Part shown: positions 1 to 64,000 of the stretch, piece after piece
Layout of the letters: each line of letters begins with the position of its first letter
Position numbering within the stretch: the stretch's first letter is position 1
Assembly (NCBI RefSeq): GCF_001545155.1
Contig: NZ_CP014226.1
Location: 1,772,191 to 1,836,190 of the forward strand
Reading direction: 5' to 3'
Source: Halomonas chromatireducens
Lineage (GTDB): Bacteria > Pseudomonadota > Gammaproteobacteria > Pseudomonadales > Halomonadaceae
Length of the DNA: 64,000 bases
Translations under genes and position numbers: made by a program
Notes under the pieces: generated by a model
Told to the model about the DNA's origin: nothing
The model's input: only the letters and a program-made list of their open reading frames with translations
The model's database searches: none

Positions 1-300
1 GGTCAACACTTCGCGTCCGCTGAGCTGCTCGTAGAAGCTGACATTCTCGGGCAGGTAGCCCAGGCGACGACGCAGCGTCTCGGCATGGGGGCCGTCGGGC
101 GCCCCGCCAAGCACCTTCAATTCGCCGGCACTGGGAGAGAGCAGCCCCAGGATCAGCTTCATGGTCGTGGTCTTGCCGGCACCGTTATGGCCAAGCAGGG
201 CAAGTACCTCGCCCTCATTGACTGCCAGGTCCAGGGCGTCGAGGCGGGTCAGGGTGCCATGTCGCAGGGTGAGTCCGTGGCATTCGATCACCGGATTCAT
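1..300 (-). CDS. nosF: NosF, ABC transporter ATPase for nitrous oxide reductase maturation (5' part only)
   Basis: This is the N-terminal 100 residues of an ABC ATPase; the gene runs off the left edge. Walker [10 protein letters not shown] lies at residues 37-45, and the stretch [11 protein letters not shown] is the NosF-type version of the Q-loop region. In the Nos system NosF energises the NosY membrane partner, and NosDFY is needed for copper-sulfide cluster (CuZ) assembly in NosZ. Its start codon overlaps the end of nosD by four bases (ATGA), so the two are translationally coupled in one leftward nosRZDF operon. nosY and nosL would be expected just outside the window. Confidence 0.93.
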
Positions 301-1607
301 GGGCGGATGCCTCCAATTTGGGGTTCACGCATCAGGGGGACGCTGTCGCGGACGCCCTGGGCGCGGAATATCGGGAATTGCCGCTGCACCCAGCGTAGTG
401 CCACCACTGCGGGGCTGTGCATCAGCAGGCGTGCGCTGGGGTAGCGCCACAGCAGGCGATCCACGGCGTCGTTGGGTTCGTAGGCGGTGTCGCCGATGCC
501 GTCACCGGCAAGGTCCCACCCCAGGTAGTCGCTCCAGTAGTTGCCCTTGCCGTCCACCGACCACTCCTGGGTGCGGGTGGAGACGTACATCACCTGCTGG
601 CGGTTATTGATGAAGGCATTGTGGTAGAGGCGATTGTTCTCGGACCCGGCGGTGAGATGGATGCCCAGCTCGCTGTCGGCCACACGATTGTTGTGGATCT
701 CGTTGGCTTGGGAGTTGTAGATGAACAGCGCCTTGCCCTCGGCTCCCAGCGTCACGCCGTGCTCGGCGCCGCCGGCACCCTGCCAGGCGGTGATGCCGCG
801 GATGTCGTTGCCGGCGATGGTGCTGTAGTTGACGTAGTTCATCAGGATGCCGTAATTCTTGTCGTTCTCGGAGCGGTTGTTCAGCACCTCGAGATCCCGG
901 GACATCATCAGCGCATAGCCCGCCCTTGTACCGCTGGTATGGTTGTCGATGATGCGGCTGCCGTGGGTGAACATGTAGTGGATACCGAAACGGGAGTCAC
1001 TCAGCCGGTTACCGCGAAACTCCAGGTCGCGGCTGGTATCCACATAGATGGCATCGCGGGAGCCGGTCACGACGTTATCGGCGATCAGGCCGCCATCGAT
1101 ATTGTAGAGCCGGATGGCATCGCCACGATCCTGGGAGCGAACCTCGGTATTGCCGGTGATGCGGTTGCCGACCAGGGTCGGTGCCTCCGCATGCCACAGC
1201 CAGATGCCGAAGGCCACGTTATCCATCACGGTATCTTCAACATGCAGGCGATGTGAGTCGCGCTCGGCATGGATGCCCGCGTTCATGTCGGTCAGGTTGA
1301 AGCCTGAATTGCGCAGGGTCAGGCCTTCGATGCGCACATCGGGTGCCATGACACGAATGACGTCGCCACGGCCTTCGCCGTCGAGGACGGCGCCGGGTTC
1401 GCCGCGCAGGGTCAAGGGCTTGTCGATCAGGATGCCGCCGATATGAATCCCTTCCGCGAGCGTCAGCTCGCTGCCGGGCGAGGCAGCATCAATATGAGAC
1501 TGGAGAGGACCGTCGTCGGGTTCGATACGCAGCTCGCCGAAGGCGAAGGTCGCCGTCAGCAGCAGCGCGCAGCCACCCAGAAGAGAGAAAAGAGTCTGTT
1601 TCACCAC
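297..1607 (-). CDS. nosD: NosD, periplasmic beta-helix protein for copper centre assembly of NosZ
   Basis: This protein of about 436 residues has an N-terminal signal peptide (hydrophobic [14 protein letters not shown]). It then carries many short beta-helix repeats (CASH/PbH1 type, e.g. NRITGN, NVVTGS, NRLSDS, NDIRGI). NosD acts in the periplasm with NosF and NosY to mature NosZ. Several GTG codons lie at the start. The one at 1607 is preferred because GAGG lies five bases before it; GTG at 1613 would overlap that ribosome-binding site. It follows nosZ after about 50 bases and overlaps nosF by four. Confidence 0.92.
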
Positions 1608-1660
1608 GGTCACCTCGGGGGTATTACGATGGCCGGCCCCGCAGGGCCGGCCGGGTTACA

Positions 1661-3550
1661 TCACGCTTCTACCAGCATCCTACCTGACATTTCCATGTGC
1701 AGGGCATGGCAGAACCAGCTGCAGTAGTACCAGTGGACGCCGGGCTTGTCGGCCACGAAGGTCACCGAAGAGGTCTGCTGCGGATGGATCTCGAAGTTGA
1801 TGCCGTGGTTGACCAGGGCGAAGCCGTGGCTGACATCCTCGATGGTATCCATGTTGGTGACCACGATGGTGACCTCATCGCCCCTCTTCACGCGGAACTC
1901 TGTAGTGCCGAAGTTCGGCGCCACGGAGGTCATGTAGACGCGCACCTTGTTGCCGTCGCGAATGACCTTGTTGTCCGTCTCCAGCGTGACGCCATCGGCC
2001 TCGGCCATGGCCACGGTTTCGGCGAAGTAGGGATCGTCCCTGGTGTAGATCTGTGACGGGTTGAGCTGGTCGGCACGGATCATCAGCGCATCGTGGGGCT
2101 CGGCGTAGGTCGGGCCGTCATGCACCAGCTTCATCTGCTCGCCGGTGATGTCGATCAGCTGATCGTTCTCGGCATGCATCGGGCCCACCGGCAGGAAGCG
2201 GTCCTTGGAGAACTTGCACAGCGCGGTGAGGTACTTGCCGTCGACGTCGCGGCTACAGGCGAGCGATGCCTTGATGTGGCCGATGTTGTAGTGCACGTCG
2301 ATACGGTCGCGGATGTAGTTCACTTCCTCGCCGTTGTAGGAGCGAATCGCGTCCTCCACGTTCCACTTCACCACCTGGCTGTCCAGGAACAGCGAGGTGT
2401 AGGCGTTGCCGCGGTTGTCATAGGTGGTGTGCAGCGGCCCCAGGCCCACTTCCGGCTCTGCCACCACGGTGTCGCGCGGGTCGTCGAGGCCACCGTCGAA
2501 CCACTCACCGACACGGGACCACTCGATCACGGTACAGGTCGGGGAGAGCTTGCCGCTGACCACGCAGTACTTGCCTTCCGGAGGCATGGTGTTGACGCCG
2601 TGCGGGCTGCGCGGGGTCGGCACATAGAGAGCGAAGGTGTTGCGGCCTTCATGGGCCTGCTCGCGGGCGTCGACCACCGGCACCTGGGAATCGCCGATGG
2701 TGGTGTAGTCACCGGCGGCAACGGCCGCTTCGATGGCGGGAACGTCGAAGAACACCGTCCAGTCGCGCTCCGGTCCCATCATCTCCGGCAGGGTCATGCC
2801 GCGGCTGGAGTTGTAACAGGAAGCAGCGACGAAGCGGCCGGTATAGTCGGTGTCGCAGTTGTCGAGGTTGCCGTCGACGATGGCCTGCCACTTGATCTCC
2901 ATGGTCTCGGCATCGAGACAGGACATCATGGTCCAGTACTGGGACGGGTCGTCCAGGTAGTCACCGTTGTTGTTCAGCGGCACGATCATTTCACCCGCCG
3001 CGAAGACCCGCTCGGTGCTGGGCACGCGCTGGAGCGTGAGACCGTGAATCGACTGGACGTTGGGAATGGTGATGATCTTGTCGGCGCGCATGATATCCAG
3101 GCGGATACGCGCAACCCGGGTGTTCAGCTTGTCGTTGATGAAGCAGTAGCGGCCGTCATAGCTGGCGTCGGTGTAGCTCACCTTGGGGTGGTGGGTGTCG
3201 CCGTTGAGCGGCGCGTTCTCGCCCAGCACGCGCTTGGACTCGTTGGTGATCCCCCAGCCGGTGGCGCTGTCGACGTTGAAGACCGGAATGCGCAGCAGTT
3301 CGCGCATGGAAGGTACGCCGAGGATACGCACTTCGCCGGAATGGCCGCCGCTCCAGAAGCCGTAGTACTCGTCCAGCTCACCGGGCTCGACATGATGCTC
3401 ATTATTCTGCGCTGCTTCGGCGGGACGGCTGCTCATCATTGTACCGGCACCGAAGCCGCCGGCCAGGCCTGCCCCGGCTACACCGGTTACTGCACTGTTG
3501 CGCAGGAACTTGCGGCGGCTGAGGTCTTTGATGTTTTCATTGTCACTCAT
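1661..3550 (-). CDS. nosZ: Nitrous oxide reductase NosZ
   Basis: The 629-residue enzyme reduces N2O to N2 in the periplasm, the last step of denitrification. The N-terminus has a twin-arginine signal (SRRKFLRNSAVTG), the mark of clade I NosZ exported folded by Tat. The seven-bladed propeller holding the CuZ histidines follows. The C-terminal cupredoxin domain ends with the CuA motif CSWFCHALHMEMSGRM (Cys-x3-Cys, His, Met). A strong GGAGGAG site precedes the ATG and overlaps the end of nosR, only three bases upstream. Length and motifs are complete. Confidence 0.98.
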   Translation of the reverse strand: MSDNENIKDLSRRKFLRNSAVTGVAGAGLAGGFGAGTMMSSRPAEAAQNNEHHVEPGELDEYYGFWSGGHSGEVRILGVPSMRELLRIPVFNVDSATGWGITNESKRVLGENAPLNGDTHHPKVSYTDASYDGRYCFINDKLNTRVARIRLDIMRADKIITIPNVQSIHGLTLQRVPSTERVFAAGEMIVPLNNNGDYLDDPSQYWTMMSCLDAETMEIKWQAIVDGNLDNCDTDYTGRFVAASCYNSSRGMTLPEMMGPERDWTVFFDVPAIEAAVAAGDYTTIGDSQVPVVDAREQAHEGRNTFALYVPTPRSPHGVNTMPPEGKYCVVSGKLSPTCTVIEWSRVGEWFDGGLDDPRDTVVAEPEVGLGPLHTTYDNRGNAYTSLFLDSQVVKWNVEDAIRSYNGEEVNYIRDRIDVHYNIGHIKASLACSRDVDGKYLTALCKFSKDRFLPVGPMHAENDQLIDITGEQMKLVHDGPTYAEPHDALMIRADQLNPSQIYTRDDPYFAETVAMAEADGVTLETDNKVIRDGNKVRVYMTSVAPNFGTTEFRVKRGDEVTIVVTNMDTIEDVSHGFALVNHGINFEIHPQQTSSVTFVADKPGVHWYYCSWFCHALHMEMSGRMLVEA

Positions 3551-3553
3551 GAT

Positions 3554-5695
3554 TCACTCCTCCTGGAGAGTGGGAATGCGCTGCAGTTTGGCCTGGCTGC
3601 CCTGTGCAGCATCGGCCGGGAAGGTTTCGACGCCGCCGTTCTTAGAAGAGGCCCTGACAGCCTTCTCGTAGCGCTTGCGACGCTTGACCATTGGCGGACA
3701 GCGCCGGTCGTCGTGGTAGGTCACCTGGCAATCCAGGCAGTAGTGGCACTCGTTGGCGTTGATGCGGCCGTCGGGATGGATGGCGGCCACTTCGCACTCC
3801 TTGGCGCAGATCTGGCAAGGGGTACCGCAACTGCCGCGATGGCGCTTGAGCCAGTCGAACAGGCGCAGGCGGGCGGGAATGGCGAGCCCGGCCCCCAGCG
3901 GACAGATATAGCGGCAGTAGGCCTTGTGGGTGAATGCCGAGATGGCAAGCAGGCCAAGCGCATAGAGCAGGAAGGCCCACTCGCGCTGGAAACGCATGGT
4001 CACGGCGGTCTTGAACGGCTCCACTTCGGCGTAGCGTTCGGCCTGGCCCAGTGAGTGCAGCGAGACCGCGAACAGCGCCAGCAGGATGATGTACTTGAGG
4101 GCCCAGAGACGCTCGTGTACGGCAAATGGCAATTCGTACTGGGGCACCCGGATCTTGCGGGCGACCTTGTTGATCAGTTCCTGCATGGCGCCGAAGGGGC
4201 AAAGCCAGCCGCAGAACACGCCGCGGCCCCACATCAGCAGCGTCACCGCCACGAATGACCAGAGGATGAACATCATCGGATCGATGAGGAACGACTCCCA
4301 ACTGAAGCCGCCCATCAGGGAGTGGATGAAGGTCAATATATTGACCACCGAGAGCTGGGCCAGGGAGTACCAGCCGATGAACACCACGGTATAGATGAGG
4401 AACCCGACGCGCAGCGGGGCGAACACGCGGGGATAGCGCACCAGCACATCCTGGAACAGCATGATGGCGGTGAGTACGGCCAGGCCCGCACCGAGCACGG
4501 CAATCTGGAAGGTGCGGTCACGCCACACCTGCACCCACAGCGCCTCTTCCACCGGGGGCTCGAAGCGCTCGATGAAGCGTTCGGGGATGCTGTAGTGGGC
4601 GTTGAAGCGTACGAACTCGGTCTCCAGCGGCCCGGCGGCGCGGCGCACCAGCAGGCCCAGTTCCCAAGGCTCGCCGGGGTCGAATTCGACGTCGTCGCGA
4701 ATGATGAAGATATCGCGCTCGGTCAGCCTGGGGGCGCCGTCGACGGCCATGCGCACGATGCGGCGGTGGTCACTGTCCTGAAAGGCGATATTGGTGTTGC
4801 CTTGAGAGGCCTCGATGCGGTCGAAGATACCGCCGCGAACGTAGCCCGAGCCCTTGAAGGAGTAGTCGCCCTGGGCCATGACGCCGATGGCGTGCTCGCC
4901 TTCATCGAGGCGCTCCATCAACTGCTCGTAGACGATGTCGCCGAGCAGGTTGCGACCGGCTGTCGGCGCGTTGAGGTAGGTGACGTAGAGATCGATGAAG
5001 GTGCTGTCGGCATCCTGGCCGCTGGCGTAGCCTTCGGCAGGGGTGCCGACGAAGGCCTCGTCGATCTCGCCGTGGGTCAGATGCAAACGGCGAATAGTGC
5101 CGTCGCCCACCAGGGTTTCCCAGTCGGCCGATTCGAAGACGTCGTAACGCACCTCGGCGGGCGGGGTGGCCAGGGGATCGTCGATTAAACCCTGCTCGGC
5201 AGCCACTCGGCGGGCGGAGCGCATCACCGTCTCGGTGAGAACAATCACGGTGACCGTGGCGCCGGAAATGGCATCGAGGTTTTCGCCGACGCGTAGCCGT
5301 TCGTTGACGTGGTGGGGTGCGTGAGCATCGGCATAGTCGACAAGGCGCTGCTCGGGGATGCCTACCAGCATGATCGGCTCTTCGTGGCCGAGGATGGTGG
5401 CCTGGGTGATGTGCGCCTCCAGGTCGATGCCCACCAGCATGCTGATCGGCCGGCCGGAATAGGCAGGGATCGGTGCAATGTCGTCAGTCTCGAAGGCGTA
5501 TCCGAGCAGCGTATCGCCGGCATAGACCGCCTTGGCGGGATGCTCGCCTTCGACATCAGCCAGGCGAGTGGCATCGGGAAAGCCTGCCTTTACCTGGGAA
5601 AGCTCGAAGGCCTGTACGGTCGGGCCGAGCAGCATCAACAGGCCGAAGAGCCAGATGGAAAGCAGTGATAGTAGCGGGCTGCGCCGGATGGACAT
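3554..5695 (-). CDS. nosR: NosR, membrane flavin/iron-sulfur protein supporting N2O reduction
   Basis: This is a polytopic protein of about 713 residues: a signal anchor, a periplasmic FMN-binding domain (residues about 80-180, with SGATVTV as the likely covalent flavin threonine motif), several membrane helices with the conserved CGWLCPFG and CRYICPLG motifs, and a cytoplasmic polyferredoxin tail (CGTPCQICAKEC, CHYCLDC). NosR is needed for nosZ expression and for electron supply to NosZ. The ATG at 5695 has AAGGA six bases before it; an in-frame ATG at 5701 abuts the site and is less likely. It is the first gene of the nos operon. Confidence 0.95.
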   Translation of the reverse strand: MSIRRSPLLSLLSIWLFGLLMLLGPTVQAFELSQVKAGFPDATRLADVEGEHPAKAVYAGDTLLGYAFETDDIAPIPAYSGRPISMLVGIDLEAHITQATILGHEEPIMLVGIPEQRLVDYADAHAPHHVNERLRVGENLDAISGATVTVIVLTETVMRSARRVAAEQGLIDDPLATPPAEVRYDVFESADWETLVGDGTIRRLHLTHGEIDEAFVGTPAEGYASGQDADSTFIDLYVTYLNAPTAGRNLLGDIVYEQLMERLDEGEHAIGVMAQGDYSFKGSGYVRGGIFDRIEASQGNTNIAFQDSDHRRIVRMAVDGAPRLTERDIFIIRDDVEFDPGEPWELGLLVRRAAGPLETEFVRFNAHYSIPERFIERFEPPVEEALWVQVWRDRTFQIAVLGAGLAVLTAIMLFQDVLVRYPRVFAPLRVGFLIYTVVFIGWYSLAQLSVVNILTFIHSLMGGFSWESFLIDPMMFILWSFVAVTLLMWGRGVFCGWLCPFGAMQELINKVARKIRVPQYELPFAVHERLWALKYIILLALFAVSLHSLGQAERYAEVEPFKTAVTMRFQREWAFLLYALGLLAISAFTHKAYCRYICPLGAGLAIPARLRLFDWLKRHRGSCGTPCQICAKECEVAAIHPDGRINANECHYCLDCQVTYHDDRRCPPMVKRRKRYEKAVRASSKNGGVETFPADAAQGSQAKLQRIPTLQEE

Positions 5696-6066
5696 ATGCA
5701 TTCCTTACCGTGTGCCTGTCCGGAGCATGTGAGAAGCCGGTGAATCGAACAGGCATCTAAAATGTTACTTATCTGTTGTTGCTCATCATGCCAGTAGACC
5801 TCAGGTCTCGAATTGACATGGATCATGTGTGCAGTGCCGCGCCATCAACCTTGAGGGAGTAACCACAAGGAGGTAGGTGATGTTTTGGGCACAGCCATGT
5901 GGCCGCGGCGGGGTCGCGGATCCGGTGAAGAAACAGTCGGGAAGCAAGAGGGCGCGGAAGAAGAGAAGGCGAAGCGGGAGCAGGTTGGCGAGGCGCACAA
6001 GGCCATTCGGCCTGGCGCCCCGCCGGTCAGGTGGGCAAGCCCACGGGGTCTACAGGAGGGGGGGCC
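5696..6066. other. Intergenic region upstream of nosR, no recognised gene
   Basis: These 371 bases separate nosR from the small cytochrome. They hold the FNR/DNR-type box at 5813-5826 and, on the + strand, a perfect AAGGAGGT at 5867-5874 followed by ATG at 5880. The reading frame from that ATG is very rich in Arg and Lys, matches no family I recognise, and continues antisense into the cytochrome gene. The rest is purine-rich (about 5925-5985) with no other visible structure. Confidence 0.6.
5813..5826. promoter_or_regulatory. FNR/ANR/DNR-type box upstream of nosR
   Basis: TTGACatggATCAT matches the TTGAY-N4-RTCAA consensus at 9 of 10 defined positions. Its centre lies about 124 bases before the nosR start, leaving room for a leader and a class II promoter. 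Nitrous oxide reductase genes are commonly activated by DNR/NNR-type regulators. It could equally serve the + strand, where an unexplained strong ribosome-binding site lies 41 bases beyond the box. Confidence 0.65.
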
Positions 6067-6378
6067 TCAGAGCACGGGCTCGAGCAGGTAATCCACCGAT
6101 GCCTTCACTTCTTCGTCGCTCAGGTTCATGTGCCCACCACGGGGTGGCATGGCCTGAAAACCATCAATGGAGTTGGCATACAGCGTATCCATGCCCTTTT
6201 CCAGCCTGGGCGCCCACGCGGCCTCGTCGCCGCGAATCGGTGCGCCGGCAGCGCCGGTCATGTGGCAGGCCATGCAGGCCTGGTTATAGATGGCTTCGCC
6301 GTCGGGCTCGGCCTGGGCAGAGGCAGTGAAGGCGAGGGCGGCAGCGCCGGCCAACAAGGCGGCAGTCACTTTTTTCAT
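6067..6378 (-). CDS. Small periplasmic c-type cytochrome, cytochrome c5 type
   Basis: A 103-residue monoheme cytochrome. The signal peptide should be cut after AQA at residue 23. The heme motif CMACH is at residues 35-39 and the distal MPPRGG supplies the axial Met, as in the cytochrome c5/c555 family. Such carriers move electrons from the bc1 complex or quinol dehydrogenases to periplasmic reductases. Its position next to nosR and nsrR suggests a donor for N2O or NO reduction, but the partner cannot be told from sequence. The upstream 137 bases contain no convincing regulator box. Confidence 0.9.
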   Translation of the reverse strand: MKKVTAALLAGAAALAFTASAQAEPDGEAIYNQACMACHMTGAAGAPIRGDEAAWAPRLEKGMDTLYANSIDGFQAMPPRGGHMNLSDEEVKASVDYLLEPVL

Positions 6379-6515
6379 GGGTTCTCCTGATATAGCGAGG
6401 TCACGGTTAGTACGGATTGACAGTGAAGCCAGTCGTTAGTTGAGCCAAGCCTATCTCTTGACTGTCTTCCATGCTATTGCCACCAATGCTATGCAAAAAG
6501 CAAGCATCGGCAAGT

Positions 6516-6962
6516 CTAAGGTGGTGTTGTCGGTATCTGCATCAGCCGCGCCAGCTGCGGCTGACGCCTGCCCAGTATGTCAGCAAGAGTGTAGCTATCC
6601 AGCACGGCCATGAAGGCGGCCATTGCCTCGTTGAGTATCGGCTTGAGCCGGCAGGCCGGCGTGATGACACACTCATTGGAATCGCGGAAGCACTCCACCA
6701 GCCCGAGCTCATGCTCGGTATCGCGAATCAGGCCGCCCAGCGAAATGGATTCGGGGGCGCGGTTAAGCAGCATACCCCCGTTCTTGCCACGAATGGTGAT
6801 GATGTAGCCTCGGTGGCTGAGATCCTGAACCACTTTCATCAGATGGTTGCGCGATACGCCGAAGCTTTCGGCGATCTCATGAATGGTGGCCCTCTCCTCG
6901 CCCTTGACGGCGAGGTAGATGAGTACACGGAGCGCGTAATCGGTATACCGGGTCAGGTGCAT
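6516..6962 (-). CDS. nsrR: NsrR, Rrf2-family nitric oxide-sensing repressor
   Basis: A 148-residue Rrf2 regulator with an N-terminal winged helix (start MHLTRYTDYALRVLIYLA is typical) and three cysteines at 91, 98 and 104 that hold the NO-sensitive iron-sulfur cluster in NsrR. NO destroys the cluster and lifts repression. NsrR-type operators are visible in this window before the DUF454/nnrS pair, hmp and norC, which supports NsrR over IscR or other Rrf2 members. A perfect FNR-type box sits only 22 bases before the ATG, suggesting its own synthesis responds to oxygen or NO. Confidence 0.93.
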   Translation of the reverse strand: MHLTRYTDYALRVLIYLAVKGEERATIHEIAESFGVSRNHLMKVVQDLSHRGYIITIRGKNGGMLLNRAPESISLGGLIRDTEHELGLVECFRDSNECVITPACRLKPILNEAMAAFMAVLDSYTLADILGRRQPQLARLMQIPTTPP

Positions 6963-6984
6963 GGATTATCCCGTTGTCAGAGGC

Positions 6985-6998
6985 TTGATAAGAATCAA
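6985..6998. promoter_or_regulatory. Perfect FNR/ANR-type box just upstream of nsrR
   Basis: TTGATaagaATCAA is a perfect dyad matching the FNR consensus. The centre lies about 30 bases before the nsrR ATG. That is too close for ordinary class II activation with a normal leader. Repression, or a very short or absent leader, is therefore implied. Confidence 0.8.
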
Positions 6999-7014
6999 AT
7001 AAAATGCGCTAACG

Positions 7015-7431
7015 TCATCGTACTCTGGTATTGAGCGCGGGTAACCCTGCAGGGTGGGAGGGTGCGGCATCGGGTCGCGTCAGCACGAAGGTGGCCACAC
7101 AGCAGAACATCAGCGCCGTCAGCGCCAGGACCATGGGTGGCGCGCTTCCCAGCAACAGCACCAGCCAGCTGAATGCCAACAGTACCACCGCCAGCCGCTT
7201 CGCCCTGCGTGGAATGGCACGCTGCTCCTGCCAGGCTGTCAGGGTGGGGCCGATACGCGGGTGCTGCCATAGCCAGCGTGCCAGGCGCGGCGATCCCTTG
7301 GGCGCAGCCCAGGCGGCCACCAGCAGGAAAGGGGTCGTGGGCAGCAGCGGCACCACGATACCCGCAGCCCCCAGGCCAATGCAGCCATAGGCCAGGGAAC
7401 GCCAGGCAAAACGCGAAACCATGTTGGTCAT
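7015..7431 (-). CDS. DUF454 (YbaN-like) inner membrane protein
   Basis: A 138-residue protein with the DUF454 signature: an N-terminal helix with GCIGLGAAGIVVPLLPTTPFLLVAAW, a short cytoplasmic stretch (SPRLARWLWQHPRIGPTLTAWQEQRAIPRRAKR) and two more helices. The function of the family is not established. ATG 7431 is chosen because it gives the usual family N-terminus. An NsrR-type operator ends 31 bases upstream, at almost the same distance as in hmp, so this gene is probably NO-induced. It is transcribed towards nsrR and divergent from nnrS. Confidence 0.85.
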   Translation of the reverse strand: MTNMVSRFAWRSLAYGCIGLGAAGIVVPLLPTTPFLLVAAWAAPKGSPRLARWLWQHPRIGPTLTAWQEQRAIPRRAKRLAVVLLAFSWLVLLLGSAPPMVLALTALMFCCVATFVLTRPDAAPSHPAGLPALNTRVR

Positions 7432-7462
7432 GTCGACCTCGCGGATTGGCAGTGGGTAAACT

Positions 7463-7485
7463 AAGGAGTATTTTATATGCATGTT
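7463..7485. promoter_or_regulatory. NsrR-type operator between DUF454 gene and nnrS
   Basis: Two 11-base half sites separated by one base resemble the NsrR consensus AAGATGYATTT-N-AAATRCATCTT: left half AAGGAGTATTT (9 of 11) and right half ATATGCATGTT (9 of 11). It lies 31 bases before the DUF454 start. It also contains the likely AAGGAG ribosome-binding site and ATG (7481) of nnrS. Confidence 0.75.
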
Positions 7486-8677
7486 TAAGAGCAATGCAAA
7501 ATTCTTCGCGGTGGCGGCTGGGCAAAAGCCTGTCTCGACAGCGCTGCGACAACCGGCCTGGCGCTGGTTCTTTCCCTTGGCGGCACTGCACGCAGCGCTG
7601 ATGGTGCCGCTGACGTTGCTCGCTCTCTACCATGGGTGGGACATCTTGTCGCAGCTGGCTTCGCCGGCCGCCCATGCACGTGAACTGCTATTTGGCTTCG
7701 CCCTGGCAGTCATCGCTGGCTACCTTCTCGGGCCGCTGCCACGGCGGTTGCAGGGGTGGCTGGTGGGTCTGTGGCTGGTGGGGCGGCTGGGTATTCTCGA
7801 TTGGCCGGGAGGTGCGGTGGCAACCCTGGCCGATGCGCTCTTTGCCCTGTGGCTGGCCGGCTTGCTGGTGCCCCGGTTTCTCGCCGCGAAAAAGTGGCGC
7901 AACCGGGTGCTCTCGCCGTTGCTGGGGCTCATCTGCCTGCTGGCGGTGGTGACCCTGACCTGGCGCTACCTGGATGACATGCCGACCACTGCACCGCTGA
8001 TGCACCAGAGCGTGCTGTGGCTGGTATTGCTGATGACTTTCATGGGTGGACGGATCATCTCCCCTGCCGTCAATGGCTACCTGATGAGCCGCTATCGCAT
8101 GGCGGGTGCCGGCGTGCAACCGCAGGTCGAGTCGGCACTGATCGTGCTGCTGGGAAGCGCGCCCTTCTTGATGCTGTGGTCGGCCCTGCGACCGCTGGCG
8201 GCGGGACTGGTGCTGGCGGCCGGTCTGCTGGTGCTGTGGCGTGTGATGCGCTGGGGGCCTGGCCGCTGTCATGAGCGCCCCGACCTGCTGGTGTTGATGC
8301 TGGGCTATACCTGGCTTGGCATCGGACTGCTGCTGCTGGCGCGCACCTGGTGGGTGCCGGTACATGCCAGCACGGCGCTGCACGTTTTTACTATCGCTGC
8401 GCTGGGAACGCTGTCCAGCACCATCATGCTGCGCCATGTGATCCTGCGTGCCAGATACCGTCCCGAGAGCGAATGGGCGCTGGTGCCGCTGGCCGGACTG
8501 TTTGCCACCGCCGCCATCATGCGGCTTTGGGCGCTCGATGCAGGTAGCGCCTGGCTGGTCATTCTATGGGTATCGTCACTGCTCTGGAGCCTGGCCTGGC
8601 TGCTGGTGGCTTGGCGACTGTGTTACTGGCTGGCACGGATCCCCTCCGGTAGGTCAGGGCCAACTCCTCCCCGGTAA
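7481..8677 (+). CDS. nnrS: NnrS family membrane heme-copper protein, copy 1
   Basis: A 398-residue protein with about twelve membrane segments and the NnrS-type N-terminal pattern (HARELLFGFALAVIAGYLLGP; histidine in a polar-aromatic context). NnrS proteins are widespread in denitrifiers, were described as heme- and copper-containing, and protect against NO stress; their exact reaction is unknown. ATG 7481 follows AAGGAG by twelve bases, both inside the NsrR-type operator. GTG 7511 is an alternative start without a clear ribosome-binding site. A second, different NnrS is encoded at 38278. Confidence 0.88.
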   Translation: MFKSNAKFFAVAAGQKPVSTALRQPAWRWFFPLAALHAALMVPLTLLALYHGWDILSQLASPAAHARELLFGFALAVIAGYLLGPLPRRLQGWLVGLWLVGRLGILDWPGGAVATLADALFALWLAGLLVPRFLAAKKWRNRVLSPLLGLICLLAVVTLTWRYLDDMPTTAPLMHQSVLWLVLLMTFMGGRIISPAVNGYLMSRYRMAGAGVQPQVESALIVLLGSAPFLMLWSALRPLAAGLVLAAGLLVLWRVMRWGPGRCHERPDLLVLMLGYTWLGIGLLLLARTWWVPVHASTALHVFTIAALGTLSSTIMLRHVILRARYRPESEWALVPLAGLFATAAIMRLWALDAGSAWLVILWVSSLLWSLAWLLVAWRLCYWLARIPSGRSGPTPPR

Positions 8678-8691
8678 TTGATCACGGACAA
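8678..8691. promoter_or_regulatory. Weak FNR/ANR-like box upstream of hemN
   Basis: TTGATcacgGACAA has a perfect left half and a 3 of 5 right half. It starts at the stop codon of nnrS and its centre is about 109 bases before hemN. Anaerobic activation of hemN by ANR/DNR is established in Pseudomonas, which makes the position reasonable, but the match is poor. Confidence 0.35.
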
Positions 8692-8793
8692 GAGTTGAGC
8701 GGGCGCACGCAGACGACACGTATCGCCAATGTCATACTGGCGCCATAGGCAATGGCCAGCCCATGTCCCCTTCTCAAGAGGCTGTTTTCGATC

Positions 8794-10179
8794 ATGCAAG
8801 ACGATCTGCTATTCAATCGCCCCCTGGTGGAGAAGTACGACCGTCCGGGGCCGCGCTATACCTCCTATCCCACGGCGCCCCAGTTCCATGCGGCCTTCGC
8901 CGAGGATGACTATCGGGCCGCTGCCGAGCGTAGCAACCGGGTCGCCGCCCCCAAGCCGCTCTCGGTCTATGTGCATATCCCCTTCTGCAAGAGCCTCTGC
9001 TACTACTGTGCGTGCAACAAGATCATCACCCACAATACCGACCGGGCGGCGGAATACCTGGCCTGGCTGAAGCATGAGGTCCAGACCCAGGGGGCGCTGT
9101 TCGACGAGACACGTCGCATGACCCAGCTGCATCTTGGCGGCGGCACACCCACCTACCTGAGCAATACCCAGCTGGGGGAGCTGATGAGGTCGCTGGACGA
9201 GGCTTTCCACTTCGCGCCGGTGGAGGAGCGCGAGTTCTCTCTGGAGGTGGACCCGCGCACGGTGACCCCGGAGCAGATCCATGAGCTCCATGACCTGGGC
9301 TTCAATCGTCTCAGCTTCGGCGTCCAGGACTTCGATCCGGATGTCCAGCAGGCCGTCAATCGCGTGCAGAGCGAGGAGCAGGTGGTGTCGCTGGTCCAGG
9401 CGGCCCGCGATGCCGGCTTCGAATCGATCAGCGTCGACCTGATCTACGGCCTGCCGCTGCAGACGGTGGCGAGCTTCGACACCACCCTGGACAAGATCAT
9501 CGCGCTGCGTCCGGACCGCATCGCCGCCTACAGCTATGCGCACCTGCCGGAGCTGTTCAAGGCCCAGCGGCTGATCCGCCCCGAGGACATGCCGCCGCCG
9601 GAGCGCAAGATGGAGTTGCTGGAATTGACCATTCGGCGCCTGACTGGGGCCGGCTACGTCTATATCGGCATGGATCACTTCGCCCTGCCCGAGGACGAAC
9701 TCTCCCTGGCCAGGGAGAATGGCACCCTGCAGCGTAACTTCCAGGGCTACTCCACCCATGCGGACTGCGACATGATCGGCCTGGGTATCACCTCCATCGG
9801 CAAGGTGGGCGACAGCTACAGCCAGAACGTCAAGGAGACCGCCCAGTATCAGCATCGGCTCGAGGCGGGAAGGCTGCCGGTGATGCGCGGCTATCGTCTC
9901 AACGACGACGACCGGCTGCGTCGCGATGTGATCAATGCCCTGATGTGCCACGGCCGGATCGACTTCGCCGATATCGAGGCCAAGCACGACATCGTCTTCC
10001 GCGACTACTTCGCCGATGCCCTGGCGGAGCTGGCCGAAATGCAGCGCGACGAGCTGATCGACATCCGTGATGAGGCGATCGAGGTGCTGCCGACCGGGCG
10101 ATTGATGATGCGCAACGTGGCCATGGCCTTCGACGCTTATCTGAAGCCCAATGAGGGACGCTTCTCGCGTACCGTCTAA
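8794..10179 (+). CDS. hemN: HemN, oxygen-independent coproporphyrinogen III dehydrogenase
   Basis: A 461-residue radical SAM enzyme that oxidatively decarboxylates coproporphyrinogen III to protoporphyrinogen IX without O2. The motif CKSLCYYCAC at residues 65-74 gives the CxxxCxxC cluster plus the extra HemN cysteine. The N-terminus KYDRPGPRYTSYPTA is the HemN-specific signature that separates it from HemW. ATG 8794 is chosen because upstream starts add residues not found in the family. The enzyme supplies heme for the cytochromes and heme d1 proteins used in denitrification, which fits its place here. Confidence 0.97.
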   Translation: MQDDLLFNRPLVEKYDRPGPRYTSYPTAPQFHAAFAEDDYRAAAERSNRVAAPKPLSVYVHIPFCKSLCYYCACNKIITHNTDRAAEYLAWLKHEVQTQGALFDETRRMTQLHLGGGTPTYLSNTQLGELMRSLDEAFHFAPVEEREFSLEVDPRTVTPEQIHELHDLGFNRLSFGVQDFDPDVQQAVNRVQSEEQVVSLVQAARDAGFESISVDLIYGLPLQTVASFDTTLDKIIALRPDRIAAYSYAHLPELFKAQRLIRPEDMPPPERKMELLELTIRRLTGAGYVYIGMDHFALPEDELSLARENGTLQRNFQGYSTHADCDMIGLGITSIGKVGDSYSQNVKETAQYQHRLEAGRLPVMRGYRLNDDDRLRRDVINALMCHGRIDFADIEAKHDIVFRDYFADALAELAEMQRDELIDIRDEAIEVLPTGRLMMRNVAMAFDAYLKPNEGRFSRTV

Positions 10180-10197
10180 TACGCTCTATGTCATGAC

Positions 10198-10224
10198 AAC
10201 GGCGCCTCGCAGGGCGCCGTTTTT
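10198..10224 (+). terminator. Rho-independent terminator after hemN
   Basis: A GC-rich inverted repeat (AACGGCGCC ... GGCGCCGTT, loop TCGCAG) is followed by a T run. It lies 19 bases beyond the hemN stop codon and between convergent hemN and ytfE. Confidence 0.9.
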
Positions 10225-10241
10225 CATGAGCCAGTAGCGGT

Positions 10242-10898
10242 TCAGGCGGTACGTTCGAACAGCAGGTTGTTCTCCAGATGGATGTGCTGCATCAGGTCTT
10301 CGCGGAACTCGTTGAGACCGGTGTATAGCGCGCGCCAGGTGGTACAGGCGCCTTTGGGTGGGGTGATGTTGTCGGTCAGCGCCATGACTTCGTCGAGATT
10401 CTCGCCGTGATCGTCATGTTCCTGGCGCATGACCGCGATCGGCCCCTTGGCCTGGGCGGCCATGCCGCTTCGCAGCATCGGAAACAGGATCTGCTCCTCC
10501 TTCTGCATGTGGCTCTCCATCTCCTGGAAGATCACCGACAGCAGGTCGGCCAGGCCGTTGGGGCAGGTGTCACGCTCGCCGTGAACGAGCTCCACGCGAC
10601 GCGCCATGCGGATCAGTTCCGGCAGCTGCTGGCGATGTACATCGTGATAGCGGGTCAGGATGTGGTCAATCAGCTCATCATTGCTGGCCGATTGCCAGTC
10701 GCGCTGGTCCGGGTTGCCGGCCGGCAGGGCTTCCAGCGCCGCGACCAAGGCGGCGATATTGGCTCCGGCCTGCTCGGCGGCGGATTGCAGGCTCAGGCGT
10801 CCGCCACAGCAGAAATCGATGCGATTCTGATGAAAGACCCGGGTGGCACCGGGCAGGTCCAGGGCCAGGCGACCGATGGGTTGTTCGAGCAGGCTCAT
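10242..10898 (-). CDS. ytfE: YtfE/DnrN-type di-iron protein for repair of NO-damaged iron-sulfur clusters
   Basis: A 218-residue RIC family protein. The N-terminal ScdA domain has the conserved FCCGG (Cys30, Cys31). The hemerythrin-like C-terminal domain carries the di-iron His and Glu ligands (YHDVHRQQLPEL, EMESHMQKEEQILFP, RQEHDDHGENL, HIHLENNLLFE). These proteins restore iron-sulfur centres after nitrosative stress and may handle NO directly. The promoter is of the sigma-54 class and NorR sites lie upstream, so this gene, rather than a flavorubredoxin, is the local NorR target. It is named dnrN in several denitrifiers. Confidence 0.95.
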   Translation of the reverse strand: MSLLEQPIGRLALDLPGATRVFHQNRIDFCCGGRLSLQSAAEQAGANIAALVAALEALPAGNPDQRDWQSASNDELIDHILTRYHDVHRQQLPELIRMARRVELVHGERDTCPNGLADLLSVIFQEMESHMQKEEQILFPMLRSGMAAQAKGPIAVMRQEHDDHGENLDEVMALTDNITPPKGACTTWRALYTGLNEFREDLMQHIHLENNLLFERTA

Positions 10899-10952
10899 GG
10901 CATATCCTCAAGCAGGGTGGGGGTGTCTGGTCTTGCTTACCTGTACTGGCGT

Positions 10953-10968
10953 TGCAAACCCTGTGCCA
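10953..10968 (-). promoter_or_regulatory. Sigma-54 promoter of ytfE
   Basis: Read on the minus strand the sequence is TGGCACAGGGTTTGCA. It has the -24 TGGCAC and -12 TTGCA elements with exact five-base spacing, a full match to the RpoN consensus. The predicted transcript start near 10942 leaves a leader of about 44 bases before ytfE. The NorR-type sites at 11009-11066 lie about 70-120 bases upstream of that start, normal for enhancer sites. Confidence 0.92.
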
Positions 10969-11008
10969 GACTATTATTCGTTTTATAACAAGGGTCTGTA
11001 TTTTGTGT

Positions 11009-11066
11009 GGTAAAAAAAACCCTGAAAGAATAGGGTATAAATAACCCTGTCACGGTAAAATTCACC
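11009..11066. promoter_or_regulatory. Three NorR enhancer sites (GGT-N7-ACC) between ytfE and norR
   Basis: Three copies of GGT-N7-ACC occur at 11009-11021, 11034-11046 and 11054-11066. NorR recognises GT-N7-AC cores and in E. coli needs three such sites to activate norVW. Here the sites face the sigma-54 promoter of ytfE. The third ends directly before the norR ATG, so NorR binding would also block or limit its own synthesis. Confidence 0.88.
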
Positions 11067-12596
11067 ATGTTGGACGATAGCCTGCTGGCCGATATGGCCG
11101 CCGATCTTCCCAGCGCCGTGCGGCTGCAGCGCCTGGTACGTACCCTTCGCGAGGAGTTTCGCTGCGGCGCGGTGTGCCTGCTGCAACTGCAGCAGGGAAT
11201 CCTCGCCCCCGTGGCAGTCGATGGACTGGTGCGCGAGGCCCTGGGCCGCCGCTTCGAGGTGGCCCGTCATCCCCGGCTGGCGACGATACTGTCCAGTCGC
11301 AGCACCACCTGCTTCCCTCCCGACTCCACCCTGCCCGATCCCTACGATGGCCTGGTGGAGCAGCGGCCCGGTGAACCGCTGCACGTGCATGATTGCATGG
11401 GCATCAGCCTGCACGTCGAGGGCCAGCCCTGGGGCGTGTTGACCCTGGATGCCCTGGTGGCCGGCACCTTCGATGCCAGGGCGCGAGCAGCACTGGCTCG
11501 CTATGCGCTGCTTGCGGAGGCCGCGGTGCGCGTAACGCGCCTGGAGCAGGAGCTTCGGGCCCTGCACATGGCACATCATGGCGATGGGGCGGTTCCGATC
11601 GAGCCCAGCGTCGGTGGGGAGATTCTTGGCCATAGTGCCGCGCTTCGGCGCCTGCTGCAGGAACTCGACGTGGTGGCCGAGTCGGGACTGCCGGTCTTGC
11701 TCAGCGGAGAAACCGGTGTAGGCAAGGAACTGTTCGCCCGGCGCCTGCACCAGCGCTCGTCACGGCGCCAGCAGCCACTGGTGCAGGTCAACTGCGCGGC
11801 ATTGCCCGAGTCGCTGGCCGAGAGCGAGCTGTTCGGACACGTGAAGGGCGCCTTCTCGGGCGCCGTCAGCGACCGGGCGGGGCGCTTCGAGGCGGCCCAT
11901 GGAGGCACCCTGTTCCTCGATGAGGTGGGCGAGCTACCGCTGAGCGTTCAGGCCAAGCTGCTGAGGGCACTGCAGAATGGCGAGGTGCAGCGGCTGGGAG
12001 AGGATACGCCTCGTCAGGTCGATGTGCGTATCCTGGCCGCCACCAATCGGCATCTGGCTGATGGGGTGCGTGACGGACACTTTCGCGCCGATCTCTACCA
12101 TCGCCTCTCGGTCTATCCGGTGGCCATTCCGCCGCTGCGCGAACGCGAAGGGGATGTGCTGGTGCTGGCCGGCCACTTTCTCGAGATCAACCGCACGCGG
12201 CTCGGGGTGCGCAGCCTGCGCCTCTCGCCGGAGGCCGAGCGGGCGCTGTGCAGCTATGCCTGGCCGGGAAACGTACGGGAACTCGAGCATGTCATCAGTC
12301 GGGCGGCAATCAAGGCGCTGGGACAGGGTGCGCGACGCGACGAGATCATCACCCTGGTGCCGGAGTGGCTCGATCTCGCTAGCGGTGCGGCCGTCGATGT
12401 ATCGCAGGGGCGTCAGGTCGAACCGGAAGCCTTGGCGACAGGTGAATCGTTGAAAGCTCAGGTTGCCGCGACCCAGCGACGCGTCATCCGTCATGCCCTG
12501 TCGGTCAGCGACAACAACTGGGCCACGGCCGCGCGACGGCTGGGAGTCGATCCCAGTAATCTACATAAACTTGCGCGCCGTTTAGGGATCAAATAG
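11067..12596 (+). CDS. norR: NorR, NO-responsive sigma-54-dependent activator
   Basis: A 509-residue bacterial enhancer-binding protein. The N-terminal GAF domain (about 1-165) contains the mononuclear iron NO-sensing region with DPYD (91-94) and the His108/Cys110 pair, as in E. coli NorR. The AAA+ domain has Walker A GETGVGK (214-220), the sigma-54 contact loop GAFSGA (261-266, serine in place of the usual threonine) and Walker B TLFLDE (281-286). A Fis-type helix-turn-helix ends the protein. No good ribosome-binding site precedes ATG 11067, which directly follows a NorR site; ATG 11094 is a weaker alternative. Confidence 0.95.
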   Translation: MLDDSLLADMAADLPSAVRLQRLVRTLREEFRCGAVCLLQLQQGILAPVAVDGLVREALGRRFEVARHPRLATILSSRSTTCFPPDSTLPDPYDGLVEQRPGEPLHVHDCMGISLHVEGQPWGVLTLDALVAGTFDARARAALARYALLAEAAVRVTRLEQELRALHMAHHGDGAVPIEPSVGGEILGHSAALRRLLQELDVVAESGLPVLLSGETGVGKELFARRLHQRSSRRQQPLVQVNCAALPESLAESELFGHVKGAFSGAVSDRAGRFEAAHGGTLFLDEVGELPLSVQAKLLRALQNGEVQRLGEDTPRQVDVRILAATNRHLADGVRDGHFRADLYHRLSVYPVAIPPLREREGDVLVLAGHFLEINRTRLGVRSLRLSPEAERALCSYAWPGNVRELEHVISRAAIKALGQGARRDEIITLVPEWLDLASGAAVDVSQGRQVEPEALATGESLKAQVAATQRRVIRHALSVSDNNWATAARRLGVDPSNLHKLARRLGIK

Positions 12597-12613
12597 TTAG
12601 TGCAATGCAAGAG

Positions 12614-12636
12614 GTAGCGTTGAAAATAAACGCTAC
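12614..12636 (+). terminator. Stem-loop after norR, possible terminator
   Basis: GTAGCGTT and AACGCTAC form an eight-base-pair stem with a seven-base A-rich loop, 17 bases after the norR stop. No T run follows, so termination may be Rho-assisted or the hairpin may protect the 3' end. Confidence 0.45.
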
Positions 12637-12707
12637 ATCTGGTGCTTGATAACACCCGGTGAGCTATATATGGTACTCAAGCCCTAGGTTAGGGTAGTGG
12701 CACGAGC

Positions 12708-12721
12708 TTGACACACATCAG
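12708..12721. promoter_or_regulatory. FNR/ANR-type box upstream of ubiT
   Basis: TTGACacacATCAG matches the consensus at 9 of 10 positions, centred about 118 bases before the ubiT ATG. In E. coli the ubiTUV genes are FNR-controlled, which makes the position meaningful. A similar box precedes ubiUV at 29096. Confidence 0.65.
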
Positions 12722-12832
12722 TGCAGACGTGCGGCATCGTGCCTAGGATGGACGGTTCGTCGGCCGCCATGGCCGCAGCCCGATTCATCGGTTCGATCCC
12801 ACTGGCGGGTTCGACCCCACTGGAGAGTAGCA

Positions 12833-13315
12833 ATGCTTCCGTTGCCCCTGTCACTTCTGCCGCGCCCTCCCGCCCCGACCCGCTTGATTCGCGCCATCGA
12901 CCCTCGGGTGCCCCTGACATTCAAGCGCCACGTTATTGAGCCGGTGCTCAATCGCACCTTTGCCGAGCCCCTGGAAGAGGGTGAGTTCGACGCTCTGGAA
13001 GGTCGGCGTATCACGCTGCACGTGGATGATCTGGGCGTTCTGCTGACCTTGACCCTAGAGAATCAGCGGCTGGTGCTGAGCCGCGAGGCCGGTGAGGCGA
13101 CCATCCGGGGCGGCTGGCGCGAGTTCCTCTGTCTCGCCACGCGCCGCGAGGATCCCGACGCCCTGTTCTTTCAGCGCAGGCTGTTGATCGAGGGCGATAC
13201 CGAGCTCGGCCTGATGGTCAAGAACCTGCTGGACAGTCGTGAAGAGGGGCTGGCCCAGGGGCGGCTGGGTGACTGGCTGGTGCGCCTGGAGCGAGTGGCG
13301 CGCCGCGACGATTGA
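12833..13315 (+). CDS. ubiT: UbiT, SCP2-domain factor for oxygen-independent ubiquinone synthesis
   Basis: A 160-residue protein of the YhbT/UbiT family with a lipid-binding SCP2 fold (LTFKRHVIEPVLNRTF near residues 29-44; DPDALFFQRRLLIEGDTELGL at about 107-127). UbiT, with the peptidase-U32 proteins UbiU and UbiV, is needed to make ubiquinone without O2; all three are encoded in this window, although ubiUV lie 14 kb away. ATG 12833 follows TGGAGAG. Denitrification by quinol-fed enzymes such as NarGHI and NorCB (through bc1) needs ubiquinone, which explains the location. Confidence 0.9.
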   Translation: MLPLPLSLLPRPPAPTRLIRAIDPRVPLTFKRHVIEPVLNRTFAEPLEEGEFDALEGRRITLHVDDLGVLLTLTLENQRLVLSREAGEATIRGGWREFLCLATRREDPDALFFQRRLLIEGDTELGLMVKNLLDSREEGLAQGRLGDWLVRLERVARRDD

Positions 13316-13364
13316 GTTTCTTCTTGTTAACGAAAACAGCCTACGCAGGCGGAGATAAGCCGAC

Positions 13365-15476
13365 ATGAGCACTTCCACCAAGGCCGTCAAGACATCCAAT
13401 GAGGTTCCGTTGCAGGTACCCTCCCGTGATATCTGGGACGCCAAGTACCGCCTCAAGGATCGCCATGGCCGGGCGGTCGACAAGGACGTGACAGAGACCT
13501 GGGATCGCGTGGCGCGTGCCCTGGCGGTGGTGGAAGGAGACCAGGCGGACGTCTGGCTGCCGAAGTTTCGCTGGGCCCTGGAAAACGGCGCCATCCCTGC
13601 CGGACGCATCATGTCCAACGCCGGCGCCGAGGACTACAAGCCGGCGGTGAGCCTGATCAACTGCACCGTGTCGCGCACCATCCGCGATTCCATGCACGAC
13701 ATCCTCGACAGCGTGGTGGATGCCGGCATGACCCTCAAGGCGGGCTGTGGCATCGGCTACGAGTTCTCGACCCTGCGCCACAAGGGCGCCTTCGTTTTTG
13801 GCGCCGGTGCCGGTACCAACGGCCCGCTGGCGTTCATGGATATCTACGACAAGATGTGCTTCACGGTGGCCTCCGCCGGTGGGCGCCGCGGCGCCCAGAT
13901 GGGCACCTTTGACGTCGGCCACCCGGACGTGCGCCAGTTCATCGAGGCCAAGCGCGAGGCCGGCCGCCTGCGTCAGTTCAACCTCTCGCTGCTGATTACA
14001 GACGAGTTCATCGAGGCGGTGAAGCAGGATACCGACTGGCCGCTGGCCTTCCCGCTGCATTCCGGTGAAAAGGAGGATGTGAAGCCCGAGGACCTGATCT
14101 ATCGCGACTGGCCGGTGGTCGAGGACGCCTACACCACCGACGACGAGGGCCGCGTGGCCTGTCGTATCGTCGAGGTGATCAAAGCCCGCGAGCTGTGGGA
14201 CACCATCATGAAGTCGACCTACGACTTCGCCGAGCCGGGCTTCATCCTGATCGACCAGGTCAACCGCATGAACAACAACTGGTTCTGCGAGGAGGTCCGG
14301 GCGACCAACCCCTGCGGTGAACAGCCCCTGCCGCCGGAGGGTGCCTGCCTGCTGGGCTCGGTCAACCTGACCCGCTTCGTCATCGACCCCTTCGGCAAGA
14401 AGCCGCGATTCGACTGGGACCGCTACCGCAAGGTGGTGGCGATCTTCACCCGCATGCTCGACAACGTGGTGGAGATCAGCGGCCTGCCGCTTGAAGGCCA
14501 GCGCAAGGAGATCGAGGCCAAGCGCCGTCACGGCATGGGGTTCCTCGGCCTGGGCTCGACACTGACCATGCTCAAGATTCCCTACGGTTCGGCGGAGTCG
14601 CTGGCCTTCACCGAGGAGGTGAGCCGCAACCTGGCCCTCGAGGGCTGGAAGCAGGCGCTGGAGCTCTCTCGCGAGAAGGGCATGGCGCCGATACTGGCCG
14701 AGGACTTCGAAATTACCCCCAAGATGCTGCGCGAGCGGCCGGAACTGGCCAAGGACGGCTACGAAGTGGGCGATAAGGTGCCCGGCCGCATCCTGCATGC
14801 GCGCTACAGCCGCTACATGCAGAAGATCGCCGAACTCGAGCCGGAGCTGGTGGCGGCGCTCTCCGAACACGGCGCGCGTTTCACCCACCATTCGTCCATC
14901 GCGCCCACCGGCACCATCAGCCTCTCCCTGGGTAACAATGCCTCCAACGGTATCGAGCCGTCGTTCTCGCACCGCTACTTCCGCAACGTCATCCAGTCGG
15001 GCAAGAAGACCAAGGAGCAGGTGGAAGTGTGCTCCTTCGAGCTGGCCGCCTACCGCCACTTCATCGCCGCCGACGCGGTGGAGAGCGACCTGCCCGACTA
15101 CTTCATCACCGCCGATGCGGTGACTCCGAAGCAGCACGTGGCGGTCCAGGCGGCGGCCCAGGCCTGGGTCGACTCGGCGATCTCCAAGACGGTCAACGTG
15201 CCCACCGACTTCCCCTTCGAGCAGTTCCAGGATCTCTACCTGGACGCCTACGAGAGCAAGCTCAAGGGCTGTACCACCTTCCGCTTCAACCCGGAAGCTT
15301 TCCAGGGCGTGCTGGTACGCGAGGATGATCTGAAGAACACCACCTATGTCTTCGAGCTGGAAAATGGCGAGACGGTGGAACTGGCGGGCGACGAGAAGGT
15401 TGTCTACGACGGCGAGGAGCACAACGCGGCGAACCTGTATGACGCGTTGAAGGAAGGCACCTATGGAAAGTGGTAA
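13365..15476 (+). CDS. nrdJa: NrdJa, catalytic chain of split adenosylcobalamin-dependent ribonucleotide reductase
   Basis: A 703-residue class II ribonucleotide reductase catalytic chain. It has the finger-loop active-site signature NPCGEQPLPPEGACLLGSVN, the HHSSIAPTGTIS phosphate-binding segment and NVPTDFPFEQF near the C-terminus. It generates its thiyl radical with adenosylcobalamin and needs no O2. The redox-active C-terminal cysteine tail is absent and lies on the next gene (15666), matching the split nrdJa/nrdJb arrangement known in Pseudomonas. GGCGGAG precedes the ATG. Confidence 0.94.
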   Translation: MSTSTKAVKTSNEVPLQVPSRDIWDAKYRLKDRHGRAVDKDVTETWDRVARALAVVEGDQADVWLPKFRWALENGAIPAGRIMSNAGAEDYKPAVSLINCTVSRTIRDSMHDILDSVVDAGMTLKAGCGIGYEFSTLRHKGAFVFGAGAGTNGPLAFMDIYDKMCFTVASAGGRRGAQMGTFDVGHPDVRQFIEAKREAGRLRQFNLSLLITDEFIEAVKQDTDWPLAFPLHSGEKEDVKPEDLIYRDWPVVEDAYTTDDEGRVACRIVEVIKARELWDTIMKSTYDFAEPGFILIDQVNRMNNNWFCEEVRATNPCGEQPLPPEGACLLGSVNLTRFVIDPFGKKPRFDWDRYRKVVAIFTRMLDNVVEISGLPLEGQRKEIEAKRRHGMGFLGLGSTLTMLKIPYGSAESLAFTEEVSRNLALEGWKQALELSREKGMAPILAEDFEITPKMLRERPELAKDGYEVGDKVPGRILHARYSRYMQKIAELEPELVAALSEHGARFTHHSSIAPTGTISLSLGNNASNGIEPSFSHRYFRNVIQSGKKTKEQVEVCSFELAAYRHFIAADAVESDLPDYFITADAVTPKQHVAVQAAAQAWVDSAISKTVNVPTDFPFEQFQDLYLDAYESKLKGCTTFRFNPEAFQGVLVREDDLKNTTYVFELENGETVELAGDEKVVYDGEEHNAANLYDALKEGTYGKW

Positions 15477-15527
15477 GCACTTGTACTTCCAGCTGCCGGT
15501 AGTGAGGTGCGCCGGGGGCACGTCGAA

Positions 15528-15589
15528 GAGGAGGTCCTACGCCATGGGTGGCGTAGGTAGCGTACAGGGATGTATTCACAGCGCCTCCT
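15528..15589. repeat. Dispersed intergenic repeat family A, copy 1 (between nrdJa and nrdJb)
   Basis: This 62-base element starts gaggaggtcctac and ends gcgcctcct, with internal inverted repeats (TACGCCA/TGGCGTA; AGGAGG/CCTCCT). Its last 34 bases are identical to 43419-43452, between norQ and norD. Both copies sit between two genes of one operon in the same orientation. It resembles a REP or small mobile hairpin element; I cannot assign it to a named family. Confidence 0.85.
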
Positions 15590-15665
15590 TGCAGACGTGT
15601 CGCCGGTGCAGCCCCGAGCGAGTGAAGCTGCGCGCCCTTGAATCCTTTTCCGCAGGAGCCCACTG

Positions 15666-16421
15666 ATGGCCGTCGAAATCAAGTCCAAGATCGTCTCCTA
15701 CAGCGTCAAGAAGGCCGTGGAGGAGGTACCGCTCGCGGATGAGAATCCGCTGACGGTGCGCATTCCGTCGCGTCCCGAGGGCACCCTCGAGGCAGTTTCG
15801 GAGAAGATCTCCTACGTTGGCGCCGAAGGGCGCAAGAAGGTCTACCTGCTGGTCTCCTTCATGCCGGTGGAAGGCGTGCTCGACGGCAAGCGAGTGGTGA
15901 TCGAGCGTCCGGTGGAGTTCTTCTTCCCCTCCGGCCAGCTCTCCAGCGAGCATCAGTGGATCACTGCCACCATGCGCAGCCTGTCGCTGGCTGCCCGCGG
16001 CGGCTACGTCACCCAGGCGGTGGCCGACCTGCGCAAGGTGGCCTGGGACAAGGGCCTGGTGCGCTGCGGCATGAACCGCTGGGGAAAGCCCATGTTCCAC
16101 GACTCCGAAGTCGCCGCCATCGCCTGGTCGATCCAGCAGATCCTCTATCGCCGCGGCTTCCTCGACCAGGACGGCAACCAGGTACCGGTGGAGGAACTGG
16201 TCAGCCGCTATGCCCATCGCCTGACCCATGGCCACCCCTGGCAGCCACCCACGCCGGAGGAGGAAGCGAAAGCCGAGCAGCAAGCCAAGGCACTCGCTGC
16301 CGGAGAGAAGGGCGATGGCCCCACGGTGGTCGGCCACTGCCCCGAGTGCCGCGGTGAGCTGATCATGATGGATGGCTGCCCGACCTGCTATGCGGGCTGC
16401 GGCTGGTCCAAGTGCGGCTAA
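15666..16421 (+). CDS. nrdJb: NrdJb, small chain of split adenosylcobalamin-dependent ribonucleotide reductase
   Basis: A 251-residue protein containing the TSCPD-type domain (AARGGYVTQAVADLRKVAW, RCGMNRWGKPMFHDSEVAAIAWSI) that forms the C-terminal part of single-chain NrdJ/NrdZ proteins. Its tail holds two cysteine pairs (CPEC about 220-223; CPTCYAGCGWSKC at the end), which should re-reduce the catalytic cysteines of NrdJa. It is 189 bases after nrdJa, with repeat A in the gap. Together they provide dNTPs regardless of oxygen but dependent on vitamin B12. Confidence 0.9.
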   Translation: MAVEIKSKIVSYSVKKAVEEVPLADENPLTVRIPSRPEGTLEAVSEKISYVGAEGRKKVYLLVSFMPVEGVLDGKRVVIERPVEFFFPSGQLSSEHQWITATMRSLSLAARGGYVTQAVADLRKVAWDKGLVRCGMNRWGKPMFHDSEVAAIAWSIQQILYRRGFLDQDGNQVPVEELVSRYAHRLTHGHPWQPPTPEEEAKAEQQAKALAAGEKGDGPTVVGHCPECRGELIMMDGCPTCYAGCGWSKCG

Positions 16422-16426
16422 AATTC

Positions 16427-16795
16427 ACCTGATTCGCGTAAGACTCTGCAGGCGACTGGCGGAGGCTCCGACGTCGGCGGTATCGCCAGCCTTGGCAACA
16501 CCGCCGGGAGGCCTCCAGTCGCCGATGCGTCGGACCGGAGCTAAAGCTGCTCCAACAGTGTGGTAGTTGCCGACCTTGTTGGAGCGCTGGTTTCCATCGC
16601 GACTGGCGCCGTCAGGCGCCTTGGCGGAGGCGCGGACGTTGGCGGTATCGCCAGCCTTGGCAACACCGCCGGGAGGCCTTCGGCCTCCAGTCGTGATCTA
16701 AAGATACTCCAACAACGGCGTGGCACCGTTGGAGGAGAGGGCAGCTGTTGGAGCGCTCGGTTCGGCGCTCCGAGTTCCCATCGCAACTGGCGCCC
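16427..16795. repeat. Dispersed intergenic repeat family B, long copy
   Basis: The 374 bases between nrdJb and deoR hold no gene but are almost wholly repeat. A 39-base block beginning ggcggtatcgcc occurs at 16476-16514 and again at 16641-16679. Modules TTGGAGCGCT...ACTGGCGCC occur near 16577-16610 and 16748-16793. The left end (acctgattcgcgtaag) and the TTGGAGCGCTCGGTTCGGCG module recur at 38028-38145 after nirN. Several segments are inverted repeats. The element ends at the deoR stop codon. Confidence 0.85.
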
Positions 16796-17551
16796 TCAGG
16801 CGGCGACGATTCTCGGCCCGCCACTCTCCGGCGACGGCGCCATGTCACCGTCGGTGATCACCACGTCGAAATCGTCGAGCCGGGCGAAGTAGGCCGGGCG
16901 AATCACGCCGATCTTGCTCTCATCGGCCACCAGCAGGCGCTGGGCCGCGCAGGCGATGGCGGCCTGTTTGGGCGCGACCTCGTGGAAGTGGAAGCAGCTC
17001 ACGCCCTTCTGCTCATGCACGCCGGCGGCGGAGAAAAAGGCGCGGTTGATCCCCAGGCGACGGATTGAGTGGTTCATGTCGTCGCTGCCGAAGGATTGCG
17101 AGGCCGGGTAATAGACTCCGCCGAGCAGTACCAGGCGAACATCGGGCAGCGTGCTCACCGCATTGGCGACATTGAGCGCGTAGGTCACCACTGTCAGCTG
17201 CTTGCGACCGGACAGCAGGCCGATCAGCGGCAGAAGGGTCGTGCCGCAGTCGATGAACAGTGTATCCCCTTCCTCGATGAAACCGGCAGCTTGCTCGCAT
17301 AGGCGGTGCTTGGCCTGAAAATGGCTGTCCTTCTGCTCATCGACGCTGTAGACCGGGGCATACTGAGGGTTGTCCGCCATCACCAGGCGACCACCCAGGA
17401 AAACCATGGCGCCATCGCTGGCGGCGACATCGCGGCGGATCGTCATCTCGGAGACACCGCAGAGGCGTGCCGCCTCGCTGAGGTGGATCGTCCCCCCTCT
17501 GGCAAGGGTTTCCTGCAGTCGGGCCAGGCGCATTGCGCTTCGGCCGTTCAT
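16796..17551 (-). CDS. deoR: DeoR, repressor of deoxyribonucleoside catabolism
   Basis: A 251-residue DeoR-family regulator. The N-terminal helix-turn-helix reads [19 protein letters not shown] and the sugar-phosphate-binding domain has the family motifs DCGTT and [25 protein letters not shown] closely resembles E. coli DeoR. The effector there is deoxyribose-5-phosphate. It is divergent from nupC-deoCABD-cdd, whose products make and use that metabolite, and a DeoR-like operator lies between. ATG 17551 has GAAGG upstream; ATG 17533 is possible. The C-terminus runs into repeat B. Confidence 0.92.
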
Positions 17552-17689
17552 CGAGCCATTACCTTCTTCATCGAACCCTCCGCTTCCCTGATGGGGCCTA
17601 TGCTGAGCCAGGCGGTGCGGTTTTTCCACTCTAGCGCGCCGGGGCAGGCCCATGGTCAGCCCCGGCTGATCCAATGTCGATGCAAGAAA

Positions 17690-17716
17690 TGTTGGAAAAA
17701 TAACATTTGGTGTTAT
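17690..17716. promoter_or_regulatory. DeoR-like operator between deoR and nupC
   Basis: TGTTGGAAAAATAACA (17690-17705) matches the E. coli DeoR operator TGTTAGAATTCTAACA at 12 of 16 bases. An overlapping dyad ATAACA-TTTGG-TGTTAT covers 17700-17716. The pair lies in the divergent region, about 112 bases before nupC and 139 before deoR. Confidence 0.68.
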
Positions 17717-17827
17717 AAGTTTCCCAGATCGGCTGACCTAATCGCCTATTGCCGAAACCAACAACAACGCCTCGACCCTCGACTTGCTCAGGCGAGCCCA
17801 CTCCCAGCGTGGCTGGAAGGACTTCCC

Positions 17828-19102
17828 ATGACACCCATCATGAGCCTGGTCGGTATGGTGACGCTGATTGCCATTGCCCTGCTTTTCTCTACCAACCGGC
17901 GGCACATTCGCCTGCGAACCGTGGGTGGCGCCTTCGCCATCCAGGCGGGCATTGGCGCCTTCGTGCTCTACGTGCCCTTCGGTCAGGCGGTGCTGGCGAC
18001 GATCTCCGCCGGAGTCAGTCAGGTGGTGCTCTACGCCAACGATGGCATCGATTTTCTCTTCGGTGGCCTGGCCGATACCGACAACGTCGGCTTCGTCTTC
18101 GCCATCAAGGTGCTGCCGGTGATCGTCTTCTTCTCGTCGTTGATCGCCGTGCTCTACTATATCGGCATCATGCAGTGGGTGATCCGCATTATCGGCGGCG
18201 CCCTGCAGAAGGCACTGGGCACCTCGCGCACCGAGTCGCTCTCGGCCACCGCCAACATCTTCGTGGGCCAGACCGAGGCGCCGCTGGTGGTGCGCCCTTT
18301 CATTGCCCGCATGACACCCTCGCAGCTGTTCGCGGTAATGTGCGGTGGCCTGGCTTCGGTGGCCGGTGCCGTGCTGGCAGGCTATGCGGCACTGGGCATT
18401 CCCATGGAGTACCTGGTGGCGGCCTCCTTCATGGCCGCGCCGGGCGGGCTGCTGTTCGCCAAGCTGATCATGCCCGAGACCGAGGAGCCCGAAGACAGCA
18501 TCTCCAAGGCCGAGGCGCGCCTGGAAGAGGAGGAGGACCACCCCACCAACGTGCTCGACGCAGCGGCCGCCGGCGCCACCTCGGGCCTCAAGCTTGCCGC
18601 CAATGTGGGGGCCATGCTGGTGGCCTTCATCGGCCTGATTGCACTGATCAACGGCATGCTGGGGGGTGTGGGTGGTTGGGTCGGCATGGAAGGATTGAGC
18701 CTGGAACTGATCCTTGGCTGGCTGTTTGCCCCGCTCGCCTTCCTGCTCGGGGTGCCCTGGGAGGAAGCCACCCTGGCCGGCTCCTTCATCGGTCAGAAAC
18801 TAGTGGTCAACGAGTTCGTGGCCTATATCAACCTGGCCCCCTACCTGGACGGCGAGCAGGTGGTGGCCGCCACCGGGCAGGCAATGACCCCTTACACCAT
18901 GGCGGTGCTCTCCTTCGCCCTGTGTGGTTTCGCCAACCTCTCCTCCATCGCGATCCTGCTGGGTGGGCTGGGCAGCATCGCGCCGAGCCGGCGCCATGAC
19001 ATCGCTCGCTTCGGTCTCAAGGCGGTGCTGGCGGGTACACTGTCCAATCTGATGTCAGCCGCCATTGCCGGTTTCTTCCTCTCGCTGGCAGCGATGACCT
19101 GA
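17828..19102 (+). CDS. nupC: NupC-type concentrative nucleoside transporter
   Basis: A 424-residue CNT family symporter with an N-terminal gate domain, the core motif [12 protein letters not shown] (nucleoside and cation site in the first half repeat) and NEFVAYINL plus a late [15 protein letters not shown] motif in the second. It imports nucleosides with a proton or sodium gradient. ATG 17828 follows GGAAGGA and gives the usual family start ([13 protein letters not shown]). It heads the deo operon; deoC begins 62 bases later. Confidence 0.93.
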
Positions 19103-19164
19103 TGTCGGGCGTATACCTTTGCCGATTCACTCGTACTTGATGACCCGATCCTACAGGTAGCGAT

Positions 19165-19938
19165 ATGACAGAATTCGAACAGGCCGCGCGCCAGGCCCTG
19201 GTGCTGATGGACCTCACCAGTCTCAACGACGACGACAGCGACGCGATCATTCGCGAACTGTGCGCCCGCGCCAATACGCCAGCGGGGCACCCGGCGGCGG
19301 TGTGCGTCTATCCCCGTTTCATTGCCACCGCCCGTGAGGCGCTGGCCGAGCAGGGCCTGACCGGCAAGGTGAAGGTGGCAACCGTGACCAACTTTCCCCA
19401 CGGCGAGGCCGACGTCGAGCGCGCCGCGGCCGAGACCCGCGCGGCCATCGCCGCGGGGGCCGATGAGGTCGACGTTGTCTTTCCTTACCGTGCGCTGATG
19501 GCGGGTGATGCCGAGGTCGGTCGCGAGCTGGTCGCCGCCTGCAAGCGCGAGTGTGGCGACGCGGTGCTGAAAGTGATCCTGGAAACCGGCGAGCTGAAGG
19601 AGGCGGGACTGATCAGCCGTGCCGGCATGCTTGCCATCGACGGCGGCGCCGACTTCCTCAAGACCTCCACCGGAAAGGTGGCGGTCAACGCCACGCTGGA
19701 AGCAGCCGATCTCCTGCTCACCACCATCAAGGCGAGTGGGCGCGACGTGGGCTTCAAGGCCGCCGGCGGCGTGCGTACCGCGGAGGACGCTGCTGCTTAC
19801 CTGCAGCTCGCCGAGAGGGTCATGGGAGCGGATTGGATCACCCCGGCGCATTTCCGCTTCGGTGCCTCGGGCCTGCTGGGAAGCCTGCTCGCTACCCTCG
19901 GTACCGAGGAAGACAAGGGCTCGATGGAGGGTTACTGA
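19165..19938 (+). CDS. deoC: Deoxyribose-phosphate aldolase DeoC
   Basis: A 257-residue class I aldolase that splits 2-deoxyribose-5-phosphate into acetaldehyde and glyceraldehyde-3-phosphate. The Schiff-base lysine is Lys166 in FLKTSTGK. The proton-relay lysine is Lys198 in FKAAGG, and the aspartate pair is in DEVDVV (about 100-103). All match E. coli DeoC, whose length it shares. The stop codon overlaps the deoA start by one base (TGATG). Confidence 0.97.
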
Positions 19939-21323
19939 TGCGTTCTCAAGCGCTGCCCCAGGAACTGATCCGCGCCAAGCGCGACGGCGAGGCGCTTTCG
20001 CCCGAGGCGATCCGCGAGCTGGTGGGCGGCATCAGCGACGGTAGCCTCTCCGACGCCCAGGTCGGGGCGCTGGCCATGGCGATTTTCCTCAATGGCATGA
20101 GCGCCAGCGAGACGGTGGCGCTGACCGAAGCCGTGCGCGACTCAGGCGAGCTGCTCGCGTGGGGTGGTTTGGGTGCGAATCAGGACCTGCCAGGACCGGT
20201 ACTCGACAAGCACTCCACCGGCGGCGTGGGCGATCTCGTCTCGCTGGTGCTGGGGCCGTGGGTTGCCGCCTGTGGCGGCTTCGTGCCGATGGTTTCCGGG
20301 CGTGGCCTGGGCCACACCGGCGGCACCCTGGACCAGCTCGAATCGATCCCCGGCTACGATATCGCCCCTTCGCGGGCGCGTTTTCGCCGTCTGGTGCGAG
20401 AGGCGGGTGTGGCCATCGTCGGCCAGACTGCCGAGCTGGCACCCGCCGACAAGCGGCTCTATGCGGTGCGGGACGTCACCGCCACGGTGGAGTCGCTGCC
20501 GCTGATCGTCAGCTCGATACTGGGCAAGAAGCTCGCCTGCGGACTCGACGCCCTGGTAATGGACGTCAAGAGCGGCAGCGGCGCCTTTATGCCAACGCCT
20601 GAAAAATCACGTGAGCTGGCGGAGGCCATCGCTGAGGTGGCGAGCCGTGCCGGCACGCCGACCACGGCACTGCTTACCGACATGAGCCAGCCGCTGGCGC
20701 CCTGTGCCGGCAACGCCGTCGAGGTGCGCCAGGCGATTGCGCTACTGACCGGTGAGAAGAGGGGGGAGGAGAGCGGCGAAAAAACAGACGGTCGACTGAT
20801 GGAGTTGACCCGCACGCTTGCCGCCGAGCTACTGCTGGCTGGGCGGCTGGCCGAGAGTCGCTCAGCGGCAGTGGCCCTGCTGGACGAACGGCTCGCTTCG
20901 GGAGCCGCCGCCGAGCGCTTCGAGCGCATGGTAGCGGGCCTGGGCGGCCCCGCGGACCTGCTCGAACGCCGCGACCGCTACCTGCCCCAGGCGCCCATCG
21001 TACGCCCCGTGCATGCCGAGCGCTGTGGCCGCATCACGCGCATGGACACTCGCGCCGTGGGGCTCGCCGTGGTGGCACTGGGCGGCGGACGCCGCGCGCC
21101 GGGCGACGCCATCGACCATGCCGTCGGGCTGACCGGCATCGCCGCCCTCGGCGAGGCGGTCGACGGCGAGCGCCCCCTGGCCTGGGTGCATGCACGAAGC
21201 GAAGCCGACGCCGAGCGTGCCGCCATGCAGCTACTTGCCGCCATCGATGTGAACGACGTCGGGCTCGGCGACGTCACACTGCCTACACTCATTCAGCACG
21301 TGATCCGTCGGGAGGCGCCATGA
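19938..21323 (+). CDS. deoA: Thymidine phosphorylase DeoA
   Basis: A 461-residue enzyme that phosphorolyses thymidine and deoxyuridine to the base and deoxyribose-1-phosphate. It carries the nucleoside phosphorylase family II signature ([25 protein letters not shown]) and the catalytic region [11 protein letters not shown]. The true ATG at 19938 shares a base with the deoC stop and its 3' end overlaps deoB by four bases. That points to tight translational coupling through the operon. Confidence 0.97.
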
Positions 21324-22621
21324 CTCGTGCCATCGTACTGGTACTCGACTCCTTCGGCATCGGCGGCGCACCGGATGCCGACCGCTTCCATGATGCCGGT
21401 GCCGACACCCTGGGCCATATCGCCGCTGCCTGTGCTCGCGGGGAGTGCGACGGCTTTTTACAGGGCCCCGAACCCGGCCCGCGACAGGGCCCCGAAGCCG
21501 GCCCGGCGGCGCGGCAAGGTCCCCTTGCACTGCCCAACCTGTCGCGGTTGGGGTTGTTCCATGCCCACCGCGAAAGCACCGGCGCCTGGGCCAAGGGCGT
21601 CGAGGTGCCAATCGAAGTGATCGGCGCCTACGGCAACGCTCGGGAGATCTCCTCGGGCAAGGACACCCCGTCGGGCCACTGGGAGATCGCGGGTGTACCG
21701 GTGCGCTTTGACTGGGGCTACTTTCTCGACCGCGAGGAGAGCTTTCCGGCCGAGCTGCTCGAGGCGCTGATCCGGGAGGGTGATCTGCCCGGCGTGCTGG
21801 GCAACTGTCACGCCTCGGGCACCGAGATCATCGCCCGGCTCGGCGAGGAACACATGGCCAGCGGCAAGCCCATCGTCTACACCTCCGGCGACTCGGTGTT
21901 CCAGATCGCCGCCCACGAGGAGGCCTTCGGCCTCGAGCGGCTCTACTCCCGGTGCGAGACCGCCCGGCGCTTGCTCGAGTCCTACAACATCGGCCGGGTC
22001 ATCGCGCGACCCTTCGTCGGGCAGAGCGCGGCGGACTTCGCCCGCCCCGCCAACCGCCGCGACTACAGCGTCGAGCCGCCCGCGGCCACGGTGCTGCAGA
22101 AGCTCGCTGACGACGGCGGCGAAGTCATCGCCATCGGCAAGATCGCTGATATATACGCTCACTGCGGTATCACCCGCACGGTCAAGGCCAGCGGTCATGA
22201 TGCGCTGATGGACGCCACCCTGGCCGCCCTGGATGAGGCCGGCGACCGCTCGCTTGTCATGACCAACTTCGTCGACTTCGACACCCTCTACGGCCACCGC
22301 CGCGACGTGACCGGCTACGCCGCTGCGCTGGAAGCCTTCGACGCAAGGCTGCCCGAACTGTTGGCCAAGCTGCGCGACGACGACCTGCTGGTCCTTACCG
22401 CTGACCATGGCTGCGACCCCACCTGGCACGGCACGGATCACACCCGCGAACGGGTGCCGGTGCTGGCCCTGGGCGCGGGGCTTCCTGCCGGTTCCCTCGG
22501 TGCGCGCGACACCTTCGCCGATATCGGCCAGAGCCTGGCGGCTCACCTGGGACTGGCGCCCATGGCCGACGGCACAAGCTTTCTTTCCAAGCCACTCCCT
22601 ACCGACCCACTCGCTGCATAG
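21320..22621 (+). CDS. deoB: Phosphopentomutase DeoB with an internal tandem insertion
   Basis: A 433-residue alkaline-phosphatase-fold mutase that converts (deoxy)ribose-1-phosphate to the 5-phosphate. Metal ligands are in [19 protein letters not shown] and [19 protein letters not shown]. It is about 25 residues longer than E. coli DeoB because of a Pro/Gly-rich insert at residues 48-68 containing three QGP repeats, encoded by a tandem GC-rich duplication at 21461-21523. The insert falls in a surface loop before [12 protein letters not shown] and leaves the metal ligands intact. Confidence 0.96.
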
Positions 22622-22631
22622 GAGCCTCGAC

Positions 22632-23360
22632 ATGGCGACTCCCCATATCCAGGGCGAACGCGGCATCTTCGCCGACACCGTGCTGATGCCCGGCGATCCG
22701 CTGCGCGCCAAGTACATCGCCGAAACCTTTCTCGAGGACGCGCGTGAGGTGAACAGCGTGCGCAACATGCTTGGCTTCACCGGCCGCTACCGCGGTCGCG
22801 AGGTTTCGGTGATGGGCCACGGCATGGGCATCCCCTCGGTCTCCATCTACGCCAAGGAGCTGATCACCGACTATGGCGTGAAGCGGCTGATCCGGGTTGG
22901 CTCCTGCGGTGCGGTACGCGACGACGTGGCGGTACGCGACGTGGTGATCGGGCTCGGCGCGAGCACCGATTCGGCGGTCAACCGCACCCGCTTCATGGGC
23001 CACGATTTCGCCGCCATCGCCGATTTCGAGCTGACCCGCCATGCTGTCGACGCCGCCGCGGCCCAGGGCGTGGCGGTGAAGGTGGGCAACCTGTTCTCGG
23101 CGGACCTGTTCTACAACCCCCAGGGCGAGCTGTTCGAACTGATGAGGCGCTACGGCATCGTCGGTGTGGAGATGGAGGCGGCGGGGCTCTACGGTGTGGC
23201 GGCGGAGTTTGGCGCCAGGGCGATGACCATCTGCACGGTGTCGGACCATATTCTCAAGGGCGAGTCGCTGCCCAGCGAAGACCGCGAGCGCAGCTTCAAC
23301 GAGATGGTCGAGGTGGCGCTGGAAGCGGTGCTCCGTGACGATGCGGTGGGGGCGGCATGA
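22632..23360 (+). CDS. deoD: Purine nucleoside phosphorylase DeoD
   Basis: A 242-residue hexameric PNP that splits purine (deoxy)nucleosides with phosphate. Family markers are [13 protein letters not shown] (phosphate site), GSCGAV, the sugar-binding VEMEAAGLY and VSDHILKGE with the catalytic Asp. The ATG at 22632 follows AGGAGCC, which overlaps the deoB stop. The 3' end overlaps cdd by four bases. Confidence 0.97.
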
Positions 23361-23773
23361 GCGATATCGATCGGACCATCGATCCGGCGACTGTCGCCGC
23401 GCTGATCGTGGCGCGCGGCAATGCCTACGCACCCTACTCGCAGCACCCGGTGGGTGCCATGGTGGAGAGCGAGAGCGGGGCGCGCTACTTCGGCGCCAAC
23501 GTCGAGGTGGCTCACTACAAGGGGCTGTGCGCCGAGGCCTCGGCCATCGCCGCCATGGTCAGCGCCGGGGAGCGGCGCCTGCGCAGTGTCTATGTCATCG
23601 GCCCCGGCGAGCACCTCTGCTCCCCCTGCGGCGACTGTCGCCAGCGCATTCGCGAGTTCGCCGACGCCGAGACCCGCATTTATGTGGTCGATGCCGAGGG
23701 CAGGCTGCTCAAGGGCTACACCATCGAGGCACTACTGCCAGACGCCTTCGGGCCGGAGAATCTCAGCCACTGA
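23357..23773 (+). CDS. cdd: Cytidine deaminase
   Basis: A 138-residue tetrameric-type deaminase that converts (deoxy)cytidine to (deoxy)uridine, feeding DeoA. The zinc site is Cys58-Ala-Glu60 with Cys91 and Cys94 in PCGDCRQ. Start overlaps deoD (ATGA). It is the last gene of the operon and is followed directly by a 14-base tandem repeat. Confidence 0.96.
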
Positions 23774-23842
23774 AGCTATGTCTTCAAAGCTATGTCTTCA
23801 AAGCTATATCTTCAAAGCTATATCTTCAAAGCTAGGTCTCCG
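23773..23842. repeat. Five tandem copies of a 14-base unit after cdd
   Basis: The unit AAGCTATGTCTTCA occurs five times head to tail from 23773: two identical, two with G to A (AAGCTATATCTTCA) and a last degenerate copy. Each unit contains GAAG...CTTC arms, so the transcript could form several short hairpins. The array lies between the convergent ends of cdd and a small membrane protein gene and overlaps the latter's last codons. Confidence 0.95.
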
Positions 23843-24086
23843 ATGATGCGTTTCTGTCAGGTGTCGATGCTTCACCATTTGTCAGGTAGTGCCTCGATGC
23901 CTGGGCGCAGACCCAGAAGATAACGGCAAGGATGACAAAGAACAGGCTACCCGAGACAAGGTTCCAGCTGATGGGCATCTGGTCGATAGCGATCAGATAG
24001 AACAGCCCGGCCACCAGCGCGAATATCACGACGATGGCCGCTGCCCAGAACAGGAAGTACAAGGCAATACCCAGTTTGTTCAGCAT
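23832..24086 (-). CDS. Small two-helix membrane protein, function unknown
   Basis: An 84-residue protein with two clear hydrophobic helices (about 7-33 and 42-64) joined by a short polar loop (IDQMPISWN), and a hydrophilic tail. I do not recognise a family. GGAGAGG stands just before the ATG. It is convergent with cdd and its last residues are encoded within the 14-base repeat array, so the C-terminus may vary between strains. Confidence 0.65.
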   Translation of the reverse strand: MLNKLGIALYFLFWAAAIVVIFALVAGLFYLIAIDQMPISWNLVSGSLFFVILAVIFWVCAQASRHYLTNGEASTPDRNASSET

Positions 24087-24144
24087 ATCCCTCTCCTCAA
24101 GTTGCTCAAGGATTCACACTCAGCTTAGACCATGTCGGTTGGGC

Positions 24145-24894
24145 TCACTCACGCAGCTCGATGTGCGCGAAATGGGGGGCGAGGCGCTTGACCAGCCCGG
24201 CGAGCATCGCCCGCGGCGGGGCGTTTTCCACCGGCTGGCAGTAGGCCGGGTCGAGGCACTGGTTGGTGCGCGCCACCTGAATGGCGTAGCGGCGCACACC
24301 GCAGTCGGCCAAGGTGAGTGCAAGGCGCTCCACCCCGGCCAGGTCGAAGTCGCGCCAATGCACGGTGGTGCGGCACTCGAAGGACACGCCGCTGTCGAGC
24401 AGCGTCATCAGGCTCTGGCTGTGACGCTGCCAGATGCCGGGTCGGCCGCAGATAAGGTCGAAGTCCCTTCCGCGGCCTTTCACGTCGAGCCCCACCCAGT
24501 CGAGATTCGGCAGCAGGCGCGAGAGCCGGCCCGGATAGGGGCCCGCGGTATGCAGCCCCACCTTGAAGCCCATCGCCTTTACTTCGCTGACGGCGGCCGG
24601 CAGGGCGTGGTGCAGGGTGGGTTCCCCGCCGCTGAACACCACCGCCTCGAGCAGCCCCCGGCGGCTCTCTAGAAACTCTCGCACCGCCTGCCACTCCTGT
24701 TCGTCGCCGCGGCGCGGCGCCATCATGTGGCCGTTGTGGCAGTAGCCGCAGCGCAGCGGGCAACCCTGAAGGAACACCACGCAGGCCAGGTGATCGGGAT
24801 AGTCCAGCGTGGTCATCTGGGTCAGGCCGGCGATGGGGAGCCGAATGCCATCGAGAGGCACAGGTGAGGATGAGTCGAGGTCGGTGGCGATCAT
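24145..24894 (-). CDS. nrdG: NrdG, activating enzyme of anaerobic ribonucleotide reductase
   Basis: A 249-residue radical SAM protein with CPLRCGYC (Cys45, Cys49, Cys52) and the downstream GGEPTLH motif. It creates the glycyl radical on NrdD using S-adenosylmethionine. AGGAG lies seven bases before ATG 24894, which fixes the start. It follows the small and large nrdD genes in the same leftward operon. It is the longer NrdG type found with NrdD in Pseudomonas-like bacteria rather than the 150-residue enterobacterial type. Confidence 0.93.
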   Translation of the reverse strand: MIATDLDSSSPVPLDGIRLPIAGLTQMTTLDYPDHLACVVFLQGCPLRCGYCHNGHMMAPRRGDEQEWQAVREFLESRRGLLEAVVFSGGEPTLHHALPAAVSEVKAMGFKVGLHTAGPYPGRLSRLLPNLDWVGLDVKGRGRDFDLICGRPGIWQRHSQSLMTLLDSGVSFECRTTVHWRDFDLAGVERLALTLADCGVRRYAIQVARTNQCLDPAYCQPVENAPPRAMLAGLVKRLAPHFAHIELRE

Positions 24895-24972
24895 CGAGGG
24901 CTCCTTTACCAAGCTGAAGGCTCTTGCCGGGCACGAAGCCCGGCAGTGTAGTGGATGCGTCAGCGCTCGGTA

Positions 24973-25137
24973 TCAGGGTGTGAGGGCGGCGGCCCGTTCG
25001 GTGAAGTGGCGGCGCTCGCGATGCTCGGAACGCTTGCCGACGTTGAACTGGCTGACCGGGCGGTGGTAGCCCATCACGCGGGTCCACACCTCGCAGCGCT
25101 GGCGTTGTTCGGTGGGCAGGGTGTCGATGTTCGTCAT
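24973..25137 (-). CDS. nrdD: Separate glycyl-radical C-terminal piece of NrdD
   Basis: A 54-residue protein whose core RCEVWTRVMGYHRPVSQFNV matches the glycyl-radical end of class III ribonucleotide reductases; the radical glycine should be Gly23 in VMGY. The large nrdD gene ends 49 bases upstream after its zinc-cysteine motif and lacks this loop. GGAAGGAG eleven bases before the ATG shows it is translated on its own. Two chains thus seem to form the active enzyme. A sequencing frameshift is unlikely because the gap holds stop codons, but assembly should be checked. Confidence 0.82.
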   Translation of the reverse strand: MTNIDTLPTEQRQRCEVWTRVMGYHRPVSQFNVGKRSEHRERRHFTERAAALTP

Positions 25138-25186
25138 CTTCTTGGCTCCTTCCAGTGGTGAATAAAATAGTGGGGTGAAAAAACGC

Positions 25187-26917
25187 TCAGGCCGGTATGG
25201 CCGCGGCGCGTCTTGCCAGCAGTGCTTCGTCGCACTTCGGGCAGAATTCGTGTTCGCCGGCCAGGTAGCCGTGCATCGGGCAGATCGAGAAGGTCGGCGT
25301 CAGGGTGATGTAGGGCAGGCGGAAGCGCGACAGGGCGGTACGCACCAGTTTACGGCAGGCGTCGGGACTGGAGAGCTTCTCGCGCATATAGAGGTGCAGC
25401 ACGGTGCCACCGGTATAGCGCGTCTGCAGCGGATCCTGGTGAATCAGCGCCTCGAAGGGGTCGTCGGTGTGCCCCACCGGCAGCTGGCTGGAATTGGTGT
25501 AGTAGGGCGCCTCGGGCGTGCCGGCCTGCAGAATGGCAGGAAAGCGCTCGGCGTCGGCGCGGGCGAAGCGGTAAGTGGTGCCCTCCGCCGGTGTCGCCTC
25601 CAGGTTGTAGAGATGCCCGGTCTCGGCCTGGAACTCCTGCATTCGCCCGCGTACGTGGTCGAGCACCTCCAGGGCAAGCTGGCGCCCCTCCGGGGTGGTG
25701 ATGTCGTAGCGGTCTTCCGAGAAGTTTCGCACCATCTCGTTGAGACCGTTCACACCCAGCGTGGAGAAGTGGTTGCGCAGGGTGCCCAGGTAGCGCTGGG
25801 TATAGGGATAGAGCCCCTCGTCCATCCACTGCTGGATGCACCCACGTTTGAGCTCCAGGCTGTCGCGGCCCAGTGCCAGCAGGCGGTCGAGGTCTTCGAG
25901 CAGGCCCGCCCGGTCACCGGCGAAGCGGTAGCCCAGCCGTGCGCAGTTGAGCGTCACCACCCCCAGCGAGCCGGTCTGCTCGGCGCTGCCGAACAGGCCG
26001 TTGCCGCGCTTGAGCAGCTCCGAGAGATCGAGCTGCAGGCGGCAGCACATGGAGCGCACCATGTGCGGCTCCAGGTCCGAGTTGAGGAAATTCTGGAAGT
26101 AGGGCAGGCCGTACTTGGCGGTCAGCGCGAACAGCCGCTCGGCGTTGTCGCTCTCCCAGTCGAAGTCGGTGGTGATGTTGTAGGTGGGGATGGGGAAGGT
26201 GAACACCCGCCCCTGGCGGTCGCCGGCCTCCATCACTTCCAGGTAGGCGCGGTTGATCAGGTCCATCTCCGCCTGCAGCTCGCCGTAGGTGAAGGGCTGC
26301 TCCTCGCCGCCGATGATCGGCACCTGATCGCGCAGGTCCGCCGGGCATACCCAGTCGAAGGTGAGGTTGGTGAAGGGCGTCTGGCTGCCCCAGCGCGACG
26401 GCACGTTGAGGTTGTAGATGAACTCCTGAACCGCCTGCTTCACTGCTTGATAGTCCAGCCCATCCTTGCGCACGTAGGGCGCGAGATACGTATCGAAGGA
26501 GCTGAAGGCCTGGGCGCCGGCCCACTCGTTCTGCAGGGTGCCGAGGAAGTTGACCATCTGCCCCAGGGCGCTGGAGAGATGGCGCGGTGGATCGCTCTCG
26601 GCGCGCCCGGGCACGCCGTTGAACCCCTCGATAAGCAGCTGGCGCAGCGACCAGCCGGCGCAGTAGCCGCACAGCATGTCGAGGTCGTGGATATGCAGGT
26701 CGCCCTCGCGGTGGGCGGCGCCAACCTCGACCGGGTAGACCTCGTCGAGCCAGTAGTTGGCGATCAGCTTGCCCGAGACGTTGAGGATCAACCCGCCCAG
26801 GGAGTAGCCCTGGTTGGCGTTGGCGTGCACGCGCCAGTCGGCGCGTTCGAGGTATTCGTTGACGGTCGAGGCGACGTCGATGCGGCGCGGGCCAGCCTGG
26901 CGGATGGGGGCGTTCAC
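25187..26917 (-). CDS. nrdD: NrdD, large chain of anaerobic (class III) ribonucleoside-triphosphate reductase
   Basis: A 576-residue class III reductase, which makes dNTPs anaerobically with formate or thioredoxin as reductant. Recognisable parts are GDLHIHDLD, FTNLTFD, the LGVVTLNCARLGY active-site region, and a C-terminal zinc motif (CPMHGYLAGEHEFCPKC). It stops soon after that motif, before the glycyl-radical loop that single-chain NrdD proteins carry; that loop is encoded at 24973-25137. The start is GTG at 26917 with AGGGAG upstream. An NrdR-type box precedes it. Confidence 0.92.
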   Translation of the reverse strand: MNAPIRQAGPRRIDVASTVNEYLERADWRVHANANQGYSLGGLILNVSGKLIANYWLDEVYPVEVGAAHREGDLHIHDLDMLCGYCAGWSLRQLLIEGFNGVPGRAESDPPRHLSSALGQMVNFLGTLQNEWAGAQAFSSFDTYLAPYVRKDGLDYQAVKQAVQEFIYNLNVPSRWGSQTPFTNLTFDWVCPADLRDQVPIIGGEEQPFTYGELQAEMDLINRAYLEVMEAGDRQGRVFTFPIPTYNITTDFDWESDNAERLFALTAKYGLPYFQNFLNSDLEPHMVRSMCCRLQLDLSELLKRGNGLFGSAEQTGSLGVVTLNCARLGYRFAGDRAGLLEDLDRLLALGRDSLELKRGCIQQWMDEGLYPYTQRYLGTLRNHFSTLGVNGLNEMVRNFSEDRYDITTPEGRQLALEVLDHVRGRMQEFQAETGHLYNLEATPAEGTTYRFARADAERFPAILQAGTPEAPYYTNSSQLPVGHTDDPFEALIHQDPLQTRYTGGTVLHLYMREKLSSPDACRKLVRTALSRFRLPYITLTPTFSICPMHGYLAGEHEFCPKCDEALLARRAAAIPA

Positions 26918-26956
26918 CGTAATCTCCCTATATGTGCTGCCGATTGGTGTTTATAT

Positions 26957-26972
26957 ACACAACATATGGTGT
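26957..26972. promoter_or_regulatory. NrdR-type box upstream of nrdD
   Basis: ACACaacatatgGTGT fits the 16-base NrdR consensus (acaCwAtATaTwGtgt) in both outer arms and most of the AT core. It lies 40 bases before the nrdD start. NrdR boxes usually come in pairs about three helical turns apart; only a poor second match is visible near 26922-26938. No comparable box was seen before nrdJa. Confidence 0.6.
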
Positions 26973-27048
26973 GGGAAGGCTAGTGCTTTCGGCAGCGGGA
27001 GAATATGACCCAGATCAGAAAACGGCCAGATGGGGTATCGAGAAGCAA

Positions 27049-27074
27049 CGAGCCCCGCCGGTCGGCGGGGCTCG
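27049..27074 (-). terminator. Terminator after ubiUV
   Basis: An eleven-base-pair GC stem (CGAGCCCCGCC / GGCGGGGCTCG) with a four-base loop is followed on the minus strand by TTGCTTCT. It lies 34 bases beyond the ubiV stop and upstream of the divergent-facing nrdD promoter region. Confidence 0.75.
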
Positions 27075-27107
27075 AACATGACCGCAAAGGCGCTCATGAT
27101 GGGCCGC

Positions 27108-28025
27108 TTAGCCGGCAGGCAGGCGCGTGTTATCCATGCCCGGGCGGCCGTGCCAGTAGCCGTCGCAGACCTCCGCTTCGACCAGGGCCAGCGGGTCGGC
27201 GGCGGGCAGCTCGCCGCGGCGGGCGGCGTCGAAGGCGGCGGCGACTTCGGCCATGCCCCCTGCACGGGGGCCCAGGCGCGCTACGGCCACGCCCATCGCG
27301 GCCATGTCGCTCACCTCGTGGCGCAGGTCCTGGCAGGCGCCGGAAAGCGTCTGGATGCCGTTGAGGGTAAACACCTCCTTGGACTCCTGGGAGCGCAGCG
27401 GCAGGCCTTCGGGGTACTTCTGGCAGACGAACTGGCAGCGATCCTTGGGCTTCTGGTGACGCCGGGCGGTGAAGCAGCGCGACGACCAGGCCAGCGGAAG
27501 ATGGCCGTAGGCGAATACCTCGCAGGGCTGGTCCAGCCCCTCAGTGGCGCAATCGGTGAGCAGTCGGGCGAGATCGCTGCGCGACATCCCCACCGGCGCC
27601 TGCCAACGCTGCATGCCGGCACGGGCCATCACGCCGATGGAGGCCGGGTTGTAGAGATTCAGCGCAGCGCCGGCGACGAAGGGCAGGCCGGCGGCAGAGA
27701 GGCGCTGCAGCGCGCTCTGGTCATTGGCCTCGACGGTGAACTCGCCGTTGTCGCACAGCTTGCGCAGGTCGCGCAGGTCGGCCTCGGACTCGATCAGGGT
27801 CTGGCTGGCGATCACTACCTGCTTGCCGCTTTCGGTCAGCTCGCGGCCGATGCCGAGCCAGTCGTCGAGCTTCATGTCGCGGCGGCGCGAACAGACGGAC
27901 TCGCCGAGATAGACGATTTCCACCGGCCAGTCGGCGGCCTCGCGGTAGAAGTCGGCATAGTGCTCGCGGGTCCAGTAGAACAGCACCGGGCCCAGCGACA
28001 GCTGCAGGGTAGGGGAAGTCGACAT
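27108..28025 (-). CDS. ubiV: UbiV, iron-sulfur U32 protein of O2-independent ubiquinone hydroxylation
   Basis: A 305-residue peptidase-U32-like protein. Four cysteines (VCSRRRD near the N-terminus; SSRCFTARRHQKPKDRC and VC mid-protein) match the [4Fe-4S] ligands known for E. coli UbiV. With UbiU it hydroxylates ubiquinone precursors without O2, using prephenate as oxygen donor according to published work. ATG 28025 gives the usual MSTSPTLQLSLGPVLFYW start; it begins 13 bases after the ubiU stop. Confidence 0.93.
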   Translation of the reverse strand: MSTSPTLQLSLGPVLFYWTREHYADFYREAADWPVEIVYLGESVCSRRRDMKLDDWLGIGRELTESGKQVVIASQTLIESEADLRDLRKLCDNGEFTVEANDQSALQRLSAAGLPFVAGAALNLYNPASIGVMARAGMQRWQAPVGMSRSDLARLLTDCATEGLDQPCEVFAYGHLPLAWSSRCFTARRHQKPKDRCQFVCQKYPEGLPLRSQESKEVFTLNGIQTLSGACQDLRHEVSDMAAMGVAVARLGPRAGGMAEVAAAFDAARRGELPAADPLALVEAEVCDGYWHGRPGMDNTRLPAG

Positions 28026-28038
28026 GACGTATCTGCTC

Positions 28039-29034
28039 CTATTTCCAGCGGCGTTCGTAGGCGCCCAGGGTGGTGGTGGCACCTTCGGAGACCTCACCGA
28101 GGCCGGCCATCCAGGCGGGGTCGGGGTGGAAGCGCTCGGGGGCTCGCTCGAGGCGGTCCAGCGCCTGGCGCCAGATACCGGCCACCTTGGATACGTAGGC
28201 CGGGCTGCGCTGGCGGCCCTCGATCTTCACCGCGCTGATGCCGAGTTCGCGCAGCTCAGGGAGCAGCTCCAGGGTGTTGAGGCTGGTGGGCTCCTCGATG
28301 GCGTGATAGGTCTCGCCGCCCACCTCGAAGCGCCCCTTGCACAGGGTGGGATAGCCGGCCCGCTCACCCTCGCCGTAGCGGTCGATCAGCACGTTGTTGA
28401 GGCGCGACTCCAGCCCCTCGGGGGTCTCCTCCCAGCGCACGTGGGCCGCCGGAGAGCAGACGCCGCGGGTGTTGGGCGACTCGCCGGTGAGGTAGGAGGA
28501 GAGGTAGCAGCGCCCTTCGGCCATGATGCACAGGCTGCCGAAGGCGAATACCTCGAGCTCCACCGGGCTTTGCTTGGCCAGGTCGCGCACCTGGGTGATG
28601 GAAAGCACCCGCGGCAGCACGGCGCGCTTGATGCCGAAATGGTCGTGGTAGAAGCGCAGGGCCTCATGGCTGGTGGCCGAGCCCTGTACCGAAAGGTGAC
28701 GGGCGAGGTCGGGGCGGCGCCGTGCTGCGTAGTCGAGCAGGCCCATGTCGGCCATGATCAGGGCGTCGACGCCGAGGTCTGCAGCCTGGTCCACGGCGCG
28801 GGTCCACTGAGCCCAGCCGTCGGGTTGCGGATAGGTGTTGATGGCACAGAATACCCGCTTGCCGCGGGCGTGGGCGTAGTCGATGCCTTCGCGGGCACGC
28901 TTGTCGGTGAAGTTGAGGCCGGCGAACTGCCGGGCATTGGTGGAATTCTGGAAACCGAAGTAGACGGCATCGGCTCCTTCATCCACGGCTCGCTTCAGGG
29001 CCGGCAGGTTGCCGGCCGGGCAGACAAGCTCCAT
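28039..29034 (-). CDS. ubiU: UbiU, iron-sulfur U32 protein of O2-independent ubiquinone hydroxylation
   Basis: A 331-residue U32 protein beginning MELVCPAGNLPALKRAVDEGADAVYFG. Its cluster ligands are visible in FGSLCIMAEGRC, NTRGVCSP and PTLCKGRF. UbiU and UbiV form a heterodimer that works with UbiT (encoded at 12833) in anaerobic ubiquinone synthesis. It is the first gene of a two-gene operon and has an FNR-type box upstream. Confidence 0.94.
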   Translation of the reverse strand: MELVCPAGNLPALKRAVDEGADAVYFGFQNSTNARQFAGLNFTDKRAREGIDYAHARGKRVFCAINTYPQPDGWAQWTRAVDQAADLGVDALIMADMGLLDYAARRRPDLARHLSVQGSATSHEALRFYHDHFGIKRAVLPRVLSITQVRDLAKQSPVELEVFAFGSLCIMAEGRCYLSSYLTGESPNTRGVCSPAAHVRWEETPEGLESRLNNVLIDRYGEGERAGYPTLCKGRFEVGGETYHAIEEPTSLNTLELLPELRELGISAVKIEGRQRSPAYVSKVAGIWRQALDRLERAPERFHPDPAWMAGLGEVSEGATTTLGAYERRWK

Positions 29035-29095
29035 GTCGCTCTCCTCGCAGTCTGGGTAAATCCGACCATGCTAGTCGACTATCGAGGTCACGCTT

Positions 29096-29109
29096 TTGAT
29101 ACGGGTCAT
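29096..29109. promoter_or_regulatory. FNR/ANR-type box upstream of ubiUV
   Basis: TTGATacggGTCAT matches the consensus at 9 of 10 positions, centred about 68 bases before the ubiU ATG, a good distance for class II activation. The nnrS box at 38201 differs at one core base only. Confidence 0.72.
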
Positions 29110-29184
29110 GGCGAGGCGGAATTGTCGAGGAAGGAAGGCCTTGGCGCCCTGGTGAGCCAGGACGCGCTTGCTGGCGGTTCGCGT

Positions 29185-30357
29185 TCAGGCAGCGTCGAGG
29201 GGGCGCGAAGGGCCGAAGTGCTCGAAATGGCGGCGGCTCTCGTCGATGCCAAGGTCCGCCAGGGCCTGGTTCACTGCGCTCATGAAGCCCTGCGGGCCGA
29301 CGAAGTAGCAGCGGGGCTTGCCCGTCGGCAGGTAGTGCTCGAGGAGCGCCCGATCGATGCGCCCGATGTGGTCGGCCTCCTCGCCTTGCTCGTGAATGGT
29401 CACCGCCTTGAGCCGGTTGGCGTGTTCCGTCTGCAGCAGGGCGATTTCGTTGCGGAAGGCGTGATGCTCGGCATCCAGGGCGGCGTGCAGGTAGACCACC
29501 TGGCGCTGCTGCTCCAGAGCCTGGCGTGCCAGCGACAGCATGGGGGTCTGGCCCACGCCACCGCTGACCAGGACCACCGGCTCGTCGCCTGGATGGAGCG
29601 TCAGGTCACCGGCGGGAGGGAGCAGGTCCAGGCTGTCGCCCACCGTCAGCACATCATGGAAGTATCGGCTGACTCGGCCGTCGGGCTCACGCTTGATGGA
29701 GATCCGGTAGCCACGGCCGTTGGCTGTAGCCGAGAGACTGTAGTGGCGATAGACCGGCTCGCCCTGGATGCTGACGCGAACGCCGATGTACTGGCCGGGC
29801 AGGTGTCCGGCGACGGCGCCGCCATCCTCGGGCTCCAGCACGAAGGAGCGGATCACCGCGCTCTCCTGGCGGGTGGCCGCGATACCAAAACGCCTCAGGC
29901 CACGCCAGCCACCGGGCTGCTGGGCGAAGGCGTGGTAGCGCCGCTCCTCGAGCTCGATCAGCAGGCCGGCCAGCTCCTCGTAGAGGGCGCCCCAGGCGTC
30001 CGCAATGTCCGGTGTCAGGGCATCGCCCAGCTCCTCGCCGATGGCCGCCATCAGGCATTCGCCGACGATGGGGTACTGGTCCGGCTGGATGCCCAGGGAT
30101 ACGTGTTTCTCGACCACGGTGCCCAGCACGGACCTGGCCATGGCGGGGTCCTGGCGCAGATGCACATAGGCCAGCACGGCGCCGGCCAAGGCGCGCTGCT
30201 GAGCACCGCTCTGCTGGTGAGCGGCATTGAACAACGAGGCCACGCCGGGATAGCGGGCAAACATCAGCGGGTAGAAGCGCTGGGCGATGGCATCGAGGTG
30301 CTCCGCGACCACCGGGGCGGTGGCTTCAATCAACCTTTCTTGCTCGTGGGTGAGCAT
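29185..30357 (-). CDS. hmp: Hmp, flavohemoglobin nitric oxide dioxygenase
   Basis: A 390-residue protein with an N-terminal globin domain (proximal His85 in EKHVSLGI; RFYPLMFARYP with the distal tyrosine), an FAD domain (YRHYSLSA) and an NAD domain (GGVGQTPMLSLA; YFVGPQGFM). It oxidises NO to nitrate with O2 and NADH, and reduces NO slowly without O2. A near-perfect NsrR operator lies 32 bases before the start, so it should be NO-induced. Confidence 0.97.
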   Translation of the reverse strand: MLTHEQERLIEATAPVVAEHLDAIAQRFYPLMFARYPGVASLFNAAHQQSGAQQRALAGAVLAYVHLRQDPAMARSVLGTVVEKHVSLGIQPDQYPIVGECLMAAIGEELGDALTPDIADAWGALYEELAGLLIELEERRYHAFAQQPGGWRGLRRFGIAATRQESAVIRSFVLEPEDGGAVAGHLPGQYIGVRVSIQGEPVYRHYSLSATANGRGYRISIKREPDGRVSRYFHDVLTVGDSLDLLPPAGDLTLHPGDEPVVLVSGGVGQTPMLSLARQALEQQRQVVYLHAALDAEHHAFRNEIALLQTEHANRLKAVTIHEQGEEADHIGRIDRALLEHYLPTGKPRCYFVGPQGFMSAVNQALADLGIDESRRHFEHFGPSRPLDAA

Positions 30358-30389
30358 GGGGCGTCTCCTTCGTCAGGGATGACTTTATA

Positions 30390-30412
30390 AAGAAGTATGT
30401 AAAATACATCTT
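30390..30412. promoter_or_regulatory. NsrR operator upstream of hmp
   Basis: Right half AAATACATCTT matches the NsrR half-site consensus at all 11 positions; left half AAGAAGTATGT matches 9 of 11; one base separates them. It ends 32 bases before hmp, where NsrR would block RNA polymerase. Confidence 0.9.
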
Positions 30413-30450
30413 TAAGGAGGCGGTGGCGTGAGACCGAATGTCGCGGGCAG

Positions 30451-30484
30451 GACCAAAAAAGCCGGGAAGGATATCCCCGGCTTT
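30451..30484 (-). terminator. Rho-independent terminator after nirF
   Basis: The inverted repeat AAAGCCGGG/CCCGGCTTT with a short loop is followed by TTTTTT when read on the minus strand, 20 bases past the nirF stop. A shorter T run on the other side could allow bidirectional use. Confidence 0.88.
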
Positions 30485-30504
30485 CGTTTTTCCGCTGTGC
30501 TTCC

Positions 30505-31725
30505 CTAAAGGCCGATGCGATGAGCTCGGTGGGTAAAGAAAATGCCGCTGGGCGACTCGGCAGGCAGGGTCGCCAGCACCTCGAAGGTACGGGTGTCGTA
30601 GACGGTGATCTGGTTGCTGTCGCGAGCCGAGATCCAGATATGCTCGCCCCGGGGCGTGAACTCCTTGTGCAGGATCGACTCGCCGGGCGACAGGGTCTCG
30701 ATCACCTCTAGCGTGCGGGTATCGATTACCTGCACCTTGTCATTGAGGGGATGGGCGAAGGTGACCCAGACCTGCTGCTCGTCGGGGCGGCTCATGACGA
30801 AGATCGGCTGGCCATGTACCTCGATGCGCTCGGTCAGCGACCAGTCGCGGGTATTGGCTACCAGCACCTCGTTGCGACCCACGGCGGGGAAGAAGGCCTG
30901 GTCGCCGGCCATGGCCCAGCCCTCCAGATGGGGCATCTTGTACACCGGCAGGCGCTCCTCGCCGCGGCCGTAGTCGGGCAGGATACGCTGCACGCCGTTT
31001 TCCGGGTGCCACAGGTCGAGCAGGGCCATGCCGTCCTCGCCGAACAGGCCGGCGATATAGTAGCGACCGTTGGGCGTGATCAGCGCGTCGTAGGGCATGC
31101 TGCCGACGTCACGGTACTTGGTCAGCTCGGGCTCGTCCGTGGACATGTCCAGGGTCCAGATCTCGCCCGCCTCGAACAGGCTGAAGACGAAGATATTCCC
31201 CGGAACGTCCACCACGCCCACCACCTTGGCCTGGTCGGTGGTGCCATCCGGCTTTTCGTAGGTCGCCGGCACGTCGATCACCAGTTCCATGGTCTCGACG
31301 TCGAAGACCTTCACGCCGCCGGGCTCGTAGTTGCCAACCGCCACGAAGCGGCCGTCCTGGGAGATGGCGCCGCCGATGCTGTTACCGCCCTGGATGATGC
31401 GCCCGTCGATCTCGCCGGTGAGCAGGTCGAGTCGGGTCAGCCCACCGTCACGGCCGAAGACGAAGGCGTGGCGGGCGTCACGGGTGAACTTCACCGAAGC
31501 ATGAGACAGATCGCCGAAGCCTTCGATATGGCGCAGCACCGTCTTTTCGGTCGTGTCGACCAGGGCCACGCTGCCGGTAGCGCGCTCGATGACTACGCCA
31601 AGGTCGCCGGTGCCGCGTAGCTCGACATGCGCCGTGGCGTCGGGCTCGGCAGCTGCCGGGCTGCTCAGCAGCAGGGCAACGGCGCTGGCGGTGAGCAGCG
31701 TCTTGATCGGGGTGAAAAGGGGCAT
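30505..31725 (-). CDS. nirF: NirF, heme d1 biosynthesis protein
   Basis: A 406-residue periplasmic beta-propeller protein: signal peptide to about residue 26, then LRGTGDLGVVIERATGSVALVDT, the NirF opening, and repeated propeller motifs (FTRDARHAFVFGRDGG, SQDGRFVAVGNY, TPNGRYYIAGLF). NirF acts late in heme d1 formation on dihydro-heme d1. It resembles the d1 domain of NirS and NirN but has no cytochrome c part. It follows nirC by 13 bases. Confidence 0.93.
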   Translation of the reverse strand: MPLFTPIKTLLTASAVALLLSSPAAAEPDATAHVELRGTGDLGVVIERATGSVALVDTTEKTVLRHIEGFGDLSHASVKFTRDARHAFVFGRDGGLTRLDLLTGEIDGRIIQGGNSIGGAISQDGRFVAVGNYEPGGVKVFDVETMELVIDVPATYEKPDGTTDQAKVVGVVDVPGNIFVFSLFEAGEIWTLDMSTDEPELTKYRDVGSMPYDALITPNGRYYIAGLFGEDGMALLDLWHPENGVQRILPDYGRGEERLPVYKMPHLEGWAMAGDQAFFPAVGRNEVLVANTRDWSLTERIEVHGQPIFVMSRPDEQQVWVTFAHPLNDKVQVIDTRTLEVIETLSPGESILHKEFTPRGEHIWISARDSNQITVYDTRTFEVLATLPAESPSGIFFTHRAHRIGL

Positions 31726-31738
31726 GGGCGACTCCTGG

Positions 31739-32092
31739 TCAGTCTGGCGTATTCAGTGTTTCGAGGGGATTGTCTTTTCTCAGGTGGTCGGCGATCCAGC
31801 GCGCGTCTTCCTCGCTGATCAGTGCCTTCCAGCCCGGCATGGCGCTGCCGGGTATGCCGTGCAGGATGATATGGGCGAGCGCTTCGACGGTGAAACCCTC
31901 CATGCGGTCGCGGGGCAGCGCCGGCCCCAGCCCGCCGCGCAGCGTCATGCCGTGACAGGAACCGCAGTCCTGATAGAGCAGGGTCTCGAGTTCTGCCTGG
32001 CGCTGTGGATCGAGGGCATCCTCGTGGCTCTCCGCCATGGCAGTGGCCGAGAACAGTAAGCCGATGAGCAGGAAGAGAGCCGGCTGGTACAT
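31739..32092 (-). CDS. nirC: NirC, small periplasmic cytochrome c55x
   Basis: A 117-residue monoheme cytochrome with a signal peptide (cleaved near AMA20) and CGSCH at residues 43-47. The axial Met is likely in SAMPGWKALI. In nir clusters NirC is an electron carrier to or from NirS and heme d1 maturation. ATG 32092 begins the signal peptide; upstream in-frame codons are ignored. It heads the leftward nirCF operon and is divergent from nirD. Confidence 0.88.
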   Translation of the reverse strand: MYQPALFLLIGLLFSATAMAESHEDALDPQRQAELETLLYQDCGSCHGMTLRGGLGPALPRDRMEGFTVEALAHIILHGIPGSAMPGWKALISEEDARWIADHLRKDNPLETLNTPD

Positions 32093-32180
32093 GGGTAAGC
32101 CTCGCAGGACGACGGAACAGGAAGGGCCGTGAAAGAGAGTGGCCGTCAGCGAAGTGTCCCCTCGTTGCGGTTTTGCTGCT

Positions 32181-32194
32181 TTGACGGATATCAA
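32181..32194. promoter_or_regulatory. Perfect FNR/DNR-type box, nirC side
   Basis: TTGACggatATCAA satisfies all ten consensus positions. It is centred about 95 bases before nirC and 38 bases from a second perfect box, so each box probably drives one of the two divergent nir operons. Confidence 0.85.
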
Positions 32195-32218
32195 GGTCGG
32201 GCGAGTAAAAATTCCTCT

Positions 32219-32232
32219 TTTGACCTGTGTCA
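32219..32232. promoter_or_regulatory. Perfect FNR/DNR-type box, nirD side
   Basis: TTGACctgtGTCAA satisfies all ten consensus positions and is a perfect dyad in its arms. Its centre is about 100 bases before nirD. Confidence 0.85.
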
Positions 32233-32324
32233 ACCGCAGCGTCAATGACCGCTTTCAGACTTGATGAGGCATGTAAGATGCGACTTAACATCATGCTTCC
32301 CATCGACCGGCTCGGTACCTGCCC

Positions 32325-32798
32325 ATGGCTGCACTTGACCTTCTCGACCGTCGCCTCATCGACAGCTATCAGCGCGGCCTGCCGATCTGTGAGCGGCCCT
32401 ACGCCGCCATGGCAGAGCAGCTTGGTGTGAGCGAAGCCGAGGTGGTTGCGCGACTGCAGGCCCTGCAGGACGAGCAGGTACTGAGCCGGGTAGGCCCGGT
32501 CTTCGATCACGCCCGGGCCGGCGCCAGCCTGCTGGCGGCGGTGGCGGTGCCGGAAACGCAGCGTGACGAGGCGGCCGAGGTGATCAATCGCTCTGCCGGC
32601 GTCAATCACAACTATGCCCGTGAGCATCGCTATAACCTCTGGTTCGTGATGACCGCTGCCGACGAAGGGCAACTGGAAGCGCGGCTCGATGCACTGGAAG
32701 CCGAGTTGGGCCAGCCGCTGCTGCGCCTGCCGATGCTCGAGGGCTTCCATATCGACCTGGGGTTTCCCATTCCCTGGGCCGAGCTGGAGGGCGCATGA
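32325..32798 (+). CDS. nirD: NirD, siroheme decarboxylase subunit (AsnC/Lrp-like)
   Basis: A 157-residue protein with an AsnC-type helix-turn-helix fold and the catalytic-site segment NHNYAREHRYNLWFV. NirD, L, G and H form enzymes that remove acetate carboxyl groups from siroheme to give didecarboxysiroheme, the second step of heme d1 synthesis. The HNYxREH form is shared with NirG, against the CYRRP form of NirL and NirH. The stop overlaps nirL by four bases. Confidence 0.88.
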   Translation: MAALDLLDRRLIDSYQRGLPICERPYAAMAEQLGVSEAEVVARLQALQDEQVLSRVGPVFDHARAGASLLAAVAVPETQRDEAAEVINRSAGVNHNYAREHRYNLWFVMTAADEGQLEARLDALEAELGQPLLRLPMLEGFHIDLGFPIPWAELEGA

Positions 32799-33337
32799 GT
32801 CACGTATCGCACGAACCAGTTCCTTGCACCGACGCTGAGCGTCGCCTGCGTGCCCTGCTCGAGCGAGGCCTGCCGATCAACCCGCGCCCCTGGCTCACGC
32901 TTGGCGAGCAGTGCGGGATGAGCGAGAGCGAGGTCATGGCCTGTGTGTACCGCTGGCAGGCAGAGGGGCTGATCAAGCGCATGGGCCTGGTGGTCAAGCA
33001 TCATGCCTTGGGTATCTCTGCCAATGCCATGGTGGTCTGGAACGTACCCGACGAGGCGGTGGGTGAGCTGGGAAGGCGCCTGGCAGCCGAGCCCGCGGTG
33101 ACGCTCTGCTATCGCCGTCCGCGCCGGTTGCCCGACTGGCCCTACAACCTGTTCTGCATGATTCATGGCACTCGTCGCGACCGGGTTCTGGCCGCGCTGG
33201 ACGAGATCGTCGAGCGCCAGGCGTTGCAGGCCATTCCCCACCGCGTGCTGTTCAGCCTCAAGGCCTACAAGCAGCGCGGGGGACGCTACACCCGAGAGGA
33301 CGATAGTCATGATCGCAGAACGCCTCAGCCGGCCTGA
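32795..33337 (+). CDS. nirL: NirL, siroheme decarboxylase subunit
   Basis: A 180-residue AsnC-like protein with the partner-type motif CYRRPRRLPDWPYNLFCMIHG, the counterpart of the HNYxREH site in NirD. It is translationally coupled to nirD (ATGA overlap), and its end overlaps the next start by 29 bases. It most likely pairs with NirD in a heteromeric decarboxylase. Confidence 0.87.
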   Translation: MSHVSHEPVPCTDAERRLRALLERGLPINPRPWLTLGEQCGMSESEVMACVYRWQAEGLIKRMGLVVKHHALGISANAMVVWNVPDEAVGELGRRLAAEPAVTLCYRRPRRLPDWPYNLFCMIHGTRRDRVLAALDEIVERQALQAIPHRVLFSLKAYKQRGGRYTREDDSHDRRTPQPA

Positions 33338-33791
33338 GCCGGCGGAGCTGGACGCCGCCGACCGGCGCATCATCAATCGCCTGCAGGATGGCCTGCCGCT
33401 GGTCGAGGCGCCCTTTGCCGCCGTGGCGGCGGAAATCGACCTGAGCGAGGGTGAACTGCTCTATCGGCTCGAACGACTGCGGGACAGCGGCGTGCTCAGC
33501 CGCTTCGGCCCCATGTACCACGCCGAGCGACTGGGAGGCGGCCTCACACTGGCGGCGCTGGAAGTGCCGGAGGCCGACTTCGAGCGCGTCACCGCGGCGG
33601 TCAACGCCTTCCCGGAGGTGGCCCACAACTACCGTCGCGAGCACCGTCTCAACATGTGGTTCGTGCTGGCAACCGAAACGCCGGAAGGCATCGCCGAGGC
33701 GATCGAGGCAATCGAGGCGGCCACCGGCCTGCCGGTCTTCAACATGCCCAAGCAGGAGGAATTCCATGTCCGTCTCCACCTGCCCGTCTGA
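33309..33791 (+). CDS. nirG: NirG, siroheme decarboxylase subunit
   Basis: A 160-residue AsnC-like protein with AHNYRREHRLNMWFVL, the NirD/NirG form of the active-site loop. ATG 33309 begins MIAERLSRPEPAEL and sits inside the end of nirL; its 3' end overlaps nirH by 26 bases. It is probably an internal duplicate of nirD that pairs with NirH. Confidence 0.87.
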   Translation: MIAERLSRPEPAELDAADRRIINRLQDGLPLVEAPFAAVAAEIDLSEGELLYRLERLRDSGVLSRFGPMYHAERLGGGLTLAALEVPEADFERVTAAVNAFPEVAHNYRREHRLNMWFVLATETPEGIAEAIEAIEAATGLPVFNMPKQEEFHVRLHLPV

Positions 33792-34314
33792 AGCCAATGC
33801 CGCCACGCCAGCGCCGGGTGGCCTGGACGCCGTCGACCGCGCCATCGTACTGGCCACCCAGGCCGGCCTGCCGCTGGTACCCGATCCCTGGAGCGCCGTG
33901 GGCAAACCGCTGGGTATTGCAGGAGAGGAAGTGCGCCAGCGCATGCAGCACATGCAGGCATCCGGGATCATCCGTCGCATTGCCGCAGTGCCCAACCACT
34001 ACCGGCTGGGTTACCTGGCCAACGGCATGACCGTATGGGATGTGGATGACGCCCATATCGACCGCCTGGGCCGCATAGTGGGGACGTTGCCGGGAGTCAG
34101 CCACTGCTATCGTCGGCCTCGCCACCTGCCGGAATGGCCCTACAACCTGTTCGCCATGCTGCATGGCCAGACCCACGCCGATGTCGAGCGCCAGGCCGAT
34201 GAGCTTCGCTCCCTGCTCGGTGACGCCTGCCGGGATCATCGCATTCTCTACAGCTCACGCATTCTCAAGAAGACCGGCCTGCGACTGGCCGGCCGGTCCG
34301 ACAGGCAGGCCTAG
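33766..34314 (+). CDS. nirH: NirH, siroheme decarboxylase subunit
   Basis: A 182-residue AsnC-like protein with CYRRPRHLPEWPYNLFAMLHG, the NirL/NirH form of the loop. AGGAGGA five bases before ATG 33766 is the best ribosome-binding site of the nirDLGH set and fixes the start. nirJ follows after 34 bases. Confidence 0.88.
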   Translation: MSVSTCPSEANAATPAPGGLDAVDRAIVLATQAGLPLVPDPWSAVGKPLGIAGEEVRQRMQHMQASGIIRRIAAVPNHYRLGYLANGMTVWDVDDAHIDRLGRIVGTLPGVSHCYRRPRHLPEWPYNLFAMLHGQTHADVERQADELRSLLGDACRDHRILYSSRILKKTGLRLAGRSDRQA

Positions 34315-34348
34315 GTAGAGCCAAGGCGCGCCGCTAGAGGAGTTTCCC

Positions 34349-35548
34349 ATGTTCAGAGTTACCCGCTACATCAAGTCCCTGGTAGAGCCCACTCCGGTGC
34401 CGCCGGCGCGCAAGCCGCCGGGGCCGGTGGTGATCTGGAACCTGATCCGTCGCTGCAACCTGACCTGCAAGCACTGCTACACCACGTCGGCGGACATTGA
34501 TTTTGCCGGTGAGCTCTCCAACGCCGAGGCGCATGCGGTGCTCGATGACCTGCAGCGCTTCCGGGTACCGGCGCTGATCCTCTCCGGGGGCGAGCCGTTG
34601 ATGCGACCCGATATCTTCGAGCTGTCGCGTCGGTCGCGGGAGCTGGGCATCTATACCGGGCTATCCACCAACGGCACCCTGATCGATGAGTCCAACATCG
34701 ACGAGATCGCCGACATCGGCTACGACTACGTCGGCATCAGCATCGATGGCCTGGAGGAGACCCACGACGTGATCCGCCAGCGCAAGGGCGCCTTCCGCGA
34801 GTCGATGCACGCGGTGAAGCTGTGTAAGGAGCGCGGCATCAAGGTGGGGCTGCGCTTCACCCTGACCCAGCAGAACTATGAGCAGCTCGGTGACATCCTG
34901 GCGCTGATCGACGAACACGACGTCGACAAGTTCTACCTCTCGCACCTCAACTACGGCGGGCGCGGCCACCGCCATGGCAAGCACGATGCCTGGCACCAGA
35001 TGACCCGCGACGCCATGACCCAGCTGTTCGACCACTGCCGGGCGGAGCTGGCGCGCGGCGTCGAGCGCGAGTACGTCACCGGCAACAACGATGCCGACGG
35101 CCCCTTCCTGTTGATGTGGGCACGCGAGCACTTCCCGGAGCAGGCCGAGGCCCTGGAGCAGCGGCTGACCAACTGGGGGGGCAACGCCTCCGGTGAACAC
35201 ATCGCCAATATCGACAACCTCGGCAATGTCCACCCGGACACCTTCTGGTGGGATCACACCCTCGGCAACGTCCGTGAGCGGCCGTTCTCCGAGATATGGC
35301 GTGACACGCAGGACCCCCTGATGCAGGGCTTTCGTCAGCGGCCACGGCCGCTCAAGGGGCGCTGCGCAGAATGCCGCTATCTTCCGATCTGCAACGGCAA
35401 CACCCGTGTGCGGGCATGGAAGGTTACCGGCGACCCCTGGGAAGAGGATCCCGGCTGCTACCTCAGCAACGAGGAGATTGGCGTCGAGGACAGTCGCCAG
35501 CGCCGTGTCGCAGCACCCTACGATGCCATCCAGAGCATCGAGCTGTAG
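34349..35548 (+). CDS. nirJ: NirJ, radical SAM enzyme of heme d1 biosynthesis
   Basis: A 399-residue radical SAM protein with CNLTCKHC (Cys36, Cys40, Cys43) and a C-terminal SPASM-like cysteine group (CAECRYLPIC...GCYLSNEE) for an auxiliary cluster. NirJ removes propionate side chains of didecarboxysiroheme to leave the oxo groups of heme d1. AGGAG stands before ATG 34349. Confidence 0.95.
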   Translation: MFRVTRYIKSLVEPTPVPPARKPPGPVVIWNLIRRCNLTCKHCYTTSADIDFAGELSNAEAHAVLDDLQRFRVPALILSGGEPLMRPDIFELSRRSRELGIYTGLSTNGTLIDESNIDEIADIGYDYVGISIDGLEETHDVIRQRKGAFRESMHAVKLCKERGIKVGLRFTLTQQNYEQLGDILALIDEHDVDKFYLSHLNYGGRGHRHGKHDAWHQMTRDAMTQLFDHCRAELARGVEREYVTGNNDADGPFLLMWAREHFPEQAEALEQRLTNWGGNASGEHIANIDNLGNVHPDTFWWDHTLGNVRERPFSEIWRDTQDPLMQGFRQRPRPLKGRCAECRYLPICNGNTRVRAWKVTGDPWEEDPGCYLSNEEIGVEDSRQRRVAAPYDAIQSIEL

Positions 35549-35602
35549 GCCTTCACACAGAATCAGAAAGATGACCGTTGACGCTTCGGGGAGAGGCCGA
35601 CC

Positions 35603-36490
35603 ATGATCACACATCGCCATTCGCGAAACCTGAGCTTCGACCTCGATGAGGCGCCCTTGGCGTCCGGCGAGGTTGCCATCGTGGGAGCCGGCCCCGGCGA
35701 CCCCGGCCTGTTGACCCTGCGCGCCCTGTCGCTGCTGCAGCAGGCCGACTGCCTGGTCTTCGACCGGCTGGTATCCCAGGAAGTGCTGGCCCTGGCGTCG
35801 GCCTCTGCGCGTCGCTATTACGTCGGCAAGGCCTCGCGCTGCCACGCCCTGACCCAGGATGAGACCAACGCCTTGCTCGTGCGCCTGGCGGGTGAGGGCA
35901 AGCGGGTCCTGCGTCTCAAGGGCGGCGACCCCTACATCTTCGGCCGTGGCGGCGAGGAGGCCGAGTACCTGATCGAGCACGGCGTCGGCTTTCGCGTGGT
36001 GCCGGGCATCACCTCGGCGTCTGGCTGCTCCACCTACTCCGGCTTTCCGCTCACCCACCGGGACTTTGCCCAGAGCGTCACCTTCGTCACCGGCCACTGC
36101 AAGGCGGATAATGCACTGGACCTCAACTGGGCCGCCCTGGCGGTGCCCAACCACACCGCTGTTTTCTACATGGGCCTGGCCAATGCCGGATTGATCAGCC
36201 GCGAGCTACAGCGCAATGGCCTGCCGGCTTCGCATCCAGTCGCCCTGGTCGAGCGCGGCACCACGCCCCAGCAGCGCCATGTGCTGGCCACGCTGGGTGA
36301 CGTGGTCGAGGTCATCGAGCGGGAAAACTTCCAGCCGCCTACCCTGATCGTCGTTGGCGAGGTGGTGCGCCTGGCCGACACCCTGGCGCCGGCCATGACA
36401 CGGATGACGCGACGCGACGCCGAGGCGGTCACCGGCGCGAATAGCGACAGCGCCGATGCCCCGGCGGAAATGGGGAGGATGGCGCTGTGA
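35603..36490 (+). CDS. nirE: NirE, uroporphyrinogen III C-methyltransferase
   Basis: A 295-residue SAM-dependent methyltransferase (SUMT) that makes precorrin-2, the first committed step to heme d1. Motifs are VGAGPGDPGLLTLRA at the N-terminus, RLKGGDPYIFGRGGEE and VPGITSASG. There is no CysG oxidase/chelatase domain, as expected for NirE; conversion to siroheme must use enzymes elsewhere. It overlaps nirN by four bases. Confidence 0.93.
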   Translation: MITHRHSRNLSFDLDEAPLASGEVAIVGAGPGDPGLLTLRALSLLQQADCLVFDRLVSQEVLALASASARRYYVGKASRCHALTQDETNALLVRLAGEGKRVLRLKGGDPYIFGRGGEEAEYLIEHGVGFRVVPGITSASGCSTYSGFPLTHRDFAQSVTFVTGHCKADNALDLNWAALAVPNHTAVFYMGLANAGLISRELQRNGLPASHPVALVERGTTPQQRHVLATLGDVVEVIERENFQPPTLIVVGEVVRLADTLAPAMTRMTRRDAEAVTGANSDSADAPAEMGRMAL

Positions 36491-38013
36491 TACGACCCTC
36501 GCTGCTGTTCGGTGCCCTGCTGGGCGTGGCCATTCCGGTCCTGCCAGCCGTCGCCGATGAGCCCGACCCCAGCATGCTCTACAACCACCACTGTGCGATC
36601 TGTCATGGTGTCAGCCGGTTGGGGGGCATTGGCCCCGCGCTGCTACCCGACAACCTCTCGCGGCTAAAGCAGGACGAGGCCTTCGAGGTGATCCACGATG
36701 GCCGCATTGCCACCCAGATGCCCGCCTACGGCGAACTGCTGGACGAGGCCGAGATCGCTGCCCTGGCAGAGTGGATCTTCGAGGCGCCGGAGGTGGAGCC
36801 GAGTTGGACAGAGGAAGACATCCTGGCCAGCCATGACGTTCGCCACGCCTATGGCACCCTGCCCGACGAGCCGGTGTTCGAGGTCGAGGATCTCAAGAAC
36901 CTGTTCATCGTGGTGGAGATCGGCGATCACCACGTCAGCCTGCTCGACGGCGACAAGTTCGAGCGCATCACTCGCTTCCCCAGCCGCTATGCGCTGCACG
37001 GCGGACCCAAGTACACGCCGGACGGCCGCTACGTCTACTTCGGCTCCCGGGATGGCTGGGTGACCAAGTACGACATCTACAATCTCGAGGTAACCGCCGA
37101 GGTGCGTGCCGGCATCAATATGCGCAACATCGCCGTCTCCGCCGACGGCAATTATGTGCTGGCCGGCAACTACCTGCCGCACTCGCTGGTGCTGCTGGAT
37201 GCCCGTGACCTCGACCTGATCGCCACCATCCCGGTGGAGGGCCTCAACGGCGACACGTCACGGGTCAGCGCCGTCTATACCGCGCCGCCGCGCAACAGTT
37301 TCGTCGCCGCCCTGCGCGATATTCCCGAGGTGTGGGAGATCCGCTGGCCCGAGGAGCGGGCAGACGGCGACGAGACCATCGTCGGCGACTTCGCCCTGCA
37401 CCGCATGGAAGCGCCGGACTACCTGGACGACTTCTTCTTCGACATGGAGTACCGCTATATCGTGGGTGCGGCTCGCGGTGGCCAGGGCGGCCAGGTGTTC
37501 GACATGGACGAGGAGGTTAAGGTCGCCGACCTGCCGCTGGAAGGCATGCCGCACCTGGGCGCCGGCATCACCTGGGAGCTGGACGGGCGACGCGTCATGG
37601 CGATTCCGCACATCGACAAGGGGCAGGTCTCGGTCTTCGACATGACCGACTGGTCGCTGATCACCCATATCGAGACCGACGGCCCCGGCTTCTTCATGCG
37701 CAGCCACGAAAACTCGCCCTACGCCTGGGTGGACGTATTCTTCGGCCCCACCCACGACCGCATCCACGTGATCGACAAGCAGAGCCTGGAGATCGTCGAG
37801 ACACTGACCCCCGAGCCGGGCAAGACCGCCGCCCACGTGGAGTTCGACCGCCGCGGCGAAACCCTGCTATTGAGCATCTGGGACGACGACGGCTACCTGC
37901 TGTGGCTCGACGCCAACACACTGGAGGAACTGGGCCGCATGCCGATGAAGCGCCCCTCGGGCAAGTACAATGTGTGGAACAAGACACAGTACGAGGAAGG
38001 CACGAGCCATTAG
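36487..38013 (+). CDS. nirN: NirN, c-type cytochrome with heme d1 propeller (dihydro-heme d1 dehydrogenase)
   Basis: A 508-residue periplasmic protein: signal peptide, cytochrome c domain with CAICH at residues 36-40, and an eight-bladed d1-type propeller. NirN oxidises dihydro-heme d1 to heme d1 and hands it to NirS. The propeller opening (LKNLFIVVEIGDHHVSLLDGD) and lack of the NirS-style N-terminal region favour NirN over NirS, and it ends the operon as NirN does in Pseudomonas. The start is GTG within the nirE stop (GTGA). Confidence 0.88.
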   Translation: MIRPSLLFGALLGVAIPVLPAVADEPDPSMLYNHHCAICHGVSRLGGIGPALLPDNLSRLKQDEAFEVIHDGRIATQMPAYGELLDEAEIAALAEWIFEAPEVEPSWTEEDILASHDVRHAYGTLPDEPVFEVEDLKNLFIVVEIGDHHVSLLDGDKFERITRFPSRYALHGGPKYTPDGRYVYFGSRDGWVTKYDIYNLEVTAEVRAGINMRNIAVSADGNYVLAGNYLPHSLVLLDARDLDLIATIPVEGLNGDTSRVSAVYTAPPRNSFVAALRDIPEVWEIRWPEERADGDETIVGDFALHRMEAPDYLDDFFFDMEYRYIVGAARGGQGGQVFDMDEEVKVADLPLEGMPHLGAGITWELDGRRVMAIPHIDKGQVSVFDMTDWSLITHIETDGPGFFMRSHENSPYAWVDVFFGPTHDRIHVIDKQSLEIVETLTPEPGKTAAHVEFDRRGETLLLSIWDDDGYLLWLDANTLEELGRMPMKRPSGKYNVWNKTQYEEGTSH

Positions 38014-38023
38014 GAATCATTAA

Positions 38024-38151
38024 AAAAACCTGATTACGCATAAGGCTCAGCAGGCGCCTGGTGGAGAAAGCAGCTGTTGGAGCGCTCGGTTCGGCGCTCC
38101 GAGTCCCCATCGCGACTGGCGCCGATAGGCGCCTCGGCGGAGGCTGAAAGA
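38024..38151. repeat. Dispersed intergenic repeat family B, short copy
   Basis: Starting eleven bases after nirN, this element repeats the left end (acctgattacgcataagg) and the TTGGAGCGCTCGGTTCGGCG...ACTGGCGCC module of the long copy at 16427-16795 but lacks its 39-base internal duplication. The module has an internal inverted repeat (GGAGCGC...GCGCTCC). Confidence 0.85.
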
Positions 38152-38200
38152 TTGGCCCGATGGCTGATCAAGGTGAGTAATCAGGTAGAAAGAAGCATTC

Positions 38201-38214
38201 TTGATACCGGTCAT
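38201..38214. promoter_or_regulatory. FNR/DNR-type box upstream of nnrS copy 2
   Basis: TTGATaccgGTCAT matches 9 of 10 positions and is centred 70 bases before the nnrS start. It follows repeat B, so the three genes 38278-40288 have their own promoter. Confidence 0.72.
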
Positions 38215-38277
38215 GGTGCTGCCCGGTTCAAGCGCAGACAATGGCTTTATCCTAGCGTTTGAGTCGGGTATGCCACC

Positions 38278-39492
38278 ATGAAATCTGCTTCTTCAGCACC
38301 GCAAGCTGCATCCGGCCTGACGCGTCTCCCCGTGGCGCGTCTCGCCTTTCGCCCCTTCTTCCTGTTGGCATCGCTGTTCAGCGTGCTGTCACTGATCGTG
38401 TGGTTCGCCTTCTGGCATGGGGATATCCTGCTGCGGCCCCATGGTGGGCTGATGTGGTGGCACCAGCACGAGATGATCTTCGGCTTCGGCGCCGCGGTGG
38501 TGGTGGGCTTCCTGCTGACGGCGGTACAGAACTGGACCGGCCGGCCCAGCGTGAGGGGCGCTCCGTTGCTGGGCCTGGTGGGCCTCTGGCTGGCGGCACG
38601 CGTGCTGCTGGCCTACCCGATGGGCTTGCCGGCCTGGCTGCTGATGCTGCTCGACGTCGCCTTCCTGCCGCTGGCGGCATTGGTGATGGGGCGGCTGGTG
38701 GTGGCGGCCCGGCTGTGGCGCAACCTGATGTTCGTGCCGGTCTTGCTGCTGCTTGCCCTGGCCAACCTGGCCATGCATCTCGGTGTCACCCAGGGCAAGC
38801 TGCACCTGATTCGCGAGGGCGGCTACCTGGGCGTACTGCTGATTGCCATGCTGATGGTCCTGCTCGGCGGCCGCGTCATCCCCTTCTTCACCTCGCTCAA
38901 GCTGGGCCGGCCCAAGGCAACAGCGATGGTCTGGCTGGAGGCGCTTGCCGTGGGGTCGACGCTCGGCGTGGTGTTGTTGCAGCTGCTGGTCCTGTTCGGT
39001 GTGCCGATGCCGGCGGAGTTGCTGGCGCTGGTCATGCTGGTGGCGGCGGCGGCCAATCTCGTGCGCCTGGCACGCTGGGAGGGGTATCGCACCCTTCACG
39101 AACCGCTGCTCTGGGGCCTGCACATCAGCTATGCCTTCGTTTCCGTGGGGCTGTTGATGTGGGCGATGGCGCTGATGGGGGCCTTCCGCGTCGAGCTGGC
39201 GCTGCACGCCCTGGCCATTGGCGGTATTGCCGCCATGATGCTGGCCATGATGTCGCGGGTTTCGCTGGGTCACACCGGGCGCACGATTCGTACTCTGCCG
39301 GGCATCGGTGTGGGTCTGGGTCTGATGTTCGCCGGTGCGTTGCTGCGCTCGCCGGTACTGGCGATGTTCCCGCAGATCACCCACTGGACCTATAACCTCA
39401 GTATCCTGTTCTGGTGTATCGCCTATCTGATCTTCCTGATCCATTACACCCTGCCGTTGCTGAGTGCCAGGGTGGACGGGAAGGATGGCTGA
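38278..39492 (+). CDS. nnrS: NnrS family membrane heme-copper protein, copy 2
   Basis: A 404-residue protein with about twelve helices and a canonical NnrS core: FRPFFLLA at residues about 22-29, WWHQHEMIFGFGAAVVVGFLLTA at about 59-81, and GGRVIPFFT mid-protein. The conserved histidines in WHQHEM are candidate metal ligands. It is closer to the typical NnrS pattern than the copy at 7481, and is FNR/DNR-boxed instead of NsrR-boxed. No clear ribosome-binding site is seen. Confidence 0.93.
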   Translation: MKSASSAPQAASGLTRLPVARLAFRPFFLLASLFSVLSLIVWFAFWHGDILLRPHGGLMWWHQHEMIFGFGAAVVVGFLLTAVQNWTGRPSVRGAPLLGLVGLWLAARVLLAYPMGLPAWLLMLLDVAFLPLAALVMGRLVVAARLWRNLMFVPVLLLLALANLAMHLGVTQGKLHLIREGGYLGVLLIAMLMVLLGGRVIPFFTSLKLGRPKATAMVWLEALAVGSTLGVVLLQLLVLFGVPMPAELLALVMLVAAAANLVRLARWEGYRTLHEPLLWGLHISYAFVSVGLLMWAMALMGAFRVELALHALAIGGIAAMMLAMMSRVSLGHTGRTIRTLPGIGVGLGLMFAGALLRSPVLAMFPQITHWTYNLSILFWCIAYLIFLIHYTLPLLSARVDGKDG

Positions 39493-39504
39493 GGGAGCTG
39501 GGCA

Positions 39505-39903
39505 GTGATCGAGCACTATTTCCTGATCAAGCACCTGCACATGACAACGGCGGGACTGAGTCTCGCCTTCTTCATCCTGCGGGCCTGGTGGTCGGTGCGC
39601 GAAGCGCCGATCCTGCAGCGGCGCTGGGTGAAGGTCGTGCCCCACGTCAACGACACCCTGCTGCTCACGCTAGGCATCCTGCTGATGGTGATGCTGTCGA
39701 TGTGGCCGCAGCACCACCCCTGGCTTGCCGCAAAGATCCTCGCGCTGTTGGGTTATATCGTGCTGGGAACGGTAGCAATCAAGCGCGGGCGCACGCCGCT
39801 GGCTCGGGGCGTGGCGGCCGTGGCGGCGGTAGCGATTTTTCTCTACATGCTGGGTACGGCCGTATTCAAGGATCCCCTCTGGTTTGTCATGATGTGGTCA
39901 TGA
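39505..39903 (+). CDS. SirB2 family membrane protein
   Basis: A 132-residue protein with four helices and the SirB2 pattern (KHLHMTTAGLSLAFFILRAWW; HVNDTLLLTLGI). The histidine pairs in helix 1 and before helix 2 might bind heme. Biochemical function is unknown. GTG 39505 follows GGGAGC and is 12 bases after nnrS, so the two are co-transcribed; SirB2 genes often accompany nnrS in denitrifiers. Confidence 0.85.
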   Translation: MIEHYFLIKHLHMTTAGLSLAFFILRAWWSVREAPILQRRWVKVVPHVNDTLLLTLGILLMVMLSMWPQHHPWLAAKILALLGYIVLGTVAIKRGRTPLARGVAAVAAVAIFLYMLGTAVFKDPLWFVMMWS

Positions 39904-39964
39904 TCAACGCGCCAGGCTTCTATACAATGAGCCTGACACACACGACAAGACGAGGAAAAACCGC

Positions 39965-40288
39965 ATGGCCAATCAAGATCTTCCCTCCGGTGCCGGCAAG
40001 GTTGCGGATGACTATCCCGAGGTATGGCAGGCCTTTGCCTCGTTGGGCAAGGCGTGTGCCGAAGCTGGCCCGCTGGATGCCCGTACCCGGCGGCTGGTGA
40101 AGCTGGCACTGGCGGTAGGTAGCGGTTCCGAAGGTGCCGTTCATTCCCACATGCGGCGAGCCATGGATGAGGGTATCGAGCCTGAGGCGCTCAAGCAGGT
40201 CGCGATGCTGGCGATTCCGACCCTGGGGCTTCCCGGTGGCGTGGCGGCATTGACCTGGATCGAGGACATCACCGACGGCAGAGAATAA
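39965..40288 (+). CDS. Carboxymuconolactone decarboxylase-like (AhpD fold) protein lacking the CxxC site
   Basis: A 107-residue CMD-family protein (RTRRLVKLALAVG, SHMRRAMDEGIEPEALKQV, TLGLPGGVAAL). In AhpD-type enzymes the helix before SHMRRA carries CxxC; here the segment is SEGAVHSH, with no cysteine, so it cannot be a classical peroxidase reductant. The only cysteine is in GKACAEAG. It is the last gene of the nnrS-SirB2 operon. Role unknown. Confidence 0.82.
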   Translation: MANQDLPSGAGKVADDYPEVWQAFASLGKACAEAGPLDARTRRLVKLALAVGSGSEGAVHSHMRRAMDEGIEPEALKQVAMLAIPTLGLPGGVAALTWIEDITDGRE

Positions 40289-40508
40289 ACGACTGCGCGG
40301 ACGAAGGACCGTTGTTGCACGGTGCTCGGAATCCTCACCTATACCCCATAGGCTCCGGTTCCTGCGCGCCGTGCGCCTAGCCCTTCATTCCGCTCGTTCG
40401 TTTCTCTACCCTACCTATATACTCTGGCTCTCGGCCCGCCATGCGACATCTGACCGCAAGCTTTTCCCTCCCGTTATACCGCTTCTTCCTCGCCTCTTTG
40501 CTCAGCAT

Positions 40509-40522
40509 TTGACGAAGGTCAA
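40509..40522. promoter_or_regulatory. Perfect FNR/DNR-type box upstream of norCB
   Basis: TTGACgaagGTCAA is a perfect match. If it acts as a class II site, transcription should start near 40557, inside the NsrR operator. Confidence 0.87.
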
Positions 40523-40551
40523 TGCCGGTCCCGACACCGGGCTGTAACCTA

Positions 40552-40574
40552 AAGATGCACCAAAAATGCATGTT
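40552..40574. promoter_or_regulatory. NsrR operator upstream of norCB
   Basis: Right half AAATGCATGTT matches the consensus at 10 of 11 positions and left half AAGATGCACCA at 8 of 11, with the standard one-base gap. It overlaps the predicted start of transcription, fitting NO-relieved repression. Confidence 0.82.
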
Positions 40575-40646
40575 TAAAGGGGTGGGACTGATCGATCATG
40601 ATCGCAGGTCCCTTGAAAAGCCACACGAGCGAGGGGGGAAAGGCCC

Positions 40647-41093
40647 ATGACCGAAGGCCTCACCAAGGCGGCGGCGCGTAATATATTTTACGGCGGCTCG
40701 CTATTCTTCTTCCTGCTGTTTGCCGCGCTGACGGCTCACAGTCACTTCTATATCGTCAACACGTCGACCCAGCCCATGACGGACTCCGTCAGGATGGGGA
40801 AGCATGTCTGGGAAGAGCACAACTGCATCAACTGTCACACCATTCTCGGCGAAGGCTCTTACTTCGCGCCTGAAGTGGGTAATGTCTGGACGCGCTTCGG
40901 TGGCCACGACAACCCCGAGGGAGCTCGCATGGCTCTCGAAGCCTGGATGAACGCCCAGCCGACCGGCGCACCTGGTCGTCGCCAGATGCCCGCCTTCGAC
41001 ATCAACGATGAAGAAATGCAGGCCCTGATCGACTTCCTGGAGTGGACCGATTCCATCGACACCCAGGGCTGGCCGCCGCATCCGGCCGGCTGA
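40647..41093 (+). CDS. norC: NorC, cytochrome c subunit of nitric oxide reductase
   Basis: A 148-residue membrane-anchored cytochrome: one N-terminal helix (about 14-32), heme motif CINCH at 60-64, and RRQMPAF giving the axial Met. NorC passes electrons from periplasmic cytochromes to NorB. norB follows after 33 bases. The promoter combines DNR-type activation and NsrR repression sites. Confidence 0.97.
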   Translation: MTEGLTKAAARNIFYGGSLFFFLLFAALTAHSHFYIVNTSTQPMTDSVRMGKHVWEEHNCINCHTILGEGSYFAPEVGNVWTRFGGHDNPEGARMALEAWMNAQPTGAPGRRQMPAFDINDEEMQALIDFLEWTDSIDTQGWPPHPAG

Positions 41094-41126
41094 TCCGGAT
41101 TCCAGGAACCAAGGAGAGTCGAACCG

Positions 41127-42473
41127 ATGAAATACGAAACGCAGAAGGTGGCCTTACCCTTCTTCATGGTGGCCATGGCGCTATTCGCGCTACAGATCGT
41201 CTTCGGGCTGGCGGCGGCGGCGGCTTACGTCTGGCCGCACTTCATGTCCGAAGCCATGCCGTTCCACATTACCCGTACGAGTCATACCAACCTGCTGATC
41301 GTCTGGTTGCTGATCGGCTTCATGGGTTGTACCTACTATTTGATGCCGGAAGAGGCCGAGAACGAGATCTACAGCCCCAACCTGGCCTATTTCCAGCTGG
41401 CGCTGTTCGCCATCGCCGGTGCCGGCGCGCTGATCAGCTATCAGTTCGGCATTCATGAAGGTCGTCACTACCTCGAGCAGCCGCTATGGGCGAAGGTGGT
41501 GATAACGGTCTCCTTCCTGATGTTCCTGTTCAATACCAGCTTGACCATGCTCAAGGGGCGCAGAACCGCCATCAATATGGTGCTGATGCTCGGCCTGTGG
41601 CTGGCGGCGGTATTCTGGCTGTTTGCCTTCTACAATCCCGACAACCTGGCGTTGGACAAGCTGTGGTGGTGGTGGATCGTCCACATCTGGGTGGAAGGCG
41701 TGTGGGAACTGATCATGGCCGCACTGCTTGGCTATCTGCTGATCAAGATGACCGGCGTCGACCGCGAAGTGATCGAGAAGTGGCTCTACGTCATCGTCGG
41801 CCTGGCGCTGTTCTCCGGGCTACTGGGCACCGGCCACCACTACTACTGGATCGGCACACCGGCCTACTGGCAGCCGATCGGCAGCATCTTCTCCACCCTC
41901 GAGGTGATTCCGTTCTTCGCCATGGTGGTGTTCGCCTTCTACATGTTCTGGAAGGGCAGCCGCAATCACCCGAACAAGGCCGCCATGCTCTGGACCCTGG
42001 GCAGTGCCGCCGTGGCCTTCTTCGGCGCAGGCGTGTGGGGCTTCATGCACACCCTGTCGTGGATCAACTACTACACCCACGGCACTCAGATCACCGCGGC
42101 CCACGGCCACCTGGCCTTCTACGGCGCCTACGTGATGCTGGTACTGGGTGTCATCACCTACGCCATGCCGCAGCTGCGTCGTGTACAGCCCTATAACCAG
42201 GTGCTGAACATGTGGGCGTTCTGGATCATGACCTCGGCCATGTGGTTCATGACCTTCACCCTGACCTTCGCAGGCGTCGTCCAGACTCACCTGCAGCGGG
42301 TGCTCGGCATGAACTTCATGCAGATCCAGGAGCAGCTCGAGCTGTTCTACATCATGCGCTTCGGTACCGGTATCTTCGTGGGTATCGCTGCCCTGATGTT
42401 CATCTACGCTGTGTTCGCCCCGGCGCGTGAGCAGGTGCCTGCCACCAGCCGCCCGCTGACCGCCAACGAGTGA
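41127..42473 (+). CDS. norB: NorB, catalytic subunit of cytochrome c-dependent nitric oxide reductase
   Basis: A 448-residue heme-copper-oxidase-type protein with about twelve helices that reduces 2 NO to N2O. Landmarks are SHTNLLIVWLL, HIWVEGVWELIMAALLGYLL (catalytic glutamates), GTGHHYYWIG (non-heme iron histidines) and HGHLAFYGAYVM (heme ligands). The size and lack of a fused N-terminal quinol domain make it cNOR. AAGGAG precedes the ATG. Confidence 0.98.
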   Translation: MKYETQKVALPFFMVAMALFALQIVFGLAAAAAYVWPHFMSEAMPFHITRTSHTNLLIVWLLIGFMGCTYYLMPEEAENEIYSPNLAYFQLALFAIAGAGALISYQFGIHEGRHYLEQPLWAKVVITVSFLMFLFNTSLTMLKGRRTAINMVLMLGLWLAAVFWLFAFYNPDNLALDKLWWWWIVHIWVEGVWELIMAALLGYLLIKMTGVDREVIEKWLYVIVGLALFSGLLGTGHHYYWIGTPAYWQPIGSIFSTLEVIPFFAMVVFAFYMFWKGSRNHPNKAAMLWTLGSAAVAFFGAGVWGFMHTLSWINYYTHGTQITAAHGHLAFYGAYVMLVLGVITYAMPQLRRVQPYNQVLNMWAFWIMTSAMWFMTFTLTFAGVVQTHLQRVLGMNFMQIQEQLELFYIMRFGTGIFVGIAALMFIYAVFAPAREQVPATSRPLTANE

Positions 42474-42479
42474 TAGATC

Positions 42480-42510
42480 CTCGGTGGGGTGCGCCTCGCG
42501 CCCCACCGAG
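42480..42510 (+). other. Strong stem-loop between norB and norQ
   Basis: CTCGGTGGGG and CCCCACCGAG form a ten-base-pair stem; the 11-base loop can pair further (GCGC). No T run follows. It is more likely a processing or stabiliser hairpin that sets a higher norCB than norQD mRNA level than a full terminator. Confidence 0.7.
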
Positions 42511-42531
42511 ACTTCCCCTGGAGTTAACGCC

Positions 42532-43353
42532 ATGTCTCATACCGCTACCGCCCCGGCAGCCGTTCATGACCTCGAGCGGGACCTGCCCTACTACGAACCG
42601 GTCGGCAACGAATGCGCGCTTTTCGAGCAGGCGTACGAACAGCGGCTGCCGCTGCTGCTCAAGGGACCGACCGGCTGTGGCAAGACCCGCTTCGTCAGCC
42701 ACATGGCGGCCAAGCTGGGCCGCCCGCTGTTCACCGTTTCCTGTCACGATGATCTCACCGCTGCTGACCTCACCGGCCGCTACCTGCTGCAGGGTGGCGA
42801 GACCCGCTGGGTCGACGGCCCCCTGACCCGGGCCGTGCGCGAAGGCGGCATCTGCTATCTCGACGAGGTGGTGGAAGCGCGCAAGGATGTCACCGTGGTG
42901 CTTCACCCCTTGACCGATGATCGACGCATGCTGCCGCTGGAGCGTACCGGCGAGCTGCTCGAGGCACCCAAGGATTTCATGCTGGTAGTCTCCTACAACC
43001 CGGGCTATCAGCACATTCTCAAGTCACTCAAGCCGAGTACCCGCCAGCGCTTCGTGGCGATGTCCTTCGACTTCCCGCCCCCCCGGGTGGAGTGTGACAT
43101 CGTTTCCCGCGAGAGCGGCCTGTCCCATGAGCGGTGCGCCGCCCTGGTGAATCTGGCGGCCCGGCTGCGCGAACTCAAGGGCCAGGACCTGGAAGAGGGC
43201 GTTTCCACCCGTCTGCTGGTCTACTGCGCCACGCTGATCAACGCCGGCATGCCGATCCTGGAGGCGACCCGTGCCACCCTGGTCGAGCCGCTTTCCGACG
43301 ACCTGGACGTTCAGGAAGGGTTGATGGAAGCAATACAGGCCACATTCGGCTAG
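42532..43353 (+). CDS. norQ: NorQ, MoxR/CbbQ-type AAA+ ATPase for NO reductase activation
   Basis: A 273-residue AAA+ protein with Walker A GPTGCGKT at 45-52, Walker B ICYLDEV and the CbbQ/NirQ C-terminal domain. NorQ works with the VWA protein NorD to insert the non-heme iron into NorB. ATG 42532 gives the usual family N-terminus. norD follows, with a repeat A element in the gap. Confidence 0.95.
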   Translation: MSHTATAPAAVHDLERDLPYYEPVGNECALFEQAYEQRLPLLLKGPTGCGKTRFVSHMAAKLGRPLFTVSCHDDLTAADLTGRYLLQGGETRWVDGPLTRAVREGGICYLDEVVEARKDVTVVLHPLTDDRRMLPLERTGELLEAPKDFMLVVSYNPGYQHILKSLKPSTRQRFVAMSFDFPPPRVECDIVSRESGLSHERCAALVNLAARLRELKGQDLEEGVSTRLLVYCATLINAGMPILEATRATLVEPLSDDLDVQEGLMEAIQATFG

Positions 43354-43389
43354 GCCCTCCGCACAAGAGGCCCCGGGGTGCTGGCCTGA

Positions 43390-43452
43390 GAGGAGGTCCT
43401 ACGCCAGGGATTGGCGTCGGTAGCGTACAGGGATGTATTCACAGCGCCTCCT
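43390..43452. repeat. Dispersed intergenic repeat family A, copy 2 (between norQ and norD)
   Basis: Same structure as the copy at 15528-15589, with the 34-base right part identical and a few changes near the centre (gccagggattggcgtcgg). It again lies inside an operon, in the same orientation, 60 bases before the next gene. Confidence 0.87.
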
Positions 43453-43514
43453 CGATGGCCCATCGGCCCGGGGCCGGACGACTGGCCCAGCGCTTCCTAT
43501 AATGGAGATTTGCC

Positions 43515-45458
43515 ATGCTGCACTTTCTCGAAGTCGAGGAATTCGTCGGCCGCCATTGGCACCGCTGGGCGTCCAGTGCGGCCAGTTATCAGCGCTATCC
43601 GGAAGCGGCCGTGAGCCTGGAAGACCTGCGCCATGTACTGGGCGTCTTCTTTCGTGCCAGCGGCGGCGAGGCCGGTGTCGAGGTCGCCGCCATCGTCGCG
43701 CGCAGCTCCCAGCACCGCCTGTCGCTACGCCAGCGCCTGGGCTTCGACGACGAGGCCATCGACCAGGCGCGTCGCGACGAAGAGAACCTGCTGCTGCCCC
43801 CCACGCTGGATGTCTTCCCGGATGCAGCGCTCAACCGGGATCTCTACTTCTGGCTGGTCGCCTATCTGGCCGTGGCGCAGCGCCCGGTGGCCAAGCACGA
43901 CCCGCTGCGTGACGATCTCTCCAGGCTGAGGGAGTCCGTGCGTGCCCGCGATGCGGCACTGGCCCGCTTCCCGGGGCTTGCCGAACGCTATCGCCGGCTC
44001 TGCCTGGGGCTGCTCATCGTGCGCCCGGAGCGCAAGCGGTTGCCGCCGATGGAACAGGCGCTGGAATCGACCCTGCGCGTATTGCTGGGAGAAGAGCTCG
44101 AGCTGGAAGGCTGGGCCGCCGCCATGCATCGGGCAGTCTGCGATCCAGCCGCTTCCCTGAAAGACTTCCGCGCGCCGCGGGGCTACCGTCCACCGCTGCC
44201 GGTGCCCCTGTGGGGCCAGGTGGTGGAACTGGGCACCGGTTCAACCCGCGCCGACGAGGAGAGCGACCCCCACGAGGAGGGCACCACCAACAGCCCCCAG
44301 ACGGTGAGCGACGGCAAGCGCAAGGCCGAACGCAAGACCCAGGACCAGACCGAGCGCGACGACCCGCTGGTCGCCAACCGCTTCGAGAAAATGCTCTCCT
44401 GGACCGAGATGGTCAACCTCAATCGACTGGTCGAGGACAACGAGGACGAGGAAGCCAAGCGCGCCGCCGAGCAGATGGAGGAGATCATCCTGAGCCCGCA
44501 CAAGCAGCGGGCGGCTACGCGCATCAAGGTCGACCTCGATCTGCCGCCGGACGAGGTGCTGGGCGATCGGCTGCGCGGCAAGCACGCCTACGCCGAGTGG
44601 AACTACCGCAAGCAGATCTACCTGCCCGACCACTGCCTGGTGCATACCGAACTGCAGAGCGAGGAGGGCGAGCAGTGGGAGCCCGATGCCGCCACCCATC
44701 GGCGTATCCGCCGGGTGCGTCGTGAGTTCGAGGCCCTGCGTCCGCGGCGCGAGATGCTTCGCGGGCAGCTCGACGGCAGCGAACTGGACATGGATGCGGT
44801 GATCCGCTCGCGCTGTGACCTGGCTGCCACCGGCGAGTCCAGCGACCGACTCTATCAGGCGACCCGGCAGCAGGCCCGTGACCTGGCTGTCTCGATCCTG
44901 GTCGACGTCTCGCTTTCCACCGATGCCTGGCTGGAGGACCGCCGGGTGCTCGATGTGGAGAAAGAGGCGCTGCTGGTGCTGGGCCACGGCCTGGCCGGCT
45001 GCGGCGACGACTATTCCATCCACTGCTTCACCTCGCATCGCCGCCAGAAGGTCTGGGTCAACACCCTGAAAACCTTCGAGGAGACCATGAGCGAACGAGT
45101 GGCGCGGCGAATCTCGGCGTTGAAGCCGGGGCACTACACCCGCATGGGGCCGGCGATCCGCCACGTGGCACAGGAGCTGGCCAAGCGTCCCAACCGTCAC
45201 CGGCTGCTGCTGGTGATCACTGACGGCAAGCCCAACGACACCGACTACTACGAGGGTCGCTACGGTATCGAGGACACCCGCAAGGCGGTGCTCGAGGCGC
45301 GCCAGCAGGAGGTGCGGGTCTTCGGTGTGACCGTCGACAGCGAGGCCCATCAGTATGTCTCGCGCCTCTTCGGCCGCGGCAGCTACGCCATCGTCAACCG
45401 TCCCGAACACCTGGCCCAGGCGCTGCCGGGCATCTATCGTCAGATCATCGGTAGCTGA
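43515..45458 (+). CDS. norD: NorD, VWA-domain activator of nitric oxide reductase
   Basis: A 647-residue cytoplasmic protein with a C-terminal von Willebrand A domain whose MIDAS motif reads DVSLSTD; the later ITDGKPND and VTVDSEAHQY are typical. A charged central linker (about 240-310) separates the alpha-helical N-terminal half. It partners NorQ. GGAGA lies before ATG 43515. Confidence 0.95.
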   Translation: MLHFLEVEEFVGRHWHRWASSAASYQRYPEAAVSLEDLRHVLGVFFRASGGEAGVEVAAIVARSSQHRLSLRQRLGFDDEAIDQARRDEENLLLPPTLDVFPDAALNRDLYFWLVAYLAVAQRPVAKHDPLRDDLSRLRESVRARDAALARFPGLAERYRRLCLGLLIVRPERKRLPPMEQALESTLRVLLGEELELEGWAAAMHRAVCDPAASLKDFRAPRGYRPPLPVPLWGQVVELGTGSTRADEESDPHEEGTTNSPQTVSDGKRKAERKTQDQTERDDPLVANRFEKMLSWTEMVNLNRLVEDNEDEEAKRAAEQMEEIILSPHKQRAATRIKVDLDLPPDEVLGDRLRGKHAYAEWNYRKQIYLPDHCLVHTELQSEEGEQWEPDAATHRRIRRVRREFEALRPRREMLRGQLDGSELDMDAVIRSRCDLAATGESSDRLYQATRQQARDLAVSILVDVSLSTDAWLEDRRVLDVEKEALLVLGHGLAGCGDDYSIHCFTSHRRQKVWVNTLKTFEETMSERVARRISALKPGHYTRMGPAIRHVAQELAKRPNRHRLLLVITDGKPNDTDYYEGRYGIEDTRKAVLEARQQEVRVFGVTVDSEAHQYVSRLFGRGSYAIVNRPEHLAQALPGIYRQIIGS

Positions 45459-45471
45459 GAGAGGACTCCAC

Positions 45472-45687
45472 ATGACCCTGACAATGAGCCGTCCCGTCAT
45501 GGCAACGCTGTTCGGCGTGATCGCGGCCTTCGTCGTGCTGACGCCGCTGGTCTGGCTGATCAACACCCGGGACTGGGGTATCTTCCTGATGTTGCTGGCG
45601 CCCTTCGTGATCTATGGCCTGATCCACGCCGGTCGCCGGCTGGCGGAGTGGGCCGATCCGCCCCCGCCGCCACCCGACGATGAGTGA
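45472..45687 (+). CDS. Small two-helix membrane protein after norD
   Basis: A 71-residue protein with two helices (about 8-28 and 34-50) and a proline-rich acidic tail (PPPPPPDDE). AGAGAGGA precedes ATG 45472, 13 bases after norD, so it is the last gene of norQD. No family recognised; a small NO reductase assembly or accessory factor is possible only from context. Confidence 0.7.
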   Translation: MTLTMSRPVMATLFGVIAAFVVLTPLVWLINTRDWGIFLMLLAPFVIYGLIHAGRRLAEWADPPPPPPDDE

Positions 45688-45713
45688 AACGTCGTTCAAG
45701 ACAGCATAAGACC

Positions 45714-45738
45714 GACGCCGGCCCCCAGGGCCGGCGTC
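45714..45738. terminator. Stem-loop between convergent nor transcripts
   Basis: GACGCCGGCCC and GGGCCGGCGTC form a perfect eleven-base-pair stem with a three-base loop. It lies between the convergent norQD and norEF operons. No T run, but the stem is very stable and could end or protect both transcripts. Confidence 0.7.
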
Positions 45739-45804
45739 ATTGCGTTCATCGGGAGTCGTGCGTAGTTGAGCTCGCAGAAGCTCGGGGGAATTGGCTGCCC
45801 GGCT

Positions 45805-46116
45805 TCAGTCGCCCAGCTGTGCCAGCAGGTAGCCTGATGCCACCAGCAGCAGCGTGAACAGCACCAGGCCGATAAAGGCGCCCCGCCAGGCGGCACTGGC
45901 ATCGCGCAGGCCGAGATAGGTCATCAGCACCTGGTGGGCCTTGAAGGCGGTGCTGAGCAACAGCAGGCCTGCGGACCACATCGGCAGCGCCTGCAGGCGG
46001 GCATCGCCGCCGAGCTGGGCCGAGAACATGGTGATCAGCGTCAGTCCCATCAATACCGCCCAGGTGATCAGCAGCCTACGGGTAGCGGGGGGCAGGGTGG
46101 CAAGGCGCGTCGGCAT
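45805..46116 (-). CDS. norF: NorF, cytochrome oxidase subunit IV-like protein
   Basis: A 103-residue protein with three helices and the subunit IV/NorF pattern (STAFKAHQVLMTYLGLRDASAAWR). NorF with NorE supports NO reductase activity in Paracoccus and others; the mechanism is not settled. It starts two bases after norE ends. Start chosen at ATG 46116 (MPTRLATLPPATRR). Confidence 0.85.
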   Translation of the reverse strand: MPTRLATLPPATRRLLITWAVLMGLTLITMFSAQLGGDARLQALPMWSAGLLLLSTAFKAHQVLMTYLGLRDASAAWRGAFIGLVLFTLLLVASGYLLAQLGD

Positions 46117-46118
46117 GG

Positions 46119-46709
46119 TCACCTCAGCAGGTAGATGATGGGATAGAGCAGGATCCAGATCAGGTCGACCATGTGCCAGAAGGCGGCGGCGGTCTCCACG
46201 TTGTCGTGGGAGATGCGCCACGCCACCAGGGCGATCAGCCCCAGGCCGAAAAGCACGTGGGCGAAGTGAAAGCCGGTCAGCAGGTAGTAGAAGGTAAAGA
46301 AGGTGTTGGTCTCGGGCATCAGGCCCTGGCCGAGCTTGTCGGCGTACTCCATCACCTTGACCACGCAGAACACCACGCCGAGGGCGAAGGCCCCGGCCAG
46401 CCACTGACGGCAGCGGCGCCTGTCGCCTTGTCCAATGGCCTGAACGGCCAGGGCGGCGAACAGCCCGCTGGTCAGCAGTACCAGGGTGTTGATGCCACCG
46501 GCCACCGGGTCGAGCATCTGCTGGGAGGCATCGAACACCTCCCGTTCGCCGATTCTGAGCCAGGCGAAGAGCCCGAAGAAAGCGGCGAAGACCACCATCT
46601 CGCTCAGGATCAACACCCACATCAGCGGGTTGCCGGGAAGTGCCGAAAGCGGCCCCCAGCCCGGATTGGGCAGCGGCCGCTGCTGGGTGGTCTCGTGCTG
46701 CTGTGCCAC
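46119..46709 (-). CDS. norE: NorE, cytochrome oxidase subunit III-like protein
   Basis: A 196-residue protein with five or so helices. It has the subunit III pattern: WVLILSEMVVFAAFFGLF in the first helix, NTFFTFYYLLTGFHFAHVLFGL near the middle, and FWHMVDLIWILLYPIIYLLR at the end. It begins with GTG directly after the upstream gene's stop. It is part of a four-gene leftward operon starting at 47744. Confidence 0.92.
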   Translation of the reverse strand: MAQQHETTQQRPLPNPGWGPLSALPGNPLMWVLILSEMVVFAAFFGLFAWLRIGEREVFDASQQMLDPVAGGINTLVLLTSGLFAALAVQAIGQGDRRRCRQWLAGAFALGVVFCVVKVMEYADKLGQGLMPETNTFFTFYYLLTGFHFAHVLFGLGLIALVAWRISHDNVETAAAFWHMVDLIWILLYPIIYLLR

Positions 46710-47276
46710 TCAGCCCTCCGGGGCGATGGGCGTTCGGTCGAACTCGGCGCGCACGGCCGGAGTGGTCAGCTTCCAGCCCGCCCAGGCGAACAGCGCCACC
46801 AGCACGGTCGCGACCATGATCAGCAGGCTGAGCGCGCCGACCAGTCCAGCCACCGGGTTGCCGGGATTCACGGCATCGGTGATGGCAGCGTCCGGCAGAA
46901 AGCCGAAGGTCATTGGCGTCAATGCGGCGGCGCCGAACACGCCGACGAAGCCGGCCGACATCAGGCCGACAAAGGCGGGGCGGGCCCAGGGTCGGCGTAG
47001 CAGCAGTGCTACGGCCAGCACCAGTGTGGCCAGTGAACCGATCATCATCAGCACGGCAAGCCCACCGCTGCGCTCGATCAGCCAGGCCACGCCGCCGGTC
47101 AGCCCGCCGCTACCGGCCTCGACGCCAAGTGAGGCCACGATGGCGTCACCGGGCAGCAGGGGCAGGGTCATCAGCGCCAGTACCAGCAGCGAGAAGGCGA
47201 TAAAGCCCAAGGCAATACCGGTAACGGCGAGGGAGCGAGGGGGCGCCGAGCGAGAATAGTACGTAGCCGTATGCAT
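46710..47276 (-). CDS. Unidentified membrane protein in the norEF operon (1)
   Basis: A 188-residue protein with four hydrophobic helices and no cytochrome or metal motif I recognise. Helices are around 18-40, 73-93, 99-118 and 141-165, with acidic and glycine-rich links. GGAG stands ten bases before ATG 47276; an ATG at 47288 has no site. Its stop touches the norE start codon, so it is certainly co-translated with norEF. Confidence 0.7.
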   Translation of the reverse strand: MHTATYYSRSAPPRSLAVTGIALGFIAFSLLVLALMTLPLLPGDAIVASLGVEAGSGGLTGGVAWLIERSGGLAVLMMIGSLATLVLAVALLLRRPWARPAFVGLMSAGFVGVFGAAALTPMTFGFLPDAAITDAVNPGNPVAGLVGALSLLIMVATVLVALFAWAGWKLTTPAVRAEFDRTPIAPEG

Positions 47277-47294
47277 TTGCAGCTCCATGACGAA

Positions 47295-47744
47295 TCAATC
47301 GTCCAATGAGACGGTGGCGCCACCGAACAGCAGACTACGGGGCGCATCGATGGCGCGGTTGTTCATCAGCCTGTTGATGCCGACCCCACAGCGGCCCATG
47401 GTCCAGCCCAGGCAGGCGGTAAAGAAGCCGTAGCCCAGGGTCCAGGAGACCCAGGAGGGCGCGCCGATCACCCCAAGCAGGTTCCAGGCCGCCAGCGCAG
47501 CGGCGCCGCCCAGGGCGCCCAGCCAGAAGGTGCGGGTCTGGAACAGCAGGTGGCTATTGATCCAGTCGGCGTTGTTGCGACGAAAAAGGTGTGCGACCAG
47601 CATGCCGATCGGCCCAGTCACCACGGTCATCACGCTGCCCAGGTAGAGCACGTAGACAGTGGCCGCTACGCCCTTGCCACGCGTGTCGGCCGTGGGGGCT
47701 TGTTCGACGGTTGTTCGGGTATCGAGGGACGACGTGGAGGACAT
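47295..47744 (-). CDS. Unidentified membrane protein in the norEF operon (2), DUF4870/COG3671-like
   Basis: A 149-residue protein with three helices. The pattern VYVLYLGSVMTVVTGPIGM, NADWINSHLLFQTRTFW and GRCGVGINRLMNNR resembles DUF4870/COG3671 small membrane proteins of unknown function. It is the promoter-proximal gene of the four-gene operon ending in norF, 18 bases before the next gene. An FNR-like box lies 78 bases upstream. Confidence 0.72.
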   Translation of the reverse strand: MSSTSSLDTRTTVEQAPTADTRGKGVAATVYVLYLGSVMTVVTGPIGMLVAHLFRRNNADWINSHLLFQTRTFWLGALGGAAALAAWNLLGVIGAPSWVSWTLGYGFFTACLGWTMGRCGVGINRLMNNRAIDAPRSLLFGGATVSLDD

Positions 47745-47821
47745 CGGCTACCTCCTGGTTAAGCCATGTGTTTGAACAAATATGCAGGATACCACTATGC
47801 CCTCTGGTGCCGGCTTCGTCC

Positions 47822-47835
47822 TTGTCGTGGATCAA
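47822..47835. promoter_or_regulatory. FNR/DNR-like box upstream of the norEF operon
   Basis: TTGTCgtggATCAA has a perfect right half and one mismatch on the left. Its centre is 84 bases before the first gene (47744). Confidence 0.55.
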
Positions 47836-47868
47836 AACTCCCACCGCCTTGCACCGGTATCGAGCGAA

Positions 47869-49152
47869 TCAATCGGCCTCTGCTGCCGGCTTGCGGATGA
47901 CCGTGGCCTGGTGGTGCTCATCGCGGGTGAAGACCGGAGCCCGCCGCTCGGTCCACCACATCCAGACGATGGAGACCAGGGTCACGCCGAAGCAGAGCAT
48001 CCACACCGAGGTGGCCACGCCGGTAAAGTCCACCAGCAGACCGAACAGGATCGGCAGCAGAAAGCCACCCACGCCGCCGGCCAGCCCGACAATGCCGGAA
48101 ACGAGGCCGAGGTTGCGGTCGTACTCGTCCGACAGGTACTTGAACACCGAGGCCTTGCCGATACCCCAGGCGATGCCCACCACGAACAGGGCAAGTGTGA
48201 ACAGCCAGATGGGAATGCCGAAGCTGAACTCCAGGCGGGAGCCGTCGACCTGTTGCACGGCGTACTGGGTATGGGGGTAGGACATGATGAACAGGGCGAC
48301 CAGGCTGGCCCACATGCAGGACCAGGTGACGGAGTGGGCGCCGAAGCGATCGGAGAGCCAGCCGCCGAAGGCGCGGATGACACCCGACGGCAGCACGAAG
48401 ATGGTGGCGATCAGGGCGGCGAGCTGTATGCCCATGCCATATTCGTTCATGTAGTAGCGGGTGAGCCACAGCGAGACGCCCACATAGCCGCCGAAGACCA
48501 CCGAGTAGTACTGGCAGTACTTCCACACCTTGGGGTCGTTCAGCACGGCGACCTGCTCGCGCAGGGTGGGGCGGTTGGCATTACGGTGGCTCGGGTCCGA
48601 GAAGGTGAAGAACCAGAAGATCAGGGCGGTGATCAGCATGATGGCCGCGTACAGGTTGGGCACCGCCTGCCAGCCGAGCACGATGATCACCGTGGGGGCC
48701 ACGAACTTGGTCACGGCGGCACCGGCGTTGCCGGCGCCGAAGATCCCCATGGCCAGCCCCTGGCGGTCGCGTTCGAACCACTTGGCGGTATAGGTGATAC
48801 CCACCGAGAAACCGCCACCGGCCAGGCCGATCACGGCGCCCAGCATCAGCAGTTGCCAGTACTGGGTGGCGAACTGCACCGCCCAGATCGCCGGCACCGT
48901 GGTCAGCATCAGCGCCATGAAGACGGGGCGGCCGCCCATGCGGTCGGTCATGGCGCCCAGCGGTAGCCGCACCAGCGAGCCGGTCAGGATGGGAACGGCG
49001 GCCAGGATGCCGAACTGGGTGTCGCTCAGCCCCAGCTCCTCGGCAATGGGCACGCCGATCTCGCCGAACATGGTCCACACCATGAAGCACATGGTGAAGG
49101 CGAAGGTGTTGGCGGTCAGTACCGAGTACTGCTTGAAACGCGGCGAAGCCAT
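47869..49152 (-). CDS. narK: NarK-type nitrate/nitrite MFS transporter (narK1-like)
   Basis: A 427-residue MFS protein with twelve helices. Family marks are the nitrate-site arginine in GSLVRLPLGAMTDR and the nitrate signature FGAGNAGAAVTKF, with a second copy (GLVSGIVGLAGGVGG) in the other half. Its length and close match to the NarK1 class suggest proton-coupled nitrate uptake, but direction cannot be proven. It is the last of three narK-like genes in one leftward array. Confidence 0.9.
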   Translation of the reverse strand: MASPRFKQYSVLTANTFAFTMCFMVWTMFGEIGVPIAEELGLSDTQFGILAAVPILTGSLVRLPLGAMTDRMGGRPVFMALMLTTVPAIWAVQFATQYWQLLMLGAVIGLAGGGFSVGITYTAKWFERDRQGLAMGIFGAGNAGAAVTKFVAPTVIIVLGWQAVPNLYAAIMLITALIFWFFTFSDPSHRNANRPTLREQVAVLNDPKVWKYCQYYSVVFGGYVGVSLWLTRYYMNEYGMGIQLAALIATIFVLPSGVIRAFGGWLSDRFGAHSVTWSCMWASLVALFIMSYPHTQYAVQQVDGSRLEFSFGIPIWLFTLALFVVGIAWGIGKASVFKYLSDEYDRNLGLVSGIVGLAGGVGGFLLPILFGLLVDFTGVATSVWMLCFGVTLVSIVWMWWTERRAPVFTRDEHHQATVIRKPAAEAD

Positions 49153-49211
49153 GGAATCTCCCGATGAAAGGGGCGGTTCGGTTTTTGCCTTCAGCCAGAA
49201 GCTGGAAAGCC

Positions 49212-49245
49212 AAAAGGGCAGCGATCGCCTTGGCGACCGCTGCCC
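49212..49245 (-). terminator. Terminator after the second narK gene
   Basis: GGGCAGCG...CGCTGCCC with a near-complete inner stem is followed by TTTTGG on the minus strand, 14 bases beyond the stop at 49259. Read-through would supply the next narK. Confidence 0.75.
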
Positions 49246-49258
49246 GGCTGCAGTCGGA

Positions 49259-50767
49259 TCAACCCTGCTGCGGCTTGGCCTGTGTCTTGGCCAGCTCCTG
49301 CTCCTCGATCATGCGGTCGACGGAGGAGACGTAGTACTCCTCATCGAAAGCCCCCTCCGGCTCCTTCAGCCAGATCAGGCAGATCAGCCAGCTGAGGAAG
49401 GCGCCGCCGGCGATGATGTAGAAGAACTGGGTGGGTGTGACGAAGGTGAAGATCGTCAGATAGACCACCGCCCCCACGTTGCCGTAGGCACCGGCCATGC
49501 CCGAGATCTGGCCAGTGATACGGCGCTTGATCGAGGGGATGATGCCGAAGGTGGCGCCCTCCGCCCCCTGGACGAAGAAGGAGGTGAAAATGGTGATGGC
49601 GATGGCGATGACCAGCGGCCAGCTGGAGTTGAGCAGGCCCATCATCACGAAGCCGATACCGATGCCGAACATGTAACTGAGCATCACGAAGCGACGGTTG
49701 CCCATGCGATCCGATACCAGTCCGCCCATGGGGCGTGCCACCAGGTTCACGAAGGCGAAGGAGGCGGCGATCATGCCCGCCGTGGCGGCATTCAGCCCCC
49801 AGGTTTCCTCGAAGAACATCGGCAGCATGGAGACCACCGCCAGTTCGGCGCCGAAGTTGGCGAAGTAGGTGCTGTTGAGGGCGGCCACGCTGCTGAATGG
49901 ATACTTGTCGTCTTCCGGCACCCCCTTCTTCAGGATCGGCACGTTGACCCGCAGGATCTGCACGACCTGATAGATGATGACGGCGACGATGATCAGGTAG
50001 CAGATCACGGCGGCGGTCACCGACATGTAGCCCATGTTCTGGATGCGCCATACCAGGATGCCCAGGCAGCCCACCAGCGGGATGGTCCAGATGATCAACT
50101 TGATCATGTCGCCCCAGGTGCTGACTTCCATGGCCATGGCCTTGCGCGGCTTGCGGTGTGCGCGAGCATCGGGGCCATCGGTGATGGCGAACCAGTAGTA
50201 GACCCCGTAGGCGGCCATCACGATGGCGCTCTGGGCGATGGCCCAGCGCCAGCCGTCCTCGCCGCCGAACATGGTGATGGCGATGGTGGGCAGGGTCATG
50301 GCGGCGGCGGCGGAGCCGAAATTGCCCCAGCCGGCGTAGAAGCCCTCGGCGAAGCCGATGTCCTTGGGTTTGAACCAAAGGGCGGTCATGTGGATGCCGA
50401 CCACGAAGCTGGCGCCGATGGAGCTCAGTACCAGGCGTGAGACCAGCAGCTGGGACATGGTGTTGCCGAAGGCGAACACCAGTGCCGGGATCGACATGCT
50501 GACCATCAGTACCGAGAACACTCGGCGCGGGCCGAAGCGGTCCAGGGCCATGCCGACGATGATGCGGGCGGGAATGGTCAGGGCCACGTTGGCGATGGCG
50601 AACAGGCGGATATCGTCCCGGGTCAACCAGTCGACGCTTTTCAGCATGCTCGACGCCAGGGGCGCCATGTTGAACCAGACGTAGAAGGTGATGAAGAAAG
50701 CGATCCAGGTCAGGTGAAGGGCCCTGATCTCAGGACTGCGAACCTTGAAGACGGCGGATACTTTCAT
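49259..50767 (-). CDS. narK: NarK-type nitrate/nitrite MFS transporter (narK2-like)
   Basis: A 502-residue MFS protein with the nitrate signature AGWGNFGSAAAAM in the first half and AGAYGNVGAVVYL in the second, LTIPARIIVGMALDRFG in helix 2-3, and long central and C-terminal cytoplasmic parts. NarK2-like proteins usually exchange nitrate for nitrite. It lies 73 bases after the usp gene. Confidence 0.91.
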   Translation of the reverse strand: MKVSAVFKVRSPEIRALHLTWIAFFITFYVWFNMAPLASSMLKSVDWLTRDDIRLFAIANVALTIPARIIVGMALDRFGPRRVFSVLMVSMSIPALVFAFGNTMSQLLVSRLVLSSIGASFVVGIHMTALWFKPKDIGFAEGFYAGWGNFGSAAAAMTLPTIAITMFGGEDGWRWAIAQSAIVMAAYGVYYWFAITDGPDARAHRKPRKAMAMEVSTWGDMIKLIIWTIPLVGCLGILVWRIQNMGYMSVTAAVICYLIIVAVIIYQVVQILRVNVPILKKGVPEDDKYPFSSVAALNSTYFANFGAELAVVSMLPMFFEETWGLNAATAGMIAASFAFVNLVARPMGGLVSDRMGNRRFVMLSYMFGIGIGFVMMGLLNSSWPLVIAIAITIFTSFFVQGAEGATFGIIPSIKRRITGQISGMAGAYGNVGAVVYLTIFTFVTPTQFFYIIAGGAFLSWLICLIWLKEPEGAFDEEYYVSSVDRMIEEQELAKTQAKPQQG

Positions 50768-50840
50768 GGTCGTATCATCCCGAAAGAGTAAAAGTGACAG
50801 CGATGAGTGACGGCAGTGATGAGTGATGGCGATACCCGGC

Positions 50841-51299
50841 TCATGGGCTGGGCAGTATCAACAGCGGACACTCGACGCGCCGGGCCAGGAAGGAGCTGAC
50901 GCTGCCGAAGGTCATGTAGTCGAGCTCGTCCACGAAGTAGCTCAGCGACTGGGCGATGATGCCGCCGTCGGGCTTGTTGCTGTGACGGGCGATGACCAGC
51001 ACGTCGGGCTGATGCTTCTGGGTGGCGCGCAGGATCATCTTGCGTGGGTCGCCTTCGGCCAGGATCCAGTCGACATCGAATTCCTCGCGGGTGGCGAAAT
51101 CGGCGCCCTCCTTGAGGGCGGCCTTCAGCTCCTCGTACTCCTCCTGGAACAGGTCCTCGTTGGCATCGGTGGCGTCGCGGGGGTTCTCCGCCACGCCCAC
51201 CAGCACCAGGGTGGGAGCGTTGCAGCGAAACAGGCTGACGGTCTGGGCCAGGGCCAGCTTGGCGTTTCGCGAGCCGTCATAGGCGATCATGACTTTCAT
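50841..51299 (-). CDS. Universal stress protein (UspA family)
   Basis: A 152-residue single-domain Usp (MKVMIAYDGSRNAKLA). The ATP-binding G-2x-G-9x-G(S/T) motif is not clearly present in VIARHSNKPDGG...GSVSS, so nucleotide binding is uncertain. GGAGGG precedes ATG 51299. Usp genes next to narK are common in denitrifiers, where they help anaerobic survival. Confidence 0.9.
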   Translation of the reverse strand: MKVMIAYDGSRNAKLALAQTVSLFRCNAPTLVLVGVAENPRDATDANEDLFQEEYEELKAALKEGADFATREEFDVDWILAEGDPRKMILRATQKHQPDVLVIARHSNKPDGGIIAQSLSYFVDELDYMTFGSVSSFLARRVECPLLILPSP

Positions 51300-51367
51300 G
51301 ACATCCCTCCGGAGAAGGCAAGGTAGGGGGTGTGCTCCGGCGTGACACCGGAGCACGGATGCTCGAA

Positions 51368-53002
51368 TCAGGGATTCTTCACGTAGGCGTTGGGGCGTAG
51401 GTAGAACCACCAGTTGATCACCAGGCACACCGCGTAGAAGATCGCGAAGCCGTACATGGCGAGCTCGGGGGTGCCGGCCTGGATCTGCTCGCCCATCACC
51501 CGCGGGGCGATGAAGGCGCCGTAGGCGGCCACGGCGGAGGTCCAGCCCAGCACCGGCCCCTTCTGGTGCTGATCGAAGATCACGCCGATGGTGCGGAAGG
51601 TGGAGCCGTTGCCGATGCCGCTGGCGGCGAACAGGATCACGAACAGCAGCATGAACACGGCGAAGTAGCTGTTCGGGTCGGTGGAGTTGTAGGCCAGCAT
51701 CATCACGTAGCCGGTGACGGCGGAAGCCACGACCATGACCACCGAGATCACCTGGGTGACAATGGAGCCACCCACCTTGTCGGAGACCCAGCCGCCGATG
51801 GGGCGAATCAGGGCGCCGACGAAGGGACCGATCCAGGCCCAGGTCAGGGCGCTGGGGCCGTCGGGGTTGGCTACGCGGGTCACGCTGCCGTCGGCGGCCA
51901 CTTCCATCATGTTGCCGAAGATGACGTTGATCGACAGCGGCAGCGCGGCTGAGAAGCCGATGAAGGAGCCGAAGGTCAGGATATAGAGAACGGTCATCGA
52001 CCAGGTGTGCTTGTTCGAGAAGATCGCGAACTGCTTCTGGATATTGGGCTTGATTTCACCCGGGATCAGGCGCATCAGCACCAGAGTCAGCACGATGGTC
52101 AGCGGCAGGGCGAGCCACATGCCCAGCAGGTTGAGGGCAAACATGCCGATGATAGCTGCGACGGCGCCCACGGCGTAGAGGCCGAGGATCTTGCCGAAGG
52201 CCTGCATCGGCGTGCCGGGATTCGGGGTAATGGGGCGCAGATTGTTCATGCCGAACCAGCCGGCAAAGGCCAGCGGAATCAGGAACAGCAGCCAGACGAA
52301 GCCGGCGTTCTGGATCCAGGTTTCGGTACCCGCCTCGATGCGCCCGATCAGGGTGCCGCTGGAACTCTGCAGCTCCATGGAGCCGCCGGCGAGGGCGCCG
52401 AAGATACCCACGGTCATCACCAGCGGAATCAGAATCTGCATGGTGGTGACGCCGAAGTTGCCCAGGCCCGCATTCATGCCCAGGGCGTAGCCCTGCTGCT
52501 TCTTGGGGTAGAAGGTCGAGATGTTGCTCATCGAGGCGGCGAAGTTACCGCCGCCGATACCCGAGAGCAGCGCCAGGGCCTGGAAGACCCACAGCGGCGT
52601 GTCGGGGTTCATCAGCGCGACCCCGGTGCCGAAGGCGGGGATCATCAACAGCGCGGTGGTCAGGAAGACGGTGTTGCGCCCGCCGGCGATGCGGATCATG
52701 AACGAGGCGGGAATGCGCAGCGTTGCACCGGAGAGGCCGGCCAGGGCGGTCAGGGTGAACAGCTCCCCCACGGTGAAGGGGAAGCCGAGGTTCTGCATCT
52801 GGGTGGTGATCATGCCCCACATCATCCAGACGGCGAACCCCATCAGCAGGCTGGGGATGGAGATCCACAGGTTGCGGTTGGCGATCTTCTTGCCGCTGCG
52901 TTGCCAGAATTCATCGTTCTCGATATCCCAATGTTCGATATCGCCGTTCGTCTTGCCCGACTTCACGACAGGACCCCCGATATCGGCATCTGTCTTGGCC
53001 AT
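51368..53002 (-). CDS. narK: NarK-type nitrate/nitrite transporter with extended N-terminus
   Basis: A 544-residue MFS transporter. A polar N-terminal arm of about 50 residues precedes helix 1 (WISIPSLLMGFAVWMMWGM). The nitrate signatures are NAGLGNFGVTTMQ and GIGNGSTFRTI; the arginines are in LSGATLRIPASFMIR and GALIRPIGGWVSDK. AGGGGGA precedes ATG 53002. It is first in the array, with an FNR-like and a NarL site upstream. Confidence 0.92.
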   Translation of the reverse strand: MAKTDADIGGPVVKSGKTNGDIEHWDIENDEFWQRSGKKIANRNLWISIPSLLMGFAVWMMWGMITTQMQNLGFPFTVGELFTLTALAGLSGATLRIPASFMIRIAGGRNTVFLTTALLMIPAFGTGVALMNPDTPLWVFQALALLSGIGGGNFAASMSNISTFYPKKQQGYALGMNAGLGNFGVTTMQILIPLVMTVGIFGALAGGSMELQSSSGTLIGRIEAGTETWIQNAGFVWLLFLIPLAFAGWFGMNNLRPITPNPGTPMQAFGKILGLYAVGAVAAIIGMFALNLLGMWLALPLTIVLTLVLMRLIPGEIKPNIQKQFAIFSNKHTWSMTVLYILTFGSFIGFSAALPLSINVIFGNMMEVAADGSVTRVANPDGPSALTWAWIGPFVGALIRPIGGWVSDKVGGSIVTQVISVVMVVASAVTGYVMMLAYNSTDPNSYFAVFMLLFVILFAASGIGNGSTFRTIGVIFDQHQKGPVLGWTSAVAAYGAFIAPRVMGEQIQAGTPELAMYGFAIFYAVCLVINWWFYLRPNAYVKNP

Positions 53003-53051
53003 GTTGATTCCCCCTAGGTGGCTCTGCTGAACCCGGCTTGAGACCTCTGGC

Positions 53052-53065
53052 CTGACCGGGATCAA
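53052..53065. promoter_or_regulatory. FNR/ANR-like box upstream of the narK array
   Basis: CTGACcgggATCAA matches 9 of 10 positions, centred 56 bases before the narK start. Confidence 0.65.
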
Positions 53066-53143
53066 TTCAGGTTCGTATGGCGCAAAGATACGCCGCGCAT
53101 AAGGGGGGCGAAACAGGCTGAAAATGCTGGAAAATCAGGGGAA

Positions 53144-53159
53144 TACCACTTGAGGGGTA
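53144..53159. promoter_or_regulatory. NarL 7-2-7 binding site upstream of the narK array
   Basis: TACCACTTGAGGGGTA fits TACCNMT-N2-AKNGGTA at every defined base. It lies about 85-100 bases upstream of the FNR-like box, the arrangement known from E. coli narK and narG. narXL are the next genes. Confidence 0.82.
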
Positions 53160-53210
53160 GCGGGGGTATTTTAATAAATTGCTGTTTTAAAAGAATAAAT
53201 AAATTATCGA

Positions 53211-53240
53211 GAAAAGAAAAAGGCGCCGTTTCGGCGCCTT
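53211..53240 (-). terminator. Rho-independent terminator after narXL
   Basis: AAGGCGCCG/CGGCGCCTT with a three-base loop, followed on the minus strand by TTTTCTTTTC, 43 bases after the narL stop. Confidence 0.9.
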
Positions 53241-53282
53241 GAAGTCTTTGGAGGTATCCACACAGAGCCGGTCTTGTCCCCC

Positions 53283-53948
53283 CTACCGGTCGATGCCTTC
53301 CTGCACCGCCCACACCGCCGCTTCGACTCGCGAGCGCAGGTTGAGCTTCTTCAGCAGGTGCTTGACGTGGACCTTGACGGTGCCCTCGGTGATATCGAGC
53401 TTGCGTGCGATCAGCTTGTTGGAAAGGCCGGCGGCCAGCTCGCGCAGGATCTCGCGCTCGCGCTGGGTCAGGCTGTGGATATCCGGGGTGGCCGGCGCCG
53501 AGCGCTGGTTGCGCAGTGCCTCGGCGAGAAGTGCAGTGAGGCTTTCACTCACCACCATGCGGCCCAGCGCCACCTGGCGCAGCTGGCGCACCATTTCTTC
53601 GGGCTCCATGTCCTTGAGCAGGTAACCGTCGGCGCCACCGCGCAGCGCGGCGACCAGGTCCTCTTCATGGTCGGAAACGGTAAACATCACCACACGTCCG
53701 GCGAACCCCTCGTCCCGCAGCCGCTTGAGGGTCTGGATGCCGTCCATCTCTGGCATGTTGAGGTCGAGAAGCACCATGTCCGGGTCAAGTTCGATGGCCA
53801 GGCGCACGCCTTCCTGGGGTACGCCGGTGTCGCCGATCAGCAGCAGGTCATCCTCCAGCTCCAGCAGTTGCGCCACGCCGCGGCGCAACAGCGGGTGGTC
53901 ATCGATGATCAGGATACTGGCGGGGGTCTCGTTGATTGGCTGGCCCAT
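53283..53948 (-). CDS. narL: NarL, nitrate/nitrite response regulator
   Basis: A 221-residue regulator with a receiver domain (IDDHP; phosphoacceptor Asp62 in LLDLNMPEMDG; the conserved Lys in YLLKDME) and a LuxR-type helix-turn-helix (LTQREREILRELAAGLSNKLIARKLD... TVKVHV). When phosphorylated by NarX it binds TACYNMT heptamers; a perfect paired site lies before narK. It follows narX by six bases. Confidence 0.95.
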   Translation of the reverse strand: MGQPINETPASILIIDDHPLLRRGVAQLLELEDDLLLIGDTGVPQEGVRLAIELDPDMVLLDLNMPEMDGIQTLKRLRDEGFAGRVVMFTVSDHEEDLVAALRGGADGYLLKDMEPEEMVRQLRQVALGRMVVSESLTALLAEALRNQRSAPATPDIHSLTQREREILRELAAGLSNKLIARKLDITEGTVKVHVKHLLKKLNLRSRVEAAVWAVQEGIDR

Positions 53949-53954
53949 AGCGAT

Positions 53955-55841
53955 TCAGTTTCCGTTCTCTTGAGTGATGGTGGCTGGCTGTCGGGTGATC
54001 AGGCGCGCGGTCTGCGGGGTGAAGGTCAGCTCGACCCGCGTGCCGCCTTCGGCGCGGTTGGTCAGCGTGAGTTCGCCGCCTAGCGTGTGGGCCCGGTCGC
54101 GCATGATGACGAGCCCATAGTGCATGGGCGGTGACTCATCGTTCGCCAGGCCCACGCCGTCGTCCTCGATCCGCAGTTCGATACGGGCTTCCTGAAAGCG
54201 CACCGTGACGCTGGCCCAGTGAGCCTGGGCGTGCTTGTGGATATTGCTCAAGGCTTCCCTGGCGATCTGCAGGACATGGATCTCCTCATTGGGGTTGAGC
54301 AGGTGGGGCGGTACGTCGTAGTGCAGCTCCACCATGGCACCCATCCGATCGGAGAATTCCACTGTTGTCTGGTGCAGGGCCGACTGCAGGCCGGGGCCCT
54401 CCAGCTTGAGGCGGAAGGTGGTAAGCAGTTCGCGCAGTTGACGATAGGCGCTGTTGAGTCCGGTACGCAACTCATCGAACACCGCCGCCTGGGTTTCCCG
54501 GGGGGCGTTCTTGCTCTGCATGCGCTCCAGCCGGGCCACCTGCATCTTGAGGTAGGAGAGCGACTGGGCCAGCGAATCGTGCAGCTCACGGGCGATGATG
54601 GTGCGTTCGTTCATCAATGAGACCTGCTGCTCCTCCTCGATACGGCGCTGAAGATACACCGCCGTGGCCAGCTGGTCGGCCAGGGCATTGAGCAGGCGGC
54701 GCACGCTGTGCGAGAGGCGCTCACCCTTGGGGTACCAGATCTCCAGGGTACCCAGCATCTCCTCGCCCACGCTCACCGGCAGCAGCAGGCACTCTCCTTC
54801 TTCGGTATTCGCGAGTCGCATGGGGTTCGGGTCGATCAGGCAGGCGTGGCAGTCATGGTCGCGGCAATATTCGGGGCGCCGGGCGGAGCGAGTGGCGAGG
54901 ATGGGGATCTGGCTGTTGTCATGGGGGTCGTTGAGCGACAGCCGGATGGGACCGATCTCCAGCAGCTGCTCGACCTGGCGCAGCATGGGGGCGGCGCTGG
55001 TGCAGAGGTCATTGCCGCCGCCGTAGAGCCAGCGGCTGCCATCGTGCAGCACCTGCATCACCTCACTGCTGCGCTCAAGCTCCTGGGTCTTGTGGGCCAC
55101 CCGCTCTTCCAGCGCGGCATAGCTGGAAGCCAGTTGTTCCGACATGTTGTTGAAGGTGCGACCGAGCATCGCCAGCTCGTCGCTGCCGCTGAGCCGGGTG
55201 CGCTGGGAAAAATTGCGCCGTGCGGCTTCCCGGGCCAGCACCATCAGCTGGCGCAGGGGCGCCACCAGGTTATGGCGAATATCATAGAGGGCAATGATCA
55301 GTACCACGGCGGTCAGGCCCAGGAACAGGATCTGCAGTGCGCTGAGCAGGCGAATCTTTGCTTCGGTGTTCTGCTCAAGCTGGCTGACCATGGTGTCGAT
55401 TTCGCCCACCAGGCCGTCAAGAGCCCGATTGAGCGGGTCGATACGCACGTACTGGCTGGCAACGGCCTCGCTCACCTCGGGCGCCAGCTCGTTGTGCCAG
55501 CGAGACAGCACCAGGCGATACTGGCGACGCAGCTCATGAGCCTCGGAGACGGGGATCGCACCGGTCAGCTCGTCGCTGGCCAGCCGCTCCTCGAAGCGAC
55601 GCTTGAGCACGTACACGGCGGCCTGATGATCCATCGAGGGAACCCGCTCGTAGCGCTGCAGGGCAGCAACGATCTGATAGGTATTCATGCGCAGCGAGCC
55701 CGCCACGTTGATGGCCGCGGCGTCGCCTCGGCTACCCCCGGCCACCGCCATGGTTACCACGATACTGATCAAGGCCATGGCACTGATCGCCAGCAGCGAG
55801 GCCACGATGCGGGCCACCAGGGAGCGTTGCAGCAGTTTCAT
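53955..55841 (-). CDS. narX: NarX, nitrate/nitrite sensor histidine kinase
   Basis: A 628-residue sensor: helix 1 near the start, periplasmic nitrate domain beginning with the P-box AAAINVAGSLRMNTYQIVAAL (positions about 40-60), helix 2, HAMP, a central module with a cysteine cluster (CRDHDCHAC), and a HisKA_3/HATPase end (ARELHDSLAQSLSYLK with the phospho-His; EDDGVGL). ATG 55841 gives the usual short N-terminus before helix 1; GTG 55886 is less likely. Confidence 0.94.
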   Translation of the reverse strand: MKLLQRSLVARIVASLLAISAMALISIVVTMAVAGGSRGDAAAINVAGSLRMNTYQIVAALQRYERVPSMDHQAAVYVLKRRFEERLASDELTGAIPVSEAHELRRQYRLVLSRWHNELAPEVSEAVASQYVRIDPLNRALDGLVGEIDTMVSQLEQNTEAKIRLLSALQILFLGLTAVVLIIALYDIRHNLVAPLRQLMVLAREAARRNFSQRTRLSGSDELAMLGRTFNNMSEQLASSYAALEERVAHKTQELERSSEVMQVLHDGSRWLYGGGNDLCTSAAPMLRQVEQLLEIGPIRLSLNDPHDNSQIPILATRSARRPEYCRDHDCHACLIDPNPMRLANTEEGECLLLPVSVGEEMLGTLEIWYPKGERLSHSVRRLLNALADQLATAVYLQRRIEEEQQVSLMNERTIIARELHDSLAQSLSYLKMQVARLERMQSKNAPRETQAAVFDELRTGLNSAYRQLRELLTTFRLKLEGPGLQSALHQTTVEFSDRMGAMVELHYDVPPHLLNPNEEIHVLQIAREALSNIHKHAQAHWASVTVRFQEARIELRIEDDGVGLANDESPPMHYGLVIMRDRAHTLGGELTLTNRAEGGTRVELTFTPQTARLITRQPATITQENGN

Positions 55842-56026
55842 CGCCAGATGGGAACTCCGGTGTGTTGCGGGGGAATGGATAGCCACTATACCCCAGAGGG
55901 TAGCCGCTGCATCTTACCCGATTAGGTAGCGCCTGCTCCTCACAAAGAGGTACCTCGCTTGCCCTTTTGACGCTATGGGCCAGGGTGCCGAGAATTCGTT
56001 GGACCACTCCCTCGGACCCACCGTTC

Positions 56027-57310
56027 ATGAAGTCTGCCGGAAAAGCCCCCGCAGCGGGCGTGCAGGGCGACTATCGTTCGCTGGTGGTCGTGCTGCTGTC
56101 ACCGCTTGCCTTCGCGCTGGTCTTCGCCAGCTGGACCATCTTCGCCGTACTGGGCGTCGAGCTGAAGCGTGTCCTGGGCTTCGGCGCGGTGCAGTTCGCC
56201 GTGCTGCTGGCCATGCCGATGCTCACCGGTGCGCTGTCGGCCCTGCCTCTGGCCATCCTGGCAAATCGCATCGGCGGCCGGCGGGTCATGATTGGCTGCC
56301 TGTTGCTGATCTGCCCCTTTCTTTGGGGTATCGCCCACTCCCGGGAGTACGGCGACTTCCTTCTGGCAGGGGCCGGGTTGGGCCTGGGCGCCGGTTCACT
56401 GGCCGCCGGCCTGGTCTACGTCTCCGCCCTCTGCCCGCGCCGGCATGCCGGCCTGGCGCTGGGGCTCTACGGTGCCGGCATGCTGGGAGCGGGGCTTACC
56501 TATTTTCTGCTACCCCTGATCAGCCAGGCCTATGGCTGGCCCATGGCACCCAAGCTCTTCCTGCTGCCGATACTGCTGGTGGCGGTGCTGCTGTGGCTCT
56601 TCGCCGAGGACGAGCCGTACACCGAGGAGCCCGAGCCGGATAGCCTTGACGACGACTCGCCCCCGCCTGCCGGGAAGCGGAGAGGTGGGCTGCCCGGGCC
56701 GGCCGTCTGGCGCCTGGCCCTCTACTACAGCTTCTTCTACGGCGCCTTCGTGGCGCTGGCGCTATGGTTGCCCGCTTACCTGGCGGCCCAGTACCAGCTG
56801 CCGCTGAAGAGTGCGGCGCTCTGGGCGCTGCTGTTCACCCTGCCGGGAGGGCTGGGACAGATCCTGGGCGGCGCCCTGGCCGACCGACGCGACTTCCGTG
56901 ACCTGCGCTGGTGGGTCAGTGCCTGCGTAATGGTCTGTCTGTTCCTGCTCTCCTACCCCGACTTCACCATGCAGATCCATGGCGTGCATGGGGACCTGGC
57001 CCTGAGGTTTTCCATGCCCCTGTGGGGATTCATCGGTCTGCTGGCGGTGATGGGGCTGGCCATGGGTATCGGCAAGGGTAGCCTGATGTGCCTGATGCAC
57101 CGTGATCATGGCGATGACATGGCCCGTTCGGGTGGGCTGGCGCTGGCCCTGGGTGGGCTCTTTGCCGCGGTCCTGCCGCTGATGTTCGTGCTCGGCAACG
57201 AGTGGATCGGCATACGCACCGCCGGCTTCATGTTCCTCTACGCCGCGCTTGCGGTCTGCATGCTGGTCATGCTCTGGGACTCCACGGCCCGTACCGGCAC
57301 CCCTTCCTGA
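56027..57310 (+). CDS. NarK-like MFS transporter divergent from narXL
   Basis: A 427-residue, twelve-helix MFS protein related to NarK. The first signature motif reads YGAGMLGAGLTY, with Met-Leu where nitrate transporters have Asn-x, and the second is AMGIGKGSLMCLM. An acidic, proline-rich loop (about residues 180-210) separates the halves. It sits before narGHJI, like narK genes elsewhere. The altered motif makes substrate less certain. ATG 56027 is chosen for family fit; no good ribosome-binding site is visible, and GTG 55985 is possible. Confidence 0.78.
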   Translation: MKSAGKAPAAGVQGDYRSLVVVLLSPLAFALVFASWTIFAVLGVELKRVLGFGAVQFAVLLAMPMLTGALSALPLAILANRIGGRRVMIGCLLLICPFLWGIAHSREYGDFLLAGAGLGLGAGSLAAGLVYVSALCPRRHAGLALGLYGAGMLGAGLTYFLLPLISQAYGWPMAPKLFLLPILLVAVLLWLFAEDEPYTEEPEPDSLDDDSPPPAGKRRGGLPGPAVWRLALYYSFFYGAFVALALWLPAYLAAQYQLPLKSAALWALLFTLPGGLGQILGGALADRRDFRDLRWWVSACVMVCLFLLSYPDFTMQIHGVHGDLALRFSMPLWGFIGLLAVMGLAMGIGKGSLMCLMHRDHGDDMARSGGLALALGGLFAAVLPLMFVLGNEWIGIRTAGFMFLYAALAVCMLVMLWDSTARTGTPS

Positions 57311-57518
57311 TGGGGCTTATCCCCTTTCGCGCGGCGCGTCTATCACCTTGTGGGTAGTTGAGGTGTATATGGAGGTAACCGGGCAGTAATCCGCGTTTCG
57401 ATCCTCCAGAATCCTCTCCAAGAACCTGCCCCGGCGGTCGTGTGGAACACGGCGCACGACACGGCAGGCGGGGTGGCCCGGGTGCCACGCAACATTTCAA
57501 GAAGCCTGGAGATCGACC

Positions 57519-60500
57519 ATGAGTCACTTCTTAGATCGGCTGAATTTCTTCCGCAAGGCTCGCGAGCCCTTCGCCAACGACCATGGCGAGTCCCGCGACG
57601 AGTCCCGCGGCTGGGAAGACAGCTATCGGCAGCGCTGGCAGCATGACAAGGTCGTGCGTTCCACCCACGGCGTGAACTGCACCGGCTCCTGCAGCTGGAA
57701 GATCTACGTCAAGAACGGCCTGGTCACCTGGGAGACCCAGCAGACCGATTACCCGCGTACTCGCCCGGACCTCCCCAACCATGAGCCGCGGGGCTGCCCG
57801 CGTGGCGCCAGCTACTCCTGGTACATGTACAGTGCCAACCGCCTCAAGTATCCGCTGGTCAGAAAGCCGTTGCTCAAGCTGTGGCGCGAAGCCAAGCAGC
57901 AGCATGGCGACCCGGTCGACGCCTGGGCCGCCATCGTCGAGGATCCGGCCAAGACCAAGCAGTACAAGCGCGCTCGCGGCATGGGCGGCTTCGTGCGGGC
58001 CAACTGGGACGAGCTCAACGAGCTGATCGCCGCCTCCAACGTCTACACCGCCAAGCAGTACGGCCCCGACCGCATCATCGGCTTCTCGCCGATCCCGGCC
58101 ATGTCCATGGTCAGCTACGCCGCGGGCAGCCGCTATCTGTCGCTGATCGGTGGCGTCTGCATGAGCTTCTACGACTGGTACTGCGACCTGCCGCCGGCCA
58201 GCCCCCAGACCTGGGGCGAGCAGACCGACGTGCCGGAATCGGCCGACTGGTACAACTCCGGCTACATCATCGCCTGGGGTTCCAACGTGCCCCAGACCCG
58301 TACCCCGGACGCCCACTTCTTCACCGAAGTGCGTTACAAGGGCACCAAGACCGTCTCCATTACCCCGGACTACGCAGAGGTCTCCAAGCTCACCGACGAA
58401 TGGCTGTCGGTCAAGCAGGGCACCGATGCCGCGCTGGGCATGGCCATGGGCCACGTGATACTCAAGGAGTTCCACCTCGACAACCCCAGCGCCTACTTCA
58501 CCGAGTACGTGCGCAAGTATTCCGACATGCCCTTCCTGGTCGAGCTGGAAGCGCGCGAGGATGGCAGCTATGCCCCCGGTCGCCAGATGCGCGCCAGCGA
58601 CTTCGAGGCGAGCCTGGGCCAGGACAACAATCCGGAGTGGAAAACCGTCGCCTGGGACGAGACCCGCGACCAGCTGGTGGTGCCGCGCGGCTCCATCGGC
58701 TTCCGCTGGGGCGAGACCGGCGATGAGGTGGGCAAGTGGAACCTCGAATCGCTCGATGCCGAAGGCACCGAGATTAAGCCGCTGCTGTCCCTGGCCGAGC
58801 ACCATGACGACGTGGCTCGGGTGGCTTTCCCCTACTTCGGTGGCATTGCCCACGAGCACTTCGACCACGTAGCCGGCAACGAACTGCTGTTCCACAGCCT
58901 GCCCGCCAAGCGCCTGAAGAAAGCCGACGGCACTGAGATCCTGGCCGTCACCGTATTCGACCTGATGTGCGCCAACTACGGCATCGACCGTGGCTTCGGC
59001 AAAGAGGGCGAGGACGACGGCGCCACCTCCTACGACCAGATCCGCCCCTACACCCCGGCCTGGCAGGAGAAGATCACCGGCGTGCCCGCCGAGCAGGTCG
59101 CCCGCATCGCCCGCGAGTTCGCCGACAACGCCAACAAGACCCAGGGTCGCTCCATGATCATCGTCGGTGCGGCGATGAACCACTGGTACCACATGGACAT
59201 GAACTACCGCGGCCTGATCAACATGCTGGTCATGTGCGGCTGTATCGGTCAGAGCGGTGGCGGCTGGGCCCACTACGTGGGACAGGAGAAGCTGCGTCCG
59301 CAGACCGGCTGGACCCCGCTGGCCTTCGGCCTCGACTGGCAGCGCCCGCCGCGCCACATGAACTCCACCTCCTTCTTCTACAACCACTCCTCCCAGTGGC
59401 GCTACGAGAAGCTCGAGATCAAGGAGATCCTGTCGCCGCTGGCCAAGGCCGAGGACTACCCCGGCAGCCTGATCGACTTCAACGTGCGCTCCGAGCGCAT
59501 GGGCTGGCTGCCCTCCGCGCCGCAGCTCGGCACCAACCCGTTGCGCCTGGCCAAGGCCGCGGAAGCCGCTGGCATGTCCACCAAGGACTACGCTGTCCAA
59601 CAGCTCAAGAGCGGCGAGCTGGCCTTCGCCGCGGAAGACCCGGACAACGCCCAGAACTTCCCGCGCAACATGTTCATCTGGCGCTCCAACCTGCTGGGCA
59701 GCTCGGGCAAGGGTCACGAGTACATGCTCAAGTACCTGCTGGGCACCCGCCACGGCATCCAGGGCAAGGACCTGGGCGACTTCGGCGGCCAGAAACCGCA
59801 GGAAGTGAAGTGGCACGACGAGGCGCCGGAAGGCAAGCTCGACCTGGTGGTCACGCTGGACTTCCGCATGTCCTCCACCTGTCTCTATTCGGACATCGTG
59901 CTGCCCACGGCCACCTGGTACGAGAAAGACGACCTCAATACCTCGGACATGCACCCGTTCATCCACCCGCTGACCGCGGCCACCGACCCGGCGTGGGAGT
60001 CGCGCAGCGACTGGGACATCTACAAGGGCATCGCCAAGGCTTTCTCCAAGGTCTGCGTGGGTCACCTGGGCGAGGAGACCGACCTGGTCACTCTGCCGCA
60101 CCAGCACGACTCCCCCGCCGAGCTGGCCCAGGTCGAGGTGAAGGACTGGAAGAAGGGCGAGTGCGATCTGATCCCCGGCAAGACCATGCCGGCGCTGATC
60201 GAGGTCAAGCGCAACTATCCCGAGACCTATGAGCGCTTCACCTCCGTGGGGCCGCTGCTGGAGAGCATCGGCAACGGCGGCAAGGGCATCGCCTGGAACA
60301 CCGAGAGCGAGGTCGAGCTGCTCGGCAAGCTCAACCACTGCAAGCTCGACGGACCGCACAAGGGGCGCCCGCAGATCGAGACCGCCGTCGATGCCGCCGA
60401 GATGATCCTGACCCTGGCGCCGGAGACCAACGGCCACGTAGCGGTCAAGGCCTGGGACGCACTGTCCAAGATCACCGGGCGCGACCACACCCACCTGGCA

Positions 60501-61283
60501 CGCCCCAAGCAGGAAGAGAAGATCCGCTTCCGCGACGTGGTCGCCCAGCCGCGCAAGATCATCTCGAGCCCGACCTGGTCCGGCCTGGAGGACGAGCACG
60601 TCTCCTACAACGCCGGCTACACCAACGTCCACGAGATGATTCCGTGGCGTACCGTGAGTGGCCGCCAGCAGTTCTATCAGGATCACCCCTGGATGCGCGC
60701 CTTCGGCGAGAGCCTGCTGGTCTACCGTCCGCCGATCAACACCAAGACGGTGACCGGCTTCGACCTGCCCGAGGACAACGGCTACCCGACCAAGGCGCTG
60801 AACTGGATCACGCCGCACCAGAAGTGGGGCATCCACTCCACCTACAGCGACAACCTGCTGATGCTGACGCTGAACCGCGGCGGCCCGGTGGTCTGGATGT
60901 CCGAGCCTGACGCCAAGGAAATCGGCATCGAGGACAACGACTGGATCGAGCTCTACAACGCCAACGGCGCCATCACCGCGCGGGCCATCGTCAGCCAGCG
61001 GGTCAAGGCCGGCATGGTGATGATGTACCACGCCCAGGAGCGCAACGTGAACGTGCCGGGCTCCGAGGTCACCAAGACCCGCGGCGGCATGCACAACTCC
61101 GTGACCCGGGTGTGCCCGAAGCCGACCCACATGATCGGCGGCTACGCGCAGCTCTCTTACAGCTTCAACTACTACGGAACCGTTGGCTCCAACCGCGATG
61201 AATTCGTCCTGATACGCAAGATGAAGAGAATCGACTGGCTCGACGGCGAAGGCAACGACAGCGTTCAGGAGGCCGTGAAATGA
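57519..61283 (+). CDS. narG: NarG, molybdenum catalytic subunit of respiratory nitrate reductase
   Basis: A 1254-residue Mo-bisMGD enzyme that reduces nitrate to nitrite on the cytoplasmic face. The FS0 cluster ligands are His50, Cys54, Cys58 and Cys93 (HGVNCTGSCSW, RGCPRG). The Mo-ligand region EQTDVPESADWYNSGYI and WGSNVPQTRTPDAHFF match E. coli NarG. GGAG precedes the ATG. The stop overlaps narH by four bases. Confidence 0.98.
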   Translation: MSHFLDRLNFFRKAREPFANDHGESRDESRGWEDSYRQRWQHDKVVRSTHGVNCTGSCSWKIYVKNGLVTWETQQTDYPRTRPDLPNHEPRGCPRGASYSWYMYSANRLKYPLVRKPLLKLWREAKQQHGDPVDAWAAIVEDPAKTKQYKRARGMGGFVRANWDELNELIAASNVYTAKQYGPDRIIGFSPIPAMSMVSYAAGSRYLSLIGGVCMSFYDWYCDLPPASPQTWGEQTDVPESADWYNSGYIIAWGSNVPQTRTPDAHFFTEVRYKGTKTVSITPDYAEVSKLTDEWLSVKQGTDAALGMAMGHVILKEFHLDNPSAYFTEYVRKYSDMPFLVELEAREDGSYAPGRQMRASDFEASLGQDNNPEWKTVAWDETRDQLVVPRGSIGFRWGETGDEVGKWNLESLDAEGTEIKPLLSLAEHHDDVARVAFPYFGGIAHEHFDHVAGNELLFHSLPAKRLKKADGTEILAVTVFDLMCANYGIDRGFGKEGEDDGATSYDQIRPYTPAWQEKITGVPAEQVARIAREFADNANKTQGRSMIIVGAAMNHWYHMDMNYRGLINMLVMCGCIGQSGGGWAHYVGQEKLRPQTGWTPLAFGLDWQRPPRHMNSTSFFYNHSSQWRYEKLEIKEILSPLAKAEDYPGSLIDFNVRSERMGWLPSAPQLGTNPLRLAKAAEAAGMSTKDYAVQQLKSGELAFAAEDPDNAQNFPRNMFIWRSNLLGSSGKGHEYMLKYLLGTRHGIQGKDLGDFGGQKPQEVKWHDEAPEGKLDLVVTLDFRMSSTCLYSDIVLPTATWYEKDDLNTSDMHPFIHPLTAATDPAWESRSDWDIYKGIAKAFSKVCVGHLGEETDLVTLPHQHDSPAELAQVEVKDWKKGECDLIPGKTMPALIEVKRNYPETYERFTSVGPLLESIGNGGKGIAWNTESEVELLGKLNHCKLDGPHKGRPQIETAVDAAEMILTLAPETNGHVAVKAWDALSKITGRDHTHLARPKQEEKIRFRDVVAQPRKIISSPTWSGLEDEHVSYNAGYTNVHEMIPWRTVSGRQQFYQDHPWMRAFGESLLVYRPPINTKTVTGFDLPEDNGYPTKALNWITPHQKWGIHSTYSDNLLMLTLNRGGPVVWMSEPDAKEIGIEDNDWIELYNANGAITARAIVSQRVKAGMVMMYHAQERNVNVPGSEVTKTRGGMHNSVTRVCPKPTHMIGGYAQLSYSFNYYGTVGSNRDEFVLIRKMKRIDWLDGEGNDSVQEAVK

Positions 61284-62857
61284 AGATTCGTTCCCAGGTA
61301 GGCATGGTCCTCAACCTCGACAAGTGCATCGGCTGCCACACCTGCTCGATCACCTGCAAGAACGTCTGGACCAGTCGCGAAGGCATGGAGTACGCCTGGT
61401 TCAACAACGTCGAGACCAAGCCCGGCATCGGCTATCCGAAGGAGTGGGAGAACCAGAAGAAATGGAAGGGCGGCTGGATGCGCCGTGGCGATGGCAAGAT
61501 CGAGCCCCGCATCGGCGGCAAGTGGCGGGTGCTGGCGAACATCTTCGCCAACCCCGACCTGCCAGAACTCGACGACTACTACGAGCCGTTCGACTTCGAC
61601 TACGAGCACCTGCATACCGCCAAGCAGGCCGATCATCAGCCCGTGGCGCGTCCGCGCTCGCTGGTCTCCGGCGAGCGCATGAAGAAGATCGAATGGGGTC
61701 CCAACTGGGAGGAGATCCTCGGCACCGAGTTCGCCAAGCGGCGCAAGGATACCAATTTCGAGAAGATCCAGGCCGACATCTACGGCCAGTTCGAAAACAC
61801 CTTCATGATGTACCTGCCGCGCCTGTGCGAGCACTGCCTGAACCCGACCTGCGTAGCCTCCTGCCCCAGCGGCGCGATCTACAAGCGGGAAGAGGACGGC
61901 ATCGTCCTGATCGACCAGGATAAGTGCCGCGGCTGGCGGATGTGTATCTCCGGCTGCCCGTACAAGAAGATCTACTACAACTGGAAGACCGGCAAGTCCG
62001 AGAAGTGCATCTTCTGCTACCCGCGCATCGAGGCGGGCATGCCGACCATCTGCTCCGAGACCTGCGTCGGCCGCATCCGCTATCTCGGCGTGCTGCTCTA
62101 TGATGCCGACCGCATCGAGGAAGTGGCGAGCTCGCCGGACGAGCGCGACCTCTACCACCGCCAGCGCGAGATCTTCCTGGACCCCAACGACCCGGAAGTG
62201 ATTGCCCAGGCCAAAAAGGACGGCATCACCGACAACGTGATCAAGGCCGCCCAGGCCTCGCCGGTCTACAAGATGGCCATGGACTGGGGGCTGGCGCTGC
62301 CGCTGCACCCGGAATACCGCACCCTGCCAATGGTCTGGTACGTGCCGCCCCTGTCGCCGATCCAGTCCGCCGCCGAGGCCGGCAAGATCGAGTACGACGG
62401 CGTGCTGCCCAAGATCGAGTCGCTGCGCATCCCGGTGCGCTACCTGGCCAACATGCTCACCGCCGGTGAGGAAGAGCCCGTGGTGCTGGCGCTCAAGCGG
62501 CTGATGGCGATGCGTGTCTTCATGCGCAACCGGCACGTGGAAGGCAAGCATGACACCGAGGTGCTCGACGCCGTGGGCCTCTCCGAGGCGCAGGTGGAGG
62601 AGATGTATCGCTACCTCGCCATCGCCAACTACGAGGATCGCTTCGTGATCCCCACCAGCCATCGCGAGATGGCCACCGAAGCCTTCCCCGAGCGCGGCGG
62701 CTGCGGCTTCAGCTTCGGCGACGGCTGCCACGGCGAGAGCAAGCCGAGCCTGTTCAACGGTCGTTCCCAGACCACCTCACTGGTCAAGCCGGTGGACGTC
62801 TTCGATCCCAAGGCTGCGGCCGGGAAGACGGCTACCAAGGAGAAGCACCATGGCTGA
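61280..62857 (+). CDS. narH: NarH, iron-sulfur subunit of nitrate reductase
   Basis: A 525-residue electron-transfer subunit with four cysteine groups: CIGCHTCSITC, CEHCLNPTCVASC, CRGWRMCISGC and CIFCYPR...CSETC. Trp in CRGWRMC marks the [3Fe-4S] centre. Electrons pass from NarI hemes through NarH to NarG. It overlaps narG by four bases and narJ by eight. Confidence 0.98.
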   Translation: MKIRSQVGMVLNLDKCIGCHTCSITCKNVWTSREGMEYAWFNNVETKPGIGYPKEWENQKKWKGGWMRRGDGKIEPRIGGKWRVLANIFANPDLPELDDYYEPFDFDYEHLHTAKQADHQPVARPRSLVSGERMKKIEWGPNWEEILGTEFAKRRKDTNFEKIQADIYGQFENTFMMYLPRLCEHCLNPTCVASCPSGAIYKREEDGIVLIDQDKCRGWRMCISGCPYKKIYYNWKTGKSEKCIFCYPRIEAGMPTICSETCVGRIRYLGVLLYDADRIEEVASSPDERDLYHRQREIFLDPNDPEVIAQAKKDGITDNVIKAAQASPVYKMAMDWGLALPLHPEYRTLPMVWYVPPLSPIQSAAEAGKIEYDGVLPKIESLRIPVRYLANMLTAGEEEPVVLALKRLMAMRVFMRNRHVEGKHDTEVLDAVGLSEAQVEEMYRYLAIANYEDRFVIPTSHREMATEAFPERGGCGFSFGDGCHGESKPSLFNGRSQTTSLVKPVDVFDPKAAAGKTATKEKHHG

Positions 62858-63632
62858 TGCCGCACTCCAGTTACCCCAGGCCGAACCTGGCATGCGCAGC
62901 CTGCGCGTGCTGGCCCGCCTGCTGGACTACCCCACCGAGGCGCTCCAGGGCGCGGTGGATGAACTGATCGAAGCGCTCTACGTCGAGCGCCGCCTGTCGG
63001 CGGCGCTCAAGGCGGACTTGATGAGCTGGTGCCAGCGCATCAGTGAGGCCGACCTGCTGGAGCTCCAGTCCGAGTACGTGGCGCTGTTCGACAAGGGCCG
63101 CGCCCACTCGCTGCTGCTGTTCGAGCATGTCCACGGCGAGTCCCGCGACCGCGGCCAGGCCATGGTCGACCTGATGAACGAGTACCAGGAAGCCGGCTTC
63201 GAGCTGGATGCCCGGGAATTGCCGGACTACCTGCCGCTGTTCCTGGAGTATCTCTCCACCCGCAGCGAGGAGGAGATTGGTCGCTGGTTGGGCGAGATCC
63301 GCCACATCCTGGCGCTGCTGGCGGCGCGCTTGGAAGAGCGTGGCACCGACCATGCCCTGGTGATGCGCGCCCTGCTGGCGATGATCGGCGCCGAGGCAGA
63401 AGTGGAAGCCCAGCGTGAAACCGTCGTGGGTGAGAGTCGCGATGACACCCCCGAGGCGCTGGATGCGGTCTGGGAGGAGGAGGCGGTGCGTTTCTCCGCC
63501 AAGTCGGACGAGGACTGCGCGCTGCAGTCCGCCGAAGGGCGCCGTCTGGCCGAGCGCAAGCGCGAGACGCAGAGCCAGCCGGTACGGATCATGTCCCCCG
63601 GGGCGGAAGCGCCTCGCGTGAGCGGTCGTTAA
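62850..63632 (+). CDS. narJ: NarJ, nitrate reductase assembly chaperone
   Basis: A 260-residue helical chaperone of the NarJ/TorD family (RVLARLLDYPTEALQ; YVALFDKGRAHSLLLFEHVHGESRDRGQAMVDL; ELPDYLPLFLEYLS). It holds apo-NarGH for Mo cofactor insertion and membrane attachment. The last 60 residues are polar and probably disordered. Confidence 0.95.
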   Translation: MADAALQLPQAEPGMRSLRVLARLLDYPTEALQGAVDELIEALYVERRLSAALKADLMSWCQRISEADLLELQSEYVALFDKGRAHSLLLFEHVHGESRDRGQAMVDLMNEYQEAGFELDARELPDYLPLFLEYLSTRSEEEIGRWLGEIRHILALLAARLEERGTDHALVMRALLAMIGAEAEVEAQRETVVGESRDDTPEALDAVWEEEAVRFSAKSDEDCALQSAEGRRLAERKRETQSQPVRIMSPGAEAPRVSGR

Positions 63633-63645
63633 CAGGAGAACTGTC

Positions 63646-64000
63646 ATGTTTGACGCTATTTCCATTTATTTCAATCACCTGATCTACGGCTACTATCCGT
63701 ACCTCGTCGGCACCGTCTTCCTGATCGGCAGCCTGATGCGCTACGACCATGGCCAGTTCACCTGGAAGACCGGTTCAAGCCAGATGCTGTCGTCGAAGAA
63801 CATGCGCCTGGCCAGCAACCTGTTCCATGTCGGCATCATCGTGATCTTCTTCGGCCACCTGTTCGGCATGCTGACGCCGCACTGGATGTACGACCGCTTC
63901 CTGGACCCCGGCACCAAGCAGCTTCTCGCCATCGTGGTGGGCGGCATCGCCGGTGCCATGTGCGTGGTGGGCGGCGCCATGCTGCTGCATCGCCGCCTGA
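63646..64000 (+). CDS. narI: NarI, cytochrome b subunit of nitrate reductase (5' part only)
   Basis: The first 118 residues of NarI, cut by the window edge. It has a short periplasmic N-terminus, helix 1 (YPYLVGTVFLIGSLMRYDHG), then helix 2 with heme-ligand histidines (NLFHVGIIVIFFGHLFGM). NarI oxidises quinol at the periplasmic side and anchors NarGH. AACAGGAG precedes ATG 63646, 13 bases after narJ. Confidence 0.96.
   Translation, partial: MFDAISIYFNHLIYGYYPYLVGTVFLIGSLMRYDHGQFTWKTGSSQMLSSKNMRLASNLFHVGIIVIFFGHLFGMLTPHWMYDRFLDPGTKQLLAIVVGGIAGAMCVVGGAMLLHRRL

What the first reader, a model, noticed from the sequence alone, without database searches (positions are those of the whole stretch)
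24973..26917. Class III ribonucleotide reductase split so that the glycyl-radical loop is a separate 54-residue protein
The large nrdD gene ends just after its zinc-cysteine motif (CPMHGYLAGEHEFCPKC). The VMGY radical loop is encoded 49 bases downstream with its own GGAAGGAG site and ATG. A reductase whose radical glycine sits on a small dissociable chain raises questions about how NrdG reaches it and whether the small chain can be replaced after O2 damage. Small stand-alone NrdD-like proteins may already be annotated in some genomes, so novelty is uncertain; the mechanism is the interest.
Basis: partly seen in the sequence, partly recalled or inferred. Interest (0 to 1): 0.72.

Follow-up and report, generated by a model that had tools for sequence, protein, structure and literature searches.

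The report
Split anaerobic reductase with swappable radical
An oxygen-sensitive enzyme that makes DNA building blocks is built here from two proteins, with its easily broken radical part on a tiny separate chain; this two-piece design is old and widespread in related bacteria, and viruses and plasmids carry copies of the tiny part alone.

Summary
The 576-aa NrdD has no radical glycine, and a 54-aa ORF 49 bases downstream supplies exactly the missing end of the NRDD family model. It is not a sequencing artefact: 14 of 14 same-genus loci with an intact end are split, as are 127 of 134 entries, across alpha-, beta- and gammaproteobacteria. nrdG follows the small gene in 112 of 120 distinct loci. 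A tree is explained by one split and three re-fusions, which argues that the chains form one enzyme. In one genome the small gene sits 9 kb from nrdD.

Of 50 IMG/VR virus records searched whole, 49 (many of them fragments) hold the loop and no NrdD. One Chromatiaceae-family genome has the operon copy plus one in each of two prophages. Two Allochromatium plasmids carry it alone. Three of three genomes with extra copies have the large chain.

Best reading: a two-chain class III reductase whose radical chain docks, is activated by NrdG and can be replaced after O2 cleavage. Two chains: strongly supported by sequence. Replacement and the use of mobile copies: inferred.

The parts
25187..26917 (-). 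Large chain: NrdD catalytic barrel with CPxH...CPxC zinc-type motif and MCCR finger loop; no ATP-cone, no radical glycine (576 aa)
24973..25137 (-). Small chain (54 aa) with the glycyl-radical loop CEVWTRVMGYHRPVSQFNVGK
25069..25071 (-). Codon of Gly23 of the small chain, the predicted radical glycine (aligns to the RIVGY loop of T. maritima NrdD)
   Evidence: position counted from the sequence
25138..25186 (-). 49-base spacer with ribosome-binding site GGAAGGAG at 25153-25146
   Evidence: ATG plus Shine-Dalgarno-like word (my own simple rule) in 113 of 120 distinct relatives
24145..24912 (-). nrdG2-type radical-SAM activase (TIGR02495 over cut-off)
26957..26972 (.). NrdR-box-like palindrome upstream of nrdD (2 mismatches to a recalled consensus; only match in the window, 0.05 expected)

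Best explanation
This is a class III ribonucleotide reductase made of two chains. The large chain carries the catalytic barrel and a CxxH...CxxC zinc-type motif. The 54-residue chain carries only the radical loop. The small chain docks where the C-terminal end of one-chain NrdD lies, NrdG (the next gene) places the radical on its Gly23, and the loop then generates the thiyl radical in the large chain. Because O2 cuts glycyl-radical enzymes at the radical glycine, only the cheap 54-residue chain should be lost on air exposure, and a fresh copy can be docked on the surviving large chain. Phages, other mobile elements and plasmids that carry the small chain alone most likely supply spare or extra radical chains to the host's large chain. 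Shown by sequence: the split, its conservation, a tree that fits one origin with re-fusions, co-occurrence, purifying selection, stand-alone copies on mobile DNA. Inferred: docking, activation by NrdG, replacement after O2, benefit to the mobile element.
For: Complementary NRDD coverage 2-531 and 531-562. 127 split of 134 entries; the other seven are five fused, one truncated and one without a large gene in range. Three re-fusions placed inside the split group: G871 of the Chromatiaceae family, Acidiphilium plasmids, Actinomyces oris plasmid. Gap phase 48/47/25 over 120 distinct loci rules out one shared frameshift. In G660 the small gene sits beside an nrdG-like ORF and NrdD lies 9 kb away. 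nrdG lies downstream within 600 bases in 112 of 120, and 43 of 113 start positions assigned by my rule overlap the small gene. Small and large co-occur: 30 of 30 small-positive genomes among 57 of the Chromatiaceae family have the large gene (p 3.9e-13), and 36 of 37 in the class sample of 370. dN/dS about 0.07-0.35 in eight comparisons. Stand-alone loop in 49 of 50 virus records, two prophages of G874, two Allochromatium plasmids, and a recombination-gene module with a second RNR gene in G293.
Against: No protein-level evidence was seen. AlphaFold was run on one read-through chain, not on two separate chains, so docking is not tested. The virus records may be fragments: none is rated 90% complete, so an NrdD elsewhere in those viruses is not excluded. 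Annotated isolated phages do not carry the stand-alone loop: 2 weak matches among 50,697 records, both at an NrdD. The re-fusions show that the split is not indispensable, and well-supported branches alone force only two changes of state on the tree.
Confidence: 0.85

Rival explanations
1. The two ORFs are joined in the cell by stop read-through or programmed frameshifting, so the working enzyme is one chain.
For: 25 of 120 loci have the small gene in the same frame, 19 of these behind a single stop.
Against: All three phases occur, distances from stop to loop motif run from 31 to 470 bases, and 113 of 120 have an ATG plus ribosome-binding word. In G660 the genes are 9 kb apart, and in L313 about 2 kb apart.
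Confidence: 0.03
2. Sequencing error or a decayed, non-functional nrdD.
For: Raw reads could not be inspected.
Against: The same split occurs in 14 of 14 same-genus loci with an intact end and in many families, with purifying selection on the small chain.
Confidence: 0.01
3. The two-chain enzyme is real, but the stand-alone phage and plasmid loops do something else, such as blocking or competing with the host enzyme, or a structural role; replacement after O2 damage is not their use.
For: Some phage versions carry an added Cys-rich N-terminus and lie among structural genes. One relative in Thiocystis lost the loop (P0124).
Against: The loop residues match the bacterial chain across 29 viral rows (the stretch WTRVMGY is partly selected by the search pattern). 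Three of three genomes found with extra copies also have the large chain.
Confidence: 0.35
4. The split serves regulation of the activase step rather than repair: a free small chain is the preferred NrdG substrate and is delivered to the large chain already activated.
For: The small gene stays beside an nrdG-like ORF where it leaves nrdD (G660) and overlaps nrdG in 43 of 113.
Against: The related spare part YfiD is a poor free substrate and is activated best when bound (passages of PMC8683613). A free radical chain would be exposed to quenching.
Confidence: 0.3

Closest known systems
Single-chain class III ribonucleotide reductase (NrdD of Thermotoga maritima, T4, Prevotella copri)
   Different: The radical loop is a separate gene product; this window's NrdD also lacks the ATP-cone
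YfiD / Y06I (GrcA), spare parts of pyruvate formate-lyase
   Same: A small stand-alone glycyl-radical protein that completes a large radical enzyme; one example is phage-encoded (PMC8683613 passages)
   Different: YfiD backs up an enzyme that still has its own glycine; in the split clade the large chain has none. The enzyme is NrdD, not PFL, and most chains seen are about 44-90 aa with an NrdD-type loop
NrdJa/NrdJb split class II reductase of Pseudomonas aeruginosa
   Same: A reductase divided into two genes with a C-terminal functional segment on the second chain (PMC5704485 and PMC9669993 passages)
   Different: Class II, B12-dependent; the second chain carries a Cys-rich turnover domain, not a radical site

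Membership tests
Class III ribonucleotide reductase NrdD (PF13597 / TIGR02487) | NRDD domain over the curated cut-off | tested here: met
   573.3 bits (cut-off 26.2) large; 32.9 bits small; TIGR02487 441.4 bits (cut-off 326.35) for the large chain
Class III ribonucleotide reductase NrdD (PF13597 / TIGR02487) | Radical glycine in a C-terminal loop of the same chain | tested here: not met
   Glycine loop is on a separate ORF in another frame; met only by the pair of chains
Class III ribonucleotide reductase NrdD (PF13597 / TIGR02487) | Finger-loop cysteine motif (MCCR or MGCR) | tested here: met
   SMCCRL in the window ORF, invariant C291/C292 in the 27-row alignment; motif as defined in PMC9669993 section 9
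Class III ribonucleotide reductase NrdD (PF13597 / TIGR02487) | NrdG activase | tested here: met
   TIGR02495 NrdG2 190.1 bits (cut-off 131.15), adjacent gene
Class III ribonucleotide reductase NrdD (PF13597 / TIGR02487) | Glycyl radical and NTP reduction measured | not testable with these tools
   Needs EPR and activity assay
GrcA / YfiD spare part | Belongs to the PFL-type (GrcA) sequence family | tested here: not met
   Pfam and NCBIfam scans of the small chain give only NrdD-type models
GrcA / YfiD spare part | Backs up a parent enzyme that has its own glycine | tested here: not met
   The large chain has no glycine loop in split loci; it works like a spare part at most, and replacement itself is untested

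The most novel reading that the evidence does not exclude
Permanently splitting NrdD turned the glycyl radical into an exchangeable cartridge. Phages, integrative elements and plasmids of bacteria with the split enzyme carry cartridges alone, sometimes with an added Cys-rich domain, to run the host's Gly-less large chain during infection or when oxygen has destroyed the host's own cartridge. This would be a trade in single radical subunits rather than whole enzymes.
Probability: 0.5. Interest if true: 0.88.

Novelty: new variant of a known kind. Interest (0 to 1): 0.8.

Why it matters
Glycyl-radical enzymes are destroyed by O2 at the radical residue. PMC8683613 (passages) says spare-part proteins are validated only for pyruvate formate-lyase and asks whether other radical enzymes have them. 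Here a large proteobacterial clade made the separate part the normal design, for an enzyme that anaerobic DNA synthesis can depend on. It lets one ask directly whether a radical chain can be swapped, how NrdG reaches the glycine, and whether a phage chain can run a bacterial enzyme. It also bears on model systems. The C. necator H16 NrdD of 676 aa (76,191 Da) has no radical glycine, so assays or clones of nrdD plus nrdG that leave out the 66-aa ORF would lack the radical.

Tried and rejected
Read-through or frameshift: rejected by phase, distance and separated genes. Sequencing error: rejected by recurrence. A second full-length NrdD in the genome: none. My working note, that homologues of 70% identity or more are never fused, was wrong: four plasmid records (Acidiphilium cryptum, A. 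multivorum, Acidithiobacillus ferrooxidans, Actinomyces oris) and G871 are fused. The tree places those tested as re-fusions (the A. ferrooxidans record was not put in the tree). The first tree had six distant fused rows mislabelled as split; these and duplicate rows were removed, where I chose 71 and 63 rows by hand. Trees are 'quick', with many weak forks and no AU test, and the place of L230 (fused, long branch) is unsure. L208 was flagged fused by my length rule, but no NrdD match lies in it. Phage searches in annotated isolates gave no stand-alone loop. The VIA list shows one-chain NrdDs, other glycyl-radical enzymes and class I reductases.

Literature: ten searches showed me no description of a split class III enzyme or of a phage-borne NrdD loop. 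Papers were seen as listings or passages; only PMC9669993 section 9 was read whole. That Siedow 1999 gives 76.2 kDa for NrdD is recalled.

Full report
The observation. On the minus strand, nrdD (26917..25187, 576 aa) ends 14 residues after its CPKC motif and has no radical-loop glycine. A 54-aa ORF (25137..24973) follows after 49 bases with its own ribosome-binding site and ATG, in another frame. Pfam NRDD places the large chain at 2-531 and the small one at 531-562 of 562 positions. Against T. maritima NrdD the two pieces cover residues 105-612 and 610-645; the second match is weak on its own, E 1.5. nrdG of the NrdG2 type comes next. The genome, one contig, has no other NrdD and no other small copy.

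Not an artefact. Among 58 genomes, own included, the 14 same-genus loci with an intact end are split, and so are three from other families of the order; two more genomes of the order have distant one-chain NrdDs. Over 134 loci from relatives, a class sample, named genomes and plasmids, 127 entries are split, 5 fused, 1 cut off and 1 without a large gene in range; a few are repeats of one locus. One search identifies the five fused as L019, L020, L021, L048 and L049, so none of the 80 named genome loci (L051-L130) is fused. Among 120 distinct gaps the phases are 48, 47 and 25, distances from stop to loop motif are 31-470 bases, and 113 have ATG plus a Shine-Dalgarno-like word by my simple rule. 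nrdG lies within 600 bases downstream of the small gene in 112 of 120; of 113 nrdG starts assigned by rule, 43 overlap the small gene and 53 lie within 60 bases. In genome G660 the small gene is beside an ORF that I read by eye as nrdG, while nrdD is 9 kb away. The small chain is under purifying selection: eight comparisons give dN/dS of about 0.07-0.35.

One split, several re-fusions. A tree rooted on one-chain NrdDs (among them MAGs of Cloacimonas, Marinimicrobia and ANME-1) puts all split enzymes in one group (SH-aLRT 88 and 83; quick trees, long branches flagged). Inside it lie three fused forms: G871 of the Chromatiaceae family, Acidiphilium plasmids, and an Actinomyces oris plasmid. The parsimony count is four changes; well-supported branches alone force two. 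The Acidiphilium and Actinomyces fusions keep the small-chain signature CEVW behind a lengthened linker. Natural re-fusion is a usual sign that two proteins work as one. One more fused form from another class (L230) lies at the base on a long branch.

Co-occurrence. In the class sample of 370 genomes 36 have both genes, 1 has a weak small match only, 3 have the large only and 330 neither (fused enzymes count as both). In 57 genomes of the family of Thiocapsa imhoffii (Chromatiaceae) 30 have both, none the small alone, 3 the large alone and 24 neither. Of the 3, one NrdD runs to the contig end, one lies about 140 bases before it, and one is a fragment. Among plasmid records 29 hold the loop, 27 of these with a large gene.

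Copies on mobile DNA. A scan of IMG/VR gave 143 relatives; the best 80 loci, some near-duplicates, were kept. Within up to 10 kb, 79 of 80 show no NrdD and none an nrdG. Whole-record search of 50 of the 80 with PF13597 found only the loop in 49; the exception L313 has a Gly-less NrdD and a small gene 2 kb apart. These records are often fragments and none is rated 90% complete, so an NrdD elsewhere in such viruses is not excluded. Neighbouring genes, 65 out of some 135 candidates and mostly those on the same strand, include portal, terminase, capsid and tail proteins, with many unknowns. The best PHROG is phrog_4132, unknown function, for 10 of 10 chains scanned. One record, which I read as a Mu-like provirus (supported by DUF935 and minor-head matches), encodes the protein named Thivi_4421 of Thiocystis violascens. 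Genome G874 has one copy beside NrdD and two in prophages with capsid, tail, terminase and portal genes. G293 has a second copy in a module with YqaJ exonuclease, RecT, RadC, CobT-like genes and another RNR gene. G793 has three copies, one in a region whose ORFs I read by eye as ParA, DnaB and TopB and did not scan. All three of these genomes have the large chain. Plasmids pALVIN01 of Allochromatium vinosum and pAt1 of A. tepidum carry the loop with no NrdD of 60% identity or more; their chromosomes were not tested. Against this reading, annotated isolated phages lack the stand-alone loop, and the WTRVMGY stretch of the viral rows was partly chosen by the search pattern.

Mechanism. By analogy with one-chain NrdD the small chain's Gly23 carries the radical, NrdG makes it, and the loop passes it to a finger-loop cysteine; the MCCR motif and a conserved Glu (NLEATPAE, equivalence inferred by me) would allow formate or thioredoxin as reductant (PMC9669993 section 9). 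O2 cleaves class III enzymes at the glycyl radical (PMC3019208 passage), so here the loss falls on 54 residues. PMC8683613 describes YfiD doing repair for PFL and says only PFL spare parts are validated. Replacement here is inferred.

Known work. C. necator nrdDG is reported essential for complete denitrification (PMC2864759 passage); its NrdD is the Gly-less chain of 76,191 Da. The same passage lists C. metallidurans NrdDG as Rmet_5137 and Rmet_5139, leaving one locus tag between them unmentioned. P. aeruginosa PA1920 is listed at 76 kDa (PMC12284477 passage) with nrdG as PA1919 (PMC13086522 passage); I infer, without testing its sequence, that it too is the large chain.

Noticed in passing
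L046 1-2694 (G174); similar gaps in G420, G866, G873, G880, G882: NrdD of some gammaproteobacteria carries an insert of roughly 300 aa at about query residue 180 with a LAGLIDADG domain in L046, probably an intein.
   Followed up: partly
25187-26917: The window's NrdD has no ATP-cone while relatives such as C. necator and L023 do; the cone may have been lost near Halomonadaceae.
   Followed up: partly
27108-29034: ubiV and ubiU (anaerobic ubiquinone synthesis) lie upstream on the same strand, with a terminator-like hairpin at 27074-27049 between them and nrdD (such hairpins are expected by chance here).
   Followed up: no
window, 6985-6998 and others: FNR/Anr-like boxes TTGATNNNNATCAA are enriched in the window: 34 matches with up to 2 mismatches against 8.7 expected, one perfect at 6985 (consensus recalled).
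   Followed up: no
L263 9890-10129, P0121-P0125, P0144: Some phage-type small chains carry an N-terminal Cys-rich stretch (PCAHF...C..GR...C...C.AYLP), possibly a zinc-binding part of their own.
   Followed up: no
P0124, Thiocystis violascens: A second protein of this organism keeps the Cys-rich N-terminus but diverges right after CEVW, as if the loop was lost.
   Followed up: no
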